Shown: piece by piece, positions 1-64,000 of the stretch
How the letters are laid out: every line of letters begins with the position of its first letter
Numbering within the stretch: position 1 is the first letter of the stretch
From: Rhodovastum atsumiense
Lineage (GTDB): Bacteria > Pseudomonadota > Alphaproteobacteria > Acetobacterales > Acetobacteraceae
Length of the DNA: 64,000 bases
Direction: 5' to 3'
Assembly (NCBI RefSeq): GCF_937425535.1
Contig: NZ_OW485601.1
Span: 5,315,501-5,379,500 of the forward strand
The notes under the pieces: model-generated
What the model saw: only the letters and a program-made list of their open reading frames with translations
Databases searched by the model: none
Told to the model about the DNA's origin: nothing
Program-made: the position numbers and the translations under genes

Positions 1-377
1 AGGGCAATCGCGGTGCCCGTCAGCAGCGCCAGCGACAGCGCCGCCCCGGCGAGCGCGGCGGTGGCCGGCATCGCCTGTGCCAGCAGCGCCGCCACCGGCT
101 GGCCGCTCTGGATCGAGCGGCCGAAATCCAGGTGCAGCGCCCGCCACAGCGCCAGCCCGTACTGCACCACCAGGGGCTGGTCGAGATGGTACTCGGCGCG
201 CAGCGCCGCCACCTGCGCGGCGGCGGCCATGCTCTGCTCGGCCTGATTCAGCATGATGCTGACCGGATCGCTCGGCAGCACGTACAGGATCAGGAAGGAC
301 AGCGTGAACGCCGCCCACAGCACCACGGCGGAATGAGCAAGGCGAAGCCCGGCGCGGGCGAGCGGAGGCGGGGGCAT
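1..377 (-). CDS. ABC transporter permease, DppB/OppB type (partial)
   Basis: The 3' part of the gene lies outside the window. The visible N-terminus begins MPPPPLARAGLRLAHS, followed by a first membrane helix (VVLWAAFTLSFLILYVLP), then a soluble stretch with AEYHLDQPLVVQYG and the start of a second helix. This arrangement, with one helix and then the L-D-Q-P-x-x-x-Q-Y segment, is typical of the first permease subunit of peptide/nickel importers. The start is an ATG only 6 bp after the stop of the upstream solute-binding protein gene, so the two are almost certainly cotranscribed. Other subunits (second permease, ATPases) would be expected beyond the left edge. The substrate cannot be inferred. 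Confidence 0.85.
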   Translation of the reverse strand, partial: MPPPPLARAGLRLAHSAVVLWAAFTLSFLILYVLPSDPVSIMLNQAEQSMAAAAQVAALRAEYHLDQPLVVQYGLALWRALHLDFGRSIQSGQPVAALLAQAMPATAALAGAALSLALLTGTAIA

Positions 378-383
378 GGGGGC

Positions 384-1961
384 TCAGCGCGCCAGCCAGG
401 TGTCGTAGAACTGCAGGCGCGACGACGCCTCGAAATGCAGGCCGCGGACCTGCCGCCCGGTGCCGATGATGGTGGCCAGTTCCACGATCGGGATGGAATG
501 GCCGTCCTCGATCAGCCGGATGCTGGCGGCACGGATCAGCTCCGCCCGCGCCGCGCGGTCGGGCGTGCCGCTCGAGCGTGTCAGCAGGTCGTCGGTCGCA
601 TCCGCCTGGCGCAGCGCCATGTTGCGCTCGCCCACGCCGAACACCGCGCGCAGGATGTCGGGATCGGCGCGGGTGAGGTTGGCGAAGCGCACGGGGAAGC
701 TGCCGCCGGTCTGGATCGCCGTCACCTGGGCGATGGTGGTGCGGTTCAGCCGCAGCTCGATGCCGACGTCGCGCAATTGCTGCTGCACCAGTTCCAGGAA
801 CGGTGCGAACTGCCAGTAATCCAGCCGGAACGACAGGCGCTGGCCGTCGCGCACGCGCACGCCGTCCGGGCCCACCCGCCAGCCGGCGCCGTCGAGCAGC
901 GCCCGGGCCCCGTCCGGGTCATGGGCCAGCAATGGGGAAAGATCCGAATAAAGCGGCGTGGTGCGCGCCAGCGGCGCGGTTGCCACCGCCTGGAAGCGCG
1001 AGAGGATCGGCCGCAGTGCCGGCCGGTCGATCGCCTTGTTGATGGCGCGGCGCACCGCCGGCTCGGACAGCGGTGCCACCGATTCATTCGGATAGAGCGT
1101 GTAGACGACGCCGGGATTGCCGCGCGCCAGCAACGGGATGTTGCGCCCGAGCAGCACCGCCTCGTCCTGGGGCGGCACGCCGGTGTTCACGTCGATCTGC
1201 CCGGAGAGCAGGCTGCCGCTGCGCACCCCCGCTTCCGGCACCACGCGGTACTCGATGGCATCGAGATAGGCCGGCCCGGCATGGGCGGCGAGCGCGGAAG
1301 GCCAGGCATAGCCGTCGCGCCGGGTGATGCGGGCCTGCTGGTTGTGGACGAAGGAAGCGACCACGAACGGGCCGGAGCCGATCAACTGCCCCTGGCAGCG
1401 ATCCTCCGGCGATTTCGCCAGCGTGGCCGGCGCCAGCAGGCCGAGGCTCATCGTCGAGGTTGCCTGCAGGAACTGCACGTTCGGCTGGGCGAAGCGGATC
1501 ACCACGGTGCGCGGGTCGGGGGTTTCGATCGCCTGCAGCCCGGCGAGGTAGCCCGCCCCCAGCGTGGACCGGGCGCCGAGCGCCACGATTCCCTCGAAAT
1601 TGGCGCGCACCGCGGCGGCATCGACCGGCGTGCCGTCGCTGAAGGTGACGCCGGGGCGCAGGGTGAAGGTGAAGCTGCGGCTGTCGGGGCTGAGCGTCCA
1701 GGCGGTGGCGAGCCAGGGCACGATCTCGCCGGTGTCGGGATGCTGGTCGGTCAGTGAATCGACGATCTGCCGGCCGATGTTGAGGGAGTTGTTGTTGCCC
1801 GCCTGCTGCGGGTCGAGGCACTGCGGATCGGTATCGATGGCCACGCGCAGCACGCCGCCCGCGCGTGGCTGCTCCGCCGCGGCGGCGATGGCGGGCAGGG
1901 CGGCGGCGAAAGCAAGGGCGAACAGCGGGCAGGAATGGCGGAGGAACGGCAAGCGGCGCAT
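384..1961 (-). CDS. ABC transporter substrate-binding protein, peptide/nickel family (SBP_bac_5)
   Basis: This 525-residue periplasmic binding protein has a signal peptide (Arg-rich start, hydrophobic FALAFAAALPAIAAAA, cleavage near residue 29). It shows hallmarks of the DppA/OppA family: the N-terminal GGVLRVAIDTDPQCLDPQ block, SLTDQHPDTGEIVPWLATAW, and the FTFTLRPGVTFSDGTPVDA signature near residues 98-116. Length is normal for the family. It would capture an oligopeptide or similar ligand and deliver it to the permease encoded 6 bp downstream. The ligand is unknown. Confidence 0.9.
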   Translation of the reverse strand: MRRLPFLRHSCPLFALAFAAALPAIAAAAEQPRAGGVLRVAIDTDPQCLDPQQAGNNNSLNIGRQIVDSLTDQHPDTGEIVPWLATAWTLSPDSRSFTFTLRPGVTFSDGTPVDAAAVRANFEGIVALGARSTLGAGYLAGLQAIETPDPRTVVIRFAQPNVQFLQATSTMSLGLLAPATLAKSPEDRCQGQLIGSGPFVVASFVHNQQARITRRDGYAWPSALAAHAGPAYLDAIEYRVVPEAGVRSGSLLSGQIDVNTGVPPQDEAVLLGRNIPLLARGNPGVVYTLYPNESVAPLSEPAVRRAINKAIDRPALRPILSRFQAVATAPLARTTPLYSDLSPLLAHDPDGARALLDGAGWRVGPDGVRVRDGQRLSFRLDYWQFAPFLELVQQQLRDVGIELRLNRTTIAQVTAIQTGGSFPVRFANLTRADPDILRAVFGVGERNMALRQADATDDLLTRSSGTPDRAARAELIRAASIRLIEDGHSIPIVELATIIGTGRQVRGLHFEASSRLQFYDTWLAR

Positions 1962-2195
1962 CGGGCGGATTCCATACGCAGTGCGAACCTGCCGGGAGAG
2001 GTGCCCGGCAGGGGCGCAGGCTGCGGCCCAATCCCCGATGGCGTCAAGGGTGATAATGAAACAACTTGATGGTATTGTTAAATCTGTGCCTGCCTCGTAT
2101 TCCGGCCGGATTCCGGCCTTCCAGCGAGGGGTTAACCCAGGAGCGCCGGCGTTGTCGAATTACACGTTTATAGATTGTATTTTATGGGTCTGATG

Positions 2196-2215
2196 CGCCC
2201 GCCGTTGCGCGGGCG
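2196..2215. terminator. Possible terminator hairpin
   Basis: CGCCCGC and GCGGGCG form a 7-bp stem with a 6-nt loop, 40 bp beyond the stop of the minus-strand gene at 2256-2651. There is no clear U-tract, so the call is weak. The rest of 1962-2255 is non-coding and somewhat AT-rich around 2040-2190; it probably holds the promoter of the minus-strand transporter operon. Confidence 0.35.
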
Positions 2216-2255
2216 GGGGCGTTGCGCAGCGGGGCGGCGCGGAAGCCGGCCCGCG

Positions 2256-2651
2256 CTACCTGGACCTGATCTCGACCTCGGTGCCGCCGGCCAGCACGCC
2301 GCGGCCGTGCGGCCATATCTTCAGGATCGCCCGGTAACAGGCCCGCGGCACCACCACGGCGTTTTCTTCCGGGATCATGGTGACGTCGCCGCCGATCTCG
2401 AAGGGGAAGCCGTCGCGCAGCAGCGCCGCATCGGTCGCCTGGATCAGGTCCCGGTCGGGGGAAGGCGCCATGTCGAGCGGCCCGTAGCCCAGTTCCCGCA
2501 GCACCTGGGCGGTCATCCGCTGTGCCGCATCCCAGTCCTGCTCGTTCCATTCCGAGCGCTCGCCGCGCTCCATGGACCGGTTCGCCGCCTGCACGCCAGC
2601 GGCGCTCGCCAGGCGCAGCGCCTCGCCGTAGCTGCTTGCATTCGAAGACAT
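2256..2651 (-). CDS. Hypothetical protein (131 aa)
   Basis: Not recognised. The protein is soluble with no signal peptide. The N-terminal half is helical and charged (ASAAGVQAANRSMERGERSEW), and the C-terminal half looks like a small beta/alpha domain (FEIGGDVTMIPEENAVVVPRA, then KIWPHGRGVLAGGTEVEIRSR). The start is ATG at 2651. Codon use fits the neighbours and the frame is uninterrupted, so it is probably a real gene. It stands alone between the transporter operon and the zinc-regulated segment. Confidence 0.6.
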   Translation of the reverse strand: MSSNASSYGEALRLASAAGVQAANRSMERGERSEWNEQDWDAAQRMTAQVLRELGYGPLDMAPSPDRDLIQATDAALLRDGFPFEIGGDVTMIPEENAVVVPRACYRAILKIWPHGRGVLAGGTEVEIRSR

Positions 2652-2836
2652 ACGCGCTCCTCAAGACCGCACGGCGGCAACGGAGGCGGTAATCGTCCGT
2701 GCTTCACCTGGGGCCTGGTTGGTCCCGTCGAGCGCTGCCAGCCCTCGGCGGAGGTGGCAAAGTATGTAGCATCGAACCGGTTTCTATCAAGTAATGTTCA
2801 TCCTGTGTTCGTGTGCCAGGGTTCGGGGGCAGCCAT

Positions 2837-2857
2837 GACGGACGAGCCTCGTCCGTC
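2837..2857 (+). terminator. Hairpin terminator candidate
   Basis: GACGGACG and CGTCCGTC form a perfect 8-bp stem around AGCCT, followed by TTCTT. It lies in the non-coding stretch 2652-3065, upstream of the Zur operator. Confidence 0.45.
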
Positions 2858-2909
2858 TTCTTGATGCCGGCCGCTTCGTTGCCATTGGACCCGGCCGCGC
2901 CGGAAAGGC

Positions 2910-2940
2910 TGCTTGTCTTCCCGTCACCTGCAATCGAAGA
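2910..2940 (+). repeat. 31-nt hairpin repeat, copy A
   Basis: This stretch matches 4844-4874 at 26 of 31 positions. Both copies begin TGCTTGTCTTCC, share ACCTGC in the middle and end TCGAAGA. GTCTTC pairs with GAAGAC downstream, giving a 6-bp stem around the conserved core. Both copies are intergenic and on the same strand, one before each of the two non-GTPase genes of this segment. Confidence 0.5.
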
Positions 2941-3044
2941 CTGCTGGCCCGCCGGCGGGCAGCGGTGGGCCGTGGCGGGTCATCCTCGCCCTTTTGCTCT
3001 CCCTCGGGGCGATGGCGCCGTCCAGGCAAGCTTGCGCCAGGATG

Positions 3045-3062
3045 GATACGTTATAACATAAC
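3045..3062 (+). promoter_or_regulatory. Zur operator overlapping promoter (site 1)
   Basis: GATACGTTATAACATAAC matches the perfect palindrome at 3575-3592 in 16 of 18 positions, with the right half identical. The GTTATAAC core resembles Zur boxes of alphaproteobacteria (family knowledge). TATAAC at 3052-3057 could be the -10 element, placing the transcription start about at the ATG of 3066. Confidence 0.75.
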
Positions 3063-3065
3063 ATT

Positions 3066-3512
3066 ATGTCATTCCCGTCTTCCTCCCGTTCGTCATCTCC
3101 TGCGTGTCGCCCGGCGGGCGGGACCGTCCCATCCGGCATGCCGGCGGCTCCGGCCGGGGCGGAAAATGACGGCACGCTGCGCGCGGAGCTGTGGCGCCGC
3201 TTCAATGGTGACGATTGGGCCGCCTATGATGCCCTGCCGGCGCGGTTGCGCCGCCGCCTGCAGCAGCACGCCTATGATCCGTGGGCGGTGAATGCCTGGA
3301 TGCTGTGGCGTCGTTACCGCCGCCTGCACCCCACGGCCGAACGGGCCGAGCAGGCGCTGATCCGTTATTTCGACCATTGCGAGCGGCTGGAACGGGCTGC
3401 CTTCGCCGCGGCCTATGCGCGCGACTTCGGCCTGAGGCTGCCGCACGATGCGGCGGGCGCGACCGTGCTGCGGGATGCCGGCCAGGGGGCGTCACACCGG
3501 ACCGCGACCTGA
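3066..3512 (+). CDS. DUF6525-like protein, predicted Zur-regulated
   Basis: A 148-residue protein with a low-complexity Ser/Pro/Ala N-terminus (about residues 1-35) followed by a compact helical domain: LWRRFNGDDWAAYDALPARL, then HAYDPWAVNAWMLWRRYRRL. The W-x-x-Y-D-x-L-P and W-x-x-N motifs resemble the DUF6525 family, whose function is unknown. The ATG at 3066 is 3 nt beyond a Zur operator and has no Shine-Dalgarno sequence. The geometry mirrors the GTPase gene downstream, which suggests a leaderless transcript; an in-frame ATG at 3138 is the alternative start. Zur control implies expression under zinc starvation (inference). Confidence 0.65.
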   Translation: MSFPSSSRSSSPACRPAGGTVPSGMPAAPAGAENDGTLRAELWRRFNGDDWAAYDALPARLRRRLQQHAYDPWAVNAWMLWRRYRRLHPTAERAEQALIRYFDHCERLERAAFAAAYARDFGLRLPHDAAGATVLRDAGQGASHRTAT

Positions 3513-3574
3513 ACGCTGCCCGGGCGCGCCGGCACCTTTGCCGCTTGCCGGGGCCGGCAGCGGGGGCTATCCAT

Positions 3575-3592
3575 GTTATGTTATAACATAAC
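3575..3592 (+). promoter_or_regulatory. Zur operator, perfect 18-bp palindrome (site 2)
   Basis: GTTATGTTATAACATAAC is its own reverse complement. It ends 4 nt before the ATG of a COG0523 GTPase, a gene class commonly repressed by Zur. TATAAC at 3582-3587 may serve as the -10 element. If so, bound Zur would block polymerase directly and the mRNA would begin at or near the start codon. Confidence 0.85.
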
Positions 3593-3596
3593 GCAT

Positions 3597-4811
3597 ATGC
3601 CAATGACCGACACGCGCCTGCCCGTCACGGTGCTCTCCGGCTTTCTGGGGGCCGGAAAGACCACGCTGCTGAACCATGTCCTCAACAATCGCGAGGGGCG
3701 CCGGGTGGCGCTCATCGTCAACGACATGTCGGAGGTGAACATCGATGCCGACCTGGTCCGCGAGGGGACGGAGCTGAGCCGGGCCGAGGAAAAGCTGGTC
3801 GAGCTGACCAATGGCTGCATCTGCTGCACGCTGCGCGACGACCTGCTGGCGGAGGTGCGCCGCCTCGCCGCCGAGCAGCGTTTCGACTACCTGCTGATCG
3901 AGAGCACCGGTGTCTCCGAGCCGCTGCCGGTCGCCGCCACCTTCGAGTTCCGGGACGAGCAGGGGGCGAGCCTCGCCGATGTCGCCCGGCTCGACACGAT
4001 GGTGACCGTGGTCGATGCGATCCACCTGCTGCAGGACTATGCCTCGACCGACTTCCTGGCCGACCGTGGCGAGACCGCGGGCGAGGGCGATGACCGCGCG
4101 CTGGTCAATCTGCTTGTCGAGCAGATCGAGTTCGCCGACGTGGTGGTGCTGAACAAGGTTTCCGATGCCACCCCCGCGCAGCGCGACGCCGCCCGGGCCA
4201 TCATCCATGCCCTGAACCCCGATGCGCGCCTGGTCGAGACCGACCACGGCCGTGTTGCTCCCGCCGCCATCCTGGACACCGGGCTGTTCGACTTCGCCCG
4301 TGCTCACCAGCACCCGCTGTGGTTCAAGGAACTGTATGGCCATGCCGGGCATGTGCCGGAAGATGTCGAGTACGGCATCACCAGCTTCGTCTGGCGGGCG
4401 CAGCGGCCCCTGATCCCGGAGCGTTTCGCTGAATTCCTGGAGACGCCCCTGCCGGGGGTGATCCGGGCCAAGGGGCATTTCTGGCTGGCGACACGGCCGG
4501 ACTGGGCAGGCGAGTTCAGCCTCGCCGGCGCGCTGGCGACAACGCGGGGCCTGGGGCTGTGGTGGGCGGCCGTGCCGCGCGCGCACTGGCCGGAAGACGC
4601 CGCCACGCAGGCGGAGATGCAGGCGAGGATGGACCCGGTCTTCGGCGACCGGCGTCAGGAACTGGTGTTCATCGGCACGCTCGGCACGATGAACCGCGCG
4701 CGGATCTCCGCCATGCTGGAACGTTGCCTGGTCGCGGAGGCGCACTTCGAGCCCGCGGCCTGGGCGGACCTGCCGGATCTCTTTCCCCGCTGGGGGCAGC
4801 CGGCCGGCTGA
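3597..4811 (+). CDS. COG0523 (CobW/ZigA-type) G3E GTPase, putative zinc metallochaperone
   Basis: This 404-residue protein has the G3E GTPase core: Walker A GFLGAGKTT at residues 15-23, the metal-binding motif CICC at 74-77, the Walker B region YLLIESTGVSEP, and the guanine motif as NKVS rather than NKxD. The C-terminal CobW_C domain contains GVIRAKGHFWLATRP and ends near WGQPAG. COG0523 proteins behind Zur boxes are thought to deliver zinc to client enzymes under zinc limitation. The start is ATG 3597 (ATG 3603 possible); both directly follow the operator and lack a Shine-Dalgarno, consistent with leaderless expression. A role in cobalamin synthesis is less likely because no cob genes are nearby. 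Confidence 0.88.
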   Translation: MPMTDTRLPVTVLSGFLGAGKTTLLNHVLNNREGRRVALIVNDMSEVNIDADLVREGTELSRAEEKLVELTNGCICCTLRDDLLAEVRRLAAEQRFDYLLIESTGVSEPLPVAATFEFRDEQGASLADVARLDTMVTVVDAIHLLQDYASTDFLADRGETAGEGDDRALVNLLVEQIEFADVVVLNKVSDATPAQRDAARAIIHALNPDARLVETDHGRVAPAAILDTGLFDFARAHQHPLWFKELYGHAGHVPEDVEYGITSFVWRAQRPLIPERFAEFLETPLPGVIRAKGHFWLATRPDWAGEFSLAGALATTRGLGLWWAAVPRAHWPEDAATQAEMQARMDPVFGDRRQELVFIGTLGTMNRARISAMLERCLVAEAHFEPAAWADLPDLFPRWGQPAG

Positions 4812-4819
4812 GCCTCTCG

Positions 4820-4837
4820 GGCAGCCGGCCGGCTGCC
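4820..4837 (+). terminator. GC-rich palindrome after the GTPase gene
   Basis: GGCAGCCGGCCGGCTGCC is a perfect 18-bp palindrome 9 bp past the stop codon, followed by AAAG. It partly duplicates the sequence at the very end of the preceding gene (GGCAGCCGGCCGGCTG). It probably acts as a terminator or 3' stabiliser. Confidence 0.5.
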
Positions 4838-4843
4838 AAAGCC

Positions 4844-4874
4844 TGCTTGTCTTCCGGCGACCTGCCCTCGAAGA
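4844..4874 (+). repeat. 31-nt hairpin repeat, copy B
   Basis: Second copy of the element at 2910-2940 (26 of 31 identical). GTCTTC pairs with GAAGAT here through a terminal G-U pair. It lies in the 5' leader region of the DUF4424 gene that starts at 4911. Confidence 0.5.
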
Positions 4875-4910
4875 TCGTTGACGGCAGCTCCTGCAGGAAG
4901 GAGGCAGACG

Positions 4911-5945
4911 ATGGGGTGTGCAATCCGGCCGGGCCGGTTTTTCCAGGGCGCCGGCAAACGGTGGGGGCTTGCCGTTCTGCTGGCCGGCGTCGCGGCCGTG
5001 CCGCCGGCGCTCGCCAACGACACGACGGCCGCCCTCACCACCGGCGGGCTGGTGTTCACCGCGAGCGACGACATCGAAATGCGATCCGAGGAGCTGTGGA
5101 TCTCCCGCCAGCGCATCGCCGTGCGCTACCGCTTCTTCAATCGCGCCGCGTCCGACCGCACCGTCACCGTCGCCTTTCCGCTGCCCGAGGTCGATGCGCT
5201 GGAATCGAGCAACGTCGCCGTGCCGGACGCCGAGTCCGACAACTTCCTGGGGTTCCGCACCCGCGTCGACGGGCGGGAGGTGGTCGCGGCGATCGAGCAG
5301 AAGGCGCGGCTCGGGGCCCTGGACGTCACCGACCGGCTCAAGGAGCTCGGCGTGCCGCTGCTGCCGACATCGCGCAAGGCCCAGGCCGCGCTCGACGCGC
5401 TGCCGGAACCTGTCCAGCAGCGGCTGCTCCGTGATGACCTGGTGCGCCCCGACGATTACGACATCGGCAAGGGGATGGAGCACCATATCGGACCGCAATG
5501 GAGCGTGAAGACGACCTATCACTGGCGGCAAACCTTCCCCGCCGGCCGGGAACTCGTCATCGAGCACGCCTACCGGCCGAGTGTCGGGGCCTCGGTGCAG
5601 ACCGCGGTCATTCCCGATCGCGCCACCTCGCCCGAACGGCGGCAGGACTACGCGCGCTTCTGCCCGGATGGGCCGTTCATCGCCGGCGTCCGCGCCGCGA
5701 CGAAGCGGAATGGCAATGTTCCGCCATCGGAAGTCCGCCTGTCCTATGTGCTCAGCACGGGCGCCAACTGGGCGGGGCCGATCGGCGATTTCCGGCTCGT
5801 CGTCGACAAGGGCGACCCCGGGGCGCTGATCAGCTTCTGCGAGACCGGCGTGGTGAAGACCGGCCCGACCACCTTCGAGGTCAGGAAGAAGACCTTCAGG
5901 CCGGCACGGGATCTCGACATCCTGATCATCGAGGTGCTGCGATGA
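4911..5945 (+). CDS. DUF4424 family secreted protein
   Basis: This 344-residue protein has an N-terminal signal peptide (LAVLLAGVAAVPPALA, cleavage before NDTTAALTTGG). The mature part matches the DUF4424 pattern: TGGLVFTASDDIEMRSEELWIS, YRFFNRAASDRTVTVAFPLP, then YHWRQTFPAGRELVIEHAYRPSVG, and a C-terminal YVLSTGANWAGPIGDFRLVVDKG. The family is found in proteobacterial periplasms and has no established function. The ATG at 4911 is preceded by AGGAAGGAGG at good spacing. Its 3' end overlaps the convergent ADP-ribosylglycohydrolase-like gene by 20 bp. Confidence 0.85.
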   Translation: MGCAIRPGRFFQGAGKRWGLAVLLAGVAAVPPALANDTTAALTTGGLVFTASDDIEMRSEELWISRQRIAVRYRFFNRAASDRTVTVAFPLPEVDALESSNVAVPDAESDNFLGFRTRVDGREVVAAIEQKARLGALDVTDRLKELGVPLLPTSRKAQAALDALPEPVQQRLLRDDLVRPDDYDIGKGMEHHIGPQWSVKTTYHWRQTFPAGRELVIEHAYRPSVGASVQTAVIPDRATSPERRQDYARFCPDGPFIAGVRAATKRNGNVPPSEVRLSYVLSTGANWAGPIGDFRLVVDKGDPGALISFCETGVVKTGPTTFEVRKKTFRPARDLDILIIEVLR

Positions 5946-6867
5946 TCCGGCGTGGTCCGGGGACCGGCGATGGCACCACGAAGGACGGACAGGCGCCGGG
6001 CCGGCACGTCGCCATGACGGCCCGGACCGCGAGCCGGTGGATCCGGTCGGACCAGCAGATCCGGGCCCGCCACTCCCCGGGTATTCCCGAAAGCCCGTAG
6101 CGGGCCCCGGCGATCTGCCCGGTGACGGCGGCGAGCGTGCCGGCCTGCTCGCCGAGATTGGCCGCGGCCAGGACGGCGTCGCGGAAATGCGATGTCGCAT
6201 CGACGGCCCAGCAGGCGGCCAGCAGGGTATCCAGCGCGCCCTGCTCGCGGGGGGCTGGTCTCGGGCTGTTGTATGTCCTGGCGTGACCGCGGCTTTCCCG
6301 GAACAGGTGGCGGCTCAGCAGGCGGGCGGCGGCGAGGGCATGCCTGTCGCCATGTGTCAGCCTGCACTGCCGCAGCCCCAGCGCGATCGCCTCGTCCTCG
6401 CTGCCGGCAAGGCACAGCACCGGGGCGAGGCGCATGATGCCGCCATTGCCGCTTGCCTGGGCGTGGCGAAGTTCGGGGGCCCGGGTCGGGAGTTTTTCCG
6501 CCGGCCGGCGCCGCCGCTGCAGATAGCCGCGCCAGTAGGTCAGGGCGCGCCGGGTCTGCGTGCCGATGGCGAAGCAGGTGTGGGTGTGCGAATAGGCGCC
6601 GGTGTCGGCCCAGGCGAGCCAGCGCCCGACGATGTCGCCATCGTGCAGCCGCCCATGCAGGGCGATGGAGTCGAGCAGCCCCAGCGCCATGGAGGTATCG
6701 TCGGTCCAGCCGCCGGGCGGCAGGCCGAACGGGCCGCCGCCGATCATGTCGGACAGGACCGGCGCGGCCGGGCGGGGGTGCCGCTCGAGGCTCGTGCCCA
6801 CGGCATCGCCGACGACAAGGCCGATGATCGCGCCGAGGATGCGGTCATGCGCGCCGTGATCAGGCAT
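5926..6867 (-). CDS. ADP-ribosylglycohydrolase (DraG-like) family protein, second metal motif missing
   Basis: A 313-residue protein of the ADP-ribosylglycohydrolase fold. Visible motifs are GLVVGDAVGTSLE near the N-terminus, WTDDTSMAL (the TDD metal ligands), SGNGGIMRLAP, and LTHGDRHALAAARLLS. The usual C-terminal GDxDT motif, which supplies the other metal-binding aspartates, should follow AANLG; here the codons at 6136-6150 read EQAGT, so both aspartates are absent while the downstream AAVTGQIAGARYG is preserved. It may therefore be catalytically dead or use another chemistry. The start is taken at MPDHGAHDRILG; an upstream in-frame start would add 26 unconserved residues. The family includes DraG, which reactivates ADP-ribosylated dinitrogenase reductase; a DraG role is not supported by the lost residues. 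Confidence 0.8.
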   Translation of the reverse strand: MPDHGAHDRILGAIIGLVVGDAVGTSLERHPRPAAPVLSDMIGGGPFGLPPGGWTDDTSMALGLLDSIALHGRLHDGDIVGRWLAWADTGAYSHTHTCFAIGTQTRRALTYWRGYLQRRRRPAEKLPTRAPELRHAQASGNGGIMRLAPVLCLAGSEDEAIALGLRQCRLTHGDRHALAAARLLSRHLFRESRGHARTYNSPRPAPREQGALDTLLAACWAVDATSHFRDAVLAAANLGEQAGTLAAVTGQIAGARYGLSGIPGEWRARICWSDRIHRLAVRAVMATCRPGACPSFVVPSPVPGPRRIIAAPR

Positions 6868-6954
6868 CGTCGTGCAGGCGGGGGCATCCCCGGCCGGCCG
6901 GGCGGGCAATGGCCGGCGGGCGCAGATGGCGATGGAGGCGGCCATTGCCGTCCG

Positions 6955-8205
6955 TTACCGTGCCGAGGCGGTGATGATATCCTCGCGCCCGACCGGCACC
7001 TCGCCGCCGCGCCGTCCACGCAGGTGCGGCCCCCAGTAGAACGCGCCGTTCTTGCGCAGCTTCACATGCCCTCTTTGCCAGTGCAGCCGGCAGGGGCCGC
7101 GATGGCCCTGCTCCGGGTGGTCGGCGTAGAGGACCGGGGTGAGGTCCCAGCGGACCAGTTGCGCCGCCGACAGCCGTGGCCGGCAGGTCCCGGCCCTTGT
7201 CCCGGCCGGGGAGCCGGGGTGGTCCGCCGCGCTGATGACGATCGGCGCGCGCTTGGCGGTCAGCACGAGCAGCAGGCGGATCGCGAAGGAGGCCTGTTCG
7301 GCCAGGAAGGCTTCGGGTCGGTCGGTCGGATCGAACCGCTCGTAGCGATAGGGCGGGATTTCGATGGGATCGTTGATGGTGCCCAGTGCGCCGGATCGCA
7401 CGAAGGCCACCCGGACGCGCAGATGGCCGGGAAGCGGCCGTGTGAGCAGCAGCCCGACCCGTTCCACGCTGGTCCCCAGTTCGCGTGTGGGAAAGGCGCC
7501 GGGGGCGAATTCGAGCCATAACGGGTCGAACGGCAGCTTCACCGAGGCCTGGATGAGATGAAAGCGATCGTCATCGCCACGGATGCCGTGCGCCTGTGCC
7601 ACGATCTCGTCATGCAGGCTCCAGCGGCCGGCCCCGTCGATCCGGGCCGCGAAGGATTGCAGGTTTGCGTCCTGGGGCAGTGCCGCGGCGAGGGCGGCCA
7701 CGGCGGCGGCGAGGCTGCCGGGGATCTGGCGCACCGGATGCGTGTCATTGGCGGCCGCCGGGCCGGGGGGCACATGCTCCAGCAGTGTCCAGGCCATGCA
7801 GCACAGGGCGGAGTCGAGCCCCAGCGCCTGGCCCACGGCGGGCATGGCCAGGACCGCCTGCTCCAGGCTGACCGCCAGCCAGGGTAGCGGCCCCGCGACC
7901 GACAATGCCGGCGTGCGGCGCCCCAGGGACCGCCGGTGGCGCACCAGGTCGTCCCAGACCGCGCTGTCCGCGCCGGGGGTGCCGATGTGGCATGTCGCCA
8001 GTCGCGTGGCCCTGGCGCAAGCGCTGCGGACCTCGAGGCGCCATCCACCTGGAAGCAGGGCCACGTCGAAATGCAGGCCATTGATCGCGCCATGTCCGGA
8101 AATCGCAATCGGGACCAGTGCCGCGATGAGGCGGTCCGGCATGTTCGGTTTCGGCAATGGCGTTGAAGTCCCGGTATCGACCTGGATGTAGAAAAGCGTC
8201 GTCAT
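6955..8205 (-). CDS. Hypothetical protein (416 aa)
   Basis: Not assigned to a family with confidence. It is a soluble protein starting MTTLFYIQVDTGTSTPLP with no signal peptide. The middle carries an alanine-rich helical part (LAAAVAALAAALPQDAN) and the segment HLIQASVKLPFDPLWLEF. The C-terminus is basic and aromatic (VKLRKNGAFYWGPHLRGRRG), a tail also seen in uncharacterised phage- or plasmid-associated alphaproteobacterial proteins. It lies 87 bp upstream of the DraG-like gene on the same strand, so the two may be cotranscribed. Confidence 0.7.
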   Translation of the reverse strand: MTTLFYIQVDTGTSTPLPKPNMPDRLIAALVPIAISGHGAINGLHFDVALLPGGWRLEVRSACARATRLATCHIGTPGADSAVWDDLVRHRRSLGRRTPALSVAGPLPWLAVSLEQAVLAMPAVGQALGLDSALCCMAWTLLEHVPPGPAAANDTHPVRQIPGSLAAAVAALAAALPQDANLQSFAARIDGAGRWSLHDEIVAQAHGIRGDDDRFHLIQASVKLPFDPLWLEFAPGAFPTRELGTSVERVGLLLTRPLPGHLRVRVAFVRSGALGTINDPIEIPPYRYERFDPTDRPEAFLAEQASFAIRLLLVLTAKRAPIVISAADHPGSPAGTRAGTCRPRLSAAQLVRWDLTPVLYADHPEQGHRGPCRLHWQRGHVKLRKNGAFYWGPHLRGRRGGEVPVGREDIITASAR

Positions 8206-8634
8206 GACGGTGGCTCGGCAACGGAGTGTGTGTGGCAGAGTGCTTGCCCTGGCGCGTCCGGCCCGGTCTCTGCGGCGGAGAGGAAGATGGCGGTCGGATG
8301 GTTCCGGCATTCAGCCAGGTGGCCGGGCGGACGGAAGGTACGGTGAAGCCGTCCAGTGGCCAGGGTGATTCGCTTCGAGCATTCTGCGCTCCGGGAATTA
8401 ATTGCAGAATAATTAGACGTAATAATAACTTTCTCATCAATTCAGGAATTTCCTGTCAGGATTTTCCCGACACGTAAAGCCATTAATGAATGGCAATCAG
8501 AATTTACCGAATTATTTATCAGGAATAAGCATTTATCTGCACGGTATTTTCACATTTTATATTCGGGATTGTTGAAGGTTGCTGGGCACGAAACATGGAT
8601 CGACCGGTCGCCGGGGCCGGAATGGGACAGAACT
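8206..8634. other. Non-coding region with TCAGGAAT-type palindromes
   Basis: This 429-bp gap between two minus-strand genes has no credible gene. From about 8390 to 8570 it is markedly AT-rich for this genome. It holds CAGGAATTTCCTG (8443-8455, perfect palindrome), an adjacent imperfect TCAGGATTTTCCCGA (8456-8470) and TCAGGAAT at 8519-8526. Similar sites flank the response regulator gene on its other side (9532-9546). Confidence 0.45.
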
Positions 8635-9387
8635 TTAACCGCCTGTCGCCGGGGGGTGGCCGATGTCCGCCGGGCCCGCATGGATGGGGCTGAACAGCGC
8701 GGCCAGCACGCCGACGCGCGCCAGCCCATAGGTCGTGTCCACGCCGAGCTTTTCCTGCAGTCGCGTCCGGTAGGTCTCGACCGTCTTGGCGCTGACGCCA
8801 AGATCGCCGGCGATCTGTTTCGTTGCGGCCCCTTGGGCGAAGCCGTTGAGCACTTCGCGTTCACGGGGGGACAGGACGGCCACGCGCAGCGCGGCGGCGG
8901 CGGCTTCCTTGCGGAGATTGGCCGGGGTGGCGGCCCCGCCGAGCGCCGTTCGCACGGCGCGCATGACCGCCTCCGGGTCCAGCGGCTTTTCCAGGAAGTC
9001 GGCCGCTCCGGCCCGCATGGCGCGCACCACGAGGGGGGTCTGGGCATGGCCGCTGATGACCACGATCGGCAATGGGGTGCATCCCCCGCGCGCCAGCCTT
9101 TCGACGAGTTCCACGCCGTCCATGCCCGGCAGGCAGACATCGGTCAGCAGGCAGGCGGGGGTGAGCAGGCCGGCAAGGCTCGCGGGAGGCCGGTCGGCGA
9201 GGAATGCCTCGGCTGCTTCGTAGGTCTGGACGGTCAGGCCGGCGGAGCGAAGCTGGAAGGCGAGGCCGTCGCGGACTCCCTTGTCGTCGTCGACCACGAA
9301 GACCGTGGGGATGGGCGGAGGGGAGCTCGGCGGCATCGGTGTGAACCGGGGTAGTTGGATGGAATCGACGATGGGGGAAGCAGGCAT
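8635..9387 (-). CDS. FixJ-family response regulator (REC + LuxR HTH)
   Basis: This 250-residue regulator has a receiver domain with the acidic cluster VVDDDKG (residues 31-37), the phosphoacceptor Asp83 in LLTDVCLPGMDG, the SGH switch residue and the EKP lysine motif. It continues with a LuxR-type helix-turn-helix (LSPREREVLNGFAQGAATKQIAGDL and SAKTVETYRTRLQEKLGV). It is the probable partner of the sensor kinase encoded upstream at 9706-12228, though 318 bp of AT-rich DNA separates them, so it likely has its own promoter. The start is ATG 9387; a downstream ATG would shorten the proline-rich N-terminus. It acts as a cytoplasmic transcription factor with unknown targets. Confidence 0.9.
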   Translation of the reverse strand: MPASPIVDSIQLPRFTPMPPSSPPPIPTVFVVDDDKGVRDGLAFQLRSAGLTVQTYEAAEAFLADRPPASLAGLLTPACLLTDVCLPGMDGVELVERLARGGCTPLPIVVISGHAQTPLVVRAMRAGAADFLEKPLDPEAVMRAVRTALGGAATPANLRKEAAAAALRVAVLSPREREVLNGFAQGAATKQIAGDLGVSAKTVETYRTRLQEKLGVDTTYGLARVGVLAALFSPIHAGPADIGHPPATGG

Positions 9388-9531
9388 GAATTTCCAGAAC
9401 AATAGATCTTATATAATAAATCGAATTCGAATCAAAATTCCTGTTTGTAATTGCAGCATTTGCCCGAAGATATTATGTTTTGATATTTAGAAAATATCGC
9501 AAATTAATCGGCATTTATTACGCTTGTACTA

Positions 9532-9546
9532 TCAGGGAATTCCTGA
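9532..9546. promoter_or_regulatory. Candidate regulator binding site
   Basis: TCAGGGAATTCCTGA is an imperfect palindrome with one mismatched pair. It lies in the AT-rich intergenic region 9388-9705 between the kinase and regulator genes and shares the TCAGGAAT half-site with 8443-8470 and 8519-8526. It is a plausible autoregulatory site for the FixJ-like protein. Nothing else was recognised in 9388-9705. Confidence 0.4.
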
Positions 9547-9705
9547 CTCCCAATGCGGAGGGGGGTGAATTATGTAGCCCTTGGGCCGGGGACAGGAACC
9601 GGTGAGGTCTTAGAACGGGACATGCCAGCGTCGAGGGACGCAGTGGCGCACCGGTGACCCGGTCCCGCCTGCCGCAGGGGAAGCAGTGACCACTGCCCCC
9701 CTGCT

Positions 9706-12228
9706 TCACGCCCGGCCTTGCGCCGGGGGCGCGGGGAACGCCCCGCAAGCGCACGCCGCATCGTTGTCGGCCGCATCGTCGCCGGCCGCATCGTCGCCGG
9801 CCGCATCGGCGGCGGGCAGGGCGATGCGGAACATGGTTCCCTGCGGGCCGGTCTCGAAGCTCAGCTTGCCGCCATGGGCGTCGATGATGGAGCGGGATAT
9901 GGAAAGCCCCAGGCCAAGGCCGGTCGGCTTGTTGCTGGCAAAGGCCGAGAAGGGCCGGGTGGTGAAGCTGGCCGGCAGGCCCGGCCCGGTATCGGCGACC
10001 GTGATCTCGATGCCGCTCTCCGTCCGGGCGGTGGCGACATAGAGTTCGCGGACCGCGCTCCCCGCGTCCTCCATTGCCTCGATCGCGTTGCGCACGAGGT
10101 TCACCACGACCTGCTGGATTTGTGTGCGGTCCCCGATGATCTCGGGCAGGGCCGGGGGGAGATCCCACAGGATGCGCCCGCCGTGGCGTTCGAAGTCCAG
10201 CGCCGCAAGCTCGACGGCCTCGTGGACGGCGCTGTTGACCTCCATGGGCAGAAGCTGCCCGGTGTCCTTGCGCAGGAAGCGGCGTAGCTGCTGAACGACC
10301 GAGCGGGCCCGGCCGATCGCGTCCTGGGCGCGATGCAACCCGTCCTTCAGCATCTCCTGGCTGGCGTGCTGCCCGGAGCCGAGCAGCGTCTCGCAGCCAT
10401 GGAGGAAGGTGGCGGCTCCGGACAGGGGATGGGCGATCTCGTGCGCCATGACCGCGGCGGCCTCGCCCACCGCGCTGACCCGGGCGGCGTGCAGGAGCCC
10501 GCTTTCCAGTTCGCGGGCGCGCTGGTTGACCGTCCGCAGCGCGTCTTCCTGCGCCTTCACCGTTGCCTCGGCCAGTCGCTGCGCGGTGACGTCGGTGATC
10601 GCCGTCAGGATCTCGTGCGGCTTCCCGTCCGCGTCGCGCCGGAGCACCGCGTGCATCGCCACCGCGAGTGCCCGTCCGTCATGGGTGACATGCCTGACAT
10701 CGCCGATCCACTCGCCATCCTGTTCCAGCGCCATTCGGATCTGCGCGATCTGTACCGGCCAGGGGCTCGGGAACAGGCTACTGCCCGGCCTGCCGACCAC
10801 GTCCCGGGTGGCCAGGCCATAGAGGCGTTCGCAGCCCTTCGACCAGAAGCGGATCACGCCGTCCGGTCCCTGGGTGATGAATGTCCCGAGGTCGAGCGTT
10901 TCCACCAGGTTGCGCAGGCGCGCTTCGCTGGCGGCGATGTCGTCCCGCGTGGCCCGGCGTGACCGCGCGGACGTGGCCAGCGCCGCCAGGGCGAGCATCA
11001 GCAGCGAGAGGCTGCCGATGCAGGCCAGCGACGCCCCCGTCAGGGCCCGGCTTTCGGCGAACCGGACGTCGCTGGCGACCGCGGTCGAAATCGCCTCGAT
11101 CTCGGCATGGGTCGCTTCCATCACTGTCTGGATCTGGCCCGACCGGACCAGGGCGAGGGCCCCTGCCACATCACCGGCGCGCTGCAATGTGACCGCTTCG
11201 GTCAGCATCGCCATCATGTTCCCCGCGAGCCGCAGCAGCCGTTCGAGCTGCGGCGCCGGCAGCATGATCCCGTGGCGCTCGCCCAGCATGTCCATGGCGT
11301 CGTCGAGGCGGTCCCCCACCTGCCGGCGCGCGGCTTCGTACGGCGCGAGATATCGGTCCTCTCCGGTCAGCAGGTATCCCCGTTGGTGCGTGACGGCATT
11401 GGTGAGCGCGAACATCAGCCGTTCCAGGTGCAGCGCCGCTTCCTCGCCGACGCGCGCCGCCGTCCCGCCCTGCAGCGCGGCGTAGATGCCGAAGACCAGG
11501 AACAGGCCGCTGGTGCCGAACAGCGCGGCGGTGAACCATCCGATGCGGCCCTGCTCCGCGGCGACCCGCATCCATCCGGCATCGCGGCGCAGCGCCAGCG
11601 TCCCGCCGGCGAGAAGGGCGATGCCGAAGGCGGTGTGGATGGCAATCGGCGAGCGCTGGAGCACGGCGGCGAGCTGCTCGATGCCGAAGGCGTAGTTCAG
11701 CAGCCCCATGGCCGGGGGGATCAGGGCGATGGTCGCCAGCGCGGAAAAGACCGCGCGTCCGGCCTGGCTGCGTGCATGGGCGAACAGCAATGCTGCCGCG
11801 ATCGTCTCGTAGCCGAGCGCGGTGAGCAGGGCCATGCGTCCGGGATGGGAATAGGCGGATGGCTGTTCGGTGAGAACGGCCGTGGTGAAGAGGGCGAGGT
11901 CGGTGCCGGGGGCCAGGCCGGTCGCATCCTCGATCAGCGGCAGGCATGCCACCACGGCGAGCGCGAGCGCCGCCAGGACCGAGACCGCCTTCGCCACCCG
12001 GGTGCCGCACGTGGCGAATCGAAGCGCGAAGGCGCCAAGCAACATGCCGGTGGCGCTCCAGGGCTGCATGGCGGCCAGGCCGGGCAGCACCGATTTCAAC
12101 GGCCGGATGTCGAGCATCCATCCGACCAGCACGGCGAGCGCGATGGTTCCGGCCATGGCGGCGGCGGCCCGGGGCAACAGCAGGCCCAGGCTTCCCGCGG
12201 GATTCTGCACGGCAGGAAGGGGGATCAC
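9706..12228 (-). CDS. Membrane-bound PAS sensor histidine kinase, FixL/NtrB-like catalytic core
   Basis: About 840 residues. The N-terminal third has six or more hydrophobic helices forming an integral membrane sensor (residues ~15-225). A CHASE3-like periplasmic segment follows (LTNAVTHQRGYLLTGEDRY) and a further helix near 415-435. Then come a PAS domain (ARLRNLVETLDLGTFITQGPDG), the phospho-acceptor box MAHEIAHPLSGAATFL near residue 600, the N box NLVRNAIEAM, the G1 box VADTGPGLPA and the G2 box GLGLGLSIS. The Ala-rich C-terminal tail is encoded by a 15-bp tandem repeat. The start is uncertain: GTG 12228 or TTG 12231, with no clear Shine-Dalgarno. The stimulus is unknown and no haem-PAS histidine was identified. 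Confidence 0.88.
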   Translation of the reverse strand: MIPLPAVQNPAGSLGLLLPRAAAAMAGTIALAVLVGWMLDIRPLKSVLPGLAAMQPWSATGMLLGAFALRFATCGTRVAKAVSVLAALALAVVACLPLIEDATGLAPGTDLALFTTAVLTEQPSAYSHPGRMALLTALGYETIAAALLFAHARSQAGRAVFSALATIALIPPAMGLLNYAFGIEQLAAVLQRSPIAIHTAFGIALLAGGTLALRRDAGWMRVAAEQGRIGWFTAALFGTSGLFLVFGIYAALQGGTAARVGEEAALHLERLMFALTNAVTHQRGYLLTGEDRYLAPYEAARRQVGDRLDDAMDMLGERHGIMLPAPQLERLLRLAGNMMAMLTEAVTLQRAGDVAGALALVRSGQIQTVMEATHAEIEAISTAVASDVRFAESRALTGASLACIGSLSLLMLALAALATSARSRRATRDDIAASEARLRNLVETLDLGTFITQGPDGVIRFWSKGCERLYGLATRDVVGRPGSSLFPSPWPVQIAQIRMALEQDGEWIGDVRHVTHDGRALAVAMHAVLRRDADGKPHEILTAITDVTAQRLAEATVKAQEDALRTVNQRARELESGLLHAARVSAVGEAAAVMAHEIAHPLSGAATFLHGCETLLGSGQHASQEMLKDGLHRAQDAIGRARSVVQQLRRFLRKDTGQLLPMEVNSAVHEAVELAALDFERHGGRILWDLPPALPEIIGDRTQIQQVVVNLVRNAIEAMEDAGSAVRELYVATARTESGIEITVADTGPGLPASFTTRPFSAFASNKPTGLGLGLSISRSIIDAHGGKLSFETGPQGTMFRIALPAADAAGDDAAGDDAADNDAACACGAFPAPPAQGRA
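9755..9814 (-). repeat. Four 15-bp tandem repeats in the kinase C-terminal tail
   Basis: Units at 9755-9769, 9770-9784, 9785-9799 and 9800-9814 are based on GCCGCATCGTCGCCG. The two central copies are identical and the outer ones diverge slightly. On the coding strand they give Ala/Asp/Gly pentapeptides such as DAAGD. Copy number may vary between strains by slippage. Confidence 0.85.
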
Positions 12229-12231
12229 CAA

Positions 12232-12535
12232 AGGGGGTGATTGTCAGCGGCGCTTTTGCAGGATTTCGGGGCCGTTCTGATAAAAACCATGAATGAGAAG
12301 GTATTTTTGGTAAGTCGGCACAATCATGCTCCTGCGAGACAATTTTTCAATGCCAATCCTTGTACGAACAAGGACGCGCATATCTTAATGAGAATTTGTC
12401 TGATGCTAAATTAAATATTAATTCCTGTGGTGAGAAATTCCATTACGCAGGTGAGTTATGCTGGTCAAATCCACAATAAATTGGCAATAATATTGGATGC
12501 GCGGGTGCCTGGCCGGTGGCGACACGGTCGCCGGC
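12232..12535. other. AT-rich intergenic region
   Basis: This 304-bp gap lies between the start of the kinase gene and the stop of the acyl-CoA dehydrogenase gene, both on the minus strand. It is much more AT-rich than the surroundings (12290-12490) and probably carries the kinase promoter. No gene was seen; one ATTCCTG half-site occurs at 12420-12426. Confidence 0.5.
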
Positions 12536-14122
12536 CTAGGTGACCAGCGCCGCCCAGCCACGCAGCGCCACCGGGACGCTGCCCCGCACCCGCGCGGCTG
12601 CACGTTCCAGGCGGGTGGGGTCGGACGACCGGTCCGCCACGGCGATGATCCGTTGCCACGCCGCCAGATAAGCGAGCCCGGCGGTCAGTTGCATGAAGGG
12701 ATGCGCCAGCGCGGCCGGGCAGGAACTCGCCAGCACGCGCGCCCGCGCCGCCCGCCACAGCGCCAGCCCCTCCGCCAGGTCCTCGCCGCCGCCGCTGGCC
12801 GCCACGAAGGCTTCGAACGCTTCCGGCCCGCCGCCGCGCAACTGCCGCGTGACCAGCGCCAGCGCATGGATGCCGTTGGTGCCTTCGTAGATCATCGTCA
12901 CCCGCGCGTCGCGCAGGGTCTGCTCCACCCGGTATTCGGACAGGTAGCCGTAGCCGCCGAGCACCTGGATGCCGAGATCGGCCGCTGTCACCCCGGCCTC
13001 GGTGCAGAACACCTTGCACACCGGCGTCAGGAAGCCGACCAGATCCGGTGCGTCGCCCCGTGCCAGCGCCACCGCGGCGAGGTGGCACAGCGCCCGCCCG
13101 CCCAGCGCCAGCGCCTCCGCGGTTTCCAGCATGCGCCGCACATCTTCATGCGCGGCGATCGCCAGGGGCGCGCCACTCTGCGCATCGCGCCCCTGGCGAC
13201 GCTCGGCGGCATAAGCGGTGGCGATGGCGCCGGCACGGGCGGCATGCGCCACGCCCTGCAGCGCCACGTCGAGCCGGGCATGGTTCATCATGGTAAACAT
13301 CGCCCGCAGGCCCTCGCCCGGCGCGCCGACCAGCTCAGCCGGGGCGCCTTCGAACACCAACTGGCAGGTGGGCGAGGCGTGCAGGCCCATCTTCTCTTCC
13401 AGCCGCGCCACCGTCACCGGCGCACGCTGGCCGCTTTCATCCTGCGAGGGCACCAGGAACAGGCTCAGTCCCCTGGTGCCCTCGCCCGGCACGCCGGTGC
13501 GCGCCAGCACCAGATGCAGGATGCCCTCGCTCAGGTCCTGGTCGCCGCCGGAGATGAAGATCTTCTCGCCGCTGATCCGCCAGCCATCGCCGTCGGGCAC
13601 AGCACGGGTGCGGATGGCGCCGAGGTCGGAGCCGGCGCCGGGCTCGGTCAGCGCCATGGTGGCGAGCCACGTGCCGGAGGCGAGGCGGGGCAGCCAGAGC
13701 GCCTGCTGTTGCGGCGTGCCGAAGCCCAGCAGCGTGCGCGCCGCCCCCGGCACCAGCGCCGCCACCATCTGCAGGGCATGGCAGGCGCCGGAGAAGATCT
13801 CGCTGACCGCGGCGAGCACCGGTTCGGACATGCCCTGGCCGCCATGCGCCTCGGGCAGCGCCAGCCCCGGCCAGCCCTGTTCGGTATAGGCGCGATAGGT
13901 CTCGGCGAAGCCGTCGGGCAGGCGCACGCGCCCCTGGTCCAGCCGGCAGCCCTGGGCATCGCCCACCGCATCGAGCGGGGCGATCGCGGTTTCGGCGAAG
14001 CGGCCGAACTGCCCGATGACCTCCCGCACCAGGGCAGCGTCCCAGTCCGGCAGGCGGTCGGCTCTGGCGACGTGTTCGAGCGAGAACAGGATGTCGTCCA
14101 CGGGGGCGCGAAAGGGGATCAT
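12536..14122 (-). CDS. Acyl-CoA dehydrogenase, long DmdC-like subfamily (HcaD-type context)
   Basis: This 528-residue flavoprotein carries the acyl-CoA dehydrogenase signatures MALTEPGAGSDLGAI and QVLGGYGYLSEY, the catalytic glutamate in MIYEGTNGIHA, and an extra C-terminal helical domain that makes it longer than the ~380-residue classical enzymes. It is the third gene of a minus-strand set MarR - MFS - dehydrogenase, divergent from a hydroxycinnamoyl-CoA hydratase/lyase and a CoA ligase. The same composition occurs in the Acinetobacter hca cluster, where HcaD desaturates dihydro-hydroxycinnamoyl-CoA esters. By analogy it could introduce the side-chain double bond of phenylpropanoyl-CoA esters (inference from context). 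Confidence 0.85.
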   Translation of the reverse strand: MIPFRAPVDDILFSLEHVARADRLPDWDAALVREVIGQFGRFAETAIAPLDAVGDAQGCRLDQGRVRLPDGFAETYRAYTEQGWPGLALPEAHGGQGMSEPVLAAVSEIFSGACHALQMVAALVPGAARTLLGFGTPQQQALWLPRLASGTWLATMALTEPGAGSDLGAIRTRAVPDGDGWRISGEKIFISGGDQDLSEGILHLVLARTGVPGEGTRGLSLFLVPSQDESGQRAPVTVARLEEKMGLHASPTCQLVFEGAPAELVGAPGEGLRAMFTMMNHARLDVALQGVAHAARAGAIATAYAAERRQGRDAQSGAPLAIAAHEDVRRMLETAEALALGGRALCHLAAVALARGDAPDLVGFLTPVCKVFCTEAGVTAADLGIQVLGGYGYLSEYRVEQTLRDARVTMIYEGTNGIHALALVTRQLRGGGPEAFEAFVAASGGGEDLAEGLALWRAARARVLASSCPAALAHPFMQLTAGLAYLAAWQRIIAVADRSSDPTRLERAAARVRGSVPVALRGWAALVT

Positions 14123-14155
14123 GCGCGAGGGTCCTGAAGCTGCGGGGAAGGGAGG

Positions 14156-14183
14156 GCTCCCTCCCGGCGGGCCGGGAGGGAGC
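14156..14183 (-). terminator. Strong hairpin between MFS and dehydrogenase genes
   Basis: GCTCCCTCCCGGC and GCCGGGAGGGAGC form a nearly gapless stem of up to 13 bp in the 70-bp gap between the two minus-strand genes. It may terminate or attenuate readthrough from the transporter gene into the dehydrogenase gene. Confidence 0.6.
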
Positions 14184-14192
14184 GCGGAGGGG

Positions 14193-15404
14193 TCAGCCGG
14201 CCGGGGCGGCCACCGCCGCGGGGCGGCGGCGCAGCAGCAGCATGACGGTGACGATGCCGCTGAGGCAGGTGGTCGGCACGATCGCGATCAGCACATCGCT
14301 GGGCCGGAAACCGGCGGCCATCAGCATCCCCGCCACCAGCGGGCCGGCCACCGAGCCGAAGCGCCCGACCGCCACGGCGAGGCCGACGCCGGTGCCGCGC
14401 ACCGCGGCCGGGTAGCATTGCGGCGCGATGCCATACAGGATCGCCTGCGCCGCCAGCACGCCGCCGCCGAGCAGCGCCCCAGCGGCGATGGTCAGGCCGA
14501 GATCGGCCGGCAGCATCGCCAGCGACAGCAGCGCGGCGACGATGAAGGCGAAGCAGGCCCCGACGCCGCCGACCCGGCGCGCGCTGTCGAGCAACTGGCC
14601 GCCGACCAGGCTGCCAGCGGCGCCGCCCAGGTTGAAGCCGATCTGCACCAGCGCTGCCTCGCTTTGGCTGAAGCCACGCGTGACCAGCAGCGCCGGCAGC
14701 CAGTTCAGCAGCAGGTAGACCACCAGCAGGCCGAAGAACGAGGCGCACCAGAGCAGCAGCGTCACCAGCACCGGGCTCTGCTCGAACAGCCGCCGCCAGC
14801 GCCCCGGGGCGGTGGCGTGGGCGTGCGGCGGCACCAGCAGCGGCGGCAGCGCCGCCAGGATCGGCACCACCAGCAGCAGCGGCAGCACGCCGCCGACGAT
14901 GAACAGCGTCTGCCAGTCCCCGGTCGGCAGCAGGCGGGCGAGCAGGCTCACCAGCGCCCCGCCCAGCGGCACGCCCGCATACATCACCGCGACCGCGCGG
15001 CCCCGCTTTTCCGGCGCGACCGCCTCGGCGGCGATGCTGACGAGGTTGGGCAGGGCGCCGCCCAGGCCGACGCCGGTCAGGAAGCGCACCACGATCAGTG
15101 CCTCAACCGAGTTCACCAGCGGGGTGGCGAGCGAGAGCAGCCCGAAGGTGGCCAGCGAGATCGCCAGCCCGGTGCGACGGCCGAAGCGGTCGGCGATGTG
15201 GCCGCCGCCGAGTGCGCCGAAGATCAGGCCGATGGTCGCCGCCGAGAAGAACAGCCCCATCTGCCCCGGGCCGAGGCCGAAGACCGGCGCCAGCCGGGGC
15301 GCGGCGACGCCCGCCGCCTGCAGGTCGAACCCCTCGATCATCGCCGCCAGGAACGCGAGCGTGAGCGCACGCGTCCCCCCGGCGGCCTGAGCCGTCGTGA
15401 TCAT
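14193..15404 (-). CDS. MFS transporter, aromatic acid:H+ symporter type (HcaK/PcaK-like)
   Basis: A 403-residue inner-membrane protein with 12 predicted helices. MIEGFDLQAAGVAAP in the first helix carries the D of the aromatic-acid symporter family. GGGHIADRFGRRTGL (loop 2-3) and RFLTGVGLGGALPNLVSIAAE (helix 4) are family signatures, and AEAVAPEKRGRAVAVMYAGVP follows. It probably imports hydroxycinnamates such as ferulate or p-coumarate, given the adjacent catabolic genes. It starts 55 bp after the MarR gene and is likely in the same transcript. Confidence 0.85.
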   Translation of the reverse strand: MITTAQAAGGTRALTLAFLAAMIEGFDLQAAGVAAPRLAPVFGLGPGQMGLFFSAATIGLIFGALGGGHIADRFGRRTGLAISLATFGLLSLATPLVNSVEALIVVRFLTGVGLGGALPNLVSIAAEAVAPEKRGRAVAVMYAGVPLGGALVSLLARLLPTGDWQTLFIVGGVLPLLLVVPILAALPPLLVPPHAHATAPGRWRRLFEQSPVLVTLLLWCASFFGLLVVYLLLNWLPALLVTRGFSQSEAALVQIGFNLGGAAGSLVGGQLLDSARRVGGVGACFAFIVAALLSLAMLPADLGLTIAAGALLGGGVLAAQAILYGIAPQCYPAAVRGTGVGLAVAVGRFGSVAGPLVAGMLMAAGFRPSDVLIAIVPTTCLSGIVTVMLLLRRRPAAVAAPAG

Positions 15405-15459
15405 TGTTCGTTTCCTCCCGTGTTGCCGCCCCGCCCGTTGACGGGTAGGGCGCTTCGTT

Positions 15460-15921
15460 TCAGCTTCCGCCGGTCCAGGCCTTGGCCAGCAGCCGCAGCA
15501 GCGTCGCGCGCTCGGTTGTGGTCAGGTGGGCGAACAGTTCGTCCTCGCGCTGCTTCACCCGCTGCCGCCAGCTGGCCAGCGTCCGCTTGCCGGTCCGGGT
15601 CAGGAACAGGCGCAGCAGGCGCTGGTCGAGGCTGTCGCTGCGGCGTTCCAGCAGCCCCGCCTCGTCCAGCTCGGCCAGGATCGGCACGATGTTGGAGCGC
15701 TGCAGGCTCAGCATGCGGCACAGCCCGGCGGCGGTGATGCCGGGCTCCTCGTCGATCCGGCACAGCACGCTGAAGGGTACCGGCCGCAGCAGCTTCGTGT
15801 CGGCGAAATGCGTGGCGAAATCCTGCATGTCAAACATCGAGGCACGGCGCAGGTGATAGCCGATCAGGTCATCGAGCCGCGGCGCGTCCTCGATCAGCCC
15901 GATCTCCGTCCGTGCCTTCAT
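15460..15921 (-). CDS. MarR-family repressor of the hydroxycinnamate genes (HcaR/CouR-like)
   Basis: This 153-residue winged-helix regulator starts MKARTEIGLIEDAPRLDDLIGYHLRRAS. It has a recognition region ITAAGLCRMLSLQRSNIVPILAELDEAG, a wing RRSDSLDQRLLRLFLTRTG and a C-terminal dimerisation helix. HcaR and CouR are MarR proteins that release DNA on binding hydroxycinnamoyl-CoA thioesters. The position here, divergent from a hydratase/lyase and ligase and ahead of a transporter, fits that role. Two inverted repeats in the shared intergenic region are its likely operators. Confidence 0.85.
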   Translation of the reverse strand: MKARTEIGLIEDAPRLDDLIGYHLRRASMFDMQDFATHFADTKLLRPVPFSVLCRIDEEPGITAAGLCRMLSLQRSNIVPILAELDEAGLLERRSDSLDQRLLRLFLTRTGKRTLASWRQRVKQREDELFAHLTTTERATLLRLLAKAWTGGS

Positions 15922-15969
15922 CGCCTGGTACTCCCGCGTGCCGCGATCATCGCTTGCACGACACAATAT

Positions 15970-16009
15970 CGCTATGCTTAATAGCGGTCAAATGCTATGT
16001 CACATAGCA
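15970..16009. promoter_or_regulatory. Two MarR operators in the divergent promoter region
   Basis: Site 1 is CGCTAT-N5-ATAGCG (15970-15986). Site 2 is TGCTATG-TCA-CATAGCA (15993-16009). Both are perfect inverted repeats spanning 17 bp, share the GCTAT/ATAGC arms and have centres 23 bp apart, about two helical turns. They sit between the repressor gene and the hydratase/lyase gene and could control both directions. Confidence 0.75.
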
Positions 16010-16030
16010 AGTTTGAGGAGGAGGACGCCG

Positions 16031-16855
16031 ATGGAAACCGACCCTGTCAGCTACGTGATCGCCGACCGCATCGCCTGGGTGCGCTTCAACCGCCCGGAAA
16101 AGCGCAACTGCATGAGCCCGGCGCTGAACCGCCGCATGCTGGAGGTGCTCGACCAGATCGAATTCCGCGAGGACGTGGGCGTGCTGGTGCTCTCGGGTGA
16201 GGGCAGCGCCTGGTCGGCGGGCATGGACCTCAAGGAGTATTTCCGCGAGACCGAGGCGCAGGGGCTCGGCGCGATCCGCCGCTCCCAGGCCGAGGCCTAT
16301 GGCTGGTGGCGGCGGCTGCGCTGGTACCAGAAGCCGACCATTGCCATGGTGAATGGCTGGTGCTTCGGCGGCGGCTATGGCCCGCTCTTCGCCTGCGATC
16401 TCGCCTTCGCCGCCGACGAGGCAAAGTTCGGCCTGTCCGAGATCAATTGGGGCATCCTGCCCGGCGGCGGGGCGAGCAAGGTGGCGGTGGAGCTGCTGAG
16501 CCTGCGCGACGCGATGTACCACGCCCTGACCGGCGAGGCGATCGATGGCCGCAAGGCCGCGGAGTGGAAGCTGGTCAACGAGAGCGTGCCGCTGGCGCAA
16601 CTGGAAGCGCGGGTGCGGGAAGTGGCCGAAGTGCTGCTGCAGAAGAACCCGGTGGCGCTGAAGGCGACCAAGGACGCGATCCGCCGGGTCAAGGAAATGA
16701 CCTACGACAATGCCGAGGACTATCTGGTGCGCGCGCAGGAGGCGGCGAATTCCTACGGCCGGCACGGCCGCGACGAGGGGCTGCGCCAGTTCATCGACGA
16801 CAAGACCTACAAGCCCGGGCTTGCCGCCTATGACCGCACGCGTGAAGGCGCGTGA
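16031..16855 (+). CDS. ech: p-Hydroxycinnamoyl-CoA hydratase/lyase (feruloyl-CoA hydratase/lyase)
   Basis: A 274-residue crotonase-fold enzyme. It hydrates feruloyl-, caffeoyl- or p-coumaroyl-CoA and cleaves the product to the aromatic aldehyde and acetyl-CoA. The diagnostic stretch WYQKPTIAMVNGWCFGGGYG, the segment FGLSEINWGILPGG with the catalytic glutamate, and the C-terminal FIDDKTYKPGLAAYDR closely match characterised Pseudomonas HCHL enzymes. The ATG at 16031 follows GAGGAGGAGGACGCCG. A CoA ligase gene starts 27 bp downstream. No aldehyde dehydrogenase for the released aldehyde is encoded in this cluster. Confidence 0.92.
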   Translation: METDPVSYVIADRIAWVRFNRPEKRNCMSPALNRRMLEVLDQIEFREDVGVLVLSGEGSAWSAGMDLKEYFRETEAQGLGAIRRSQAEAYGWWRRLRWYQKPTIAMVNGWCFGGGYGPLFACDLAFAADEAKFGLSEINWGILPGGGASKVAVELLSLRDAMYHALTGEAIDGRKAAEWKLVNESVPLAQLEARVREVAEVLLQKNPVALKATKDAIRRVKEMTYDNAEDYLVRAQEAANSYGRHGRDEGLRQFIDDKTYKPGLAAYDRTREGA

Positions 16856-16882
16856 GGCACTGATCCCGGAAAGGCGTGACCC

Positions 16883-18406
16883 ATGCGCGAGGGAATGAGC
16901 TACGACCCGGTGGCGCTGCACCGCAACGCGCGGCCGGGGCATCTCGCCTGCCGCGACCTCGCCACCGGCCGGGCGTGGAGCTATGCCGAACTCGACGCGG
17001 CGATCCGGCGCACGGTGACGGTGCTGGCCGGGACCCATGGCGTGGCGCGTGGTCAGCGTGTGGCGGCGCTGGCCCGCAACAGTGTCGAACTGTTGCTGCT
17101 GCAGCAGGCGACGCTGCGGATGGGCGCGATCTTCGTGCCGCTGAACTGGCGACTCGCCGCGCCCGAGTGCCGGCGCATCCTGCAGGATTGCGCGCCGACG
17201 CTGCTGGTGGTCGATCCCGCCGTGGCGCCGGACGGGGTCGCGGACTGCCGGGTGGAGACGGTGGCGGCGCTCGCCGCGGCGATTGCCGCGGCGGCCCCGG
17301 CCGGGCCGTTGCCACCGGTGCCGGCCGACCTGCCCTGCCTGATCCTCTACACCTCCGGGACCTCGGGCGTGCCCAAGGGGGTGATGCTGACCGGTGCCAA
17401 CCTGTTCTTCACCGCGGTGAATTTCGGCGTGGTCGGGCAGGTGTCGGAGGCCAGCGTCTTCCTCTGCGACGCACCGATGTTCCACGTCATCGGCATGGTC
17501 ACCAGCGTGCAGTCGCCGCTGTTGCGCGGCGCCACCGTGCTGGTGGCGCCGGGCTTCGATCCGCAGGTCACCAATGACGGCCTCGCCGATCCGGCACTTG
17601 GGGTAACTCATTACTTCTGCGTGCCGCAGATGGCCGAGGCGTTGCGCCAGGCGCCGAATTTCCGGCCGGAGGCGTGGCGGCTGAAGGCGCTGTTCACCGG
17701 CGGCGCCCCCAATCCGCCGGCCAATATCCGCGGCTGGCTGAAACGCGGCATCCGCATGGTGGACGGCTTCGGCATGACCGAGACCGGCACCACCATCGGC
17801 ATGCCGATCGACACGGCGCTGATCGACGCCAAGGCCGGCTCGGTCGGGCTGGTCGCGCCGGCGACCCGGGTGCGCATCGTCGATCCGGGCGGCGAGGATG
17901 TCGCCGACGGCGCGGTGGGCGAAATCCTGGTTGCCGGGCCGAATGTCAGCCCGGGCTACTGGGGGCGGCCGGAGGAACAGGCGGTCGCCTTCACCGCCGA
18001 TGGCTGGCTGCGCACCGGCGACCTGGGCTGCCGCGACGTCGATGGTTTCGTCTTCGTGGTCGGCCGGCGCAAGGACATGTTCATCTCGGGCGGCGAGAAC
18101 GTCTATCCGGTCGAGGTGGAAGCGGTGCTGGCCGAGCATCCGGCGGTCGAGGACGTGGCGGTCATCGGTATCGCGGACCTGCGCTGGGGCGAAGTCGGGC
18201 GCGCCTATGTCGTGTTGCGGCCAGATCAGGAGGCCGATCCGGCGGAACTGCACGACCACTGCGCCGCGCGGCTCGCCCGCTACAAGATCCCGAAGGAATT
18301 CCGCATCGTCGCGGCGCTGCCACGCACCGCCACCGGCAAGATCGTCAAGCAGCGCCTGCGGGACGAGGCGCGGGCGGAAGCGGCCGGGGCAGGGGGCATC
18401 ATCTGA
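16883..18406 (+). CDS. AMP-forming acyl-CoA ligase, probable hydroxycinnamate-CoA ligase
   Basis: A 507-residue ANL-superfamily enzyme with the adenylation signature ILYTSGTSGVPKGVML, the VDGFGMTETG motif, the hinge region DGWLRTGDLGCRDVDGF and the C-terminal catalytic lysine in PRTATGKIVKQRL. It would activate hydroxycinnamic acids to CoA thioesters for the hydratase/lyase encoded 27 bp upstream. It is unrelated to the ADP-forming ferulate ligase FerA. Substrate assignment rests on context. A strong bidirectional terminator follows. Confidence 0.85.
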   Translation: MREGMSYDPVALHRNARPGHLACRDLATGRAWSYAELDAAIRRTVTVLAGTHGVARGQRVAALARNSVELLLLQQATLRMGAIFVPLNWRLAAPECRRILQDCAPTLLVVDPAVAPDGVADCRVETVAALAAAIAAAAPAGPLPPVPADLPCLILYTSGTSGVPKGVMLTGANLFFTAVNFGVVGQVSEASVFLCDAPMFHVIGMVTSVQSPLLRGATVLVAPGFDPQVTNDGLADPALGVTHYFCVPQMAEALRQAPNFRPEAWRLKALFTGGAPNPPANIRGWLKRGIRMVDGFGMTETGTTIGMPIDTALIDAKAGSVGLVAPATRVRIVDPGGEDVADGAVGEILVAGPNVSPGYWGRPEEQAVAFTADGWLRTGDLGCRDVDGFVFVVGRRKDMFISGGENVYPVEVEAVLAEHPAVEDVAVIGIADLRWGEVGRAYVVLRPDQEADPAELHDHCAARLARYKIPKEFRIVAALPRTATGKIVKQRLRDEARAEAAGAGGII

Positions 18407-18422
18407 ACCGAAGCCTGTAGAC

Positions 18423-18466
18423 CCGCCGGCCCGGACGTGCTGTCGCCAGCGCGTCCGGGCCGGCGG
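18423..18466. terminator. Bidirectional terminator, 15-bp perfect stem
   Basis: CCGCCGGCCCGGACG (18423-18437) and CGTCCGGGCCGGCGG (18452-18466) are exact complements around a 14-nt loop. It lies between two convergent genes and is followed by AATT. Confidence 0.85.
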
Positions 18467-18476
18467 AATTGGCGCC

Positions 18477-19397
18477 TCAGCCCAGGGCGAAATGCGGCCG
18501 CGTCGTGGCGCGCTGCAGCGGCAGCCCCATGATCCGGCGCGCTTCCGCCGGAGTGGCCGGCTCGAATCCCATCTCGCGCACCAGCCGCACCACGCGCTCG
18601 GTCAGTTGCACGTTGGTCGCCAGTTCGCCCTGCCGGTAATAGAGGTTGTCCTCCAGCCCCACCCGCACATGCCCGCCCAGCAGCAGCGCGTTCATCGCCG
18701 CCGGCAGTTGCGCCGGGCCGATGCCGCTGACGCAGAAGATGCAGCCGGGCGGCAACGTGTCCACCATCATCTGCAGCACCCGCGGCGAATACGGCATCGC
18801 GTTCTGAAAGCCCCGATGCGTGCCGAGCACCAGGTTGACGAAGTAGGGCGGCTCGTCGAACCCTTCCTCGATCAGCGTGGTCATGTCCTGCACGATATGG
18901 GTCGGGCTGAACACTTCCCATTCCGGCTTGATGCCGCGTGCGCGCATGCCGGCGGCCAGTTCCCGGCAGCGCGAGGGCGCCGTGTTCATCAGCACTTCCC
19001 GCCCGCCGAAGCTGGCGACGACGGTGGTGGCGTCGAGCGTGCACATCTCGGCGCCCGCCTCCATGCCCTTCAGCCGCTCTTCCCACAGGATCTCCCAATA
19101 GCCGTTGGGCGCCTGCGCCACCATGTCGCCATGCACCCCGCCGCCGGTCGAGTTGTTGATGACGATGTCGCAGCGGGCGCGGATGCGTTCGTTGATGTCG
19201 CGATAGATCGCCGGGTCGCAGGTGGCGCCGCCATCGGGACGGCGGGCATGCACCGCCACCACGCTGGCGCCGGCATTGTAGCAATCATAGACGTCGCGGG
19301 CGATTTCCTCCGGCTGCTGCGGCAGGTACGGGCTCTGCTCGCGGGTCGCCATGCCGCCGGTCGGGGCGATGGTGACGATGACCTTGCGGGTGCTCAT
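18477..19397 (-). CDS. Beta-keto acid cleavage enzyme (BKACE, DUF849 family)
   Basis: A 306-residue TIM-barrel metalloenzyme. Family features are [10 protein letters not shown] at the N-terminus, [16 protein letters not shown] with the zinc-ligand histidine, INNSTGGG, and [36 protein letters not shown] enzymes condense a beta-keto acid with acetyl-CoA and release acetoacetate or an equivalent plus a new CoA ester; known substrates include 3-keto-5-aminohexanoate and dehydrocarnitine. It overlaps the upstream MaoC gene by 4 bp, and a hydroxyacyl-CoA dehydrogenase gene overlaps that one in turn, implying a coupled pathway. The natural substrate is unknown. Confidence 0.88.
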
Positions 19398-19882
19398 GCG
19401 TTTTCTCCCTGGATGTTGTCATGCGGCGCGGACGGCGCCCGGCGCGGCACCATCACCGCCGTCGCGAAGGACTGCACGACCTCGTCGCGTTGGTTGAAGG
19501 TGGTAATCTGGAACGTCACCAACCCTTTTTCCGGCCGGCTGCGGGAGAGCCGCGCCGCGGTCACCTCCACCGTCACCCGCAGCGCATCGCCGGGACGCAC
19601 CGGGCGTGGCCAGCTCAGCCGCTCGACGCCGGTGCCCATGCCGCCGCCCGGGATCGGCGGCAGCGCCTCGATGAACAGGCGCATGGAAATGGCGGCGGTG
19701 TGCCAGCCACTCGCTACCAGCTCGCCGAACTGGCTGGCCGCCGCGGCTTCCTCGTCGATGTGCTGCGGCTGCGGGTCGAACTCGACGCCGAAGCTCTTGA
19801 TGCGGGCGGCATCCACCAGGATGGGGCCGGCCCGGAACACGGCGCCGGGCGGGAAATCCTCGAAATGATGCAGGCGGGTCAC
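19394..19882 (-). CDS. MaoC-like hot-dog dehydratase
   Basis: This 162-residue single hot-dog domain begins [22 protein letters not shown]. It contains [27 protein letters not shown] with the hydratase motif (D/H pair), and later [15 protein letters not shown]. MaoC proteins hydrate enoyl-CoAs or act as related hydratases. It overlaps its neighbours by 4 bp on both sides (ATGA junctions), which indicates translational coupling with the BKACE and the dehydrogenase. Confidence 0.85.
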
Positions 19883-20826
19883 GGCAGTTGCTCCGCCGCG
19901 GCCTTCAGTCGCAACAGGCCCAGCAGCGCCGCGTCGCGCGCCGCCACCAGCGCGGCCTCGTCGCGCCCGGCCAGCTCCGCCGCGACCCCCGCCGCGACCT
20001 GCTGCCCGAGCCCGTCATCCACCGCGACGGTGCCCAGGTCGCGCCACACCGCCTCGGTCGCCTGCCAGATCGGCTTGCCGAGCAGCGCGCCGATGCCGCC
20101 CTCGCCGCCGGAGAGATGCAGGTTGAGGAACGGCCCCAGCAGCGCCCAGCGCAGCCCGGGGCCATGCGCGATCGCCGCGTCTATATCGGCGACATCGGCG
20201 ACGCCGCTGCGCACCAGGTGGAACGCCTCCTGCCACAGCGCCGCCTGCAGGCGGTTGGCGACATGGCCGGGCGCTTCGCGGCGCAGACGGATCGGATGCT
20301 TGCCCAGGGCGGCATAGAACGCCATCGCGCGATCCACCGCCCAGGGCTCGGTGCGGCGACCGCCCACCACCTCCACCAGCGGCACGAGATGCGGCGGGTT
20401 GAAGGGATGACCCAGCAGCACCCGGCCGGGCGTGGCGCAGCCCTCCTGGAAATCGCTTGCCGCCAGCGTCGAGGAACTGGAGGCGAGCACTGTCTCCGGT
20501 GGCGCCGCGTGGTCGAGGCGAGCAAACAGATCCCGCTTCAGATCCAGCCGCTCCGGGCCGTTCTCCTGCACAAAACCCGCTTCCGCGACGGCTGCTTCGG
20601 GCGAGGCGTGGACGCGCAGCCGCTCCGGCGTGGCGCCAGGGGCTAGGCCGACCGCCTCAAGCACCGGCCAGCACGCGGCGACGCGGTGGCGCAGCGTTGC
20701 CTCGGCGTCCGGCGCGGGGTCCCAGGCGGTGACTTCCAGGCCACGCGCCAGGAACAGCGCCGCCCAGCTCGCGCCGATGACGCCGGTGCCGATCACCGCT
20801 GCCTGCCTGATGTCTGCTCCGCTCAT
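19879..20826 (-). CDS. 3-Hydroxyacyl-CoA / L-carnitine dehydrogenase family protein
   Basis: A 315-residue NAD-dependent dehydrogenase. The Rossmann motif AVIGTGVIGASWAALFLARG is followed by acidic D41-region WDPAPDAEA. The catalytic part shows VLASSSSTLAASDFQ, the histidine in LGHPFNPPHLVPLVEVVGG, and the C-terminal helical domain. Length and the GVIGASWAA variant are close to L-carnitine dehydrogenases, which act just before a BKACE in carnitine breakdown. This supports, but does not prove, oxidation of a carnitine-like 3-hydroxy acid. The start is ATG 20826; the 5' region carries a repeat element. Confidence 0.82.
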   Translation of the reverse strand: MSGADIRQAAVIGTGVIGASWAALFLARGLEVTAWDPAPDAEATLRHRVAACWPVLEAVGLAPGATPERLRVHASPEAAVAEAGFVQENGPERLDLKRDLFARLDHAAPPETVLASSSSTLAASDFQEGCATPGRVLLGHPFNPPHLVPLVEVVGGRRTEPWAVDRAMAFYAALGKHPIRLRREAPGHVANRLQAALWQEAFHLVRSGVADVADIDAAIAHGPGLRWALLGPFLNLHLSGGEGGIGALLGKPIWQATEAVWRDLGTVAVDDGLGQQVAAGVAAELAGRDEAALVAARDAALLGLLRLKAAAEQLP

Positions 20827-20844
20827 GGCGGATGTCCTCCCTGT

Positions 20845-20990
20845 TGGCGGGGCGTTGCCCCGCGCCCCACCAGGAGGCTTCGCCTCCTGGACCTCCACCA
20901 AGGGCTTCGCCCTTGGATCCCGCCGCGCAGCGCACCCGGGGTGCAGGGGCCTTGTGGCCCCTGCCGGGTCCAGGGCAGAGCCCTGGCCTT
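20845..20990 (-). repeat. Five-hairpin dispersed repeat, copy 1
   Basis: This 146-bp element matches 62021-62173. Five successive perfect hairpins occur at 20847-20863, 20870-20890, 20898-20916, 20944-20963 and 20970-20986; three have a TTC or GTT triloop. Seen from the minus strand it begins directly at the stop codon of the crotonase gene and runs to about 20 bp before the dehydrogenase start. It probably folds into an mRNA structure that insulates or stabilises the upstream message. Confidence 0.85.
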
Positions 20991-21753
20991 ACTTGCTGTC
21001 GCGCCGCTCGATAAACGCCGCCAGTCGCTGCGCGGCTTCCGGTCCGGTCTGTGCCAGCGCCGCCATCATGCTTTCGACGAACAGACCGTCTTCCTCGCTC
21101 ATGTCCTGGATGCGCGGCAGGGCCTGCAGGATGCCAAGCACGGTCAGCGGTGCCATGCCGGCGATCTTCAGCGCGAGTTCCTCGGCCTGGGCCAGCGCGG
21201 TCCCTTCCGGGACAAGATACTGCACCAGCCCCATGCGTTCGGCGGCGGCGGCATCCAGCACCCGGCCGGTCAGCATCATGTCGGTGATGCGCGCGAGGCC
21301 GAGCAGCCTTGCCACGTGTACCGACGCACCGCCGCCGACATAGATGCCGCGCTGGCCTTCCGGCAAGGCGAAGAAGGCCGAGCTGTCGGCGACGCGGATA
21401 TGGCAGGTGGCGGCGAGTTCCAGCCCGCCGCCGACGGTTGCCCCGTGCAGGGCCGCGATGGCGGGCACCCGGCCGCGGCGGATCCGGGCGAACACCGTGT
21501 GCCAGGCGCGGGAGATCAGGAAGGTTTCCTCGGCGGCGCGCGCCCGGTGCTCCGCGAGGTCGAGCCCGGCGCTGAAGCAACTGCCATGGCCGAACAGCAC
21601 CATGGCCCGTGCCTCGGCCTGCGCGCGGCGGAGCGCATCGTCAAGCGCGGTGAGCAGGGCCTCGTTGATGGCATTGCGCTTGGCCGGCCGATCGAGGCCG
21701 ATCCAGGCGACGGGGCCACGCAGCTCGTACCTGACGGTGCTTTCGCCGGACAT
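20989..21753 (-). CDS. Enoyl-CoA hydratase/isomerase (crotonase) family protein
   Basis: A 254-residue crotonase-fold protein: VAWIGLDRPAKRNAIN at the N-terminus, the oxyanion-hole segment GSCFSAGLDL and AALHGATVGGGLELAATCHIRVA, and FALPEGQRGIYVGGGASVHVARL with the acidic catalytic region. It opens a minus-strand gene set leading to the dehydrogenase, MaoC and BKACE genes, and is divergent from a CoA ligase. The start is ATG 21753. It may supply hydration or isomerisation in that pathway. Confidence 0.85.
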   Translation of the reverse strand: MSGESTVRYELRGPVAWIGLDRPAKRNAINEALLTALDDALRRAQAEARAMVLFGHGSCFSAGLDLAEHRARAAEETFLISRAWHTVFARIRRGRVPAIAALHGATVGGGLELAATCHIRVADSSAFFALPEGQRGIYVGGGASVHVARLLGLARITDMMLTGRVLDAAAAERMGLVQYLVPEGTALAQAEELALKIAGMAPLTVLGILQALPRIQDMSEEDGLFVESMMAALAQTGPEAAQRLAAFIERRDSK

Positions 21754-21787
21754 TGGTTTCCTCCCTGGGCCGAAGCCTGTGGCGAAC

Positions 21788-21801
21788 ATACCGACCGGTA
21801 T
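21788..21801. promoter_or_regulatory. Candidate TetR operator
   Basis: ATACCG-AC-CGGTAT is a perfect 6-bp inverted repeat in the 116-bp region between the divergent crotonase and CoA ligase genes. A TetR-family gene sits at the far end of the ligase gene. The pattern fits fatty-acid or aromatic-CoA TetR operators. Confidence 0.55.
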
Positions 21802-21869
21802 TGACGAATGTCAACGCCGGGGAATATCACTTGGGCAACGACCGACAAGGCGCCCAGAAGGAGGAAACC

Positions 21870-23414
21870 GTGCCAGCCATTCAGCTCCCGGCCCACGGCC
21901 GTGGCGAGCCGCATACGCCGTTCCGCACCTTGGTCGATCTATGGGCGAACGCGGTCGCCGCGGTGCCCGGCCAGGTCGCCATCGAGGATGCCACCGGGGT
22001 GCTGACATACCATGAGGTATGGTCCTTGGCGCAGGCCCTGGCGGTGGATCTGCGCCGCCGGGGCTGTGCCGGACGGGGGGTGGCGATCCTGCTGCCCAAC
22101 GGCGCCGATTTCCACCTGGCCTATCTGGGCGCGTTACGGGCCGGCGCGATCCCGGCGCCGATCAACCCGGTCTATCCGGCGCCGCAGGTGGCGGCGCTGT
22201 TGGGCATTGCCAGGGCGCGCGTGGTGCTCGCGCCCGCGCCGGTCGATCCCGCCTTGCGGGACGCGGTCGCGGCGCTGCCCGATGCGGAGCTGGTTGCCTT
22301 TGACCGTGCCGCCCTGGTGGCGGCACCACACTCCTCCGAAGAGTTGCCGCTGCCCTGCCTGGACAATCCCGGCGTGCTGCTGTTCAGCGGTGGCACCACC
22401 GGCATTTCCAAGGGCATCGTGCATTCCCATGCCGCCATGGCGAATGCCGTGCGCGCCATGGAGTATATCTGGTCCACCCGGGCCACGGGCGAGGTGTGGC
22501 TGCCGGTAGCGCCGATGTCGCATATCTACGGCTTCCTGATGGGCGTGCTGAACCCGGTCTACGGTGCCGGGCGCATCGTCGTGCCACCGCGTTTCCAGCC
22601 CGACCTGATCGTGGACATGTTCGGCCGGCATCGCGTGACGGTGTTCGGCGGCGGGCCGGCGCCGATCTACGCCGCCCTGCTGGCGGCGACCAATTTCGCC
22701 ACCACGGATCTGTCCGCCTTGGCCGTCTGTCCCTCCGGTGGCGCGCCGACGCCGGTGGAGCTGATCGAGCGCTGGCGGCGGGCGACCGGGCTAACCATCC
22801 ACGAAGGCTACGGCATGACCGAGATGGCGCCGATCGCCGGATCGAACGAATGGATCGGGCTGAAGCCCGGTTCTGTCGGCCGGCCGCTGCCGTGCAACCG
22901 GGTGGAAATCGTCGATGCCGAGACCGGCACGCGGGTGCTGCCTCCGGGCGAGGCGGGCGAGATCCGGATCGCCGGTCCCTATGCGATGACGGGCTATCTC
23001 GACCGTCCCGACGAGACCGCACGGACGCTGCGCGATGGCTGGATCCACACCGGCGATATCGGCCATCTCGATGCGGACGGGTTCCTCTTCGTCACCGACC
23101 GCAAGAAGGACATGGTGGTGGTGAAGGGCTTCAACGTTTTCCCGCGCGTGGTCGAGGAGGTTGTGCTTACCCATCCGCTGGTGCACCAGGCTGGCATGGT
23201 CGGGGTGAAGGACGACCGCTCCGGCGAGCGTCTCGTCGCCTTCGTCGCCGCCGATCCCGAGCTGACCGAGGCGGAGCTGCGCGACTACGTGGCCGCGCGC
23301 GTCGCCGCCTACATGGTGCCGGCCGAGTTCCGGCTGATGGAGGAATTGCCGATGACGCCCGCCGCCAAGCTGGACCGGATGCGGCTGCGCCGGTTGGCGC
23401 TGGAGCCGGCCTGA
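21870..23414 (+). CDS. AMP-forming acyl-CoA ligase
   Basis: A 514-residue ANL enzyme starting at GTG 21870, chosen because AAGGAGGAAACC lies just upstream. The adenylation motif reads LLFSGGTTGISKGIVHSHAA (Gly for Ser in the usual TSGTTG), then EGYGMTEMAPI, GWIHTGDIGHLDADG and the terminal catalytic lysine in TPAAKLDRMRLR. It would activate the carboxylic acid fed to the divergent crotonase/dehydrogenase/MaoC/BKACE genes (inference). Its stop codon abuts that of the convergent TetR gene. Confidence 0.85.
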   Translation: MPAIQLPAHGRGEPHTPFRTLVDLWANAVAAVPGQVAIEDATGVLTYHEVWSLAQALAVDLRRRGCAGRGVAILLPNGADFHLAYLGALRAGAIPAPINPVYPAPQVAALLGIARARVVLAPAPVDPALRDAVAALPDAELVAFDRAALVAAPHSSEELPLPCLDNPGVLLFSGGTTGISKGIVHSHAAMANAVRAMEYIWSTRATGEVWLPVAPMSHIYGFLMGVLNPVYGAGRIVVPPRFQPDLIVDMFGRHRVTVFGGGPAPIYAALLAATNFATTDLSALAVCPSGGAPTPVELIERWRRATGLTIHEGYGMTEMAPIAGSNEWIGLKPGSVGRPLPCNRVEIVDAETGTRVLPPGEAGEIRIAGPYAMTGYLDRPDETARTLRDGWIHTGDIGHLDADGFLFVTDRKKDMVVVKGFNVFPRVVEEVVLTHPLVHQAGMVGVKDDRSGERLVAFVAADPELTEAELRDYVAARVAAYMVPAEFRLMEELPMTPAAKLDRMRLRRLALEPA

Positions 23415-24044
23415 TCAGGGGCGCGCCGCCGGGCCGGGCTCGGCGGCGAGGCCGAGCACCCGGACCGCGGTTTCCAGATAGATCTGGTCCGGGACCGCTT
23501 CCGCCAGGGTCGGGTGCAGGACGCTGTCGCCCATCATGACGCAATAGGCGAGATAGGCGCGCGCGGTGGCCTCCGTGCGGTCGAAGCCCCGGGCGCGGAA
23601 CATCTGCTCGAAGAATTTCAGCCGCACCGCGTCGACTTCGCGCACCGCCCTGGCGGCTTCCGCGTCGCGCCGCGCCCAGTCGCGGATGCTCGCTTCCAGC
23701 GCGGCGGCCTGGCGGGAGCGGGAGCGGCGCGGCAGCACCAGCAGGGCGCGCAGAATCGAGGCGCCCCCCATCGCCGTGCCGCTCAGCCGGCCGATGAGGT
23801 CCAGCGTCGCCCGCCGCCGCCAGTGCTCAAGCAGCCGCCGCAACAGGTCGCCCAGCGCGCCGAAATGCCAGTAGAAACTGCCCTTGGTCACGCCCAGCCG
23901 CTCGCACAGCGCCGGGATCTGCACGCCGCGGACGTTTTCCTCGGCCAGGATGGTGGTGCCCGCCTCGATCCAGGCTTCCGGGGTCAGGGGGGCATCGGCG
24001 CGCCGGCGCCGACGCCCGCCATGTGGCTTGTTCGCGTCCAGCAT
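23415..24044 (-). CDS. TetR/AcrR-family transcriptional regulator
   Basis: This 209-residue regulator has an N-terminal helix-turn-helix: TPEAWIEAGTTILAEENVRG then IPALCERLGVTKGSFYWHF, the recognition helix typical of the family. A basic N-terminal arm (GGRRRRRADAP) precedes it. The C-terminal domain is helical. It probably represses the ligase/crotonase divergent promoter through the palindrome at 21788-21801. The start is ATG 24044. Confidence 0.88.
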   Translation of the reverse strand: MLDANKPHGGRRRRRADAPLTPEAWIEAGTTILAEENVRGVQIPALCERLGVTKGSFYWHFGALGDLLRRLLEHWRRRATLDLIGRLSGTAMGGASILRALLVLPRRSRSRQAAALEASIRDWARRDAEAARAVREVDAVRLKFFEQMFRARGFDRTEATARAYLAYCVMMGDSVLHPTLAEAVPDQIYLETAVRVLGLAAEPGPAARP

Positions 24045-24093
24045 GCACAAGCCCTAGACCGGCTCCGGCGGATCCGCCAGGGCGCATCGCGGC

Positions 24094-25149
24094 TCAGGCC
24101 GTCGCGCCACTGGTCCAGACCTGCCCCGGCCGGGCGGCCAGGAACCGTGCGGGGTCGATGCCTTCGGCGGCGAGCGCCGCGGCGAGGTCGGCGGCCGGGC
24201 GCCCGGCGCCCTCGTTGGTCAGCCGGAAGGTGCCCCAATGATAGCCGAGTGCCTGGCGCGCCCCGAGCAACCCGAAGGCCAGCACCGCGTCAGCCGGATT
24301 CATGTGCTGGTCCACCATGAACCACCGGGGCTCGTAGGCACCGATCGGCAGCAGCGCGAGGCCGGGCGCACCGTGTCGCCCGGCGATCCGGCGGAACGGG
24401 CGCCCGTCATCGAATCCCGTGTCGCCCGTGAAGAAGATGCCATCGCCCAGACCGCGCAGCACGAAGCCGCACCAGAGCGCGCGGTTCCGGTCCATGAGCC
24501 CGCGCGCCGACCAGTGGTGGACCGGTTCCAGCACGGCGTCCACGCCGTTGCCCAGCGGTACCGTGTCATCCCAGTCGGCGGTGGTGACGGCGATGTCCGG
24601 ATCGTGGCTGCGGATGGCGGCATCGTTGCCGAGCGGGGCGACGATGTGGGGTCGGTCGCGCTGCCACAGCCGCGCCAGCGTGGCGGCGTCGAGGTGGTCG
24701 TAATGGCCGTGCGAGACCAGCACCACGTCGATCGGCGGCAGATCGTCGAAGGCGATGCCCGGTGCGTTGACCCGTCGTGGCCCCATGAAGGAGAACGGGC
24801 TCGCGCGCTCCGACCAGACCGGATCGGTCAGGATGTTGAGGCCGACCCCTTGGATCAGGAAGGTCGCGTGCCCGGCGAAGCTCACCCGCAGTGTGTTGCC
24901 CGCGACGCGGCGGGGCGGCCGGTCGGTGGCGAACGGGCTTGGACAGGCATCCGGCCAGCTTTCGCCGCGCTCGGTCAGTTGCCAGCGCAGAAGATCGAGG
25001 ATGCCGCGCGGCCCGCTTCCGCCCGGGTTGAAGAACCGCGCACCATCGAAATGATCGCTGGCTGGCCCGGTGTCGGCGGCCGCCACGCCGTCCTTGCCCC
25101 TTCCGATCGAGGGCAGGTCCGACGGGGAGATGCTCCTGGTGTCGTTCAC
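24094..25149 (-). CDS. MBL-fold metallohydrolase, NAPE-PLD-like
   Basis: A 351-residue metallo-beta-lactamase-fold protein. The metal-binding motif HGHYDHLD is present, along with VSFAGHATFLIQGVGLNILTDPVW upstream of it, FTGDTGFDDG with the bridging aspartate, and ALGYHWGTFRLTNE with the terminal histidine. This architecture matches the L-ascorbate-6-phosphate-lactonase/NAPE-phospholipase D branch. No signal peptide was seen, so it is cytoplasmic. Substrate unknown. It is a single gene ahead of the TetR gene on the same strand, separated by 49 bp. Confidence 0.85.
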   Translation of the reverse strand: MNDTRSISPSDLPSIGRGKDGVAAADTGPASDHFDGARFFNPGGSGPRGILDLLRWQLTERGESWPDACPSPFATDRPPRRVAGNTLRVSFAGHATFLIQGVGLNILTDPVWSERASPFSFMGPRRVNAPGIAFDDLPPIDVVLVSHGHYDHLDAATLARLWQRDRPHIVAPLGNDAAIRSHDPDIAVTTADWDDTVPLGNGVDAVLEPVHHWSARGLMDRNRALWCGFVLRGLGDGIFFTGDTGFDDGRPFRRIAGRHGAPGLALLPIGAYEPRWFMVDQHMNPADAVLAFGLLGARQALGYHWGTFRLTNEGAGRPAADLAAALAAEGIDPARFLAARPGQVWTSGATA

Positions 25150-25296
25150 CTTGTGTCTTTCGGTGTCGTGCGGGCGCGCACCGCACAGGTCAAAGCAGAC
25201 CCAACCTGTGGTCGGGCAGCATGCCGGTCAAGGGACGCAGAAGGAGCGAATTGGTCCGGGGGATTGCCCGGATGCGGACGGTCCCCCGGACGCGGG

Positions 25297-26745
25297 CTAC
25301 AGGCTGTCGCCGAAATCCGCCCGGAAGCGGGCGAGCAGCCTTTCCTGCCAGTCGCTGGTTGGCTGCAGCCGGCCGAAGAAGAACCGCAGCACCTTGGGTT
25401 CCTCGACGAAGCGCAGCCCCCCGACGAGATCACGGTTGCGATACAGCCAGTCGATGCGGTCGATCGCGTATTTCACCTGCGAGAGCGTGAACACCCGCCG
25501 CGGCATCGCCAGCCGCAGCAGTTCCATGTTCGAGAAGGTCTCGCTGCCGTCCGGCCCGCGTTGCTCCGACAGCGAGCCGCGTTCCATCCCGCGCACGCCG
25601 CTGACCAGATACAGCGCCGAGGCCAGCGCGCCGGCCGGGTATTCGGCCTGCGGCAGATGCGGCAGGAAGCGCATCGCGTCGAGATGGCAGCCGAGCCCGC
25701 CGGGTGGGGTGATTACCGGCACGCTGCGCCGCGCCAGGTCTTCGACCATGTAGGCGATGAATTGCGGGCCCTGCGAGATCATCGTCTCGTCCATGGTCTC
25801 CTCGAGCCCGACCGCCAGCGCCTCGATCTCGCGGATCGACATGCCGCCATAGGTCAGGAAGCCCTCGTACAGCGTGATCAGCTCGCGCATCTTCAGGAAG
25901 GCGTCCTGGCTGCGGGTGCAGATGCCGCCGCCGCGCGCGCATCCCAGCTTGCGGGCCGAGAAATAGATGATGTCCGCCAGATCGGCGATGGCGCGGGTGA
26001 TCTCGCGGATCGACATGTCCCGGCAGGCCGGCTCGCGCGTCTTGATGAACCAGAGATTGTCCGCGAGCAGGCTGGCGTCGAACACCAGCATTAGCCCGTG
26101 CCGGTCGCAAACCTCGCGCACCTCGCGCAGGTTCTGCAGCGAGTGCGGCTGGCCGCCGATCAGGTTGGTGCCGGTCTCGATGCGCACGAAGGCGATCCGT
26201 TCGGCGCCGTGGGTGTCGATCAGTTGCTGCAGCTTGCCGACATCCATGTTGCCCTTGAACGGGACGTCGCTGCTGACCTGCAGCCCTTCGTCGACGATGA
26301 TCTCCTCGACGCTGCCGCCGTTGAGGACGATATGCGCCTTGGTGGTGGTGAAATGATAGTTCATCGGCACGATCGTGCCGGGGCGGACGAACACCCGCGC
26401 AATGATGTTCTCCGCCGCCCGGCCCTGGTGCACCGGCAGGAAATACTCCATGCCGAACAGGTCCTGGATCCGGGTCTCCAGCCGGGTGAAGGTTTCCGAG
26501 CCGGCATAGCTATCATCAGCTTCCATCATCGCCGCGAGCTGCCGGTCGCTCATGGCGTTGACGCCGCTGTCGGTCAGCATGTCGAGGTAGATGTCGCGGT
26601 TGCGCAGCAGGAAGGTGTTGTTCCCGGCCTCGGCGATGGCGCCGAGGCGGCGCTCGATCGGGACCAGGTTCAGCTTCTGCACGATGCGAACTTTGTGCAT
26701 TTCCAGCGGAATGGTTTCGCCGGAGTAGAACTTCACGGTGGACAT
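25297..26745 (-). CDS. Tryptophanase/tyrosine phenol-lyase family PLP enzyme, divergent
   Basis: A 482-residue protein aligned along its whole length with TnaA and TPL: NNTFLLRNRDIYLDMLTDSG, AMSDRQLAAMMEADDSYAGS, HQGRAAENI, LYEGFLTYGGM, and LAMPRRVFT near the C-terminus. Differences at conserved sites are notable. The PLP-lysine region reads FSARKLGCARGGG rather than SAKKDAMVPMGG. The segment usually FDAARFAEN reads FDASLLADN, so the arginine near the cofactor is lost. The usual NN before GGQP reads TN. A beta-eliminating lyase activity is likely, but the substrate may not be Trp or Tyr. It is divergent from a TonB receptor gene pair; the 265-bp intergenic region holds both promoters. Confidence 0.8.
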   Translation of the reverse strand: MSTVKFYSGETIPLEMHKVRIVQKLNLVPIERRLGAIAEAGNNTFLLRNRDIYLDMLTDSGVNAMSDRQLAAMMEADDSYAGSETFTRLETRIQDLFGMEYFLPVHQGRAAENIIARVFVRPGTIVPMNYHFTTTKAHIVLNGGSVEEIIVDEGLQVSSDVPFKGNMDVGKLQQLIDTHGAERIAFVRIETGTNLIGGQPHSLQNLREVREVCDRHGLMLVFDASLLADNLWFIKTREPACRDMSIREITRAIADLADIIYFSARKLGCARGGGICTRSQDAFLKMRELITLYEGFLTYGGMSIREIEALAVGLEETMDETMISQGPQFIAYMVEDLARRSVPVITPPGGLGCHLDAMRFLPHLPQAEYPAGALASALYLVSGVRGMERGSLSEQRGPDGSETFSNMELLRLAMPRRVFTLSQVKYAIDRIDWLYRNRDLVGGLRFVEEPKVLRFFFGRLQPTSDWQERLLARFRADFGDSL

Positions 26746-27010
26746 TTCGAATTTTGGCCCTGTGTGTGACGGCGCGGCGGGACGGGGCGGCAGCGACTAT
26801 AGCAGCCGCGCCGGATGCGGTGAGCCCCACCCCCGCGGACCATGCCCGCTGCCAGACCGCCGCAGGCTCTGCGAAATTGACGGAATTGCCAGCGCATCCC
26901 CCGAATCTGTGGCGGGGAAGCCACATCATCGCGGCCAAAACACGCTGAAGTTGAATAACATCGATTGTATTCCCGTGTTCTGACAATATGCGAAACGCTG
27001 AGCTGTCAGG

Positions 27011-27607
27011 ATGCGACCGCTGTCCGCGAGGCTCGCGAACGTCGCTGGGGGCCGCGTGGGAACCTTGCCTGATCGACATGCCGGGCGGCGCCGGGTGTTG
27101 CGCCTTGGCGTGGCCTGGCTCAGCCTGGCGACAATCGCGGCAGCGGTCGAGCCCGGCCCCGATGAGGTCGAGGTCATTGCCCGGACCCTGGGTTTCCTCA
27201 TCGCCGCGCCGGGCGGAACGATCGATATCGGCCTGGTCTATCCCACGGGATCCGAGGCCGGCCGCACCACGGCCGAGCGGATCGCCGCCACCCTTGGTCC
27301 TCGCTTCGTCGTCGATGACCTCACGTTGCGTCCTCGCCCGCTGACGGTCGAGGAGGCCGGCCGGGTGGCCCCACCCGTACTGCTGCTCACGCAGGCCGCC
27401 TTGCCGCAGGCCGGGATCCTTGCCGCCTCGCTCGCCGGCAAGCGGGTGCTCACCGCCAGCACCGATCCCGGCAGCGTCGAGCGCCAGCAGGTGGTGCTCG
27501 CCGTGCGCGCCCATCCCCGCATCGAGATCTTCGTCAGCCATGCCGCCGCCAGGATGGCCGGCCTGCAGTTTTCGACCGCCTTTCGCATGTTTGTTCAGGA
27601 GCGCTGA
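27011..27607 (+). CDS. YfiR/DUF4154-like periplasmic protein
   Basis: A 198-residue protein with a hydrophobic N-terminal segment (LRLGVAWLSLATIAAAVEP), probably a signal peptide. The C-terminal motif IEIFVSHAAARMAGLQFSTAF matches the end of YfiR-like proteins (F-x-I-N-x-x-A-A-R-x-A-G-L-x-x-S), and the central ADP-free alpha/beta pattern IDIGLVYPTGSEAGR fits. YfiR homologues often sit beside TonB-dependent receptors and c-di-GMP or sensor proteins. The receptor gene begins 3 bp downstream, so they form an operon. Family assignment is from the C-terminal motif only. Confidence 0.65.
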   Translation: MRPLSARLANVAGGRVGTLPDRHAGRRRVLRLGVAWLSLATIAAAVEPGPDEVEVIARTLGFLIAAPGGTIDIGLVYPTGSEAGRTTAERIAATLGPRFVVDDLTLRPRPLTVEEAGRVAPPVLLLTQAALPQAGILAASLAGKRVLTASTDPGSVERQQVVLAVRAHPRIEIFVSHAAARMAGLQFSTAFRMFVQER

Positions 27608-27610
27608 CCG

Positions 27611-29647
27611 ATGCGTCCCCTCCGCCGGCAGCCTCGTGCGACCTTGCCGACCTTGCTCCTGGGCCGCCTGTTGATCCTCGCCGCGCTGGCGGCTGCCCTT
27701 CCTGTCCTGGCCGCGGCCGATGATCTCAATCCCTCGGCACTGGAGCGCCTCGTCAAGGAGCCGGTGACCACCAGCGCCACCGGCAAGCCGCAGCGCGCGG
27801 GCGACGCACCGGTCGCCATGGACATCATCACCGCCGAGCAGATCCGCCGCTCTGGCGCGCACGACATTCCCGGTGTGCTGGCCCGCTACACCACCCTCGA
27901 CGTGATCCGTTTTACCCCGGACGACTATGCGGTCGGGGTGCGCGGCTATGCCACGCCGAACGTGCCGCGGCTGCTGGTGCTGGTCGACGGGCGGCAGGTC
28001 TATCTCGACGACTACGGCCGCACGATCTGGTCGGCGATCCCGGTGCAGTTGTCGGAGATCCGCCAGATCGAGGTGGTGCGTGGCCCCAACAGCGCCCTGT
28101 TCGGCTTCAACGCCGCCGCCGGCGTGATCAATATCCTCACCTACAACCCTGCCCATGACCGGGTCAGCAACCTGGTGCTGCGCGGCGGCACCGGGGCCTA
28201 TGGCGAAGTGTCGGGCGTGGCCACGACGCCGCTGCCCGGCGATGGCGGCCTGCGCATCTCCACCGGCCTGCGCCGGCAGGATCCGTTCTGGCGCGGCCTC
28301 ACGGATGTCGACCAGCGCGTCAGCCCGCGCAACGCGCAACTGGCCGGCACGGCCCGGTTCGGTCTCGGTCCGGATGTCCGGGTGGGGCTCGACGCCAGCT
28401 ACGCCGCCGCCACCACCGGACAGCGGGATTTCGCCTTCAGCACCCGGCAGGAGCTGGAGGTCTGGAGCCTGCGCGGGCGCGTCTCTGCCGAGACCGGGCT
28501 GGGCGTGCTCGCTGCGTCCGTCTATCACAACGGCCTTGGCCTGCGCGTCGGTGGCACGCCCGCCACCCAGCAGGGTGTCACCACGATCGAGCTGAGTGAC
28601 ACGATCAAGCCGGGGCCGGCGCATACGCTGCGACCGTTCCTGCAGTACCGGCAGAACGCCCTGCAGCAAAGCGATGACTGGAGGCTTTCCGGCAACCTGG
28701 TCACCGGCCAATCAGCGCGGGTCGGCTATCGGGTCGCGTCTGCCGGAGGCATGTGGAACTGGGCGATTGCCGACGGCCTGGAATGGACGGCGGCGGTGCG
28801 GTACGACCAGCTCTGGCTGCATGGCGCGGGCTATGATGGACCGGGCCAGCCCTTCTCCGACGCCGAGTACGACCGGCGCGGCTTCGGCACGCTGGCGTGG
28901 AATGCCGGCCTGGTCTGGAAGGCAAGTCCCGCGGATACCGTGCGCCTGTCGGTGGCCCGGGGCATCCAGCCCCCTACCTTGCTGGACCTGGGGGCACGGA
29001 TCGGCTCGCGGGCCGTGGTGCTGGCGGGGTCGCCCTTCGCGCCGATCACGGTGGTCGACGACTACGAGATCGGCTATCGCCGCCGCCTGGAACCGCTCGC
29101 GACCGATATCGAGCTGACGGCCTTCACCCAGGCCAACCGGGCCATGACCAGCACCCTGGGCGCGTACCCGACCCTGTGGCCCCCCGCCGTGGCCGCGCCG
29201 ACCATCGTGCCCGTCAGCCTCGGCACCTCCCACGTCACGGGCCTGGAAATCGGCACGACCACGCGGCTTGGCCCGGAACTGGAGGTCGGCCTGAAATACC
29301 GCGGTGCCTTCACCGGCGGCCGGCTCATGCCGGCCTATATCGAGTATCAGCGTGCCTCGCCTCGCCACATCGCCATCGCGCATGTCGGCTGGACGCATGG
29401 CCGGTGGGAGGCCGACCTGTTCACCCGCTATGCCAGTTCGGCCGCCGGATACCGCTTCTCCGGCACCGGGTCCGGGCTGGTGCTGGTGAAGGATTACGTC
29501 ACCGCTTCGGCGCGCCTGGCATGGCGGGTCACGCCGAAGCTGACCATGGCCCTGGAAGGGGAGGATGTGCTGCAGGCGTACCAGGCGCAGAGCATCGGCA
29601 GCCTGGTCGAACGCCGGATCTACCTGTCGTTGCGCGCAGATTTCTGA
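27611..29647 (+). CDS. TonB-dependent outer-membrane receptor
   Basis: This 678-residue protein has a signal peptide (LILAALAAALPVLAAADDL). The plug domain includes MDIITAEQIRRSGAHDIPGVLARY, VGVRGYATPNVPRLLVLVDG and IEVVRGPNSALFGFNAAAGVINI. A 22-strand barrel ends with the aromatic C-terminus YLSLRADF. No TonB box was identified with certainty. The ligand is unknown; the barrel is short for siderophore receptors and resembles vitamin/ion receptors in length. It follows the YfiR-like gene by 3 bp. Confidence 0.88.
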   Translation: MRPLRRQPRATLPTLLLGRLLILAALAAALPVLAAADDLNPSALERLVKEPVTTSATGKPQRAGDAPVAMDIITAEQIRRSGAHDIPGVLARYTTLDVIRFTPDDYAVGVRGYATPNVPRLLVLVDGRQVYLDDYGRTIWSAIPVQLSEIRQIEVVRGPNSALFGFNAAAGVINILTYNPAHDRVSNLVLRGGTGAYGEVSGVATTPLPGDGGLRISTGLRRQDPFWRGLTDVDQRVSPRNAQLAGTARFGLGPDVRVGLDASYAAATTGQRDFAFSTRQELEVWSLRGRVSAETGLGVLAASVYHNGLGLRVGGTPATQQGVTTIELSDTIKPGPAHTLRPFLQYRQNALQQSDDWRLSGNLVTGQSARVGYRVASAGGMWNWAIADGLEWTAAVRYDQLWLHGAGYDGPGQPFSDAEYDRRGFGTLAWNAGLVWKASPADTVRLSVARGIQPPTLLDLGARIGSRAVVLAGSPFAPITVVDDYEIGYRRRLEPLATDIELTAFTQANRAMTSTLGAYPTLWPPAVAAPTIVPVSLGTSHVTGLEIGTTTRLGPELEVGLKYRGAFTGGRLMPAYIEYQRASPRHIAIAHVGWTHGRWEADLFTRYASSAAGYRFSGTGSGLVLVKDYVTASARLAWRVTPKLTMALEGEDVLQAYQAQSIGSLVERRIYLSLRADF

Positions 29648-29652
29648 TCCGC

Positions 29653-30138
29653 GCCGCGGCAGGGGATGACATCGGCACCGCCACCTTCGGCGGCGGCACC
29701 GATTTCTACAAGGCGTGGGGCGCGACCGATGCGGCGGCGACGCGGCTGGTCGATATCTGCCGCGATCACGGCGTCTCGCTGTTCGACACCGCGGATTCCT
29801 ATTCCATGGGGCTGGCGGAACGGATCCTGGGGGAAGCGATCAGGGGGCGGCGCAACCGCCTGCTGATCTGGGCAAGGTGCGCTACATCGGCTGTTCGAAC
29901 TTCGCCGGCTGGCACCTGATGAAATCGCTGGCCGTTGCCGATCGCTACGGCTATCCGCGCTATGTCGCGCACCAGGCCTATTATTTGCTGCCGCATCGCG
30001 ACGACGAATGGGAACTGATGCCGCTCGACCGCGACCAGGGGGGGCGCCATGGTCTGGAGCCCGCTCGGCTGGGGCAAACTGACCGGCAGGATCCCGATGC
30101 TCAACGAGCGCGGTCCGGCCGCAGTCGGGAGAAAATAA
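29653..30138 (+). pseudogene. Decayed aldo/keto reductase
   Basis: The remnants are recognisable but broken three ways. The 5' end is missing (it opens at GDDIGTATFGGGTDFYKAWG without a start). There is an internal deletion near 29870, where GRRNRLLIWA jumps to a frame reading KVRYIGCSNFAGWHLMKSL. A frameshift follows near 30040, after which GAMVWSPLGWGKLTGRIP reappears in another frame before a stop at about 30138. Roughly half of a normal 330-residue enzyme is absent. The fragment starts directly after the receptor stop codon, which suggests a deletion joined them. Confidence 0.85.
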
Positions 30139-30169
30139 GGCGTCGGGCCGGCGCGGTCGACCCGACGCC
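30139..30169. terminator. Hairpin terminator
   Basis: GGCGTCGGG (30139-30147) and CCCGACGCC (30161-30169) form a perfect 9-bp stem between the pseudogene and the convergent racemase gene. Confidence 0.7.
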
Positions 30170-30192
30170 GGCCCGTCGTGTGTGCCGTCCGC

Positions 30193-30918
30193 TCAGGCCG
30201 CCGGACGCAGCGAGGAGTCCGGCGATGCGCCGAGCGCGAAGTCAAGCGCGGCCTGGGCGTGCAGCCGGGTGGAATCGAAGCCGGGGCAGGGCAGCTTGTC
30301 CGGATCGAGGATCAGGCAGATCTCCGTGCAGCCCAGGATCACCGAATCCGCGCCCTCGGCGATGCCCTGCTGCAGGATCTGCATCAGCCGCGCATGCGAT
30401 TCCGGGCGGACCACGCCGCGGCACAGTTCCTCGAAGATGATCGCGTGCACGTCGGCGCGACCGGCCTCGTCCGGCACCAGCGGGTCAAGCTCCGCCGCGC
30501 GGCGCAGGCGGGTCGTATAGAAGCCCTGCTCGGCGGTGTAGCGGGTGGCGAGCAGCAGCGGCCGGCGGCATCCTGCCGCGCGTACCGCCTGCCCGGTGAC
30601 GTCGACGATGTGCAGCAGCGGCACCGAGAGCCAGGCCGCGACCTGGTCGGCCACCAGGTGCATCGTGTTGGTGCAGATCAGCACGCACTGCGCCCCGGCC
30701 CGCTCCAGGCCCTGCGCCGCATTGCCCAGGACCCGCGCCGCCTCGTCCCAGCGCCCGGCCTGCTGCAATCCGACGATGCGGGCGAAATCCACGGAATGCA
30801 GCACGATCTCGGCCGAATGCAGGCCGCCAAGTCGTTCCCGCACGGCTTCGTTCAACAGGCGATAATAGACGGCGGTGCTTTCCCAGCTCATCCCGCCGAT
30901 CAGGCCGATTCGTTTCAT
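30193..30918 (-). CDS. Aspartate/glutamate racemase family protein
   Basis: A 241-residue protein of the PLP-independent racemase family. Both catalytic cysteines are present, in ICTNTMHLVAD and ILGCTEICLIL. The N-terminus GLIGGMSWESTAVYYRLLNE is the standard family opening. It probably racemises aspartate or a related amino acid in the cytoplasm. It is divergent from an Lrp/AsnC gene, a common arrangement for amino-acid enzymes and their regulators. Confidence 0.88.
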   Translation of the reverse strand: MKRIGLIGGMSWESTAVYYRLLNEAVRERLGGLHSAEIVLHSVDFARIVGLQQAGRWDEAARVLGNAAQGLERAGAQCVLICTNTMHLVADQVAAWLSVPLLHIVDVTGQAVRAAGCRRPLLLATRYTAEQGFYTTRLRRAAELDPLVPDEAGRADVHAIIFEELCRGVVRPESHARLMQILQQGIAEGADSVILGCTEICLILDPDKLPCPGFDSTRLHAQAALDFALGASPDSSLRPAA

Positions 30919-31082
30919 GACAGGGTTCTGCTCCGTCGCTTAACCGGTTCGATGCCGATCCTGCCCTGGCCGGCGTGCATCCGGGACGCGAAAACGGCAT
31001 GGTTTTGCTGTGAGGACGCGTTGAAACCGCGCGGCTTTACCCATTCCGCGCGAAATTCTTGCATGCTGTGCTGAATCGACGC

Positions 31083-31556
31083 ATGCAGGCCAACATGCTG
31101 GACGATCGTGACCGTGCCCTGCTGTCCCGCCTGCAGCGCGACGCCGACGTGGCGGTCGCCGAACTGGCGGAACAGGTGAATCTCTCGCCCTCGGCCTGTG
31201 CCCGGCGCATCGCCCGGCTGCGCGCCGAGGGCTATCTCACCCGGCTGGTGGCCCGGCTGGACCGCCGGCGCATGGGCCTGCCCACCACCGTTTTTGTCGT
31301 GGTGAAGACCGCGCAGCATTCGGCCGAATGGCTGGAGCAGTTCCGTGCGGCACTTGCCGACGTCCCCGAAATCATCGAGGCGCACCGGCTGACCGGGAAT
31401 TTCGACTATATCCTGAAGATCGTGCTCCCCAACGTGGAGCATTATGACGCCATTTACAAGAAACTGATCCAGCGCCTGCCGCTGTTCGAGGTGTCCGCCT
31501 ATATTTCGATGGAGACCATGAAACACGACACGCCATTGCCGGTCACCTATGGCTAG
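31083..31556 (+). CDS. Lrp/AsnC-family transcriptional regulator
   Basis: This 157-residue regulator has the N-terminal HTH (MLDDRDRALLSRLQRDADVAVAELAEQVNLSPSACARRIARL broken here as two helices) and a C-terminal RAM/AsnC ligand-binding domain, with VPEIIEAHRLTGNFDYILKI and ISMETMKHDTPLP. Confidence 0.8.
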   Translation: MQANMLDDRDRALLSRLQRDADVAVAELAEQVNLSPSACARRIARLRAEGYLTRLVARLDRRRMGLPTTVFVVVKTAQHSAEWLEQFRAALADVPEIIEAHRLTGNFDYILKIVLPNVEHYDAIYKKLIQRLPLFEVSAYISMETMKHDTPLPVTYG

Positions 31557-31709
31557 AATGGTCCCACCCGCCCCCCTGATCCTGACCGGGCGCAGGACCT
31601 CCACGGCCTGCCCTTGGATTTCGTCGGCGCGAGGCGGTATGCCCGTGCGGCAGACCTCCGGGATGTGACCTCGTTCGGGTCTACTCCCACGCGCGAAGGA
31701 ACACCGACG

Positions 31710-32690
31710 ATGCTGAACGTCTTCAGCACCGAGACCCGCCTGATTCCCCTGCAGGCCAGCGAGGCCGCCATCCTGCCGGAGGGCGTCGCGTGGATCGACC
31801 TGTTGCGGCCGACCCAGGACGAAGAAAAATTCATCGCGCGCAGCCTCGGCATCGAGATCCCGACCCGCGAGGAAATGCAGGAGATCGAGCCGTCGAGCCG
31901 CCTCTACATCGAGAACGGCGCGATGTACCTGACCGCCAACATCCTCGTGAACGCCGATACGGACGAGCCCGGCAGCACCGCCGTCACCTTCATCCTCTCC
32001 GGACAGCGCCTGATCACGATCCGCTACGCCGAGCCGCGGCCCTTCGTCACCTTCGCCGCCCACATCACCCGCCAGCCCGGGCTGTGTGTCTCCGGGCCGG
32101 TGGCGCTGATCAACCTGCTCGACGCCATCGTCGATCGCATCGCCGATATCCTGGAGAAGGTCGGGGCCGACGTCGATGGGCTGTCGCGGCATGTGTTCCG
32201 GCGCGATTCGAAACGGGGCACCCGCCGCCGCTCCGAGGTCGAGTTCGAGGCGGTGCTGCGCCGGATCGCCCATAACCAGGACCTCACCGCCAAGGCTCGC
32301 GACAGCCTGGTCAGCCTCGGCCGCCTGCTGAGCTTCCTTGCCCTGCCCGGCGAGGCGAAGCAGGCCAAGGACCTGCGCATGCGCGCCAAGAGCCTCAGCC
32401 GCGACGTGATGTCGCTGACCGACCATACCGGCTTCGTTGCGGGCAACATCAACTTCCTGCTCGAGACCAACATGGGCATGATCAACATCGAGCAGAACGC
32501 CATCATCAAGATCTTCTCGGTGGCCGCCGTGGTGTTCCTGCCGCCGACGCTGGTGGCCAGCATCTACGGCATGAACTTCGAGTTCATGCCGGAGCTGAAG
32601 TGGATGCTGGGCTATCCCCTGGCGATCGGGCTGATGATCGTCTCCGCCGTGCTGCCGTATCTCTGGTTCAAGCACCGGGGCTGGTTGTGA
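31710..32690 (+). CDS. corA: CorA-family magnesium/divalent cation channel
   Basis: A 326-residue protein with a large N-terminal cytoplasmic domain and two C-terminal helices. The pore signature GMNFEFMPE follows the first helix (FSVAAVVFLPPTLVASIY), and the second helix is YPLAIGLMIVSAVLPYLWF. Length and the basic C-terminal tail KHRGWL are typical. It transports Mg2+ or related divalent cations across the inner membrane. Its 3' end overlaps the convergent MocR gene by 23 bp. Confidence 0.92.
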   Translation: MLNVFSTETRLIPLQASEAAILPEGVAWIDLLRPTQDEEKFIARSLGIEIPTREEMQEIEPSSRLYIENGAMYLTANILVNADTDEPGSTAVTFILSGQRLITIRYAEPRPFVTFAAHITRQPGLCVSGPVALINLLDAIVDRIADILEKVGADVDGLSRHVFRRDSKRGTRRRSEVEFEAVLRRIAHNQDLTAKARDSLVSLGRLLSFLALPGEAKQAKDLRMRAKSLSRDVMSLTDHTGFVAGNINFLLETNMGMINIEQNAIIKIFSVAAVVFLPPTLVASIYGMNFEFMPELKWMLGYPLAIGLMIVSAVLPYLWFKHRGWL

Positions 32691-34167
32691 CGGCGTCGAT
32701 GGCGGTGGCCAGCCGCCGGGCGGCCAGCTCCACCCGCTCCGGCGGCGAGGCGGCGAACCCCGCGAGCAGGCCCTGGCTCGGTTGCTCGCCAAGGTAGTAG
32801 GGCGACAGCGGCCGCACCACCACGCCGCGCCGTCCGGCTTCCGCGGCCACCGTCCGGTCGGGCAGCGCCTCGCCGAGCCGCAGCAGCAGGTGCATCCCGG
32901 TCTCGGCCGGGGCGATGCCGGCGCGCGGGCCGAGTGCCGCCCGCAGCGCCGCCAGCGTCGCCTCCTGGCGCGTGGCATAGAGCCGGCGCATCCGCCGCAG
33001 ATGCGCGCCGAAGCGGCCGCTGGTCATGAAGCCGTGCAGCGTGAGCTGCTCGACCAGCGGCGGGTGGCGTTCCAGCATGCCCTTGGCGCGCGCGAACACG
33101 CGCCCCAGCCGGCGCGGCAGCACCAGGTAGCCCAGCCGCATGCCCGGCAGCAGCGCCTTGGCGTAGGTGCCGAGATGCAGCACCAGCCCGTCCGGCTGCA
33201 GCGCCGCCAGCGCCGGCAGCGGCGTGCCGGCGTAGCGGAATTCCCAGTCGTAGTCGTCCTCGACGATCCAGGCGCCGCAGCGCTCGGCCAGCGCCAGCAA
33301 CTGCTGCCGGCGCGCCGGGCTCATGGTGACGCCGAGCGGATATTGCCGGCTCGGCGTCACGAAGATCAGCCGTGGGGACGGGGCGAGACGGCTGCCGGCG
33401 GCGACGTCCAGCCCCTCGTCATCGACCGGCACCGGCACCAGCCGCGCGCCCCCGGCGGCGAAGATATGGCGGGCACCGACATAGCCGGGATCCTCGATCC
33501 ACACCGTGGCGCCCGGATCGAGCAGCAGCCGCGCGATCAGGTCCAGCGCCTGTGACGCCCCCGAGGTGACGACCACCTGTTCCTCCGTGCAGGCGAAGCC
33601 GCGCGCGGCGCTGATCTGCGCGGCGATGGCGGCGCGCAGGGGCTGCCAGCCGGCGGGGTCGGGATGCGCCAGCATCGCCGGGGTGATCACGCGCCAGGCC
33701 TGCGCCGCCAGCCGGTTCCATTCGTGAAAGGGGAAGGCATCGAGTGCCGGCAGGTCGGGCACGAAAGGCAGCGGCACTTCCTGGCCGGGGGGCGGCAGCG
33801 CCGCCAGCCACTGCCCCTGGCGTGACAGCGCCGGCAGCGTCGCCGGCGCTGTGGCCGCAAGCGGGGAGGGAGGCGGGGGGCATTCGGCCGGTGGGGCCGC
33901 GGCGACGAAGGTGCCGGCGCCGGGGCGCGTCGCCAGGAAGCCCTCGGCGACGAGCTGCTCGGTCATTGCCATCACGGTGTTGCGCCCGACCCGCCACTCG
34001 CGCGCGAGCACGCGGCTGGCCGGCAGGCGCGTGCCGGGGGCGAGCCGTCCGTCGCGGATGGCGCATCGCACCGCCTCGACCAGTTGCCGGCCGATCGGCT
34101 GCGCCCCGTCGCGGTTTACCGCGAGGACGATCAGCACGCCCCGCCCGCCTTTCGCTCCCAACGCCAT
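32668..34167 (-). CDS. MocR/PdxR-type regulator (GntR HTH fused to aminotransferase domain)
   Basis: A 499-residue fusion. Residues ~15-85 form a GntR winged helix (PIGRQLVEAVRCAIRDGRLAPG, LPASRVLAREWRVGRNTVMAM). A proline/alanine linker follows, and residues ~130-490 form a fold-type I aminotransferase domain with VVVTSGASQALDLIARLL, EDPGYVGARHIF, VEDDYDWEFRY and the PLP lysine in GTYAKALLPGMRLGY. MocR proteins sense PLP or an amino-acid adduct and often control the divergent gene. Here that would be the glutamine amidotransferase at 34271 (inference). Confidence 0.88.
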   Translation of the reverse strand: MALGAKGGRGVLIVLAVNRDGAQPIGRQLVEAVRCAIRDGRLAPGTRLPASRVLAREWRVGRNTVMAMTEQLVAEGFLATRPGAGTFVAAAPPAECPPPPSPLAATAPATLPALSRQGQWLAALPPPGQEVPLPFVPDLPALDAFPFHEWNRLAAQAWRVITPAMLAHPDPAGWQPLRAAIAAQISAARGFACTEEQVVVTSGASQALDLIARLLLDPGATVWIEDPGYVGARHIFAAGGARLVPVPVDDEGLDVAAGSRLAPSPRLIFVTPSRQYPLGVTMSPARRQQLLALAERCGAWIVEDDYDWEFRYAGTPLPALAALQPDGLVLHLGTYAKALLPGMRLGYLVLPRRLGRVFARAKGMLERHPPLVEQLTLHGFMTSGRFGAHLRRMRRLYATRQEATLAALRAALGPRAGIAPAETGMHLLLRLGEALPDRTVAAEAGRRGVVVRPLSPYYLGEQPSQGLLAGFAASPPERVELAARRLATAIDAVTTSPGA

Positions 34168-34270
34168 CCGCGCGTGCCAACTGGTTCCATTCGAACGTCG
34201 CCGGTGGTGCTAGACGCTGGCCGCGCCGGGTTCAATGCTCGCGGCCGGCTTTGCCCAGGGAAAGGTCCTG

Positions 34271-34993
34271 ATGATGCGCATCCTCGTCTTCCAGCATCTC
34301 GCCGTCGAGCATCCGGGGGTGTTCCGTGACCTGTGGGCGGCGCGCGGCGACCAGTACCGGGCGGTGGAGCTGGATGCGGGCGAGCCTGTCCCCGACCTTG
34401 ACGGCTTCGACCTGCTGGTGGCCATGGGCGGTCCGATGGACGTCTGGCAGGAAGACCTCCATCCCTGGCTGGTGGCCGAGAAGGCGGCGATCGCCACCTG
34501 GGTGCGCGATCTCGGCCGGCCCTATCTCGGCGTCTGCCTCGGGCACCAGTTGCTGGCGGCGGCGCTCGGGGGCGAGGTCGGGCTGATGGCGCGGCCCGAG
34601 GTCGGGCTGGCGGAGGTCGAGTTGACGCCGGAGGGGCGGGCGGATCCGCTGTTCGCCGGGCTGCCGGACCGCTGCCTGACCTTCCAGTGGCACGGCGCCG
34701 AGATCCGCCGCCTGCCGCCGGGCGGGGTCGTGCTTGCCGGCAATGCCGCCTGCCCGGTCCAGGCGATCCGCTGGGGGCGGCATGCCTACGGCGTCCAGTA
34801 CCATGTCGAGATCACGCCGCGGACCGTGCCGGACTGGCAGGCGATCCCCGAATACGCGGCCAGCCTGCAGGCAGCCCTCGGCGTGGACGGCGCGGCGCGG
34901 CTGGAAGGAGACGTGGCAGAGCGGCTGCCGGCCTTTGGCGCCGCGGCGTGGCGGCTGGATGCCAATCTGACGGCGATCGTTGGGGGCGGTTGA
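34271..34993 (+). CDS. Class I glutamine amidotransferase domain protein
   Basis: A 240-residue stand-alone GATase1. The nucleophile elbow GVCLGHQLLAAAL, the histidine/glutamate pair in VQYHVEITP, and the N-terminal VFQHLAVEHPGVFRDL are present, so the Cys-His-Glu triad is intact. No synthetase partner is adjacent. It resembles GMP-synthase-like amidotransferases of unknown acceptor, some of which hydrolyse gamma-glutamyl compounds. The start is ATG 34271 (or 34274) after AGGGAAAGG. Confidence 0.82.
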   Translation: MMRILVFQHLAVEHPGVFRDLWAARGDQYRAVELDAGEPVPDLDGFDLLVAMGGPMDVWQEDLHPWLVAEKAAIATWVRDLGRPYLGVCLGHQLLAAALGGEVGLMARPEVGLAEVELTPEGRADPLFAGLPDRCLTFQWHGAEIRRLPPGGVVLAGNAACPVQAIRWGRHAYGVQYHVEITPRTVPDWQAIPEYAASLQAALGVDGAARLEGDVAERLPAFGAAAWRLDANLTAIVGGG

Positions 34994-35835
34994 AGGGCAG
35001 GGATCTGCCCGCGGCTTACCTTCCCCACCGCCTCGCGCGCTTCTCGGCGTGATCCGTTCGATTGGCGCGCTGATCCATGCGCGCGACCGCCGGCCATTGC
35101 ATGCCTCCGTCTGGCCCCCCGTCTGGCACGCGCTCGTGCTGCCGGCCGCCGGACGGCACCTGGCAGCCCTTGGCGCCGCGTTCCTGCCTGCGACGTAGCG
35201 GATCTACGCCGGGCCCCGCCATGCATTCACGCCGCGGCAGTCGCGAGGCACTGCGGAACTTGCATGGTTTTGACCACGACTTTTCCAATACCCGCCGCAA
35301 TTCGCGTTGCCGGACATGGTGGGCGCGGTCATCCGTGATGACGCTGCCCGAAAGGTTGCGGGACTCCGGCACCAGGGAGCGGGATTCATGAGTGTCTTCC
35401 TGCGGATGCCGGTGATCCGAAATCGGCAGCAACTCCGCCCGAGCACAATCGTAATAATACGCGCATAAATGGCAAATATCATACAGAATTTGTAAATTTT
35501 ATATATCTGGGTAACTGCATTTTGAATCACCTAAAAGTGTATTAATATCACAAATAACTTTAACCTTGATCAATATTGAATTTCAGAAATTAGACCTATA
35601 TTTCCTTGCATGGAATGTTGGTTGCTTACCCTAACATTCCCTCGCCAGCTTTTGCAGGCGTCCGGACGCCGATCACCGCAGTCTTCAGGATGAACGACGG
35701 TGACCACGGCCATGCGCGCGACCTGAAGCGCGTGCGACCTGACATACGCGCGACCTGTCACGTCGCCGGCAAAACCCCCACTCAAGATTTGCTGACACTG
35801 ATCGCTCGTACGGGCATTAACAAAGGGAGAGTGAA
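34994..35835. other. 842-bp intergenic region, AT-rich second half
   Basis: No convincing gene was found. 34994-35400 is GC-rich and holds only short frames without support. 35400-35600 is strongly AT-rich. A perfect inverted repeat GGAATGTT-N13-AACATTCC lies at 35612-35640, about 200 bp upstream of the CsbD gene. TTGATCAATATTGAA at 35566-35580 resembles an FNR site only weakly. The stretch probably contains the CsbD promoter. Confidence 0.5.
35612..35640. promoter_or_regulatory. 8-bp perfect inverted repeat upstream of csbD-like gene
   Basis: GGAATGTT (35612-35619) and AACATTCC (35633-35640) are exact complements separated by 13 bp. It could be an operator for a dimeric regulator or a weak hairpin. 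No nearby gene other than the CsbD-family gene is oriented to use it. Confidence 0.4.
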
Positions 35836-36042
35836 ATGAATAAAGATCGTATCGTCGGCAAAGCCAAGGAAGTTCTTGGCACGGTTGAGGAATCGCTCGG
35901 CAAGGTCGTCGGCAGCTCCAAGCTGACAGCCGAAGGCCAGGGCGAGCATGCCGAGGGCAAGATCCAGAGCGCCACCGGCAGCGCGAAGGATGCCGCAAAA
36001 GATATCGCGAAAGAAGCCACGAAGGACGAAGAGAAGAAGTAA
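35836..36042 (+). CDS. CsbD-family stress protein
   Basis: A 68-residue hydrophilic protein beginning MNKDRIVGKAKEVLGTVEES and rich in Lys, Glu, Ala and Gly, with the repeated GKxxSxTG/AKD pattern typical of CsbD. The ATG at 35836 is preceded by AAAGGGAGAG. CsbD proteins are induced by general stress; their biochemical role is unclear. Confidence 0.9.
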   Translation: MNKDRIVGKAKEVLGTVEESLGKVVGSSKLTAEGQGEHAEGKIQSATGSAKDAAKDIAKEATKDEEKK

Positions 36043-36130
36043 TGCTACACGGAAGCGCCTGGAGCCAGAGGAAAATCTGGTGACAGGCGCGTCCGGTGCG
36101 AATTTATCAATCTGGAAAACTGGAAACAAC

Positions 36131-36283
36131 ATGCTGTCGTTGATAGTTCTCGTTGGCGCAATATACGGTCTATGGCGCTTAGAGTATTTTCCATTTAATA
36201 GAAGCTACTCCAGGCTTCCGAAATATAGCGAGTTCCGCCAGCGCAAGGTCGCCCCAGGTCTCGGGACCAGATCCAAACCGTAA
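36131..36283 (+). CDS. Small single-span membrane protein (50 aa)
   Basis: The frame encodes MLSLIVLVGAIYGLWRLEYF as one membrane helix, then a basic, aromatic tail (RSYSRLPKYSEFRQRK). No homologue is recognised and the Shine-Dalgarno is weak, so it is tentative. It lies 88 bp after the CsbD gene and just before a hairpin terminator, consistent with a two-gene transcript. Confidence 0.4.
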   Translation: MLSLIVLVGAIYGLWRLEYFPFNRSYSRLPKYSEFRQRKVAPGLGTRSKP

Positions 36284-36316
36284 GTCCGGGTCGCTCCTGG
36301 GGGTGAAACGATCACG

Positions 36317-36340
36317 AAAATGCGGGTCCGCCCGCGTTTT
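36317..36340 (+). terminator. Rho-independent terminator
   Basis: AAAATGCGGG and CCCGCGTTTT pair around TCCG (one G-T wobble), ending in TTTT. It closes the CsbD/small-protein unit. Confidence 0.8.
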
Positions 36341-36463
36341 CCATGATGTTTCAGCAACAATCCTGATCCAGCCATCCGTCGGTGCCGTGGGCGCCGGAGT
36401 CTGTCACGGCGCCGCGCGTTACAGGCGCGGTTGCGTCCGACGGGTGGGGATCAGCGGCAACGA

Positions 36464-37081
36464 ATGAAAGACAAGAACATGTTCGGCATGAGTCGTACGC
36501 ACGACATCGCGACCGAGGCGGCTCTCCGTGACGAACGGGAGCTTGATGCCGGGTCCTCCGCCCAAACATCCCGGCAATCCACGTTCCTGAGCTGGCTGCA
36601 GGACGACTCGCCATACATCGCCATGCTGCTGCTGACGCTGATTGGCATCGTCCTGCGGCTGCCCATGGGCTACTGGATGATCATGATCCCGGTGTTTGGC
36701 TGTATTTGTGTCGCCGTGGGATGGCGCCACTTCGAAACCCAGGATGCCCGCCTGCAACTGGTCTACACGCAGGGACTGAGCTGGCTCGCCTTGGCCCTTG
36801 CCGTCTATATGCTGCGCAATGACACCGGCGTGCAGGGCGTGCTGAGCGAGAATGCGACCGCGCTCGCGTTGATGACCCTGCTGGCGCTCGGCACCTTCGT
36901 AGCCGGATTGCAGGCACGGGTCTGGCGGATCTGCGCGGTCGGCGGCATCCTTTTCCTCGCCGTGCCGGGCATGGGGTGGCTTGACCAGTCGGCCGTGCTG
37001 ATGGTTGCTGCCACTCTGGTGGTGATTGCCATTGGCGGCCTGGTCTGGTGGCTGGACCAGCGGCGGCATGGCACCGCCTAG
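36464..37081 (+). CDS. Hypothetical membrane protein (205 aa)
   Basis: Not recognised. After a polar N-terminus (about 50 residues) there are five or six hydrophobic helices: YIAMLLLTLIGIVLRL, YWMIMIPVFGCICVAV, SWLALALAVYML, ATALALMTLLALGTFV, ICAVGGILFLAVPGM and LMVAATLVVIAIGGLVWWL. The start is ATG 36464; ATG 36479 is the alternative. It precedes the methyltransferase gene by 249 bp, which contain no gene. Confidence 0.65.
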   Translation: MKDKNMFGMSRTHDIATEAALRDERELDAGSSAQTSRQSTFLSWLQDDSPYIAMLLLTLIGIVLRLPMGYWMIMIPVFGCICVAVGWRHFETQDARLQLVYTQGLSWLALALAVYMLRNDTGVQGVLSENATALALMTLLALGTFVAGLQARVWRICAVGGILFLAVPGMGWLDQSAVLMVAATLVVIAIGGLVWWLDQRRHGTA

Positions 37082-37330
37082 AGCCTCATCCTGCCATGCG
37101 GGGCCCCGCGTCGGATAAAGATGCCCGCCGCGACACGGAACCGGAGCATTTGCCGCGCGCCGATGCGAACGGAAAATGCTTCAGTCATCGGACGGGCATC
37201 GGCCCTGTCCGGACCAGGTTGAGGCCACGCGATCGCGGGGAGCCGGGGCCGCTCGTGCTCTCCACGGCCACATGATCAAGGTATGACAACCCGCGCTCTT
37301 GTGCGGATACAGATCGGAAGGCCCCTTCCC

Positions 37331-38533
37331 ATGTATGCACCTCTGCCCGTGGACGACCAGGAACCGGTTGGAGCGCAGGCAAAAGCATTGACCGGGGTCG
37401 TGCTCGATCGTCTCGTCCGTGCGCTTTCCAGGACGCCGGTGCCCTTCGAGATCCAGCGTCCCGATCACGCCGTGTGGTCCTTCGGCGAGGGCTCGGCGAC
37501 CTTCCGTGTCATCCTGCGGAACAGACGCGCCCTGCGCGCATTGACCAGCCTGGACCAGGGACGGTTCGCCGATGCGTATCTTGCCGGCGACATCGATCTC
37601 GAAGGCGACATGCTGCAGCCGTTCGAGTTGCGTCGCCGGCTCAAGGATGTCCATCTGCTGGCCAGCGCGTGGCGTTTCCTCCAGCCGTTGCTGGTCGGAC
37701 AGGTCCGCATGAACCGGCGGGCAATCCGATCCCACTACGATGTCGATCCGGCCTTCTTCCTGGGGTTCCTTGATCCGCAGGCTCCCTGTTACACGCAGGG
37801 GATCTACCTCGATCCCGCCGAGACGCTCGAGGCCGCGACGCTGCGCAAGTTCGCTTATTGCTACGAGAAGCTGGAGTTGAAGCCGGGTGACCACATCCTG
37901 GAGATCGGCCCGGGCTGGGGCGCGTGGTGCGAATATGCATCCGCGCGTGGCGTCAGGTGCACCGGCATCACGAATTCACGAATGTCCGCCGATTACCTGC
38001 GCGAGCGGGCGAAGACGCTCGGATATGACTGGAACATCATCCTGACCGACCTTCTCGGTCACCGGACGCATGAGACATACGACGCGATCATCATCATGGG
38101 CGTGATCGAACACCTGCCGCAATACGATCGCGTAGCACAAAAATTCATCTCCCTGCTGAAGCCTGGCAAGAAAATATTTCTTGATGCGAGCGCCTGCACG
38201 AAGAAATATGAACTATCATCCTTCATGGTCAAGCATATCTATCCCGGAAACCACTCATTTCTTGTATTGCATGACTTCCTTGCGGCCATTTCCAGGACCC
38301 CGCTTCGGGTGGTGGAATTGTATAAAGACAGCTATAGTTATTTTCTGACATTTCGACAATGGGCACGCAACCTGGATCGCAACAGGGAGGCATTGGTTGG
38401 GCGTTTTGGCGAATACGACTATCGCCGGTTCCGCCTCTATCTATGGGGTGGTGCCTACGAATTCCTGAGCCACAGTCTGGATTGCTATCGCATGGTTATT
38501 CAGCAGCCGACACCCTTCCCTGAGGTCGCATAG
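37331..38533 (+). CDS. Cyclopropane-fatty-acyl-phospholipid synthase family methyltransferase
   Basis: A 400-residue SAM-dependent methyltransferase. N-terminal part: GQGRFADAYLAGDIDLEGDM-like segment (seen as QGRFADAYLAGDIDLEG) and SHYDVDPAFFLGFLD, both CFA-synthase hallmarks. The SAM-binding motif I reads EIGPGWGAW, followed by VRCTGITNS and IIIMGVIEHLPQYD. The C-terminal part contains FLDASACTKKYELSS and an aromatic-rich end. It would modify membrane lipids or a related acyl substrate. Motif differences in the C-terminal half suggest a family member rather than canonical Cfa. The start is ATG 37331. A permease gene follows by 7 bp. Confidence 0.8.
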   Translation: MYAPLPVDDQEPVGAQAKALTGVVLDRLVRALSRTPVPFEIQRPDHAVWSFGEGSATFRVILRNRRALRALTSLDQGRFADAYLAGDIDLEGDMLQPFELRRRLKDVHLLASAWRFLQPLLVGQVRMNRRAIRSHYDVDPAFFLGFLDPQAPCYTQGIYLDPAETLEAATLRKFAYCYEKLELKPGDHILEIGPGWGAWCEYASARGVRCTGITNSRMSADYLRERAKTLGYDWNIILTDLLGHRTHETYDAIIIMGVIEHLPQYDRVAQKFISLLKPGKKIFLDASACTKKYELSSFMVKHIYPGNHSFLVLHDFLAAISRTPLRVVELYKDSYSYFLTFRQWARNLDRNREALVGRFGEYDYRRFRLYLWGGAYEFLSHSLDCYRMVIQQPTPFPEVA

Positions 38534-38540
38534 CCAGGCG

Positions 38541-39662
38541 ATGTCCGGCGGAACCGATCCGAGCGCCCTGGTGGACACGACGACCGAGGCTGCCCACCCG
38601 ACGAAGCGCCTCGCAATGCCGCTGCCCGAGAACGCCAGCACGGTGTTTCTCGGTGGGTTGTTCGTGCTGGCCTGTCTCGGCGCGCTGTATCTGGCCAGCG
38701 AGATCGTGTTGCCGATCATGCTGGCCTTCGTGCTGAACCTGCTGCTGCAGCCGGTGGTGCGGTTGCTCGTGCGGTTGTGGTTGCCGCGCGCGCTCGCGGC
38801 GGTGGTGGCGGTCGTCCTGCTGGTGTCGGTGGTTGGCGGGATGGGCACTGCCCTCAGCGGTCCCGCCGCAACCTGGGCCGAACGGCTGCCTGAGGCGGTG
38901 CCACGCCTGCAGAAGCAGTTGCGTTTCCTGAACCATCCGATCGCGATGGGAGAGCGCATGCTTGCGCAGGTGCAGGGCACGACGATCGGAGCGGGACCGC
39001 CCTCCGAGGGGCAGCCGGTGCGGCTCGTGAACCTGTTCGATACGCTGTTCTCCGGCACCCGCGCGCTGGCCGGGGGTGTGTTCACGACATTGCTGGTGCT
39101 GATCTACCTGCTGATCTTCGGCGAGTTGTTCCTGCGCCGCATGGTCGAGATCCTGCCACACCCCGGCGACAAGCGCCGGGCGGTGGAGATCACGCTGCGC
39201 ATCGAGCATGACCTGTCATCCTACCTGCTGACGGTCACCACCATCAACGCAGTGGTCGGTGTGGCAACGGGAGGGGTGATGGCGCTTTGTGGCATGCCGG
39301 ATGCCGTGCTGTGGGGGGCCGCGGCGTTCATGCTGAATTTCGTGCCGATCCTGGGCCCGTTGATGGGCGTGGTGCTGTTCGTGTTGGCCGGTGCGCTGGC
39401 GTTGGGCGTCCACTGGGTGGCGGTTCTGCCGGCGGGGCTGTACCTCATCATCCACCTGGCAGAGGGCGAGGTCGTGACGCCGCTGCTGCTCTCACGGCGC
39501 TTCACCATTAATCCGGTGGCACTCGTCCTGGCCCTGGTGTTCTGGTACTGGATGTGGGGCATTGCCGGTGCGGTGCTGGCAGTGCCGATGCTGGCCATTA
39601 CCAAGATTATCTGCGATGATATTCCATCACTGCGCGCCCTCGGGCATTTCCTGGAGGGATAA
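38541..39662 (+). CDS. AI-2E family transporter (PerM-like)
   Basis: A 373-residue membrane protein with eight predicted helices. The family patterns are LYLASEIVLPIMLAFVLNLLLQPVVR, FGELFLRRMVEILP, LLTVTTINAVVGVATG, LNFVPILGPLMGVVLF and a C-terminal LALVFWYWMWGIAGAVLAVP. Members export small molecules or ions (AI-2 or Na+/H+ reported for some). It is likely cotranscribed with the lipid methyltransferase gene. Confidence 0.85.
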   Translation: MSGGTDPSALVDTTTEAAHPTKRLAMPLPENASTVFLGGLFVLACLGALYLASEIVLPIMLAFVLNLLLQPVVRLLVRLWLPRALAAVVAVVLLVSVVGGMGTALSGPAATWAERLPEAVPRLQKQLRFLNHPIAMGERMLAQVQGTTIGAGPPSEGQPVRLVNLFDTLFSGTRALAGGVFTTLLVLIYLLIFGELFLRRMVEILPHPGDKRRAVEITLRIEHDLSSYLLTVTTINAVVGVATGGVMALCGMPDAVLWGAAAFMLNFVPILGPLMGVVLFVLAGALALGVHWVAVLPAGLYLIIHLAEGEVVTPLLLSRRFTINPVALVLALVFWYWMWGIAGAVLAVPMLAITKIICDDIPSLRALGHFLEG

Positions 39663-39876
39663 TTTGCAGGTCTTGCCTGGACCTGCGCGCGTGATCACGC
39701 CTTGCAGTGTCACGCCATGCCTCGCACGGATCGCCTGGGAAAGTTCCACCTCCGCGACGGAAACAGCTGTCAGGGTAATGGATGAAAGGGACGCGACGGG
39801 CGCGGCCACACAGGGCCGCGGCGGCGAACCGCGTGCCCCACGCAGAAGTGGACCGATGGGCAACGCCCTGCCGCTG

Positions 39877-40524
39877 TCAGCCGTAACGGAATGACAGCAC
39901 CTCCGGAGGCATGGTCACGTCCGGCAGGTTGCGTGGATCGGCGACCGGCGCATCGACGCGCACGCCCACGGGTACAACGCCGGCCCAGGCAGGAAAACAG
40001 TAGTCGGTATCGTCGTCTTCCGGTTGGCCGGTGCGCACCTTGGCGGAGGCTTCGGCAAGCGGGAGTGACAACAGCGCGGTGGCTTTCAGTTCCTGGTCAG
40101 TGACCGGCCGCAGCCGGTCCCATTGCCCGGGGACGAGGCCATTGACGAAGCGTGCCAACTGGCGCCGCTTCTCGTCGTCATCGGTGATCTTCCGTGCGGT
40201 GCCGAATACCATCACGGAACGGTGGTTGATGTTGTAGTTGTAGGCCGAGCGGGCCAGCACCAGGCCGTCGACGATCGAGATGCAGACGCAGACTTCCTGG
40301 CCATCGACACTGCGCATCATGCGGCTGGCGTTGGAGCCGTGCCAGTAGAGCGTGTCGCCCTCGCGCCATTGCATGATCGGTGTCACCACCGGCCGGCCTT
40401 CGTGCACATAGGCGATATGGGCGAAAGGCATCGCGTCGATGATGCCGTGGATCGTCTCCGTGTCGTATTTGGCCAGCCAGTGATAACGCCTGACCCGCGT
40501 GCGCTCGCTTGGTGCCTCGCTCAT
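39877..40524 (-). CDS. Pyridoxamine 5'-phosphate oxidase-like flavin split-barrel protein (Pyridox_ox_2 type)
   Basis: A 215-residue split-barrel protein. Features: RVRRYHWLAKYDTETIHGII at the N-terminus, FAHIAYVHEGRPVVTPIMQW, TLYWHGSNASRMMRS, and VDGLVLARSAYNYNINHRSVMVFGTAR, ending with DDDTDYCFPAWAGVVPV. These match the Pyridox_ox_2 group of PNPOx-like proteins, which bind flavin or haem; true PNPOx activity is unlikely. It is divergent from anfH with a 512-bp shared upstream region. Anf3, an oxygen-consuming FAD/haem protein needed with Fe-nitrogenase in Rhodobacter, may belong to the same fold; I cannot verify this here, so an Anf3-like role is speculative. Other residues near the usual HH-x-x-N motif are changed to NYNIN. 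Confidence 0.8.
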   Translation of the reverse strand: MSEAPSERTRVRRYHWLAKYDTETIHGIIDAMPFAHIAYVHEGRPVVTPIMQWREGDTLYWHGSNASRMMRSVDGQEVCVCISIVDGLVLARSAYNYNINHRSVMVFGTARKITDDDEKRRQLARFVNGLVPGQWDRLRPVTDQELKATALLSLPLAEASAKVRTGQPEDDDTDYCFPAWAGVVPVGVRVDAPVADPRNLPDVTMPPEVLSFRYG

Positions 40525-41864
<1,340 letters not shown>

Positions 41865-41872
41865 GCCGATGA

Positions 41873-43504
<1,632 letters not shown>

Positions 43505-43515
43505 GGGAGGTTGCC

Positions 43516-43872
43516 ATGACGCATTACGACCTGCCCAAAGAGCGTGTCGAACTGATGGTCGACCATATTCTGAAGAACTGCCTGTGGCAGTTCCACTCGC
43601 GCTCCTGGGACCGCAAGCGGCAGAATGCCGAGATCCTGCTGAAGACCCGGCAGATCCTCTGCGGCGAGCCGATGGCCACCGACACCCCGGCCGACCGCTG
43701 CTACATGGCCGACGCCATCTGCCTCGCCGAAGCCTACCAGGAAAAGTTCCCCTGGCTCGCCGACATGGACAAGGAGGAGATCAAGCTGCTGATCGCCACG
43801 CTGCACGAGCGGCTCGATCATCTCACCATCGGCGGCTCGCTGAACGAAGAGCTCAACGACCAGCATTACTGA
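43516..43872 (+). CDS. anfG: Fe-only nitrogenase delta subunit
   Basis: A 118-residue small subunit found only in alternative nitrogenases. It reads [20 protein letters not shown] at the start, then [20 protein letters not shown] and the C-terminal [17 protein letters not shown], all typical of AnfG rather than VnfG. It starts 11 bp after anfD (Shine-Dalgarno GGGAGG) and ends 13 bp before anfK. The delta subunit stabilises the complex and helps cofactor insertion. Confidence 0.95.
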
Positions 43873-43885
43873 CGGGGGACCCCTC

Positions 43886-45274
43886 ATGACCTGCGAACTG
43901 AAGGCCAAGGACCGGCTTGGCACGATCAATCCGATCTTCACCTGTCAGCCAGCCGGTGCGCAGTACGCCAGCATCGGCATCAAGGATTGCATCGGCATCG
44001 TGCATGGCGGCCAGGGCTGCGTCATGTTTGTCCGCCTGCTGATCTCCCAGCACCTGAAGGAGAGCTTCGAGATCGCGTCTTCCTCGGTGCACGAGGACGG
44101 CGCGGTGTTCGGCGCGCTCGACCGGGTGGAGACGGCGGTGGACGTGCTGCTGACCCGCTATCCGCATGTGAAGGTGGTGCCGATCATCACCACCTGTTCC
44201 ACCGAGATCATCGGCGACGACGTCGACGGGCTCGTCAACAAGCTCAACGAGGGCCTGCTGAAGGAGAAGTTCGCCGACCGGGAGATCCACCTGATCCCGG
44301 TGCATACGCCCAGCTTCGTCGGCAGCATGGTGCACGGCTACGACAACGCCGTGCGCGATTTCGTCCGCCACTTCGCGCAGAAGGGCGAGCCCAACGGCAA
44401 GATCAACCTGCTGACCGGCTGGGCGAACCCAGGCGACGTGAAGGAACTGAAGTCGCTGCTGCACGAGATGGATGTCGACGCCACGGTGCTGTTCGAAATC
44501 GAGAGCTTCGACTCGCCGCTGATGCCCGACAAGAGCGCGGTGTCCCACGGCGCCACCACCATCGCCGACCTGCAGAGCACCGGCAGCGCGCTGGCGACGG
44601 TCGCGCTGAACCGCTACGAGGGCGCCAAGGCCGCCACCTACCTGGAGGAAGAGTTCGGCGTGCCGGCGGTGATCGGCCCGAGCCCGATCGGCATCCGCAA
44701 CACCGACACCTTCCTGCACACCCTGCGCCGTCTGACCGGCAAGCCGATCCCGCGCTCGCTGGTGGAGGCGCGCGGCGTGGCCATCGACGCGATCACCGAC
44801 CTGACCCACATGTTCCTCGCCGACAAGAAGGTCGCGATCTACGGCAATCCCGACCTGGTGATCGGGCTCGCCGAGTTCTGCCTCGATCTGGAAATGAAGC
44901 CGGTGCTGCTGCTGCTCGGCGACGACAACGCGGCCTATGGGGATGATCCGCGGATCAAGGCGCTGCAGGACGGCGTCGACTTCGACATGGAGATCATCAG
45001 CAACGCCGATTTGTGGGAGCTGGAGGATCGTATCAAGAACCGTGGGCTCGAACTGGACCTGATCCTCGGCCATTCCAAGGGACGCTTCGTCTCGATCGAG
45101 TACAACATCCCGATGGTGCGGGTGGGCTTCCCGACCTATGACCGTGCCGGGCTCTATCGCTACCCGGTGGTCGGTTACACCGGTGCGACCTGGCTCGCCG
45201 AGCAGATGGCCAACGCGCTGTTCACCGACATGGAGCACAAGAAGAACAAGGAGTGGATCCTGAACGTGTGGTGA
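43886..45274 (+). CDS. anfK: Fe-only nitrogenase beta subunit
   Basis: A 462-residue subunit that completes the P-cluster with Cys20 (IFTCQPAGAQ), Cys45 (GGQGCVMF) and Cys104 (TTCSTEIIGDD). ASIGIKDCIGIVHGGQGC and LGHSKGRFVSIEYNIP are family signatures. It lacks the long N-terminal extension of NifK, as expected for AnfK. The last residues NKEWILNVW resemble other AnfK proteins. The next gene lies 86 bp downstream. No anfA, anfO, anfR or cofactor-assembly gene is within the window, so those functions must be encoded elsewhere. Confidence 0.97.
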   Translation: MTCELKAKDRLGTINPIFTCQPAGAQYASIGIKDCIGIVHGGQGCVMFVRLLISQHLKESFEIASSSVHEDGAVFGALDRVETAVDVLLTRYPHVKVVPIITTCSTEIIGDDVDGLVNKLNEGLLKEKFADREIHLIPVHTPSFVGSMVHGYDNAVRDFVRHFAQKGEPNGKINLLTGWANPGDVKELKSLLHEMDVDATVLFEIESFDSPLMPDKSAVSHGATTIADLQSTGSALATVALNRYEGAKAATYLEEEFGVPAVIGPSPIGIRNTDTFLHTLRRLTGKPIPRSLVEARGVAIDAITDLTHMFLADKKVAIYGNPDLVIGLAEFCLDLEMKPVLLLLGDDNAAYGDDPRIKALQDGVDFDMEIISNADLWELEDRIKNRGLELDLILGHSKGRFVSIEYNIPMVRVGFPTYDRAGLYRYPVVGYTGATWLAEQMANALFTDMEHKKNKEWILNVW

Positions 45275-45360
45275 TCGGCGTTCCGGGGCGGGGGAGGGAT
45301 GCCTCCGTCCCGGTGGCGGTGAGCGACCATTGGCGTTTCAGGGAACCGGAAGGCGGGGCC

Positions 45361-45801
45361 ATGGGCTACGAGATGATCGAGGCGGACCGGGAGATGTTCG
45401 AGCGGAGCTGGCGCGACGCCCAGGGCTATCATCGCCGGGCTGCCCAGTTCGCCGCGGAGGGCCAGCGGCCGAGCCTGGTGTTCAATGTTGGCTCGGTGGC
45501 GCTGGAGCGCTACCTGGTGGCCCTGTGCGCCCTGCACGGGGCGATGCCGTTCAACCACAACTACACCGCGCTGGCGTTGGCGGCGGAGAGCGTGGTCGCG
45601 GTGCCGGCGGCGCTGGTCGGGGAGATCCGTTCACTCGACCGGATCTTCAACATCTGCTCGGTCGATGACTACCATCACGGCGAGCCGGAGCCCGACGACG
45701 CCCGGCGCGTGCTGGCCATGTGCGAGGGCGTGCGCGCGCTGTTCGACCCGGCCGCGATCGAAAAGCTGCGTGCGGAGGTCAGCCCAGCTCGAACGTCGTG
45801 A
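45361..45801 (+). CDS. HEPN-domain-like protein downstream of anfK
   Basis: A 146-residue, mostly helical protein. FNVGSVALERYLVALCALHG followed by MPFNHNYTALALAAESV resembles the HEPN core (S-x-x-A-E-x-x-L-K-A-L-x-x...H). The catalytic R-x4-6-H ribonuclease motif is not clearly present (RDAQGYH near residue 18 is the nearest). It is on the same strand 86 bp after anfK, with GGAAGGCGGGG before the ATG, and is probably the last gene of the nitrogenase transcript. It does not resemble AnfO or AnfR as I know them. An in-frame upstream start overlapping the anfK end is less likely. Function unknown. Confidence 0.7.
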   Translation: MGYEMIEADREMFERSWRDAQGYHRRAAQFAAEGQRPSLVFNVGSVALERYLVALCALHGAMPFNHNYTALALAAESVVAVPAALVGEIRSLDRIFNICSVDDYHHGEPEPDDARRVLAMCEGVRALFDPAAIEKLRAEVSPARTS

Positions 45802-46627
45802 TGCCGAAAACCTGCGCCAGGGCCAGCATGGGCGCGGTGCCCGTGTACATGCGCGCGGTCTCGAACACCGGCGTCATGCCGGCCTGCTGCGCCAGTGCCA
45901 GCGCCGCGGTGTTCGGCTCCGGCACGTCGAGGAACACCGGGCCGGGCGGGGCGGCGGCAAGCAGGCCGGCAAACAGCGCCGCGGCGACGCCGTCGTCCTG
46001 CGCCACCAGCGGACCGATCTTCGCCCCGTCCCGGCAGGGGCGGATCACGCCGTAGCCTCTTGCCGTTCCATCGGCGATGGCCGCCAGGGCGACATGGCCG
46101 GGGGCCGCCAGCCAGTGGTGCAGGAACGCCTCGCGCGGGACGGGAAAACACAGCCGGTCCAGTCCGGCGATCGCCGCGAAGGGCAGGGTGGCGGCCGGTT
46201 GCAGTGCAAAATCGGCGGGTGACGGCGCCGGCGGGCGCGGCGTGTCGGCCAGGGCGAAACGGATGTTCCGATGCGCGAACGCGAAGCCGGAGCGTCGGTA
46301 ATTCTCCTGTTGCGCGATCACTCCGTCGAGCCCGACGCTGCGCCCGGCGAACCGCGCCATGGCGGCACGCCACAGCGCCATGCCGATGCCACGGCCGCGA
46401 TGGCCGGGGCGCACGATATAGAGGCCGAGGAAGCCAAACTCCGGCCCGTAGCACACCGCCGAGATGCAGCCGAGCGGGATGTCGTCCTGCTCGGCGACCA
46501 GGAAGCCTTGCGGGTCGGCAATCCGGAAAGCCGCGGCATCGCCCAGGCCGGGGTTCCAGCCTTCCTCGGCGGCCCAGCCGAGTGCCAGGTCAACTTCGGC
46601 AGGAAACATGCTGCGGATGGTGGCCAT
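45779..46627 (-). CDS. GNAT acetyltransferase, two-domain
   Basis: A 282-residue protein. The N-terminal GNAT domain (residues ~1-130) has GFLGLYIVRPGHRGRGIGMALW, the acetyl-CoA binding Q/RxxGxG/A pyrophosphate loop (RGRGIG). A second, degenerate domain follows (FLHHWLAAPGHVALAAIADG, GPVFLDVPEPNTAALALAQQAGM), as in Acetyltransf_18-type enzymes. The substrate is unknown. It converges on the HEPN-like gene with a 23-bp overlap. The start is ATG 46627. Confidence 0.82.
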   Translation of the reverse strand: MATIRSMFPAEVDLALGWAAEEGWNPGLGDAAAFRIADPQGFLVAEQDDIPLGCISAVCYGPEFGFLGLYIVRPGHRGRGIGMALWRAAMARFAGRSVGLDGVIAQQENYRRSGFAFAHRNIRFALADTPRPPAPSPADFALQPAATLPFAAIAGLDRLCFPVPREAFLHHWLAAPGHVALAAIADGTARGYGVIRPCRDGAKIGPLVAQDDGVAAALFAGLLAAAPPGPVFLDVPEPNTAALALAQQAGMTPVFETARMYTGTAPMLALAQVFGITTFELG

Positions 46628-46702
46628 GATCTTCTCTTTTCGGACGATCCCTTGAACCCACTCATCAAAGTGCCGAGGTGCGGTGTTTCGCAAGGGGGGG
46701 CA

Positions 46703-46882
46703 ATGACCGCCAAAGTGATCCTGGTGATCATGCTGCTGACTGGGATCGGTTGCACCTTGGCCGCGTGCGCCGGCATCCCGGGAAATCCGGTGACCACGCC
46801 GACCGACCTCACGGGCCGGGACGCCCCCGGTGCAGGGTCCAATGGCGCTGGTTCGGTGATCGGTTCCGGCCGGCGAGGCTAG
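46703..46882 (+). CDS. Small putative lipoprotein (59 aa)
   Basis: The peptide starts MTAKVILVIMLLTGIGCTLA and carries the lipobox LAAC at about residues 18-21, followed by a short Pro/Thr/Gly-rich mature part. The preceding GGGGGG is a plausible Shine-Dalgarno. It resembles entericidin-like small lipoproteins in layout only. Confidence 0.6.
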   Translation: MTAKVILVIMLLTGIGCTLAACAGIPGNPVTTPTDLTGRDAPGAGSNGAGSVIGSGRRG

Positions 46883-46909
46883 GGGGCGGGACGCGGGAGA
46901 TACGCGGCG

Positions 46910-47167
46910 TCATGCCGCCCGGTGCAGGGCGGCGAAATGCGCCTCGAGCTTGCCGGCATCGGTTTCGGCGGCCTGCATGGCGGCGCCGATGTCCTCCTTG
47001 GTCCCGGATCGCAGCAGCACCTCCGACGGCGGATCGTCGTTTTCCTCGGGGCGAAGGATCAGGTAGCGGACCCAGGTTTCGCCCGGCAGGACCAACAGCT
47101 TCAGCGCGCCAATCCGGGCCACCCAGCCGCCTTCCCGGCGGGGCTGCCATTTTTGTTCTTGTGTCAT
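46910..47167 (-). CDS. Hypothetical protein (85 aa)
   Basis: A small soluble protein, MTQEQKWQPRREGGWVARIG onwards, with an amphipathic beta-rich middle and an alanine-rich C-terminal helix. Not recognised. The frame is open from a clear ATG with good codon usage, so it is likely real. It is convergent with the small lipoprotein gene. Confidence 0.55.
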   Translation of the reverse strand: MTQEQKWQPRREGGWVARIGALKLLVLPGETWVRYLILRPEENDDPPSEVLLRSGTKEDIGAAMQAAETDAGKLEAHFAALHRAA

Positions 47168-47392
47168 TGACGTCCTCCCGGCCGGATCATCGCCCAGCTC
47201 CTTATGGATACTAGGTTGCAGGTGATACGGGATCAACGGGACCCTGCGTGCATTCAACGGGACTCTGCGTGCATGTGGTGAAACCAGCGCCGCATTGCCC
47301 GTCCACGCCGAACAAACCTGCGTCCATCAAGAATGGTTGAAAACCGCCTCATGGCGCGACCGCACCGCCGGAGAAGCCGGGGAGGGGCCGGC

Positions 47393-47911
47393 TCATCGGC
47401 TGGTGGACCCGGTGAGGGCGACGATCGCGCGGGCCACGCTGTCCTGCAGCACCGGCCAGGGCGGGCCGCCCTGGATGTCCATCATGTGACCGACCGCGAC
47501 CCGCGCCAGATCGATCGCCTGTCGCCTTGCGTGCCCGGCCATGCTCTCGCGCGCGGCCTGGACCAGTCCTGCGGCATAGGCGGCCGGGCTGTGCAGCCGT
47601 TCCAGCACCTCGCGCCCGCGCCGTCCGGCTGCGGTGAAGCGCTGGGGACGCCGGCGTACCGCGATCAGGTGGGCATCGAGGCTTCGCTCATCGAGGGGTA
47701 GCGCAGGTTCAGCGCCAGGTGCGCGCGAGCCATGCCTCGGCGGCCTGCCGGCCCGCCGGGCCATGGCCTCGACATGGAAGGCGCGGTCCGCCGTGCCGGC
47801 TTCGGTGTAGCTGGCGAAGAAATGCTGCAGTCGGGTGTCGTGCGGCACCACCAGCCCCGGCACGCGCCGCGCCACCGCGAAGATCCCCCGGTACGATGGA
47901 TCGGTGGTCAT
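47393..47911 (-). CDS. Hypothetical protein (172 aa)
   Basis: Not recognised. It starts MTTDPSYRGIFAVARRVPGL and is rich in Arg and Ala with predicted helices (REVLERLHSPAAYAAGLVQAARESM and LARVAVGHMMDI). No signal peptide or membrane span. Neighbouring gaps (47168-47392 and 47912-48163) contain nothing identifiable. Confidence 0.5.
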   Translation of the reverse strand: MTTDPSYRGIFAVARRVPGLVVPHDTRLQHFFASYTEAGTADRAFHVEAMARRAGRPPRHGSRAPGAEPALPLDERSLDAHLIAVRRRPQRFTAAGRRGREVLERLHSPAAYAAGLVQAARESMAGHARRQAIDLARVAVGHMMDIQGGPPWPVLQDSVARAIVALTGSTSR

Positions 47912-48163
47912 GATCTGCCACCATGGTATGGCGTTGGCCCACCTGCACGGTGCATGGCCAACGTAACGCCTTCGATTCCTCTGCGTTGCATCATATCCTG
48001 GCCTCTGGTGCATTCCGAGGCAGGATTGTCCGTAGACGCACCATCGCGACAGCGCAAGATCGCAGGCAGGGAGCCGGATTTCCGTTACACCACCAAATCA
48101 GGAGGTCGGTGGTTGCTCCGGAAAACGCTGATGAAAGACAACGAAAATGGCCCGGCCCGCGGT

Positions 48164-48979
48164 TCATTGCCGGCTGCCCGGCACCCCGCCCGAGGGAACC
48201 TCGTCGATGCCGGCGAGGTCCTCGATCGCTACCTTCTTCGCATCCGCAGGGGGCGTGAAGGCGAACGCGTCCGGGGTCGGGACGATGTCGGTCCGCCATT
48301 CCCGGATGCGCATCGTATATTGCGGGCCGCCGGCGAGGGTCTTGCTGGTAATGACGTATTTGCGCGGAATCGGTCGCTCGCCTGGCTCGATCCAGATCTG
48401 CCAGTCGGTGTCGACATCGCGGAAGGCAAGATGCTCGCAGGCGATGCCATCGACGAAGCCACGGCCGACATGCCTAGCCTCGACCACGTCGGCGGTCAGG
48501 GTGGTGTAGACATCGCTGCCCAGCAGGTCCGCGCCCGGCGTGGCGATGCCGTACTGGTCGCGCAACCGCTCGACCAGTTGGTCGACCGAACCAGGGGCAT
48601 CGAACTGGGCATAGGCCCTGGTGGTTTCGCCATGGAAGGTGACGGTCCGGCCATCGAAGGCGAGGTCCACGCTGGAAGAACCGCCCGCCCGCTGTGCCCG
48701 CAGGTGGTCGGGTCGCTGCAGCAGTGCGCTGCCTGAACTGGTGAACTGGATTTTCTGCAGCTCCGGCGTGATTACCTCGATGTCGGAGTCGAGCGTCACC
48801 CGGATCACCTTCTGCTGCGCCAGATAATCGGACATCGCCTTCAGGATCCGGTGCGCCTCCTCGGCCGTGTCCTGCGCGCGCGCGTAGGCCGGCACCAGCA
48901 GCAGCATTGCCAGCACCGCGGCCGGGGAAAAGGCGTGTGGAACGCCGCGCAGGAAGGGATGGCCGTGCAGGCGCGTCAT
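48164..48979 (-). CDS. DUF2092-like periplasmic protein
   Basis: A 271-residue secreted protein with the signal peptide SPAAVLAMLLLVPAYARA. The mature part, AHRILKAMSDYLAQQKVIRVTLDS, QKIQFTSSGSALLQRPDHLRAQR and YAQFDAPGSVDQLVERLRDQYG, matches the LolA-like DUF2092 family of putative lipid-binding periplasmic proteins. The second ATG (48979) is chosen because TGGAGGCATCCCGAC precedes it. It heads a cluster of secreted proteins. Confidence 0.8.
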   Translation of the reverse strand: MTRLHGHPFLRGVPHAFSPAAVLAMLLLVPAYARAQDTAEEAHRILKAMSDYLAQQKVIRVTLDSDIEVITPELQKIQFTSSGSALLQRPDHLRAQRAGGSSSVDLAFDGRTVTFHGETTRAYAQFDAPGSVDQLVERLRDQYGIATPGADLLGSDVYTTLTADVVEARHVGRGFVDGIACEHLAFRDVDTDWQIWIEPGERPIPRKYVITSKTLAGGPQYTMRIREWRTDIVPTPDAFAFTPPADAKKVAIEDLAGIDEVPSGGVPGSRQ

Positions 48980-49079
48980 GTCGGGATGCCTCCAGGTGAT
49001 CATGCTTCACGCTGTCCGCGGCCCCGGCCGGAGCGGGCGTGGCCGGCTCCGGCCGGGGCCATCGCTGCGGTGAGGGTGG

Positions 49080-49676
49080 TCAGCGCGGCGCGGGATCGAC
49101 GCGGATGGCGAGGGCCTCGGTATAGGTCACGTCGACATCGTCGCCTGGCTGCAGCGTCGCCGCGAAGCGCTGCATGCCCGGGTCACGCAGCGCGATGATG
49201 CGCGGCAGGCCGGACGGGCCAAGGAAGGTCACGGTATTGGCGCGAGTGTCGACGGCGAGGATACGGACGCGCGCGGTGACTTCCTGCGCCGTCTCGCCGG
49301 CGGGGCGTTCCCCTTCCACGGCCCGGGTGACGGAGGCGCCGGCGGTGAGCGGCGGGCTGTCGGGCCTGGAGATCGCGGCGGCGACTGATTCGCGGTAGGT
49401 GGCGGTGACGCGGTCACCCGGCCGGACCTGGGCGAGGTTGCGTACCTCGGGGCCGACCTGGACCGTCAGCAGGGTGCCATCGCCGGTCCTGAGCAGGACG
49501 GTGCGTTTTTCCTGGTCGATCGTCTCGACCGTCGCCGTGGTCGTGCGCGTCTCGGTGACCACCGGTCCGGCCTGCTGGTCCGTCGCCGTGGCGGCACCCT
49601 GGGCGAGCAGGGGCGTGCCTGCCGCGGTCAACGCGAGCACGAAGACAGCGACGGCTGCGCAATGCGCAGGTTTCAT
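49080..49676 (-). CDS. Secreted protein with repeated beta (DUF5666-like) domains
   Basis: A 198-residue protein with the signal peptide VAVFVLALTAAGTPLLAQG. Two similar beta modules follow: TATVETIDQEKRTVLLRTGDG...VRPGDRVTATYRESVA and VRILAVDTRANTVTFLGPSG...LQPGDDVDVTYTEALA, each ending in PGDxVxVTY. This duplicated pattern resembles DUF5666 periplasmic domains. Function unknown. Confidence 0.7.
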   Translation of the reverse strand: MKPAHCAAVAVFVLALTAAGTPLLAQGAATATDQQAGPVVTETRTTTATVETIDQEKRTVLLRTGDGTLLTVQVGPEVRNLAQVRPGDRVTATYRESVAAAISRPDSPPLTAGASVTRAVEGERPAGETAQEVTARVRILAVDTRANTVTFLGPSGLPRIIALRDPGMQRFAATLQPGDDVDVTYTEALAIRVDPAPR

Positions 49677-49834
49677 GGCGTGTTTCTCCCGGGATTCGCG
49701 GCGAGCTGGCCGCGGCGGCGACGATGCCGCCGGGCCCTGTCCGTTTCAACCTCGGGCGGCCTGTACGGGCGCGTGTCACCAGAAACTGATACCCGGTCCG
49801 ATCGAAGCGCCCGGGACATGCGCGCCAAAGAAAC

Positions 49835-50206
49835 TCAGAACAATTTCCAGCTGCCGTCCTTGGTGCGGCACCAGTCCACCTCGGCGCTGCGCTCGCCGCT
49901 GCGGCCGTGCACCGTCGTGGTATATTCAAGGTGCCGGCAGGCGAAATTCTGCCCCTGCGCGGTGTGGCTGCGAGGGCCGCGGAAGGTCACCGTGCCGGCT
50001 GCGCCGGTCTCGGCGTTGCTCCAGTGCTCGATGCGTCCCACCGGCGGGTTGGGGGCATCGAGCAGCTTCTGCGCCGCCTGGTGCATCAGCGCCGTGTCCG
50101 CCTCGGTCAGGCGCGGTGCCGTACGGTTGTTGCGCCAGGGATTGACCTGCGCCTGCGCGGTGCCGGCGAGCAGCAGCAGGGCGATGATAACAACGGAGAT
50201 GCGCAT
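49835..50206 (-). CDS. 17-kDa surface antigen-like secreted protein
   Basis: A 123-residue protein with the signal peptide VVIIALLLLAGTAQA. The C-terminal half FACRHLEYTTTVHGRSGERS then VDWCRTKDGSWKLF resembles the C-terminal domain of the 16/17-kDa surface antigen family (C-R-x-Y-x-T-V... A-C-R-x-x-D-G-x-W). The N-terminal glycine-zipper of that family is missing here but is encoded separately in the next gene. The ATG at 50206 follows GGAGACCCAGA. Confidence 0.65.
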   Translation of the reverse strand: MRISVVIIALLLLAGTAQAQVNPWRNNRTAPRLTEADTALMHQAAQKLLDAPNPPVGRIEHWSNAETGAAGTVTFRGPRSHTAQGQNFACRHLEYTTTVHGRSGERSAEVDWCRTKDGSWKLF

Positions 50207-50399
50207 TCTGGGTCTCCTGCAGCGGGGGAGCGGCGTACCTTGCCAGGGTCGTTGCACGATCGCTCCTGCCGGGGCGGTTGGAAAGGGGGAGCATCGTGTC
50301 CTGGCGTGCAGGGATGCGTCTGCTTCATGTGCCTGCGGGTACAGGGAATGGGCCGCGATGCCGTTACCATCGCGGCCCGCCCCCCGCGCATGGACGGGG

Positions 50400-50687
50400 T
50401 CAGTACGACGAGCTTGAGGCGCGGTTGTTGCGGCCCGCCTGCACGCCGGCCTGGTAGGCGGCCTGCTCCGACTCCTTGTGCGCATTATACAGCAGCCCGC
50501 CGGCGAGGCCCGCGCCGGCGCCGATCGCGGCACCGAGCCCGGCATTGCCGGCGATGGCGCCGATCACCGCGCCCGCGGCGGCGCCGCCGGTAGTGCCGGT
50601 CAGCGCCCGCTGCTGCGTGGGCGACATGTCCGCGCAGCCCGCGAGCAGCAATACGGTGCCAAGCGCGAGCGTCAGTCCGCGCATCAT
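50400..50687 (-). CDS. Glycine-zipper lipoprotein
   Basis: A 95-residue lipoprotein with the lipobox LLAGC (residues ~14-18). The central TTGGAAAGAVIGAIAGNAGL, continued by GAAIGAGAGLAGGLLY, is a glycine zipper that may form membrane-associated oligomers. It ends with an Asn/Ser-rich tail. Its first codons overlap the end of the preceding gene by 4 bp, so the two are coupled. Confidence 0.75.
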   Translation of the reverse strand: MMRGLTLALGTVLLLAGCADMSPTQQRALTGTTGGAAAGAVIGAIAGNAGLGAAIGAGAGLAGGLLYNAHKESEQAAYQAGVQAGRNNRASSSSY

Positions 50688-51094
50688 TTCCTCCGCGTCT
50701 GGGCGCTGGACTGGACCGGGCACGGATAGGCCTGGTGCAGATAGCCCACCACGCCGTCAACCGGCGGCAGCGCGGCACGCGACGGGTCCGCATTCACCCA
50801 GGTGATGAAGGCGGCGATGGCATCGTTGCGTGAGGGGGGCGGTTCGGGCGTGCAGAACAGGCGCAGCCGCGGATTCGCCTCCTGGTCGGTTTTCAGCACC
50901 GTGTAGGCGCCGACCAGGAAGCCCTGGCACATGTGCACGGCCGCGACCGCGTTGGGGTCGGAGGTGGACGGCGCGCACAGGCTGACCAGATCGCCGGCCG
51001 TGCGGATCTGGAAGGTATCGGGTGTGAGCGCTGCCTGCGCCGCCCCGGTCAGGGCTGCCGCGAGCACGCCGGCGGATAGGATCAGCCGCCTCAT
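50684..51094 (-). CDS. Rap1a/Tai-like secreted protein
   Basis: A 136-residue protein with the signal peptide LSAGVLAAALTGAAQAAL. The mature domain, TAGDLVSLCAPSTSDPNAVA then MCQGFLVGAYTVL and FITWVNADPSRA, fits the Rap1a domain (two conserved cysteines, GF/Y-x-x-G). Some Rap1a members protect against type VI amidase effectors, but most in this setting are housekeeping or unknown. No T6SS effector is nearby. The acetate kinase gene lies upstream with a 4-bp gap. Confidence 0.7.
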   Translation of the reverse strand: MRRLILSAGVLAAALTGAAQAALTPDTFQIRTAGDLVSLCAPSTSDPNAVAAVHMCQGFLVGAYTVLKTDQEANPRLRLFCTPEPPPSRNDAIAAFITWVNADPSRAALPPVDGVVGYLHQAYPCPVQSSAQTRRK

Positions 51095-51098
51095 CTCG

Positions 51099-52316
51099 TC
51101 ACTCCTCCTGTTGCTGTCTCTCCGTCCCGGCTGCAAGTCCCAGCAGGGCGGCGGTATGGCGCGCGATCATGCGCTCTTCGTCGGTGGCGACGACCCAGGC
51201 CGCGACCCGCGAGCCCTCGGCGCTGATGCAGCCGCCGCCGGCCGCGTTGCGCTCCGGGTCCAGCGTGAGGCCAAGCCAGGCGCATCCCCGCGCGACCTCG
51301 GCGCGGGTGGCGGCGTCGTTCTCGCCGATGCCGCCGGTGAACACCAGGGCATCGATGCCACCCAGCGCGGCGGCCATCGAGCCGATCTCGCGGACGATGC
51401 GATGCACGAACAGCGCGATCGCCTCCGCCGCCTCCGGCGCGGCGGAGGCACGCAGGCTGCGCATGTCCGGGGAGATGCCGGAAACGCCGAGCAGGCCGGA
51501 GCGGCGGTAGATCAGGTCCTCGATGGCGCGCGCATCCATGCCGTGCGTGTCCATCAGGTAGAGCAATACCCCCGGATCGAGCGCGCCGCAGCGCGTGCCC
51601 ATCAGCAGCCCGTCCACCGCGGTGAAGCCCATGGTGCTGGCGACGCTGCGTCCATCCTGCACGGCGCACAGGCTGGCGCCGTTGCCGAGATGCCCGATCA
51701 CCAGACGCCCCCGCGCGATCGCCGGCGCGACATCGGGCAGTCGGGATGTGATGTATTCGTAGGAGATGCCGTGGAAGCCGTAGCGCCGCACTCCTTCGTC
51801 ATGGAAGCGGCGGGGCAGGCCGAAGGACTGCACCACCGGGGCCTGGCAGCGGTGGAAGGCGGTATCGAAGCAGGCAACCTGCGGCAGGTCGGGCACCTGG
51901 GCGGCGATGGTGCGGATCGGCGCGAGGTTGTGCGGCTGGTGCAGCGGCGCCAGCGGTGCCAGCTTCGCCAGAGACGCGATCAGCGCCGGATCGACGCGCA
52001 CCGGCGCGGCATGGTCCAGCCCGCCATGCACCACGCGATGGCCGACGGCGAGAACCGGTTCGTGCCGCAGCAGCGTCTGGCCGGCCTGCAGGATTTCCTG
52101 GGTGGCGGCGTCGTGGTCGAAGCCATCGGCCGGCCAGCTCCCGCGCAACACCTCGTTGCCGTCGCGGTCACGGACCAGCAGCTCCGGCTTCAGCCCGATG
52201 CTCTGGATCTGCCCGCGAAAGCGTGCCGGTGCGTCCGCGCCGGCATCGTAGATGGCGAACTTGATGCTGGAGGAGCCGGCGTTGAGAACGGCGATGCATC
52301 CTTGCATGGGGGTCAT
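51099..52316 (-). CDS. ackA: Acetate kinase
   Basis: A 405-residue acetate/propionate kinase. N-terminal signature VLNAGSSSIKFAIYD, then AVGHRVVHGG, CFDTAFH, the ATP site GNGASLCAV and GFTAVDGLLMGTRCG, and FTGGIGENDA. It interconverts acetate and acetyl phosphate. Its first base overlaps the last base of the FabI gene, and a phosphate acetyltransferase gene lies further upstream, giving a complete Pta-AckA route in one operon. Confidence 0.95.
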   Translation of the reverse strand: MTPMQGCIAVLNAGSSSIKFAIYDAGADAPARFRGQIQSIGLKPELLVRDRDGNEVLRGSWPADGFDHDAATQEILQAGQTLLRHEPVLAVGHRVVHGGLDHAAPVRVDPALIASLAKLAPLAPLHQPHNLAPIRTIAAQVPDLPQVACFDTAFHRCQAPVVQSFGLPRRFHDEGVRRYGFHGISYEYITSRLPDVAPAIARGRLVIGHLGNGASLCAVQDGRSVASTMGFTAVDGLLMGTRCGALDPGVLLYLMDTHGMDARAIEDLIYRRSGLLGVSGISPDMRSLRASAAPEAAEAIALFVHRIVREIGSMAAALGGIDALVFTGGIGENDAATRAEVARGCAWLGLTLDPERNAAGGGCISAEGSRVAAWVVATDEERMIARHTAALLGLAAGTERQQQEE

Positions 52317-53095
52317 CAGGCGACGATGTTCGCCCCCCCGTCCACGTAGACGGTGCCGCCGGTGATCCGCCGCGCCAGCGGGGTCGCCAGGTAGGCGCAG
52401 GCGAAGCCGACATCCATGATATCGACCAGCTCGCCGAGCGGCGCTTTCTGCGCGGCTTCGTTCAGGATCAGGCCGAAATCCTTCAGCCCCGAGGCGGCGC
52501 GCGTCTTCAGCGGTCCCGGCGAGATCGCGTGCACGCGGATGCCGCGCGGCCCGAGTTCATAGGCCAGGTAGCGGCACGACGCCTCCAGCGCCGCCTTGAC
52601 CGGGCCCATGACGTTGTAGTTGGGCACGACGCGGTTGGCGCCGTAGTAGCTCATGGCGAACATCGTCCCGCCGTCCTGCATCAGCGGGGCGGCGAGCTTC
52701 GCCATGCGCAGGAAGGAATGGCAGGAGATGTCCATCGCCCTGGAGAAACCCTCGGCCGAGCAGTCGAGCAGGCCGCCCTGCAGGTCCTGCTTCGGGGCGA
52801 AGGCGATGGAATGCACCAGGATGTCGAGCCGTCCCCAGAGCCGTTGGATCAGCTCGAACACGGCCTCCAGCTCGCCGGGCACCGAGACGTCCAGCGCCGC
52901 GGTGATCTGCGCCCCCAGCTCCTGCGCCAGCGGCTCGACATGCGGCCTTGCCTTGTCGTTGAGCCAGGTGATGGCGAGATCGGCGCCGACGGTACGGAAC
53001 GCCCTGGCGCAGCCATAGGCGATCGACTGGTCGTTGGCGATGCCCACCACCAGGGCTTTTTGTCCCGCCAGTACCGGCCGGATGTTGTCGGACAT
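52316..53095 (-). CDS. fabI: Enoyl-[acyl-carrier-protein] reductase, FabI type
   Basis: A 259-residue short-chain dehydrogenase with the FabI N-terminus KALVVGIANDQSIAYGCA and the Y-x6-K active site in YNVMGPVKAALE. SIAFAPK and ISPGPLKTRAASGL also match. It reduces enoyl-ACP in fatty-acid synthesis. Its place between pta and ackA, rather than in a fatty-acid gene cluster, suggests a specialised paralogue, possibly acting on short-chain thioesters. Confidence 0.88.
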   Translation of the reverse strand: MSDNIRPVLAGQKALVVGIANDQSIAYGCARAFRTVGADLAITWLNDKARPHVEPLAQELGAQITAALDVSVPGELEAVFELIQRLWGRLDILVHSIAFAPKQDLQGGLLDCSAEGFSRAMDISCHSFLRMAKLAAPLMQDGGTMFAMSYYGANRVVPNYNVMGPVKAALEASCRYLAYELGPRGIRVHAISPGPLKTRAASGLKDFGLILNEAAQKAPLGELVDIMDVGFACAYLATPLARRITGGTVYVDGGANIVA

Positions 53096-53122
53096 GGGGT
53101 GATATTCCTTTGCGGCCGAAGC

Positions 53123-54103
53123 TCAGCCAGGAATGGCCGAGCTCATGCTGGCGCGCCGCGCTTCCGCCACCAGCGCCGCGACGGCGCAGGACGCCAGCCG
53201 GGTCAGCAGCGAATCGGCACGGCTGGTCAGCATGATCGGCACGCGCGCGCCGAGCACGATGCCGGCGGCGTCGGCGCCGGCGAGGAAGGATAGGCTTTTC
53301 GCCAGCATGTTGCCCGCCTCCAGGTCGGGGACGACCAGCACGTTGGCGTGTCCCGCCACCGGCGAGACGATGCCCTTGATCCGTGCCGCCTCCGGGTTGA
53401 TGGCATTGTCGAGCGCGAGCGGGCCGTCCAGCAGCGCCCCGGTGATCTGCCCGCGCTCGGCCATCTTGCACAGGGCGGCGGCCTCGATCGTGGACGGCAC
53501 CTTGGCGGTGACGGTTTCCATGGCGCTCAGGATCGCCACCCGCACTTCCTGGAAGCGCATGGCGTGGGCAAGGTCGATCGCGTTCTGGACGATGTCCACC
53601 TTCTCATCCAGCGTCGGCGCGATGTTGACGGCGGCATCGGTGATGATCAGCGGATCGGCATGGCCCGGCACGTCCATGACGAAGCAGTGGCTGATGCGCC
53701 GCGCGGTGCGGATGCCGCCCTCCCGCGCCACCACCGCGCCCATCACCTCGTCGGTGTGCAGGCTGCCCTTCATCAACGCCTCGGCGCGGCCGAGCGTGAC
53801 CAGCTGCACCGCCTTCGCCGCCGAATCGTGGCTATGTGCGCTGTCCACGATCGGCAGGCCGCTGATGTCAAATCCCGCCTTTGCGGCGATATCCTGGATG
53901 CGCGCCGCCGGTCCGACCAGGACCGGTGCGATCAGGCCGAGGCGACTGCCCTCCACGGCACTCTGCAGCGACACCTCGTCGCAGGGATGGGCGATCGCCG
54001 TGCGGGTCGGCTGCAACTCCCGTGCCGCCTCGATCAGGCGCTCGTACTTGTCGTGGCGCGGCCGCTCCGGGTGCTGCCCTTGCTGGGGGCGGTCTTCAGG
54101 CAT
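53123..54103 (-). CDS. pta: Phosphate acetyl/butyryltransferase
   Basis: A 326-residue PTA_PTB enzyme: VGPAARIQDIAAKAGFDISG, LMKGSLHTDEVMGAVV, RRISHCFVMDVPGHADPLIITDAAVNIAP broken into shorter motifs, and LVVPDLEAGNMLAKSLSFLAGADAAG at the C-terminus. Confidence 0.85.
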   Translation of the reverse strand: MPEDRPQQGQHPERPRHDKYERLIEAARELQPTRTAIAHPCDEVSLQSAVEGSRLGLIAPVLVGPAARIQDIAAKAGFDISGLPIVDSAHSHDSAAKAVQLVTLGRAEALMKGSLHTDEVMGAVVAREGGIRTARRISHCFVMDVPGHADPLIITDAAVNIAPTLDEKVDIVQNAIDLAHAMRFQEVRVAILSAMETVTAKVPSTIEAAALCKMAERGQITGALLDGPLALDNAINPEAARIKGIVSPVAGHANVLVVPDLEAGNMLAKSLSFLAGADAAGIVLGARVPIMLTSRADSLLTRLASCAVAALVAEARRASMSSAIPG

Positions 54104-56303
54104 TGGCCGTCTCCTGCTTCGGCGGCGAGGATTCCCTGGTGCCCAGCAGGGTCTCGATGCGCGCCAGGCGGCGCTTGCCTTCCTCGGACAACGTGCCGGT
54201 CGCCGCCACCAGGCGGCGCAGCGCCGCCAGCACGGCGCGCCGCTGCGCCGCCTCCGCCACCAGCGCCGGCAGCGCCCGCACCGCGCGTTCCTGGTCGTGG
54301 CGCAGCAGCAGGAACTGCTCGGTGAGCATCTCCTTCAGCCGGGCCTGGCTGATCCGCCGGTCGAGCGGCTGTTCCTTGCGGATCGCCTGCAGCATGGAGA
54401 AGCCGCGCTCGTCGGCGCTGTGCTCGGGCAGCCGGACATAGACCAGCGCGCGGATCGCCGCCTCGGGCGGGCCGCCGGTCTCGAAGCGGGTCGCCAGGTC
54501 CGCATCGCGCCGCGCCTCGGTGGCTTCCCGCAGGAGGTCGCGCTCGATGCGGCGCGGTTCCGGCTGCTCCCCGGTGCCCAACCCCACCAGCGCCTGCAGC
54601 AGCGGCGAGCCGTAGGTGGTCAGGAAGACATGCTCGGTGACGATGTCGCGCGCGGTGCCGCAGGCATGCAGCCAGGTGGAAATCCAGGACGAGGCGGCCT
54701 GTTCCAGTGCCAGCAGCGGATTGTCCGGCGCGACCGGCCGGCGCGTGGCCCGCACCGTCTCCGCCAGGGCCGCCACCGGCGGCATCAGCGGGTTCTCGTC
54801 GGAGAAGGCGGCGAATCGCAGCCGGTTGGGATGCAGTTGCCGCAGCGCCGCCGCTGCCTCGGGCGTCACCGTCGCGCGCACCGCCGGGGCGAGCAGGGTG
54901 CGATAAAGGCCCAGATTGATCTCCGAAACCCGCGCCGCCGTGGCGAAGCGCAGGTCGTCCGCGGCGTCATTGCCGCCGAGCGCACGGATATCGGCGAGAC
55001 CACGCGCCTCCAGGCGGAACAGGTAGCGGCCCTGGATCAACTCCGGATTGCCGGTATCGGGGGCAACCTCGGTGATCACCGCTTCATAGAGCCCGGGCGG
55101 CATCAGGTCGATCATGTCCATGCAGGTCGCGAACTCGCCGTGTTCCTTGGTTGCGACCTTGCCGGAGACGAAGATGCCGAGATGGCCGATGCTCTGGTGC
55201 AGCGTGTAGACGATGGTCTGGCCGGCGGCGACGATCTCGCTGTCCTCGGCATAGAGATCGGTGATCCAGTCGAGCGCCTGCTGTGGCGGGGTGATGTCGT
55301 CGCCCCAGGAACAGAACACGATGATGGGTGAACGGATGTTGCGCAGATCGATGCGCGTGTCGTCGCCGCTGCGCAATTCGCCCGTGGCGAGCCGGTTGCC
55401 GACGAAGAGATTGTCGGCGATCCACTGCATCTCCCCGGCTTCGAGCAGCACCGGGCTGCCCCACCACGTCTCGAACTCCAGGAAGCGCGGCGCCTCGGTG
55501 TCGACCTTGGCGTAGAGGTTGTACGGCTTCTGCCACACGGTATTGGCCAGGTTCATCGACTCGAAATTGGCGATCAGGTGCGCCCCGTCGAAGATTCCGC
55601 CCCCCATGTCGCCGGCCAGCGCGGTCCAGCAGGTGCCGCCGAGCACGCCGCCCAGATAGCGCAGCGGGTTCTTCCCGCGCACCCCGGCCCAGTAGGACAG
55701 CGGTGTGCCGGCCAGCAGGATCGGGCCGGGCAGGTCCGGCCGCAGCGCCGCCATCATCATGATCTGCCAGCCGGCCTGGCAGTTGCCGATCAGCACCGGC
55801 TTGCCTTCGGCGTCCGGGTGCCGGGCCGCCACGGCCTCGACGAAGATCGCCTCGGCACGGCAGACATCCCCGACCGTCTGGCCGGGCACGGGATCGGGCA
55901 GGAAGCCGACGAAATAGCAGGGATGGCCGGCCTGCAGCGCCACGCCGATCTCGCTGTCATGCTTCATGCCGCCGATGCCGGGACCGTGCCCGGCGCGCGG
56001 ATCGACCACGATGAAGGGGCGCTTCTGCGGATCGATGCGGGTGTCGGGCGGCGGGACGATTCGCACCAGGCCATAGTTCACCGGATGATCGAATGTGCGT
56101 CCGTCGAGCAGCAGCTCGGGCTCGAAACTGAGCACGTTCGGGGCCGGGCGGGCATTGTGGGCACGGGCGATGTTGCCCCGTTGGCGCAGCACGTCGAGGA
56201 ACAGGATCCCACGCTGCCAGGCGTCGATCCAGTATTCCTGCACGGGATTCGGCACGCCCAAGTCAGGCAGGGCGGGGATCGCGAAGGGGGATTGGTTTGC
56301 CAC
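54096..56303 (-). CDS. DUF3141 protein, PHA-synthase-like alpha/beta hydrolase
   Basis: A 735-residue protein. Residues ~90-400 form an alpha/beta-hydrolase domain with IVVDPRAGHGPGIGGMK, the elbow LIGNCQAGWQIMMMAAL (Cys nucleophile, as in PHA synthases) and a late FCSWGDDITPPQQALDW with the acid residue. SIGHLGIFVSGK carries the histidine. The C-terminal ~300 residues are helical and charged. DUF3141 proteins are PhaC relatives of unproven activity. It is the first gene of the operon with pta (8-bp overlap), fabI and ackA, which hints at acyl-CoA/acyl-phosphate or polyester metabolism. Confidence 0.82.
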   Translation of the reverse strand: MANQSPFAIPALPDLGVPNPVQEYWIDAWQRGILFLDVLRQRGNIARAHNARPAPNVLSFEPELLLDGRTFDHPVNYGLVRIVPPPDTRIDPQKRPFIVVDPRAGHGPGIGGMKHDSEIGVALQAGHPCYFVGFLPDPVPGQTVGDVCRAEAIFVEAVAARHPDAEGKPVLIGNCQAGWQIMMMAALRPDLPGPILLAGTPLSYWAGVRGKNPLRYLGGVLGGTCWTALAGDMGGGIFDGAHLIANFESMNLANTVWQKPYNLYAKVDTEAPRFLEFETWWGSPVLLEAGEMQWIADNLFVGNRLATGELRSGDDTRIDLRNIRSPIIVFCSWGDDITPPQQALDWITDLYAEDSEIVAAGQTIVYTLHQSIGHLGIFVSGKVATKEHGEFATCMDMIDLMPPGLYEAVITEVAPDTGNPELIQGRYLFRLEARGLADIRALGGNDAADDLRFATAARVSEINLGLYRTLLAPAVRATVTPEAAAALRQLHPNRLRFAAFSDENPLMPPVAALAETVRATRRPVAPDNPLLALEQAASSWISTWLHACGTARDIVTEHVFLTTYGSPLLQALVGLGTGEQPEPRRIERDLLREATEARRDADLATRFETGGPPEAAIRALVYVRLPEHSADERGFSMLQAIRKEQPLDRRISQARLKEMLTEQFLLLRHDQERAVRALPALVAEAAQRRAVLAALRRLVAATGTLSEEGKRRLARIETLLGTRESSPPKQETANA

Positions 56304-56571
56304 CGTAATCTCCCGGGGTGGTGACGGCGGGACTGAGGTCGCTCTTGTTGGGACTTCATATCACACAAACAAGAGAAATCCCGTGCTGATCCAGCTCAGT
56401 TTAAATGAGCCTGTTCAGGCGGCAACTACTCAAGATTTCGTGTTATGAAATCAGGGGATGCCGTTGATTTGTGGCATGGGCGCCTCTCTCCGCACGTGCT
56501 GTTGTAACGTCGAAGGAGCGGCATTCGTGTCAACTGCGGCGCCTGCATCGCCGCAATCGTGGGGATAGGAA

Positions 56572-57102
56572 ATGTCGAGCGCAACCCAACCGATCCTGTC
56601 GACCACCACGTTGTTCACCGAGCGCGAGGCCCGGCTGCGCAAGGAGAAGGAGGCCGAGGAACATCTCAGGCAACAGGCGGCGGAGGAACTCGCTGACTAC
56701 AAGCGTCGGCTCGATACGTTCCAGATGACCGAGGCGCATCGCGAGATCGTGGTGAACCGCATCCGGCGTGCTTTCGAGCGGGGCGAGACTGAACTGATGT
56801 TGGTGTCATTCCCCAGCAGCTTTTGCTCGGATGGCGGACGCGCGGTGAACAACGCCGACCTGCCGCCGATCAACAAGCCCGACAAGGAAGAAGAAGCGGC
56901 CGCCTTGCGCGAGCCGGCCTGGCTGGCGACGCTGCCGGGCGGCGCACGGCAGGTCTATGATTTCTGGAAGGCCAGTCTCGAACCTGGCGGATTCGCCTTT
57001 TCCGCGCGCATCGTCAGCTATCAAGCCGGTGTACCGGGAGAGGTCGGGCTGTTCTTTTCATGGCCGAAGAGTGCATTGGACTCCGCCGCGCCCGGTGATT
57101 GA
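56572..57102 (+). CDS. Hypothetical cytosolic protein with N-terminal coiled coil
   Basis: A 176-residue protein. Residues ~15-50 form a charged coiled coil (TEREARLRKEKEAEEHLRQQ). A globular part follows: RRAFERGETELMLVSFPSSF and LPPINKPDKEEEAAALREP, ending WLATLPGGARQVYDFWKASL and FSARIVSYQAGVPGEVGLFF. Not named, but the layout recurs in uncharacterised alphaproteobacterial proteins. The 268 bp upstream contain no gene. It lies 84 bp before the efflux genes on the same strand. Confidence 0.65.
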   Translation: MSSATQPILSTTTLFTEREARLRKEKEAEEHLRQQAAEELADYKRRLDTFQMTEAHREIVVNRIRRAFERGETELMLVSFPSSFCSDGGRAVNNADLPPINKPDKEEEAAALREPAWLATLPGGARQVYDFWKASLEPGGFAFSARIVSYQAGVPGEVGLFFSWPKSALDSAAPGD

Positions 57103-57186
57103 TCGCGGCGTTCCGGCCCTGGCCCCCTGTGTGCGGCTGCCGGCGCAACGATACCTTGCCTGATCCTGCAATATCCGGAACATGCC

Positions 57187-58278
57187 ATGCGCAAGTACGC
57201 GCTTCTTGCCGCCTTTCTCGTGTTGCCAGCCCTGCCCACCGCTGCCCAGCAGGCGGCACCCACCGTGCCGGTCGGCGTCGTCACCGCCGCCAGCGTACCG
57301 GTCACCCAGGGGATGGAGTTCGTCGGCCGCGTGGAGGCAACGGGACGGGTGGAAGTGCGCGCCCGCGTCACCGGCTATCTCGAAAAGGTCGAGTTCACCG
57401 AAGGCGATATCGTTCGTGCCGGCGAGAAGCTGTTCCTGATCGAGCAGCCGCCGTTCCAGGCGGCGGTGCAACAGGCGCGCGGCGCGCTGCTGCAGGCCCA
57501 GGCACAATTGTCCAATGCCACCATCCAGCGCCAGCGCGCCGAGGAACTGGTCAAGACCAGCGCCACCTCGGTCGCGGTGCGCGATGAACGGGTGGCGGCG
57601 GAAAAGACCGCGGGCGGCGGGGTGATGGCGGCCCAGGCCGACCTGCAGACCGCCGAGATCAATCTTGGCTACACCAGCATTACCGCACCGATCACCGGCA
57701 AGATCGGCCGGGCCTCGGTGACGGTCGGCAATGTGGTGAGCCCCCAAAGCGGCCCGCTGGCGCGGATCGTCAGCCAGGATCCCATGTACGTCACCTTCCC
57801 GGTCAGCCAGCGTGAGTTCCTGCGCCTCAGGACCGAGGGCGTGGAAGAGGCACGGAGCGCCGCGGTGGTGCGGATCCGCTTCTCCGACGGGTCGGTCTAT
57901 CCCGAGCCGGGACGGCTCAACTTCGTGGACGTGACGGTCGACCGCAGCACCGACACCATCCTGGTGCGCGCCACCGTCCCCAATCCGAAAGGCGAACTGG
58001 TCGATGGGCAGTTCGTGCGCGTGCGGGTCGAAGGGCCGACGCCGAAGGAGCAGATCGTCGTTCCGCAATCCGCGATCGTGCTCGACCAGCAGGGGGCCTA
58101 TGTCTTCATCGTCGAGGACGGCAAGGCGGTGGTGCGGCGCCTGAGGACCGGGCAGCAGGTGGGCCGCAACATCGTCGTCGAGGAAGGACTGCGGGGCGGA
58201 GAGCAGGTGGTGGTGGATGGTATCACCACGCTGCGCCCCGGCGCGGCCGTGGTGGCCGGCCCGGCCAAGGAGGTCTGA
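57187..58278 (+). CDS. RND efflux periplasmic adaptor (MexE/AcrA type)
   Basis: A 363-residue membrane fusion protein with the signal peptide [18 protein letters not shown]. It shows the lipoyl halves ([22 protein letters not shown] and [18 protein letters not shown]), a coiled-coil hairpin ([19 protein letters not shown]), beta-barrel and membrane-proximal parts ending [13 protein letters not shown]. It links the inner-membrane pump encoded 3 bp downstream to an outer-membrane channel that is not encoded here. Confidence 0.93.
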
Positions 58279-58281
58279 GCC

Positions 58282-61200
58282 ATGATCTCCGCCGTCTTCG
58301 TCGACCGGCCGCGGCTGGCGGCGGTCATCTCCATCGTCATGACCATCGCCGGCCTGCTGTCACTCGCGGTGATTCCGGTGGCGCAGTACCCGGACATCGT
58401 GCCGCCCCAGGTGCAGGTGAGTACCACCTTTCCCGGTGCTTCCGCCGCCGTCGTCGAGTCCACCGTCGCCCAGCCGATCGAGGCCCAGATCGTCGGCGTG
58501 GACAAGATGATGTACATGAAAAGCGTCAGCGGCAACGACGGCAGCTATTCGTTGCTGCTGTCCTTCGAGCTGGGCACAGATCCCGACATCAACACCGTCA
58601 ACACCAACAACCGCGTGCAGGTCGCGCTGGCGAAGCTGCCGCAGGAAGTCCGCCAGCAGGGCGTGACGGTCAAGAAGAAGTCCTCGGCACTGCTTGGCGT
58701 CGTGGCGGTCTATTCGCCCAAGGGCAGCTACGATCCGCTCTATCTGAGCAACTACGTCACCATCAACCTGCTCGACCAGATTCGCAGCACGCCCGGTGTC
58801 GGTGATGCGATGATGTTCGGACCGCAGGACTATGCGATGCGGGTCTGGGTGCAGACCGACCGGCTCACCGGGCTTGGGCTGACCACCAACGACGTCATCC
58901 AGGCGATCCAGAGCCAGAACGCGCAGGCCGCGGTGGGCCGCATCGGCGCGCGGCCGATCAGCGACGACCAGCAATTCCAGTTGAACATCCAGACCAAGGG
59001 ACGGCTTGCCTCGGTCGAGGAATTCGAGAACATCATCATCCGCACCAATCCCGACGGGTCGGTGCTACGGCTTTCCGACATCGCCCGTATCGAGCTTGGC
59101 GCACAGAACCTCGACCGTGCCACCCAGTTCAACGGCAAACCCGCCTCGCTGATCGCCATCTACCAGGCGCCTGGGGCGAACGCGCTCACCACGCTCGATG
59201 CGGTGAAGGCGCTGCTGACGGCCCAGCAGCGCGACTTCCCCGACGACATGGCCTGGAAGGTCACCTACGACCCGACCACCTTCGTCCGCGCCACCATCCA
59301 CGAGGTGCAGAAGACCCTGATCGAGGCCTTCGTCCTGGTGGTCGCCGTGGTGTTCCTGTTCCTCGGCAGCTGGCGCGCCACGCTGATCCCCACCATCGCC
59401 GTGCCGGTCAGCCTGGTCGGCTGCTTCGTGGTGCTGAACGCCATCGGCTATTCCGCCAACTCGGTGTCCCTGCTCGCGGTGGTGCTGGCGATCGGCATCG
59501 TCGTCGATGACGCCATCGTGGTGGTGGAGAATGTCGAGCAGGTGATGGAGGAGCGTCCGGAGCTGTCGGTTCCCGATGCGACCAAGGCGGCGATGGCGCA
59601 GATCACCGGGCCGATCATCGCCATCACCCTGGTGCTGCTCAGCGTCTTCGTCCCGGTCGCCTTCATCCCCGGCATCTCCGGCGAGTTGTTCCGCCAGTTT
59701 GCCGTGACCGTCGCGGTGTCGATGTTCATCTCGGCGATCAACGCGCTGACGCTCTCGCCCGCGCTCTGCGCCGTGCTGCTGCGGCGCCACCATGGCCCGC
59801 GGCGCGGCCCGATCGGGGCGGTGATGCGCTTCATCGACCGGGTGCGCGACCGCTACGGCGCGGTGGTGGCGCGGCTGGTGCGGGTGTCCATCATCAGCCT
59901 GCCGATCGTGCTGCTGTGCTTCCTCGGCACCGGCGCGCTGTCGAAGCTCACCCCGACCGGCTTCCTGCCGCAGGAGGACCAGGGCGCCTATTTCGTGGTC
60001 ATCCAGCTGCCCGACGGCGCCAGCGTCAGCCGCACCGCCACGACGGTGCGCGCGGTGGAAGACATCCTGGCGAAGGAGCCGACGACGGAGGATGTTTCCA
60101 GCACCATCGGCCTTAATTTCATCGACAACTACAACCAGTCCAACGCCGCCTTCATCGTGGTGTCGATGAAGGAATTCGAGCACCGCCTCGATGCGGCCTC
60201 CGGCGCCCCCGCCGTGCTCGCCCGCCTCGCACGCGAATTCCGCGGCGTGCGCGACGGCGTGGTGGTGCCGCTGGCGCCGCCGCCGATCATCGGCCTGGGT
60301 AACGGCGGCGGCTTCACCTACGTGGTGCAGGACGTGCGCGGCGGCGATCCCAAGGCCATGGCGGCGGTGGTGCGCGGCCTGACCATCGCCGCCAACCAGG
60401 ACCCGCAATTGACCCGCGTGTTCAGCACTTTCTCCGCCACCAGTCCGCTGGTCTATCTCGACATCGATCGCGAGAAGGCGCAGGTGCTCGGCGTGCCGCT
60501 CTCCTCGGTGTTCCAGGCGCTCGGGGCCAATCTCGGCGGCACCTATGTCAACGACCTCAACCTGTTCGGCCGTACCTGGCAGGTGCAGGTGCAGGCCGAG
60601 GCCACCGACCGCGCCGCCGTCGATGACATCTACCGTATCAACGTGCGCAGCAATGACGGGGCCATGGTGCCGCTGCGCAGCCTGCTGGAAGTGCGCATCG
60701 AGCAGGGGCCGCAGGCGCTGATCCGCTACAACAACCTGCGCGCGGTCACGCTGCAGGGCGAGCCGGCACCAGGTGTTTCCTCCGGCCAGGGCCTGCTGGC
60801 GATGGAGGCGGTCGCCGCCCGCACCCTGCCGCCCGGCTATCGCGGCGCCTGGACCGACACCGCCTTCCAGGAACGCCGCGCCGGCGGGCAGACCGGGCTG
60901 ATCCTGGCCTTCGCTTTGCTGTTCGCCTATCTCTTCCTGGTCGGCTTGTATGAAAGCTGGACCATTCCCGTGCCGGTGCTGCTTTCGGTCAGCGTCGGCA
61001 TCCTCGGGGCCTTCGTCGGCATCGTGCTCGTCGGGGGCACGCTGGATCTCTACGGCCAGATCGGTATGGTGGTGCTGATCGGGCTGGCGGCCAAGAACGG
61101 CATCCTGATCGTTGAATTCGCCAAGGCGGAACGCGAACGCGGCGTGCCGCTGCTGACGGCGGCGACCGATGGGGCCCGGCTGCGCTTCCGGCCGGTGATG

Positions 61201-61428
61201 ATGACCAGCTTCGCCTTCATCCTTGGCCTGCTGCCGCTGGTCATCGCCGTCGGGCCGAGCATGCTGGCCCGGCGGAATGTCGGCACCCCGGTGTTCGCCG
61301 GCATGATCGCCGCGAGCTTCCTGGGCATCTTCGTCATCCCGGCACTCTACGTCGTGTTCCAGTCCGTGCGGGAGCGGGTGAAGGGACGTCACGCCGAGGC
61401 CGGCGACCCTGCCGGACGGCATGTCTGA
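58282..61428 (+). CDS. RND multidrug efflux pump (AcrB/MexF, HAE1)
   Basis: A 1048-residue, 12-helix proton antiporter. It begins [20 protein letters not shown]. The proton-relay aspartates are in [16 protein letters not shown], and the essential lysine in [20 protein letters not shown]. The large porter loops include [20 protein letters not shown]. Its length is normal. It exports hydrophobic compounds using the adaptor encoded upstream. No TetR or MarR regulator sits beside it, and no outer-membrane factor gene follows. Confidence 0.95.
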
Positions 61429-61449
61429 ACAGTGTGGAGGAGCACCGCC

Positions 61450-62016
61450 ATGTCCGACGCGCCATCGCCGCTCCATGCCGTCCCGGCACAGGGGGGAAGT
61501 CATCGTTTGCGACAACGCGCCGCCAAGGAGCTGCGCAGCATTACCGTTATCGTGGTCTATCTCTGGGCGCTGCTGGCGCTGTTCGACCTGTACCGGACGA
61601 TCATCCTCGACGAGGCGCATGTCAGCCTACAAGAGCAGGGCTTCGCCTTCATCAACGCGCTGGTGCTCGGCAAGGTCATGTTCATCGCCGAGGCCCTGAA
61701 TGTCGGCACCCGCTTCCGGGACCGTGCCCTGATCTGGTCGATCCTGTACGGCGCCTTCACCTTCGCGCTGGTACTGATGATCTTCCACGTGATCGAACAT
61801 GTGGCCGTGGGCGCCCTGCACGGGCAGCACGTCGCCGAAAGCATCCAGGTCTACGAGCGGGGCGGCTGGAAGGGACTGGTGGCGCGCGCCCTGATCATGT
61901 TCGTCGCGCTGATCCCGTTCTTCGGGTTCCGCGAGGTCAGCCGGGCGATCGGGCCGAAGACGTTGCACCGGCTGCTGTTCGAGCGGGGGGCAAAGTTTCC
62001 TGGCCCGGACGCCTGA
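61450..62016 (+). CDS. Hypothetical inner-membrane protein (188 aa)
   Basis: The protein has four predicted helices: SITVIVVYLWALLALFDLY, FINALVLGKVMFIAEAL, ILYGAFTFALVLMIFHVIEH and ALIMFVALIPFFGFREVS. The pattern with FGFREVSRAIG near the end recurs in uncharacterised membrane proteins. It starts 22 bp after the pump gene and may be cotranscribed, but a link to efflux is unproven. Confidence 0.7.
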   Translation: MSDAPSPLHAVPAQGGSHRLRQRAAKELRSITVIVVYLWALLALFDLYRTIILDEAHVSLQEQGFAFINALVLGKVMFIAEALNVGTRFRDRALIWSILYGAFTFALVLMIFHVIEHVAVGALHGQHVAESIQVYERGGWKGLVARALIMFVALIPFFGFREVSRAIGPKTLHRLLFERGAKFPGPDA

Positions 62017-62020
62017 AGAG

Positions 62021-62173
62021 TGGCGGGGCGTTGCCCCGCGCCCCACCAGGAGGCTTTGCCTCCTGGACCTCCACCAAGGGCTTCGCCCTTGGAACCCATT
62101 CCTTGCCGCGCAGCGCTTTTGGGGTGCAGGGGCCGTGTGGCCCCTGCCGGGTCCAGGGCAGCGCCCTGGCCTT
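62021..62173 (-). repeat. Five-hairpin dispersed repeat, copy 2
   Basis: This copy aligns with 20845-20990 along its full length, apart from a 7-bp length difference around 62090-62120. The hairpins GCGGGGC-GTT-GCCCCGC, CCAGGAGGC-TTT-GCCTCCTGG, CCAAGGGC-TTC-GCCCTTGG, CAGGGGCC-GTGT-GGCCCCTG and CCAGGGC-AGC-GCCCTGG are all kept, with changes mainly in the loops. Seen from the minus strand it again begins right behind a stop codon, that of the cupin gene. Confidence 0.85.
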
Positions 62174-62175
62174 CC

Positions 62176-62637
62176 TTACTTCCCGTCCAGGAACGCTGCC
62201 ACCGCCGGATGCGCCCGCAACCCGGCAAGGTCCGCCTCGGTCGGCAGGCTCGGCCGGTCGCGTTCGCGGTTGACCATGCACAGGAAGCCCATCGGGGCCT
62301 CGGTGGTGGCGCGGAACTGGTGCCAGGTCCAGGGCGGAATGGTGACCAGGTCGAACGGCGCCACCTTGCGCACCTCGGTTCCCAGCAGGCAGGTGCCGTG
62401 GCCGCGCAGGATCATCACCCCGTGCATGTGCTCGTGGCGTTCCAGCGTGGAATACCCGCCCGCGTCCATCTCGAAGTAGCGCAGCTCGCAGGAGAGCGGG
62501 GCCTCGTCGAACAGGATCTGGCGGGAGATGGCGCGGAACGGGGCGCTGCCGTCTTCCTTGTAGGGCCGGTGCTCCACCTCGTCCCAGCGATAGCCGTCCC
62601 GGAAGGCGCGCAGGCGAGGGGGGATGGTCTCCGTCAT
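62176..62637 (-). CDS. Cupin protein, probable methylthioxylulose-5-phosphate methylsulfurylase
   Basis: A 153-residue single-domain cupin with RHEHMHGVMILRGHGTCLLG as motif 1 (two metal-ligand histidines in HEHMH) and TWHQFRA as motif 2. It overlaps the RuBisCO-like protein gene by 4 bp. In R. rubrum a cupin next to the RuBisCO-like protein converts 1-methylthioxylulose 5-phosphate to 1-deoxyxylulose 5-phosphate and releases methanethiol. The identical gene order here, including a sulfhydrylase upstream, supports the same role. Identification is by context plus fold. Confidence 0.78.
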   Translation of the reverse strand: MTETIPPRLRAFRDGYRWDEVEHRPYKEDGSAPFRAISRQILFDEAPLSCELRYFEMDAGGYSTLERHEHMHGVMILRGHGTCLLGTEVRKVAPFDLVTIPPWTWHQFRATTEAPMGFLCMVNRERDRPSLPTEADLAGLRAHPAVAAFLDGK

Positions 62638-63734
62638 GCGAAATACTCCACGACCGCGCGGTGGAAGACGGCGCCTTCCTCGGGGATGCGCTCGCGCGCC
62701 AGCAGCAGGCTGCCGCCGATCAGCAGCATCACGTCGCGACCGAAGAAGTCCAGCAGTTCCGGCACGCGGGCGAGTTCCATGCCGCCGGCGGGGGTGGGCA
62801 CCGCCGCGCGCTGGCGCGGGTTCGGCGCCAGTGCCAGTTCGCTCAGGCGGCGGCAGGTCTCCTGGCTGAAGCCGAAGCGCCCGCCGTAATTGGCGAAGAT
62901 CAGCGCGTCCGCCCCCCACAGCCGGAACAGCTTGCCGAACAGCAGCTCCGGCGCGATCTGCCCGCCGCCGGTCATCGAGGGATGCGCCAGGATCGCCATG
63001 TCCGGCCATTCCCGCGCGATCGCCTGCAGCGTCGCCACGCCCGAGAGCATCGGCGCCATCATCACCGTGTCGATGCCTTCCTCGCGGGCGAGGCGCAGCT
63101 GCGCCTGCATGCGGCCCCAGTCGCCGCACAGCATCGGCACGTAGCGGGTGGGATGGCCGGTCACCGCCGCCGCCTGCCGCACCGCGGCCGCGATCGCCGG
63201 CACGCGCTGCATGAAGGGCGAGAACGCCTGGTCGGCGTGGCTGTGGTCGTCCTTGATGTAATCCAGCCCGCCCAGCGCCAGCTTGTGCGCAAGCTTCGCC
63301 AGCCGGTCCACCGGCATGCCCTGCGGCTTGATCGCGGTGCAGGTCAGCGGCCGTGCGCCGGCGCCGACGCGCGCGCGCAGCCCTTCGATGCCGTGGCGCG
63401 GGCCGCCGAAGGCCGCTTCGAACTCCGGTGCGATCTCGACATCGACCAGCGACACGCAGGCATGCATGGAGCTGTTGCCGAGGATCATGTTCAGCATCTG
63501 GCCGGCATCCTCGCCGACCGTCTCGACGGCGAGGGCCACGCGCACCTCGAAAGCGCCGGGCGTCAACTCGCGGATGCCGGCGACCTGGCCGACGATCTCG
63601 GCCATGACGCGCTCGTCCTCGATCGCGGCCAGCGGCATCTCGACGCTCTGCTCGACGGCGATGCCGCGGGCGCGGGCCTCGATCTCGGAGGCGGGGCAGG
63701 TGACGTGGTAGGTGGTGTGGAAACGTGCGGACAT
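62634..63734 (-). CDS. RuBisCO-like protein (form IV), probable 5-methylthioribulose-1-phosphate isomerase
   Basis: This 366-residue protein has the RuBisCO large-subunit fold without a full CO2-fixing active site. TAIKPQG holds Lys136, GLDYIKDDHSHADQ holds Lys161, and the usual KxDDE motif reads KDDH. HPSMTGGG and LLIGGSLLL are phosphate-binding parts. The size and IKDDHxxADQ motif match the R. rubrum RLP, which isomerises 5-methylthioribulose 1-phosphate in the MTA-isoprenoid shunt. It starts 57 bp after the sulfhydrylase gene. It would act in methylthioadenosine salvage, not in CO2 fixation. Confidence 0.88.
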   Translation of the reverse strand: MSARFHTTYHVTCPASEIEARARGIAVEQSVEMPLAAIEDERVMAEIVGQVAGIRELTPGAFEVRVALAVETVGEDAGQMLNMILGNSSMHACVSLVDVEIAPEFEAAFGGPRHGIEGLRARVGAGARPLTCTAIKPQGMPVDRLAKLAHKLALGGLDYIKDDHSHADQAFSPFMQRVPAIAAAVRQAAAVTGHPTRYVPMLCGDWGRMQAQLRLAREEGIDTVMMAPMLSGVATLQAIAREWPDMAILAHPSMTGGGQIAPELLFGKLFRLWGADALIFANYGGRFGFSQETCRRLSELALAPNPRQRAAVPTPAGGMELARVPELLDFFGRDVMLLIGGSLLLARERIPEEGAVFHRAVVEYFA

Positions 63735-63791
63735 GCGGCGGGCCTCCTCGCCCGTGCGATCGGATCTCAGGCGCGGGGCAGCGCGGAACGT

Positions 63792-64000
63792 CTAGCTGGA
63801 CGCGGCGTCGCCGAGGCCGGCGAGCGCCATGTCGAGGTCACGGATCAGGTCGTCCACCGCCTCCAGCCCGACCGAGAGCCGGATCACGTCCGGCCCCGCC
63901 CCGGCGGCGAGGCGCTGCTCGTCGGAGAGCTGGCGGTGGGTGGTGGACGCAGGGTGCAGGATCAGGCTGCGGGTGTCGCCGACATTGGCCAGGTGCGAGA
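63792..64000 (-). CDS. O-acetylhomoserine sulfhydrylase, C-terminal fragment (partial)
   Basis: The 69 visible residues begin [20 protein letters not shown] and end with [20 protein letters not shown], the standard C-terminus of Cys/Met-metabolism PLP enzymes of the MetY type. The rest lies beyond the right edge. In the MTA-isoprenoid shunt this enzyme joins methanethiol to O-acetylhomoserine to give methionine, so its position ahead of the RuBisCO-like and cupin genes fits. Confidence 0.88.

Follow-up and report, generated by a model that had tools for sequence, protein, structure and literature searches.

In the stretch of the Rhodovastum atsumiense genome analysed here (64,000 nucleotides, the window), the structural genes of an Fe-only nitrogenase lie on one strand between positions 41037 and 45274. 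The gene for the Fe protein, anfH (41037..41864, +), is recognised by PF00142, with its start methionine placed by hand, and is followed by anfD for the alpha subunit (41936..43504, +; TIGR01861, 1085 bits, cut-off 873.8), anfG for the 118-aa delta subunit (43516..43872, +; TIGR02929, 171.5 bits, cut-off 124.7) and anfK for the beta subunit (43886..45274, +; equivalog TIGR02931, 942 bits, cut-off 853.85). Divergent from anfH is a homologue of the flavocytochrome gene anf3 (39877..40524, -), whose start at 40524 was counted by hand; phmmer matched its segment 39877-40488 to 6rk0, which we take to be the Anf3 of A. vinelandii, at an E-value of 9.5e-80. The last gene of the anf run (45361..45801, +) is an open reading frame for a protein of 146 aa, with relatives behind anfK in three other genomes and a product predicted to have a HEPN fold. 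Here we consider what this HEPN gene contributes to the system beside which it lies.

Since anfK ends at 45274, the gap between the two genes is 86 bp (45275..45360, +); it contains a GC-rich hairpin with an RNA folding energy of -42.8 kcal/mol. The first-pass annotation had set the gene directly after anfK on the same strand, across this gap and with a good Shine-Dalgarno sequence, and both statements hold: the reading frame is present, the AnfK equivalog match ends at 45274, and GGAAGG stands upstream of the ATG. The frame is open upstream as far as a GTG at 45253, and the three aligned relatives start at this ATG or three residues before it. From the other side a GNAT acetyltransferase gene at 45779 (-) converges on the HEPN gene, the coding ends overlapping by 23 bp. 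The G+C content is 69.2% in the HEPN gene, 61-64% in anfHDGK and 68.1% in the window. No AnfA-type TAC-N6-GTA site was found in a scan of positions 39000 to 46500, and matches to a sigma-54 pattern in the window were not above chance (9 against 12.5 expected). A sigma-54-like element with two mismatches, one that must be read against this window total, lies at 40693-40708 (-), upstream of the divergent anf3 homologue.

The fold was modelled with AlphaFold for the window protein and for its relative in an Aeromonadaceae metagenome-assembled genome (MAG; locus L003), each from the same two-sequence alignment. The two models reached a pLDDT of 81.7 and a pTM of 0.79 (window) and 80.9 and 0.80 (L003). 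The three best Foldseek matches of the window model were 1wol, 1ufb and 2hsb, and those of the relative were 1wol and two chains of 4nqf, all at probability 1.00, with 2hsb in 17th place for the relative; E-values for both models were weak (0.02-0.1), at query TM-scores of 0.54-0.70. The PDB titles of 1wol, 2hsb and 4nqf name HEPN proteins, and 1ufb (TT1696) is presumably one as well. We thus have good confidence in the prediction that the anf-linked protein is a HEPN helical bundle, the fold of the superfamily that includes 1wol, 4nqf, 2hsb and PF05168. By sequence it stands apart: no Pfam family exceeds its cut-off for the window protein, and the best PF05168 score among the four members, in one of the three relatives, is 18.1 bits (cut-off 22). 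Apart from that weak match, nothing useful came of searching Pfam, NCBIfam, PADLOC and PDB sequences, whether with the protein or with an alignment of its few members. The earlier description of the protein as HEPN-like is therefore borne out by the two models, whose best matches are solved HEPN proteins, and falls short at the Pfam cut-off.

The protein also differs from typical members of the superfamily in its motifs. The R-x4-6-H RNase motif is conserved in no register across the four sequences. Each has one R-x4-6-H in helix 1, which we put down to chance; in the window protein it is a single R-x5-H (R18-H24) whose arginine varies among the relatives, in agreement with the earlier remark that a clear catalytic motif is lacking. 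What is conserved instead (window numbering) is N42, E49, H59, the motif MPxNHxY with H66 and Y68, and the motif CSxDxYxHGxP with D102, Y104, H106, G107 and P109. As described in the part of PMC3710099 available, another HEPN family has lost the arginine and kept the histidine, so an unusual active site could yet exist in the anf-linked protein. Identity among the HEPN proteins is 44-54% across lineages, and between the two closest copies dN is 0.08-0.09 and dS 1.6-1.9, a dN/dS of about 0.05; the protein is under purifying selection.

Relatives were sought in several ways. Scanning the genome contigs of 84,980 species with a sequence pattern, a method that requires short exact peptide matches and missed two carriers found later, gave one relative, 53% identical, in the Aeromonadaceae MAG (genome G1182). 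At its locus, L003, the HEPN gene directly follows anfK and is succeeded by a PPOx gene and then by anfO. In the Aeromonadaceae family, AnfK exceeded its cut-off in 3 of 75 genomes, and in each of the three anfK is immediately followed by the HEPN gene (the other two at loci L043 and L044). These are the only other carriers found. The first-pass annotation had suggested looking behind anfK in other alphaproteobacteria; the arrangement holds in the window and, within the sample, is not general in that class, as the gene occurs in 0/6 of the anf clusters that exceeded the AnfK cut-off among 55 genomes of another alphaproteobacterial family (f43). Among 150 genomes of the window's own family, the protein matched only the window's genome and, weakly, a long unrelated frame of 651 aa in G120 (E 9e-4, 33% identity across residues 42-132), which was set aside; a second weak match, within the window's genome itself (E 0.47), was also set aside.

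To relate these occurrences to the nitrogenase, a profile of the four members was run against 80 genomes, consisting of the window's genome, one further genome (G533), 65 of the 75 Aeromonadaceae-family genomes and 13 of the 55 f43 genomes, the last chosen for an AnfK or VnfK-like match. It matched in four of ten genomes with anf and in none of 70 without (Fisher's exact test, 1.3e-4; 1.1e-3 if the two carriers that are close relatives are taken as one), two marginal matches in G1239 and G1222, which cover some 50 residues in frames of 251-254 aa at E-values of 0.011 and 0.046, being counted as none. The ten anf-positive genomes come from three families and are a non-random draw, with carriers numbering only four, in three lineages. 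In all four the HEPN gene is the next one after anfK, on the same strand; in the three relatives its neighbours are anfK and the PPOx gene, with a single base between HEPN and PPOx genes in L043. A tblastn search of 17 VnfK-like loci, extended in both directions by as much as 1.5 kb, did not find the gene; these loci are AnfK-model matches below the cut-off, of which that of the window's genome alone was checked further with the vnfK model. The link of the HEPN gene to anf is real, and its homologues are not scattered in the sample. Random scatter and a structure unlike HEPN were the two outcomes that the first-pass annotation named as speaking against its reading, and neither was seen.

The mobile fraction and wider taxonomic draws added no carriers. 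Neither the 72,556 plasmid records nor the 50,697 phage records contained a relative of the HEPN protein, and neither the AnfK search nor the HEPN pair search found a relative in viral contigs. Among plasmids, the AnfK search gave three Nostoc records, 61.5-61.9% identical; two carry the annotation vnfK. Above the cut-off it was found once in 385 genomes drawn from the class, once in 398 from the phylum, once in 377 from the window's own family, once in 7 from the genus and never in 247 from one other family; these draws overlap, and each match is the window's own genome.

The clusters without the HEPN gene indicate what else may occupy its place. All six follow the order anfHDGK-AnfO-GGCT-like, with AnfO confirmed by profile in every one. 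The GGCT/AIG2-like protein at the anfR position was matched by PF13772 and PF06094 in L026 and located by tblastn in the other five, and in three clusters (L026-L028) a PPOx gene comes after it, checked by profile in L026. Since the order in Rhodobacter capsulatus is anfHDGK-anfO-anfR-anf3, according to the portions available of PMC7294313, PMC6925177 and PMC6579470, we infer by position that the GGCT-like gene is AnfR. AnfR (Azotobacter orf2, Rhodobacter anf2) is, like the HEPN gene, an anf-specific accessory downstream of anfK; it differs in belonging, as identified by position in the six clusters, to the GGCT/AIG2-like family and in lying behind anfO, whereas the HEPN gene is directly behind anfK. 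The GGCT protein had no match at E 0.1 in the whole genomes of two of the four carriers (the window's genome and G1182) and none in the anf loci of the other two (L043 in G1255, L044 in G1252). Within the sample, HEPN and GGCT-AnfR are mutually exclusive (four clusters against six).

The same comparison can be made for AnfO (PF09582, TIGR02940), a further anf-specific accessory encoded downstream of anfK, whose sequence family the HEPN protein does not match. In the carriers L003 and L043 anfO lies downstream of the HEPN gene, and in L044 its frame is disturbed; there the 3' end of anfK and the start of anfO look frame-shifted relative to L043, by assembly error or by decay. In the whole genome of the window (7.42 Mb, 100% complete, 9 contigs) the AnfO profile had no match even at E 10. 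The flavoprotein genes of these clusters also vary: the PPOx genes of L026-L028, L003, L043 and L044 look nearer to the Nim type than to Anf3, and the window has an Anf3 homologue. The L043 protein matches 2fg9 at E 2e-21 and 6rk0 at E 6e-6, with Nim models below their cut-offs, and judging by such matches the label 'anf3' may cover two types of flavoprotein.

As to the history of the gene, the AnfK of the window is 82-83% identical to that of clusters without the HEPN gene and 79-80% identical to that of the other carriers, and in an unrooted tree of AnfD and AnfK the carriers fall on separate branches, with support of 29-57 on the key branches. Given these identities, those of the HEPN proteins and the weak support in the tree, the distribution may reflect an old presence followed by losses, or the gene may have been gained more than once.

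We propose that the product of the HEPN gene is probably a helper of the Fe-only nitrogenase, so far unrecognised, because the gene stands behind the anf genes in two distant lineages, at the place where related clusters carry a known helper. The first-pass annotation had arrived at a non-catalytic HEPN partner of Fe-nitrogenase; the anf-linked relatives and the predicted fold support this interpretation, the partnership itself being suggested by genetics. We put about even weight for and against a more specific form of the proposal, namely a HEPN-fold accessory protein that is not an RNase, fills the position of the GGCT-like AnfR, and here possibly that of AnfO too, and acts in maturation. 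In the account of PMC9310841 available, which cites Mylona 1996, loss of AnfR leaves some acetylene reduction and no N2 reduction, and AnfR is thought to serve the same process as AnfO; a HEPN protein in AnfR's place would most simply share AnfR's task. During maturation it would bind either a small ligand or the FeFe protein in its immature form (AnfDGK), with the result that the FeFe-cofactor is inserted in preference to other cofactors, or that a protein competent for N2 is made. Binding is favoured over catalysis since the fold is unrelated and the RNase motif is missing. We infer that the exchange of HEPN for GGCT would be functional and that its site of action would be the maturation of the FeFe protein. 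A replacement of AnfO would be specific to the window's genome, because the Aeromonadaceae clusters retain AnfO, and could equally be plain loss or divergence.

The main rival, drawn by analogy, is a regulatory role like that proposed for MtlR, in which the HEPN protein would control the anf operon by non-catalytic binding of RNA or of AnfA, NifA or VnfA. As described in the part of PMC3710099 at hand, MtlR belongs to the HEPN proteins, frequently lacks the motif and tends to be encoded in the very operon it represses, that of a single metabolic system; motif-less HEPN proteins are proposed there as non-catalytic RNA binders. MtlR serves the mannitol operon, and the anf-linked protein belongs to a different pathway. 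Regulation would suit a gene that is last of the anf run and is preceded by a gap hairpin in the three carriers folded. These hairpins lie at 45275-45360 in the window (z -1.4; 19 of 200 shuffles fold as well), at 5934-5988 in L003 (z -1.9; 13 of 200) and at 6885-6936 in L043 (z -4.8; 0 of 200); that of the window is not clearly beyond base composition, and L043 alone is clearly beyond its shuffles. Separately, the L043 hairpin is followed by a T-run, as in an attenuator, and its stem differs from that of L044 by a compensatory pair change. Against regulation, L026, without a HEPN gene, likewise has a hairpin behind anfK (z -1.5); L029 has none of note (z -0.1). The place is moreover occupied elsewhere by AnfR, a gene whose loss, by the portion of PMC9310841 available, affects N2 reduction, and not by a regulator. 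We consider a regulatory role unlikely.

An AnfR that has diverged beyond easy recognition is more doubtful still. The HEPN protein would then be AnfR itself, the characterised AnfR might be HEPN-like, and the GGCT gene would be something else. This sits poorly with the partial accounts of R. capsulatus cited above, in which anfR lies between AnfO and the PPOx-family Anf3, the very position that the GGCT gene holds between AnfO and PPOx in L026-L028. The two proteins also appear to be without meaningful similarity in sequence: in a small pairwise set the best match of HEPN to GGCT, for one relative, had an E-value of 0.035 over 58 aa, and for the window protein the figure was 0.35 over 10 aa.

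We see only a slim chance that the gene is a non-essential passenger, retained after the horizontal spread of one type of anf cluster and having a minor role outside maturation, for example in protecting against oxygen alongside the PPOx flavoprotein. In the Aeromonadaceae clusters the HEPN gene does come immediately before the PPOx gene, with almost no space between the two in L043, and the divergent gene in the window is an Anf3 homologue. In addition, as reported in the available part of PMC8085987, E. coli given an engineered set of Fe-only nitrogenase genes lacking anfO and anfR made active enzyme, and neither gene seemed strictly needed; this weighs against the maturation proposal too, as a cluster missing AnfR and AnfO may do without any substitute. 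However, six other clusters join AnfO, the GGCT gene and in three cases also PPOx without any HEPN gene, and the AnfK of the window is closer to that of these clusters than to that of the carriers. An RNase toxin or defence protein, behind anfK by accident, is very improbable and was rejected, motif, partner and spread all being missing: toxins are numerous among HEPN proteins, and toxicity is possible even where the motif is lacking (by the available part of PMC3710099), but the gene lies behind anfK in three AnfDK lineages and in none of the 70 genomes without anf, no PADLOC model matches any of the four proteins, the plasmid and phage records hold no match, R-x4-6-H is not conserved, and the next gene encodes the GNAT acetyltransferase rather than the nucleotidyltransferase antitoxin that adjoins HEPN in HEPN-MNT systems and is likewise missing beside the three relatives.

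Returning to the proposed helper role, the window's genome carries a second alternative nitrogenase, of V type. Elsewhere in this genome (C1:334421-335800, L008) lies the gene for a V-type beta subunit, whose best model is vnfK at 871.2 bits, just below the cut-off of 873.95; homologues of NifE and NifN and NifX-like proteins are encoded beside it. A 321-aa gene without an NCBIfam family follows directly behind this vnfK, and a lookalike of it, judged by eye, stands beside the VnfK-like gene of G533 (L009). By the accounts available from PMC9310841 and PMC11938142, AnfO prevents FeV- and FeMo-cofactor from entering the FeFe protein; with a V-type nitrogenase, the window's genome therefore presumably has the cofactor-sorting problem that AnfO solves.

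We tentatively suggest, as a scenario we think rather unlikely as a whole, that Fe-only nitrogenase has acquired a HEPN-fold protein as a factor for its maturation or fidelity, and that this protein has displaced AnfR, to which it is unrelated, and within the lineage of the window AnfO as well. In the literature searched we found no report of an anf-linked HEPN gene. If the suggestion is true, a cell that also makes a V-nitrogenase keeps its FeFe protein free of the wrong cofactors without AnfO. A natural operon with a HEPN-fold protein at the place expected of AnfR, and with AnfO missing, is an alternative accessory set that is directly testable, and two unrelated families in one place would suggest that the task of AnfR is one of binding and not a GGCT-type enzyme reaction.
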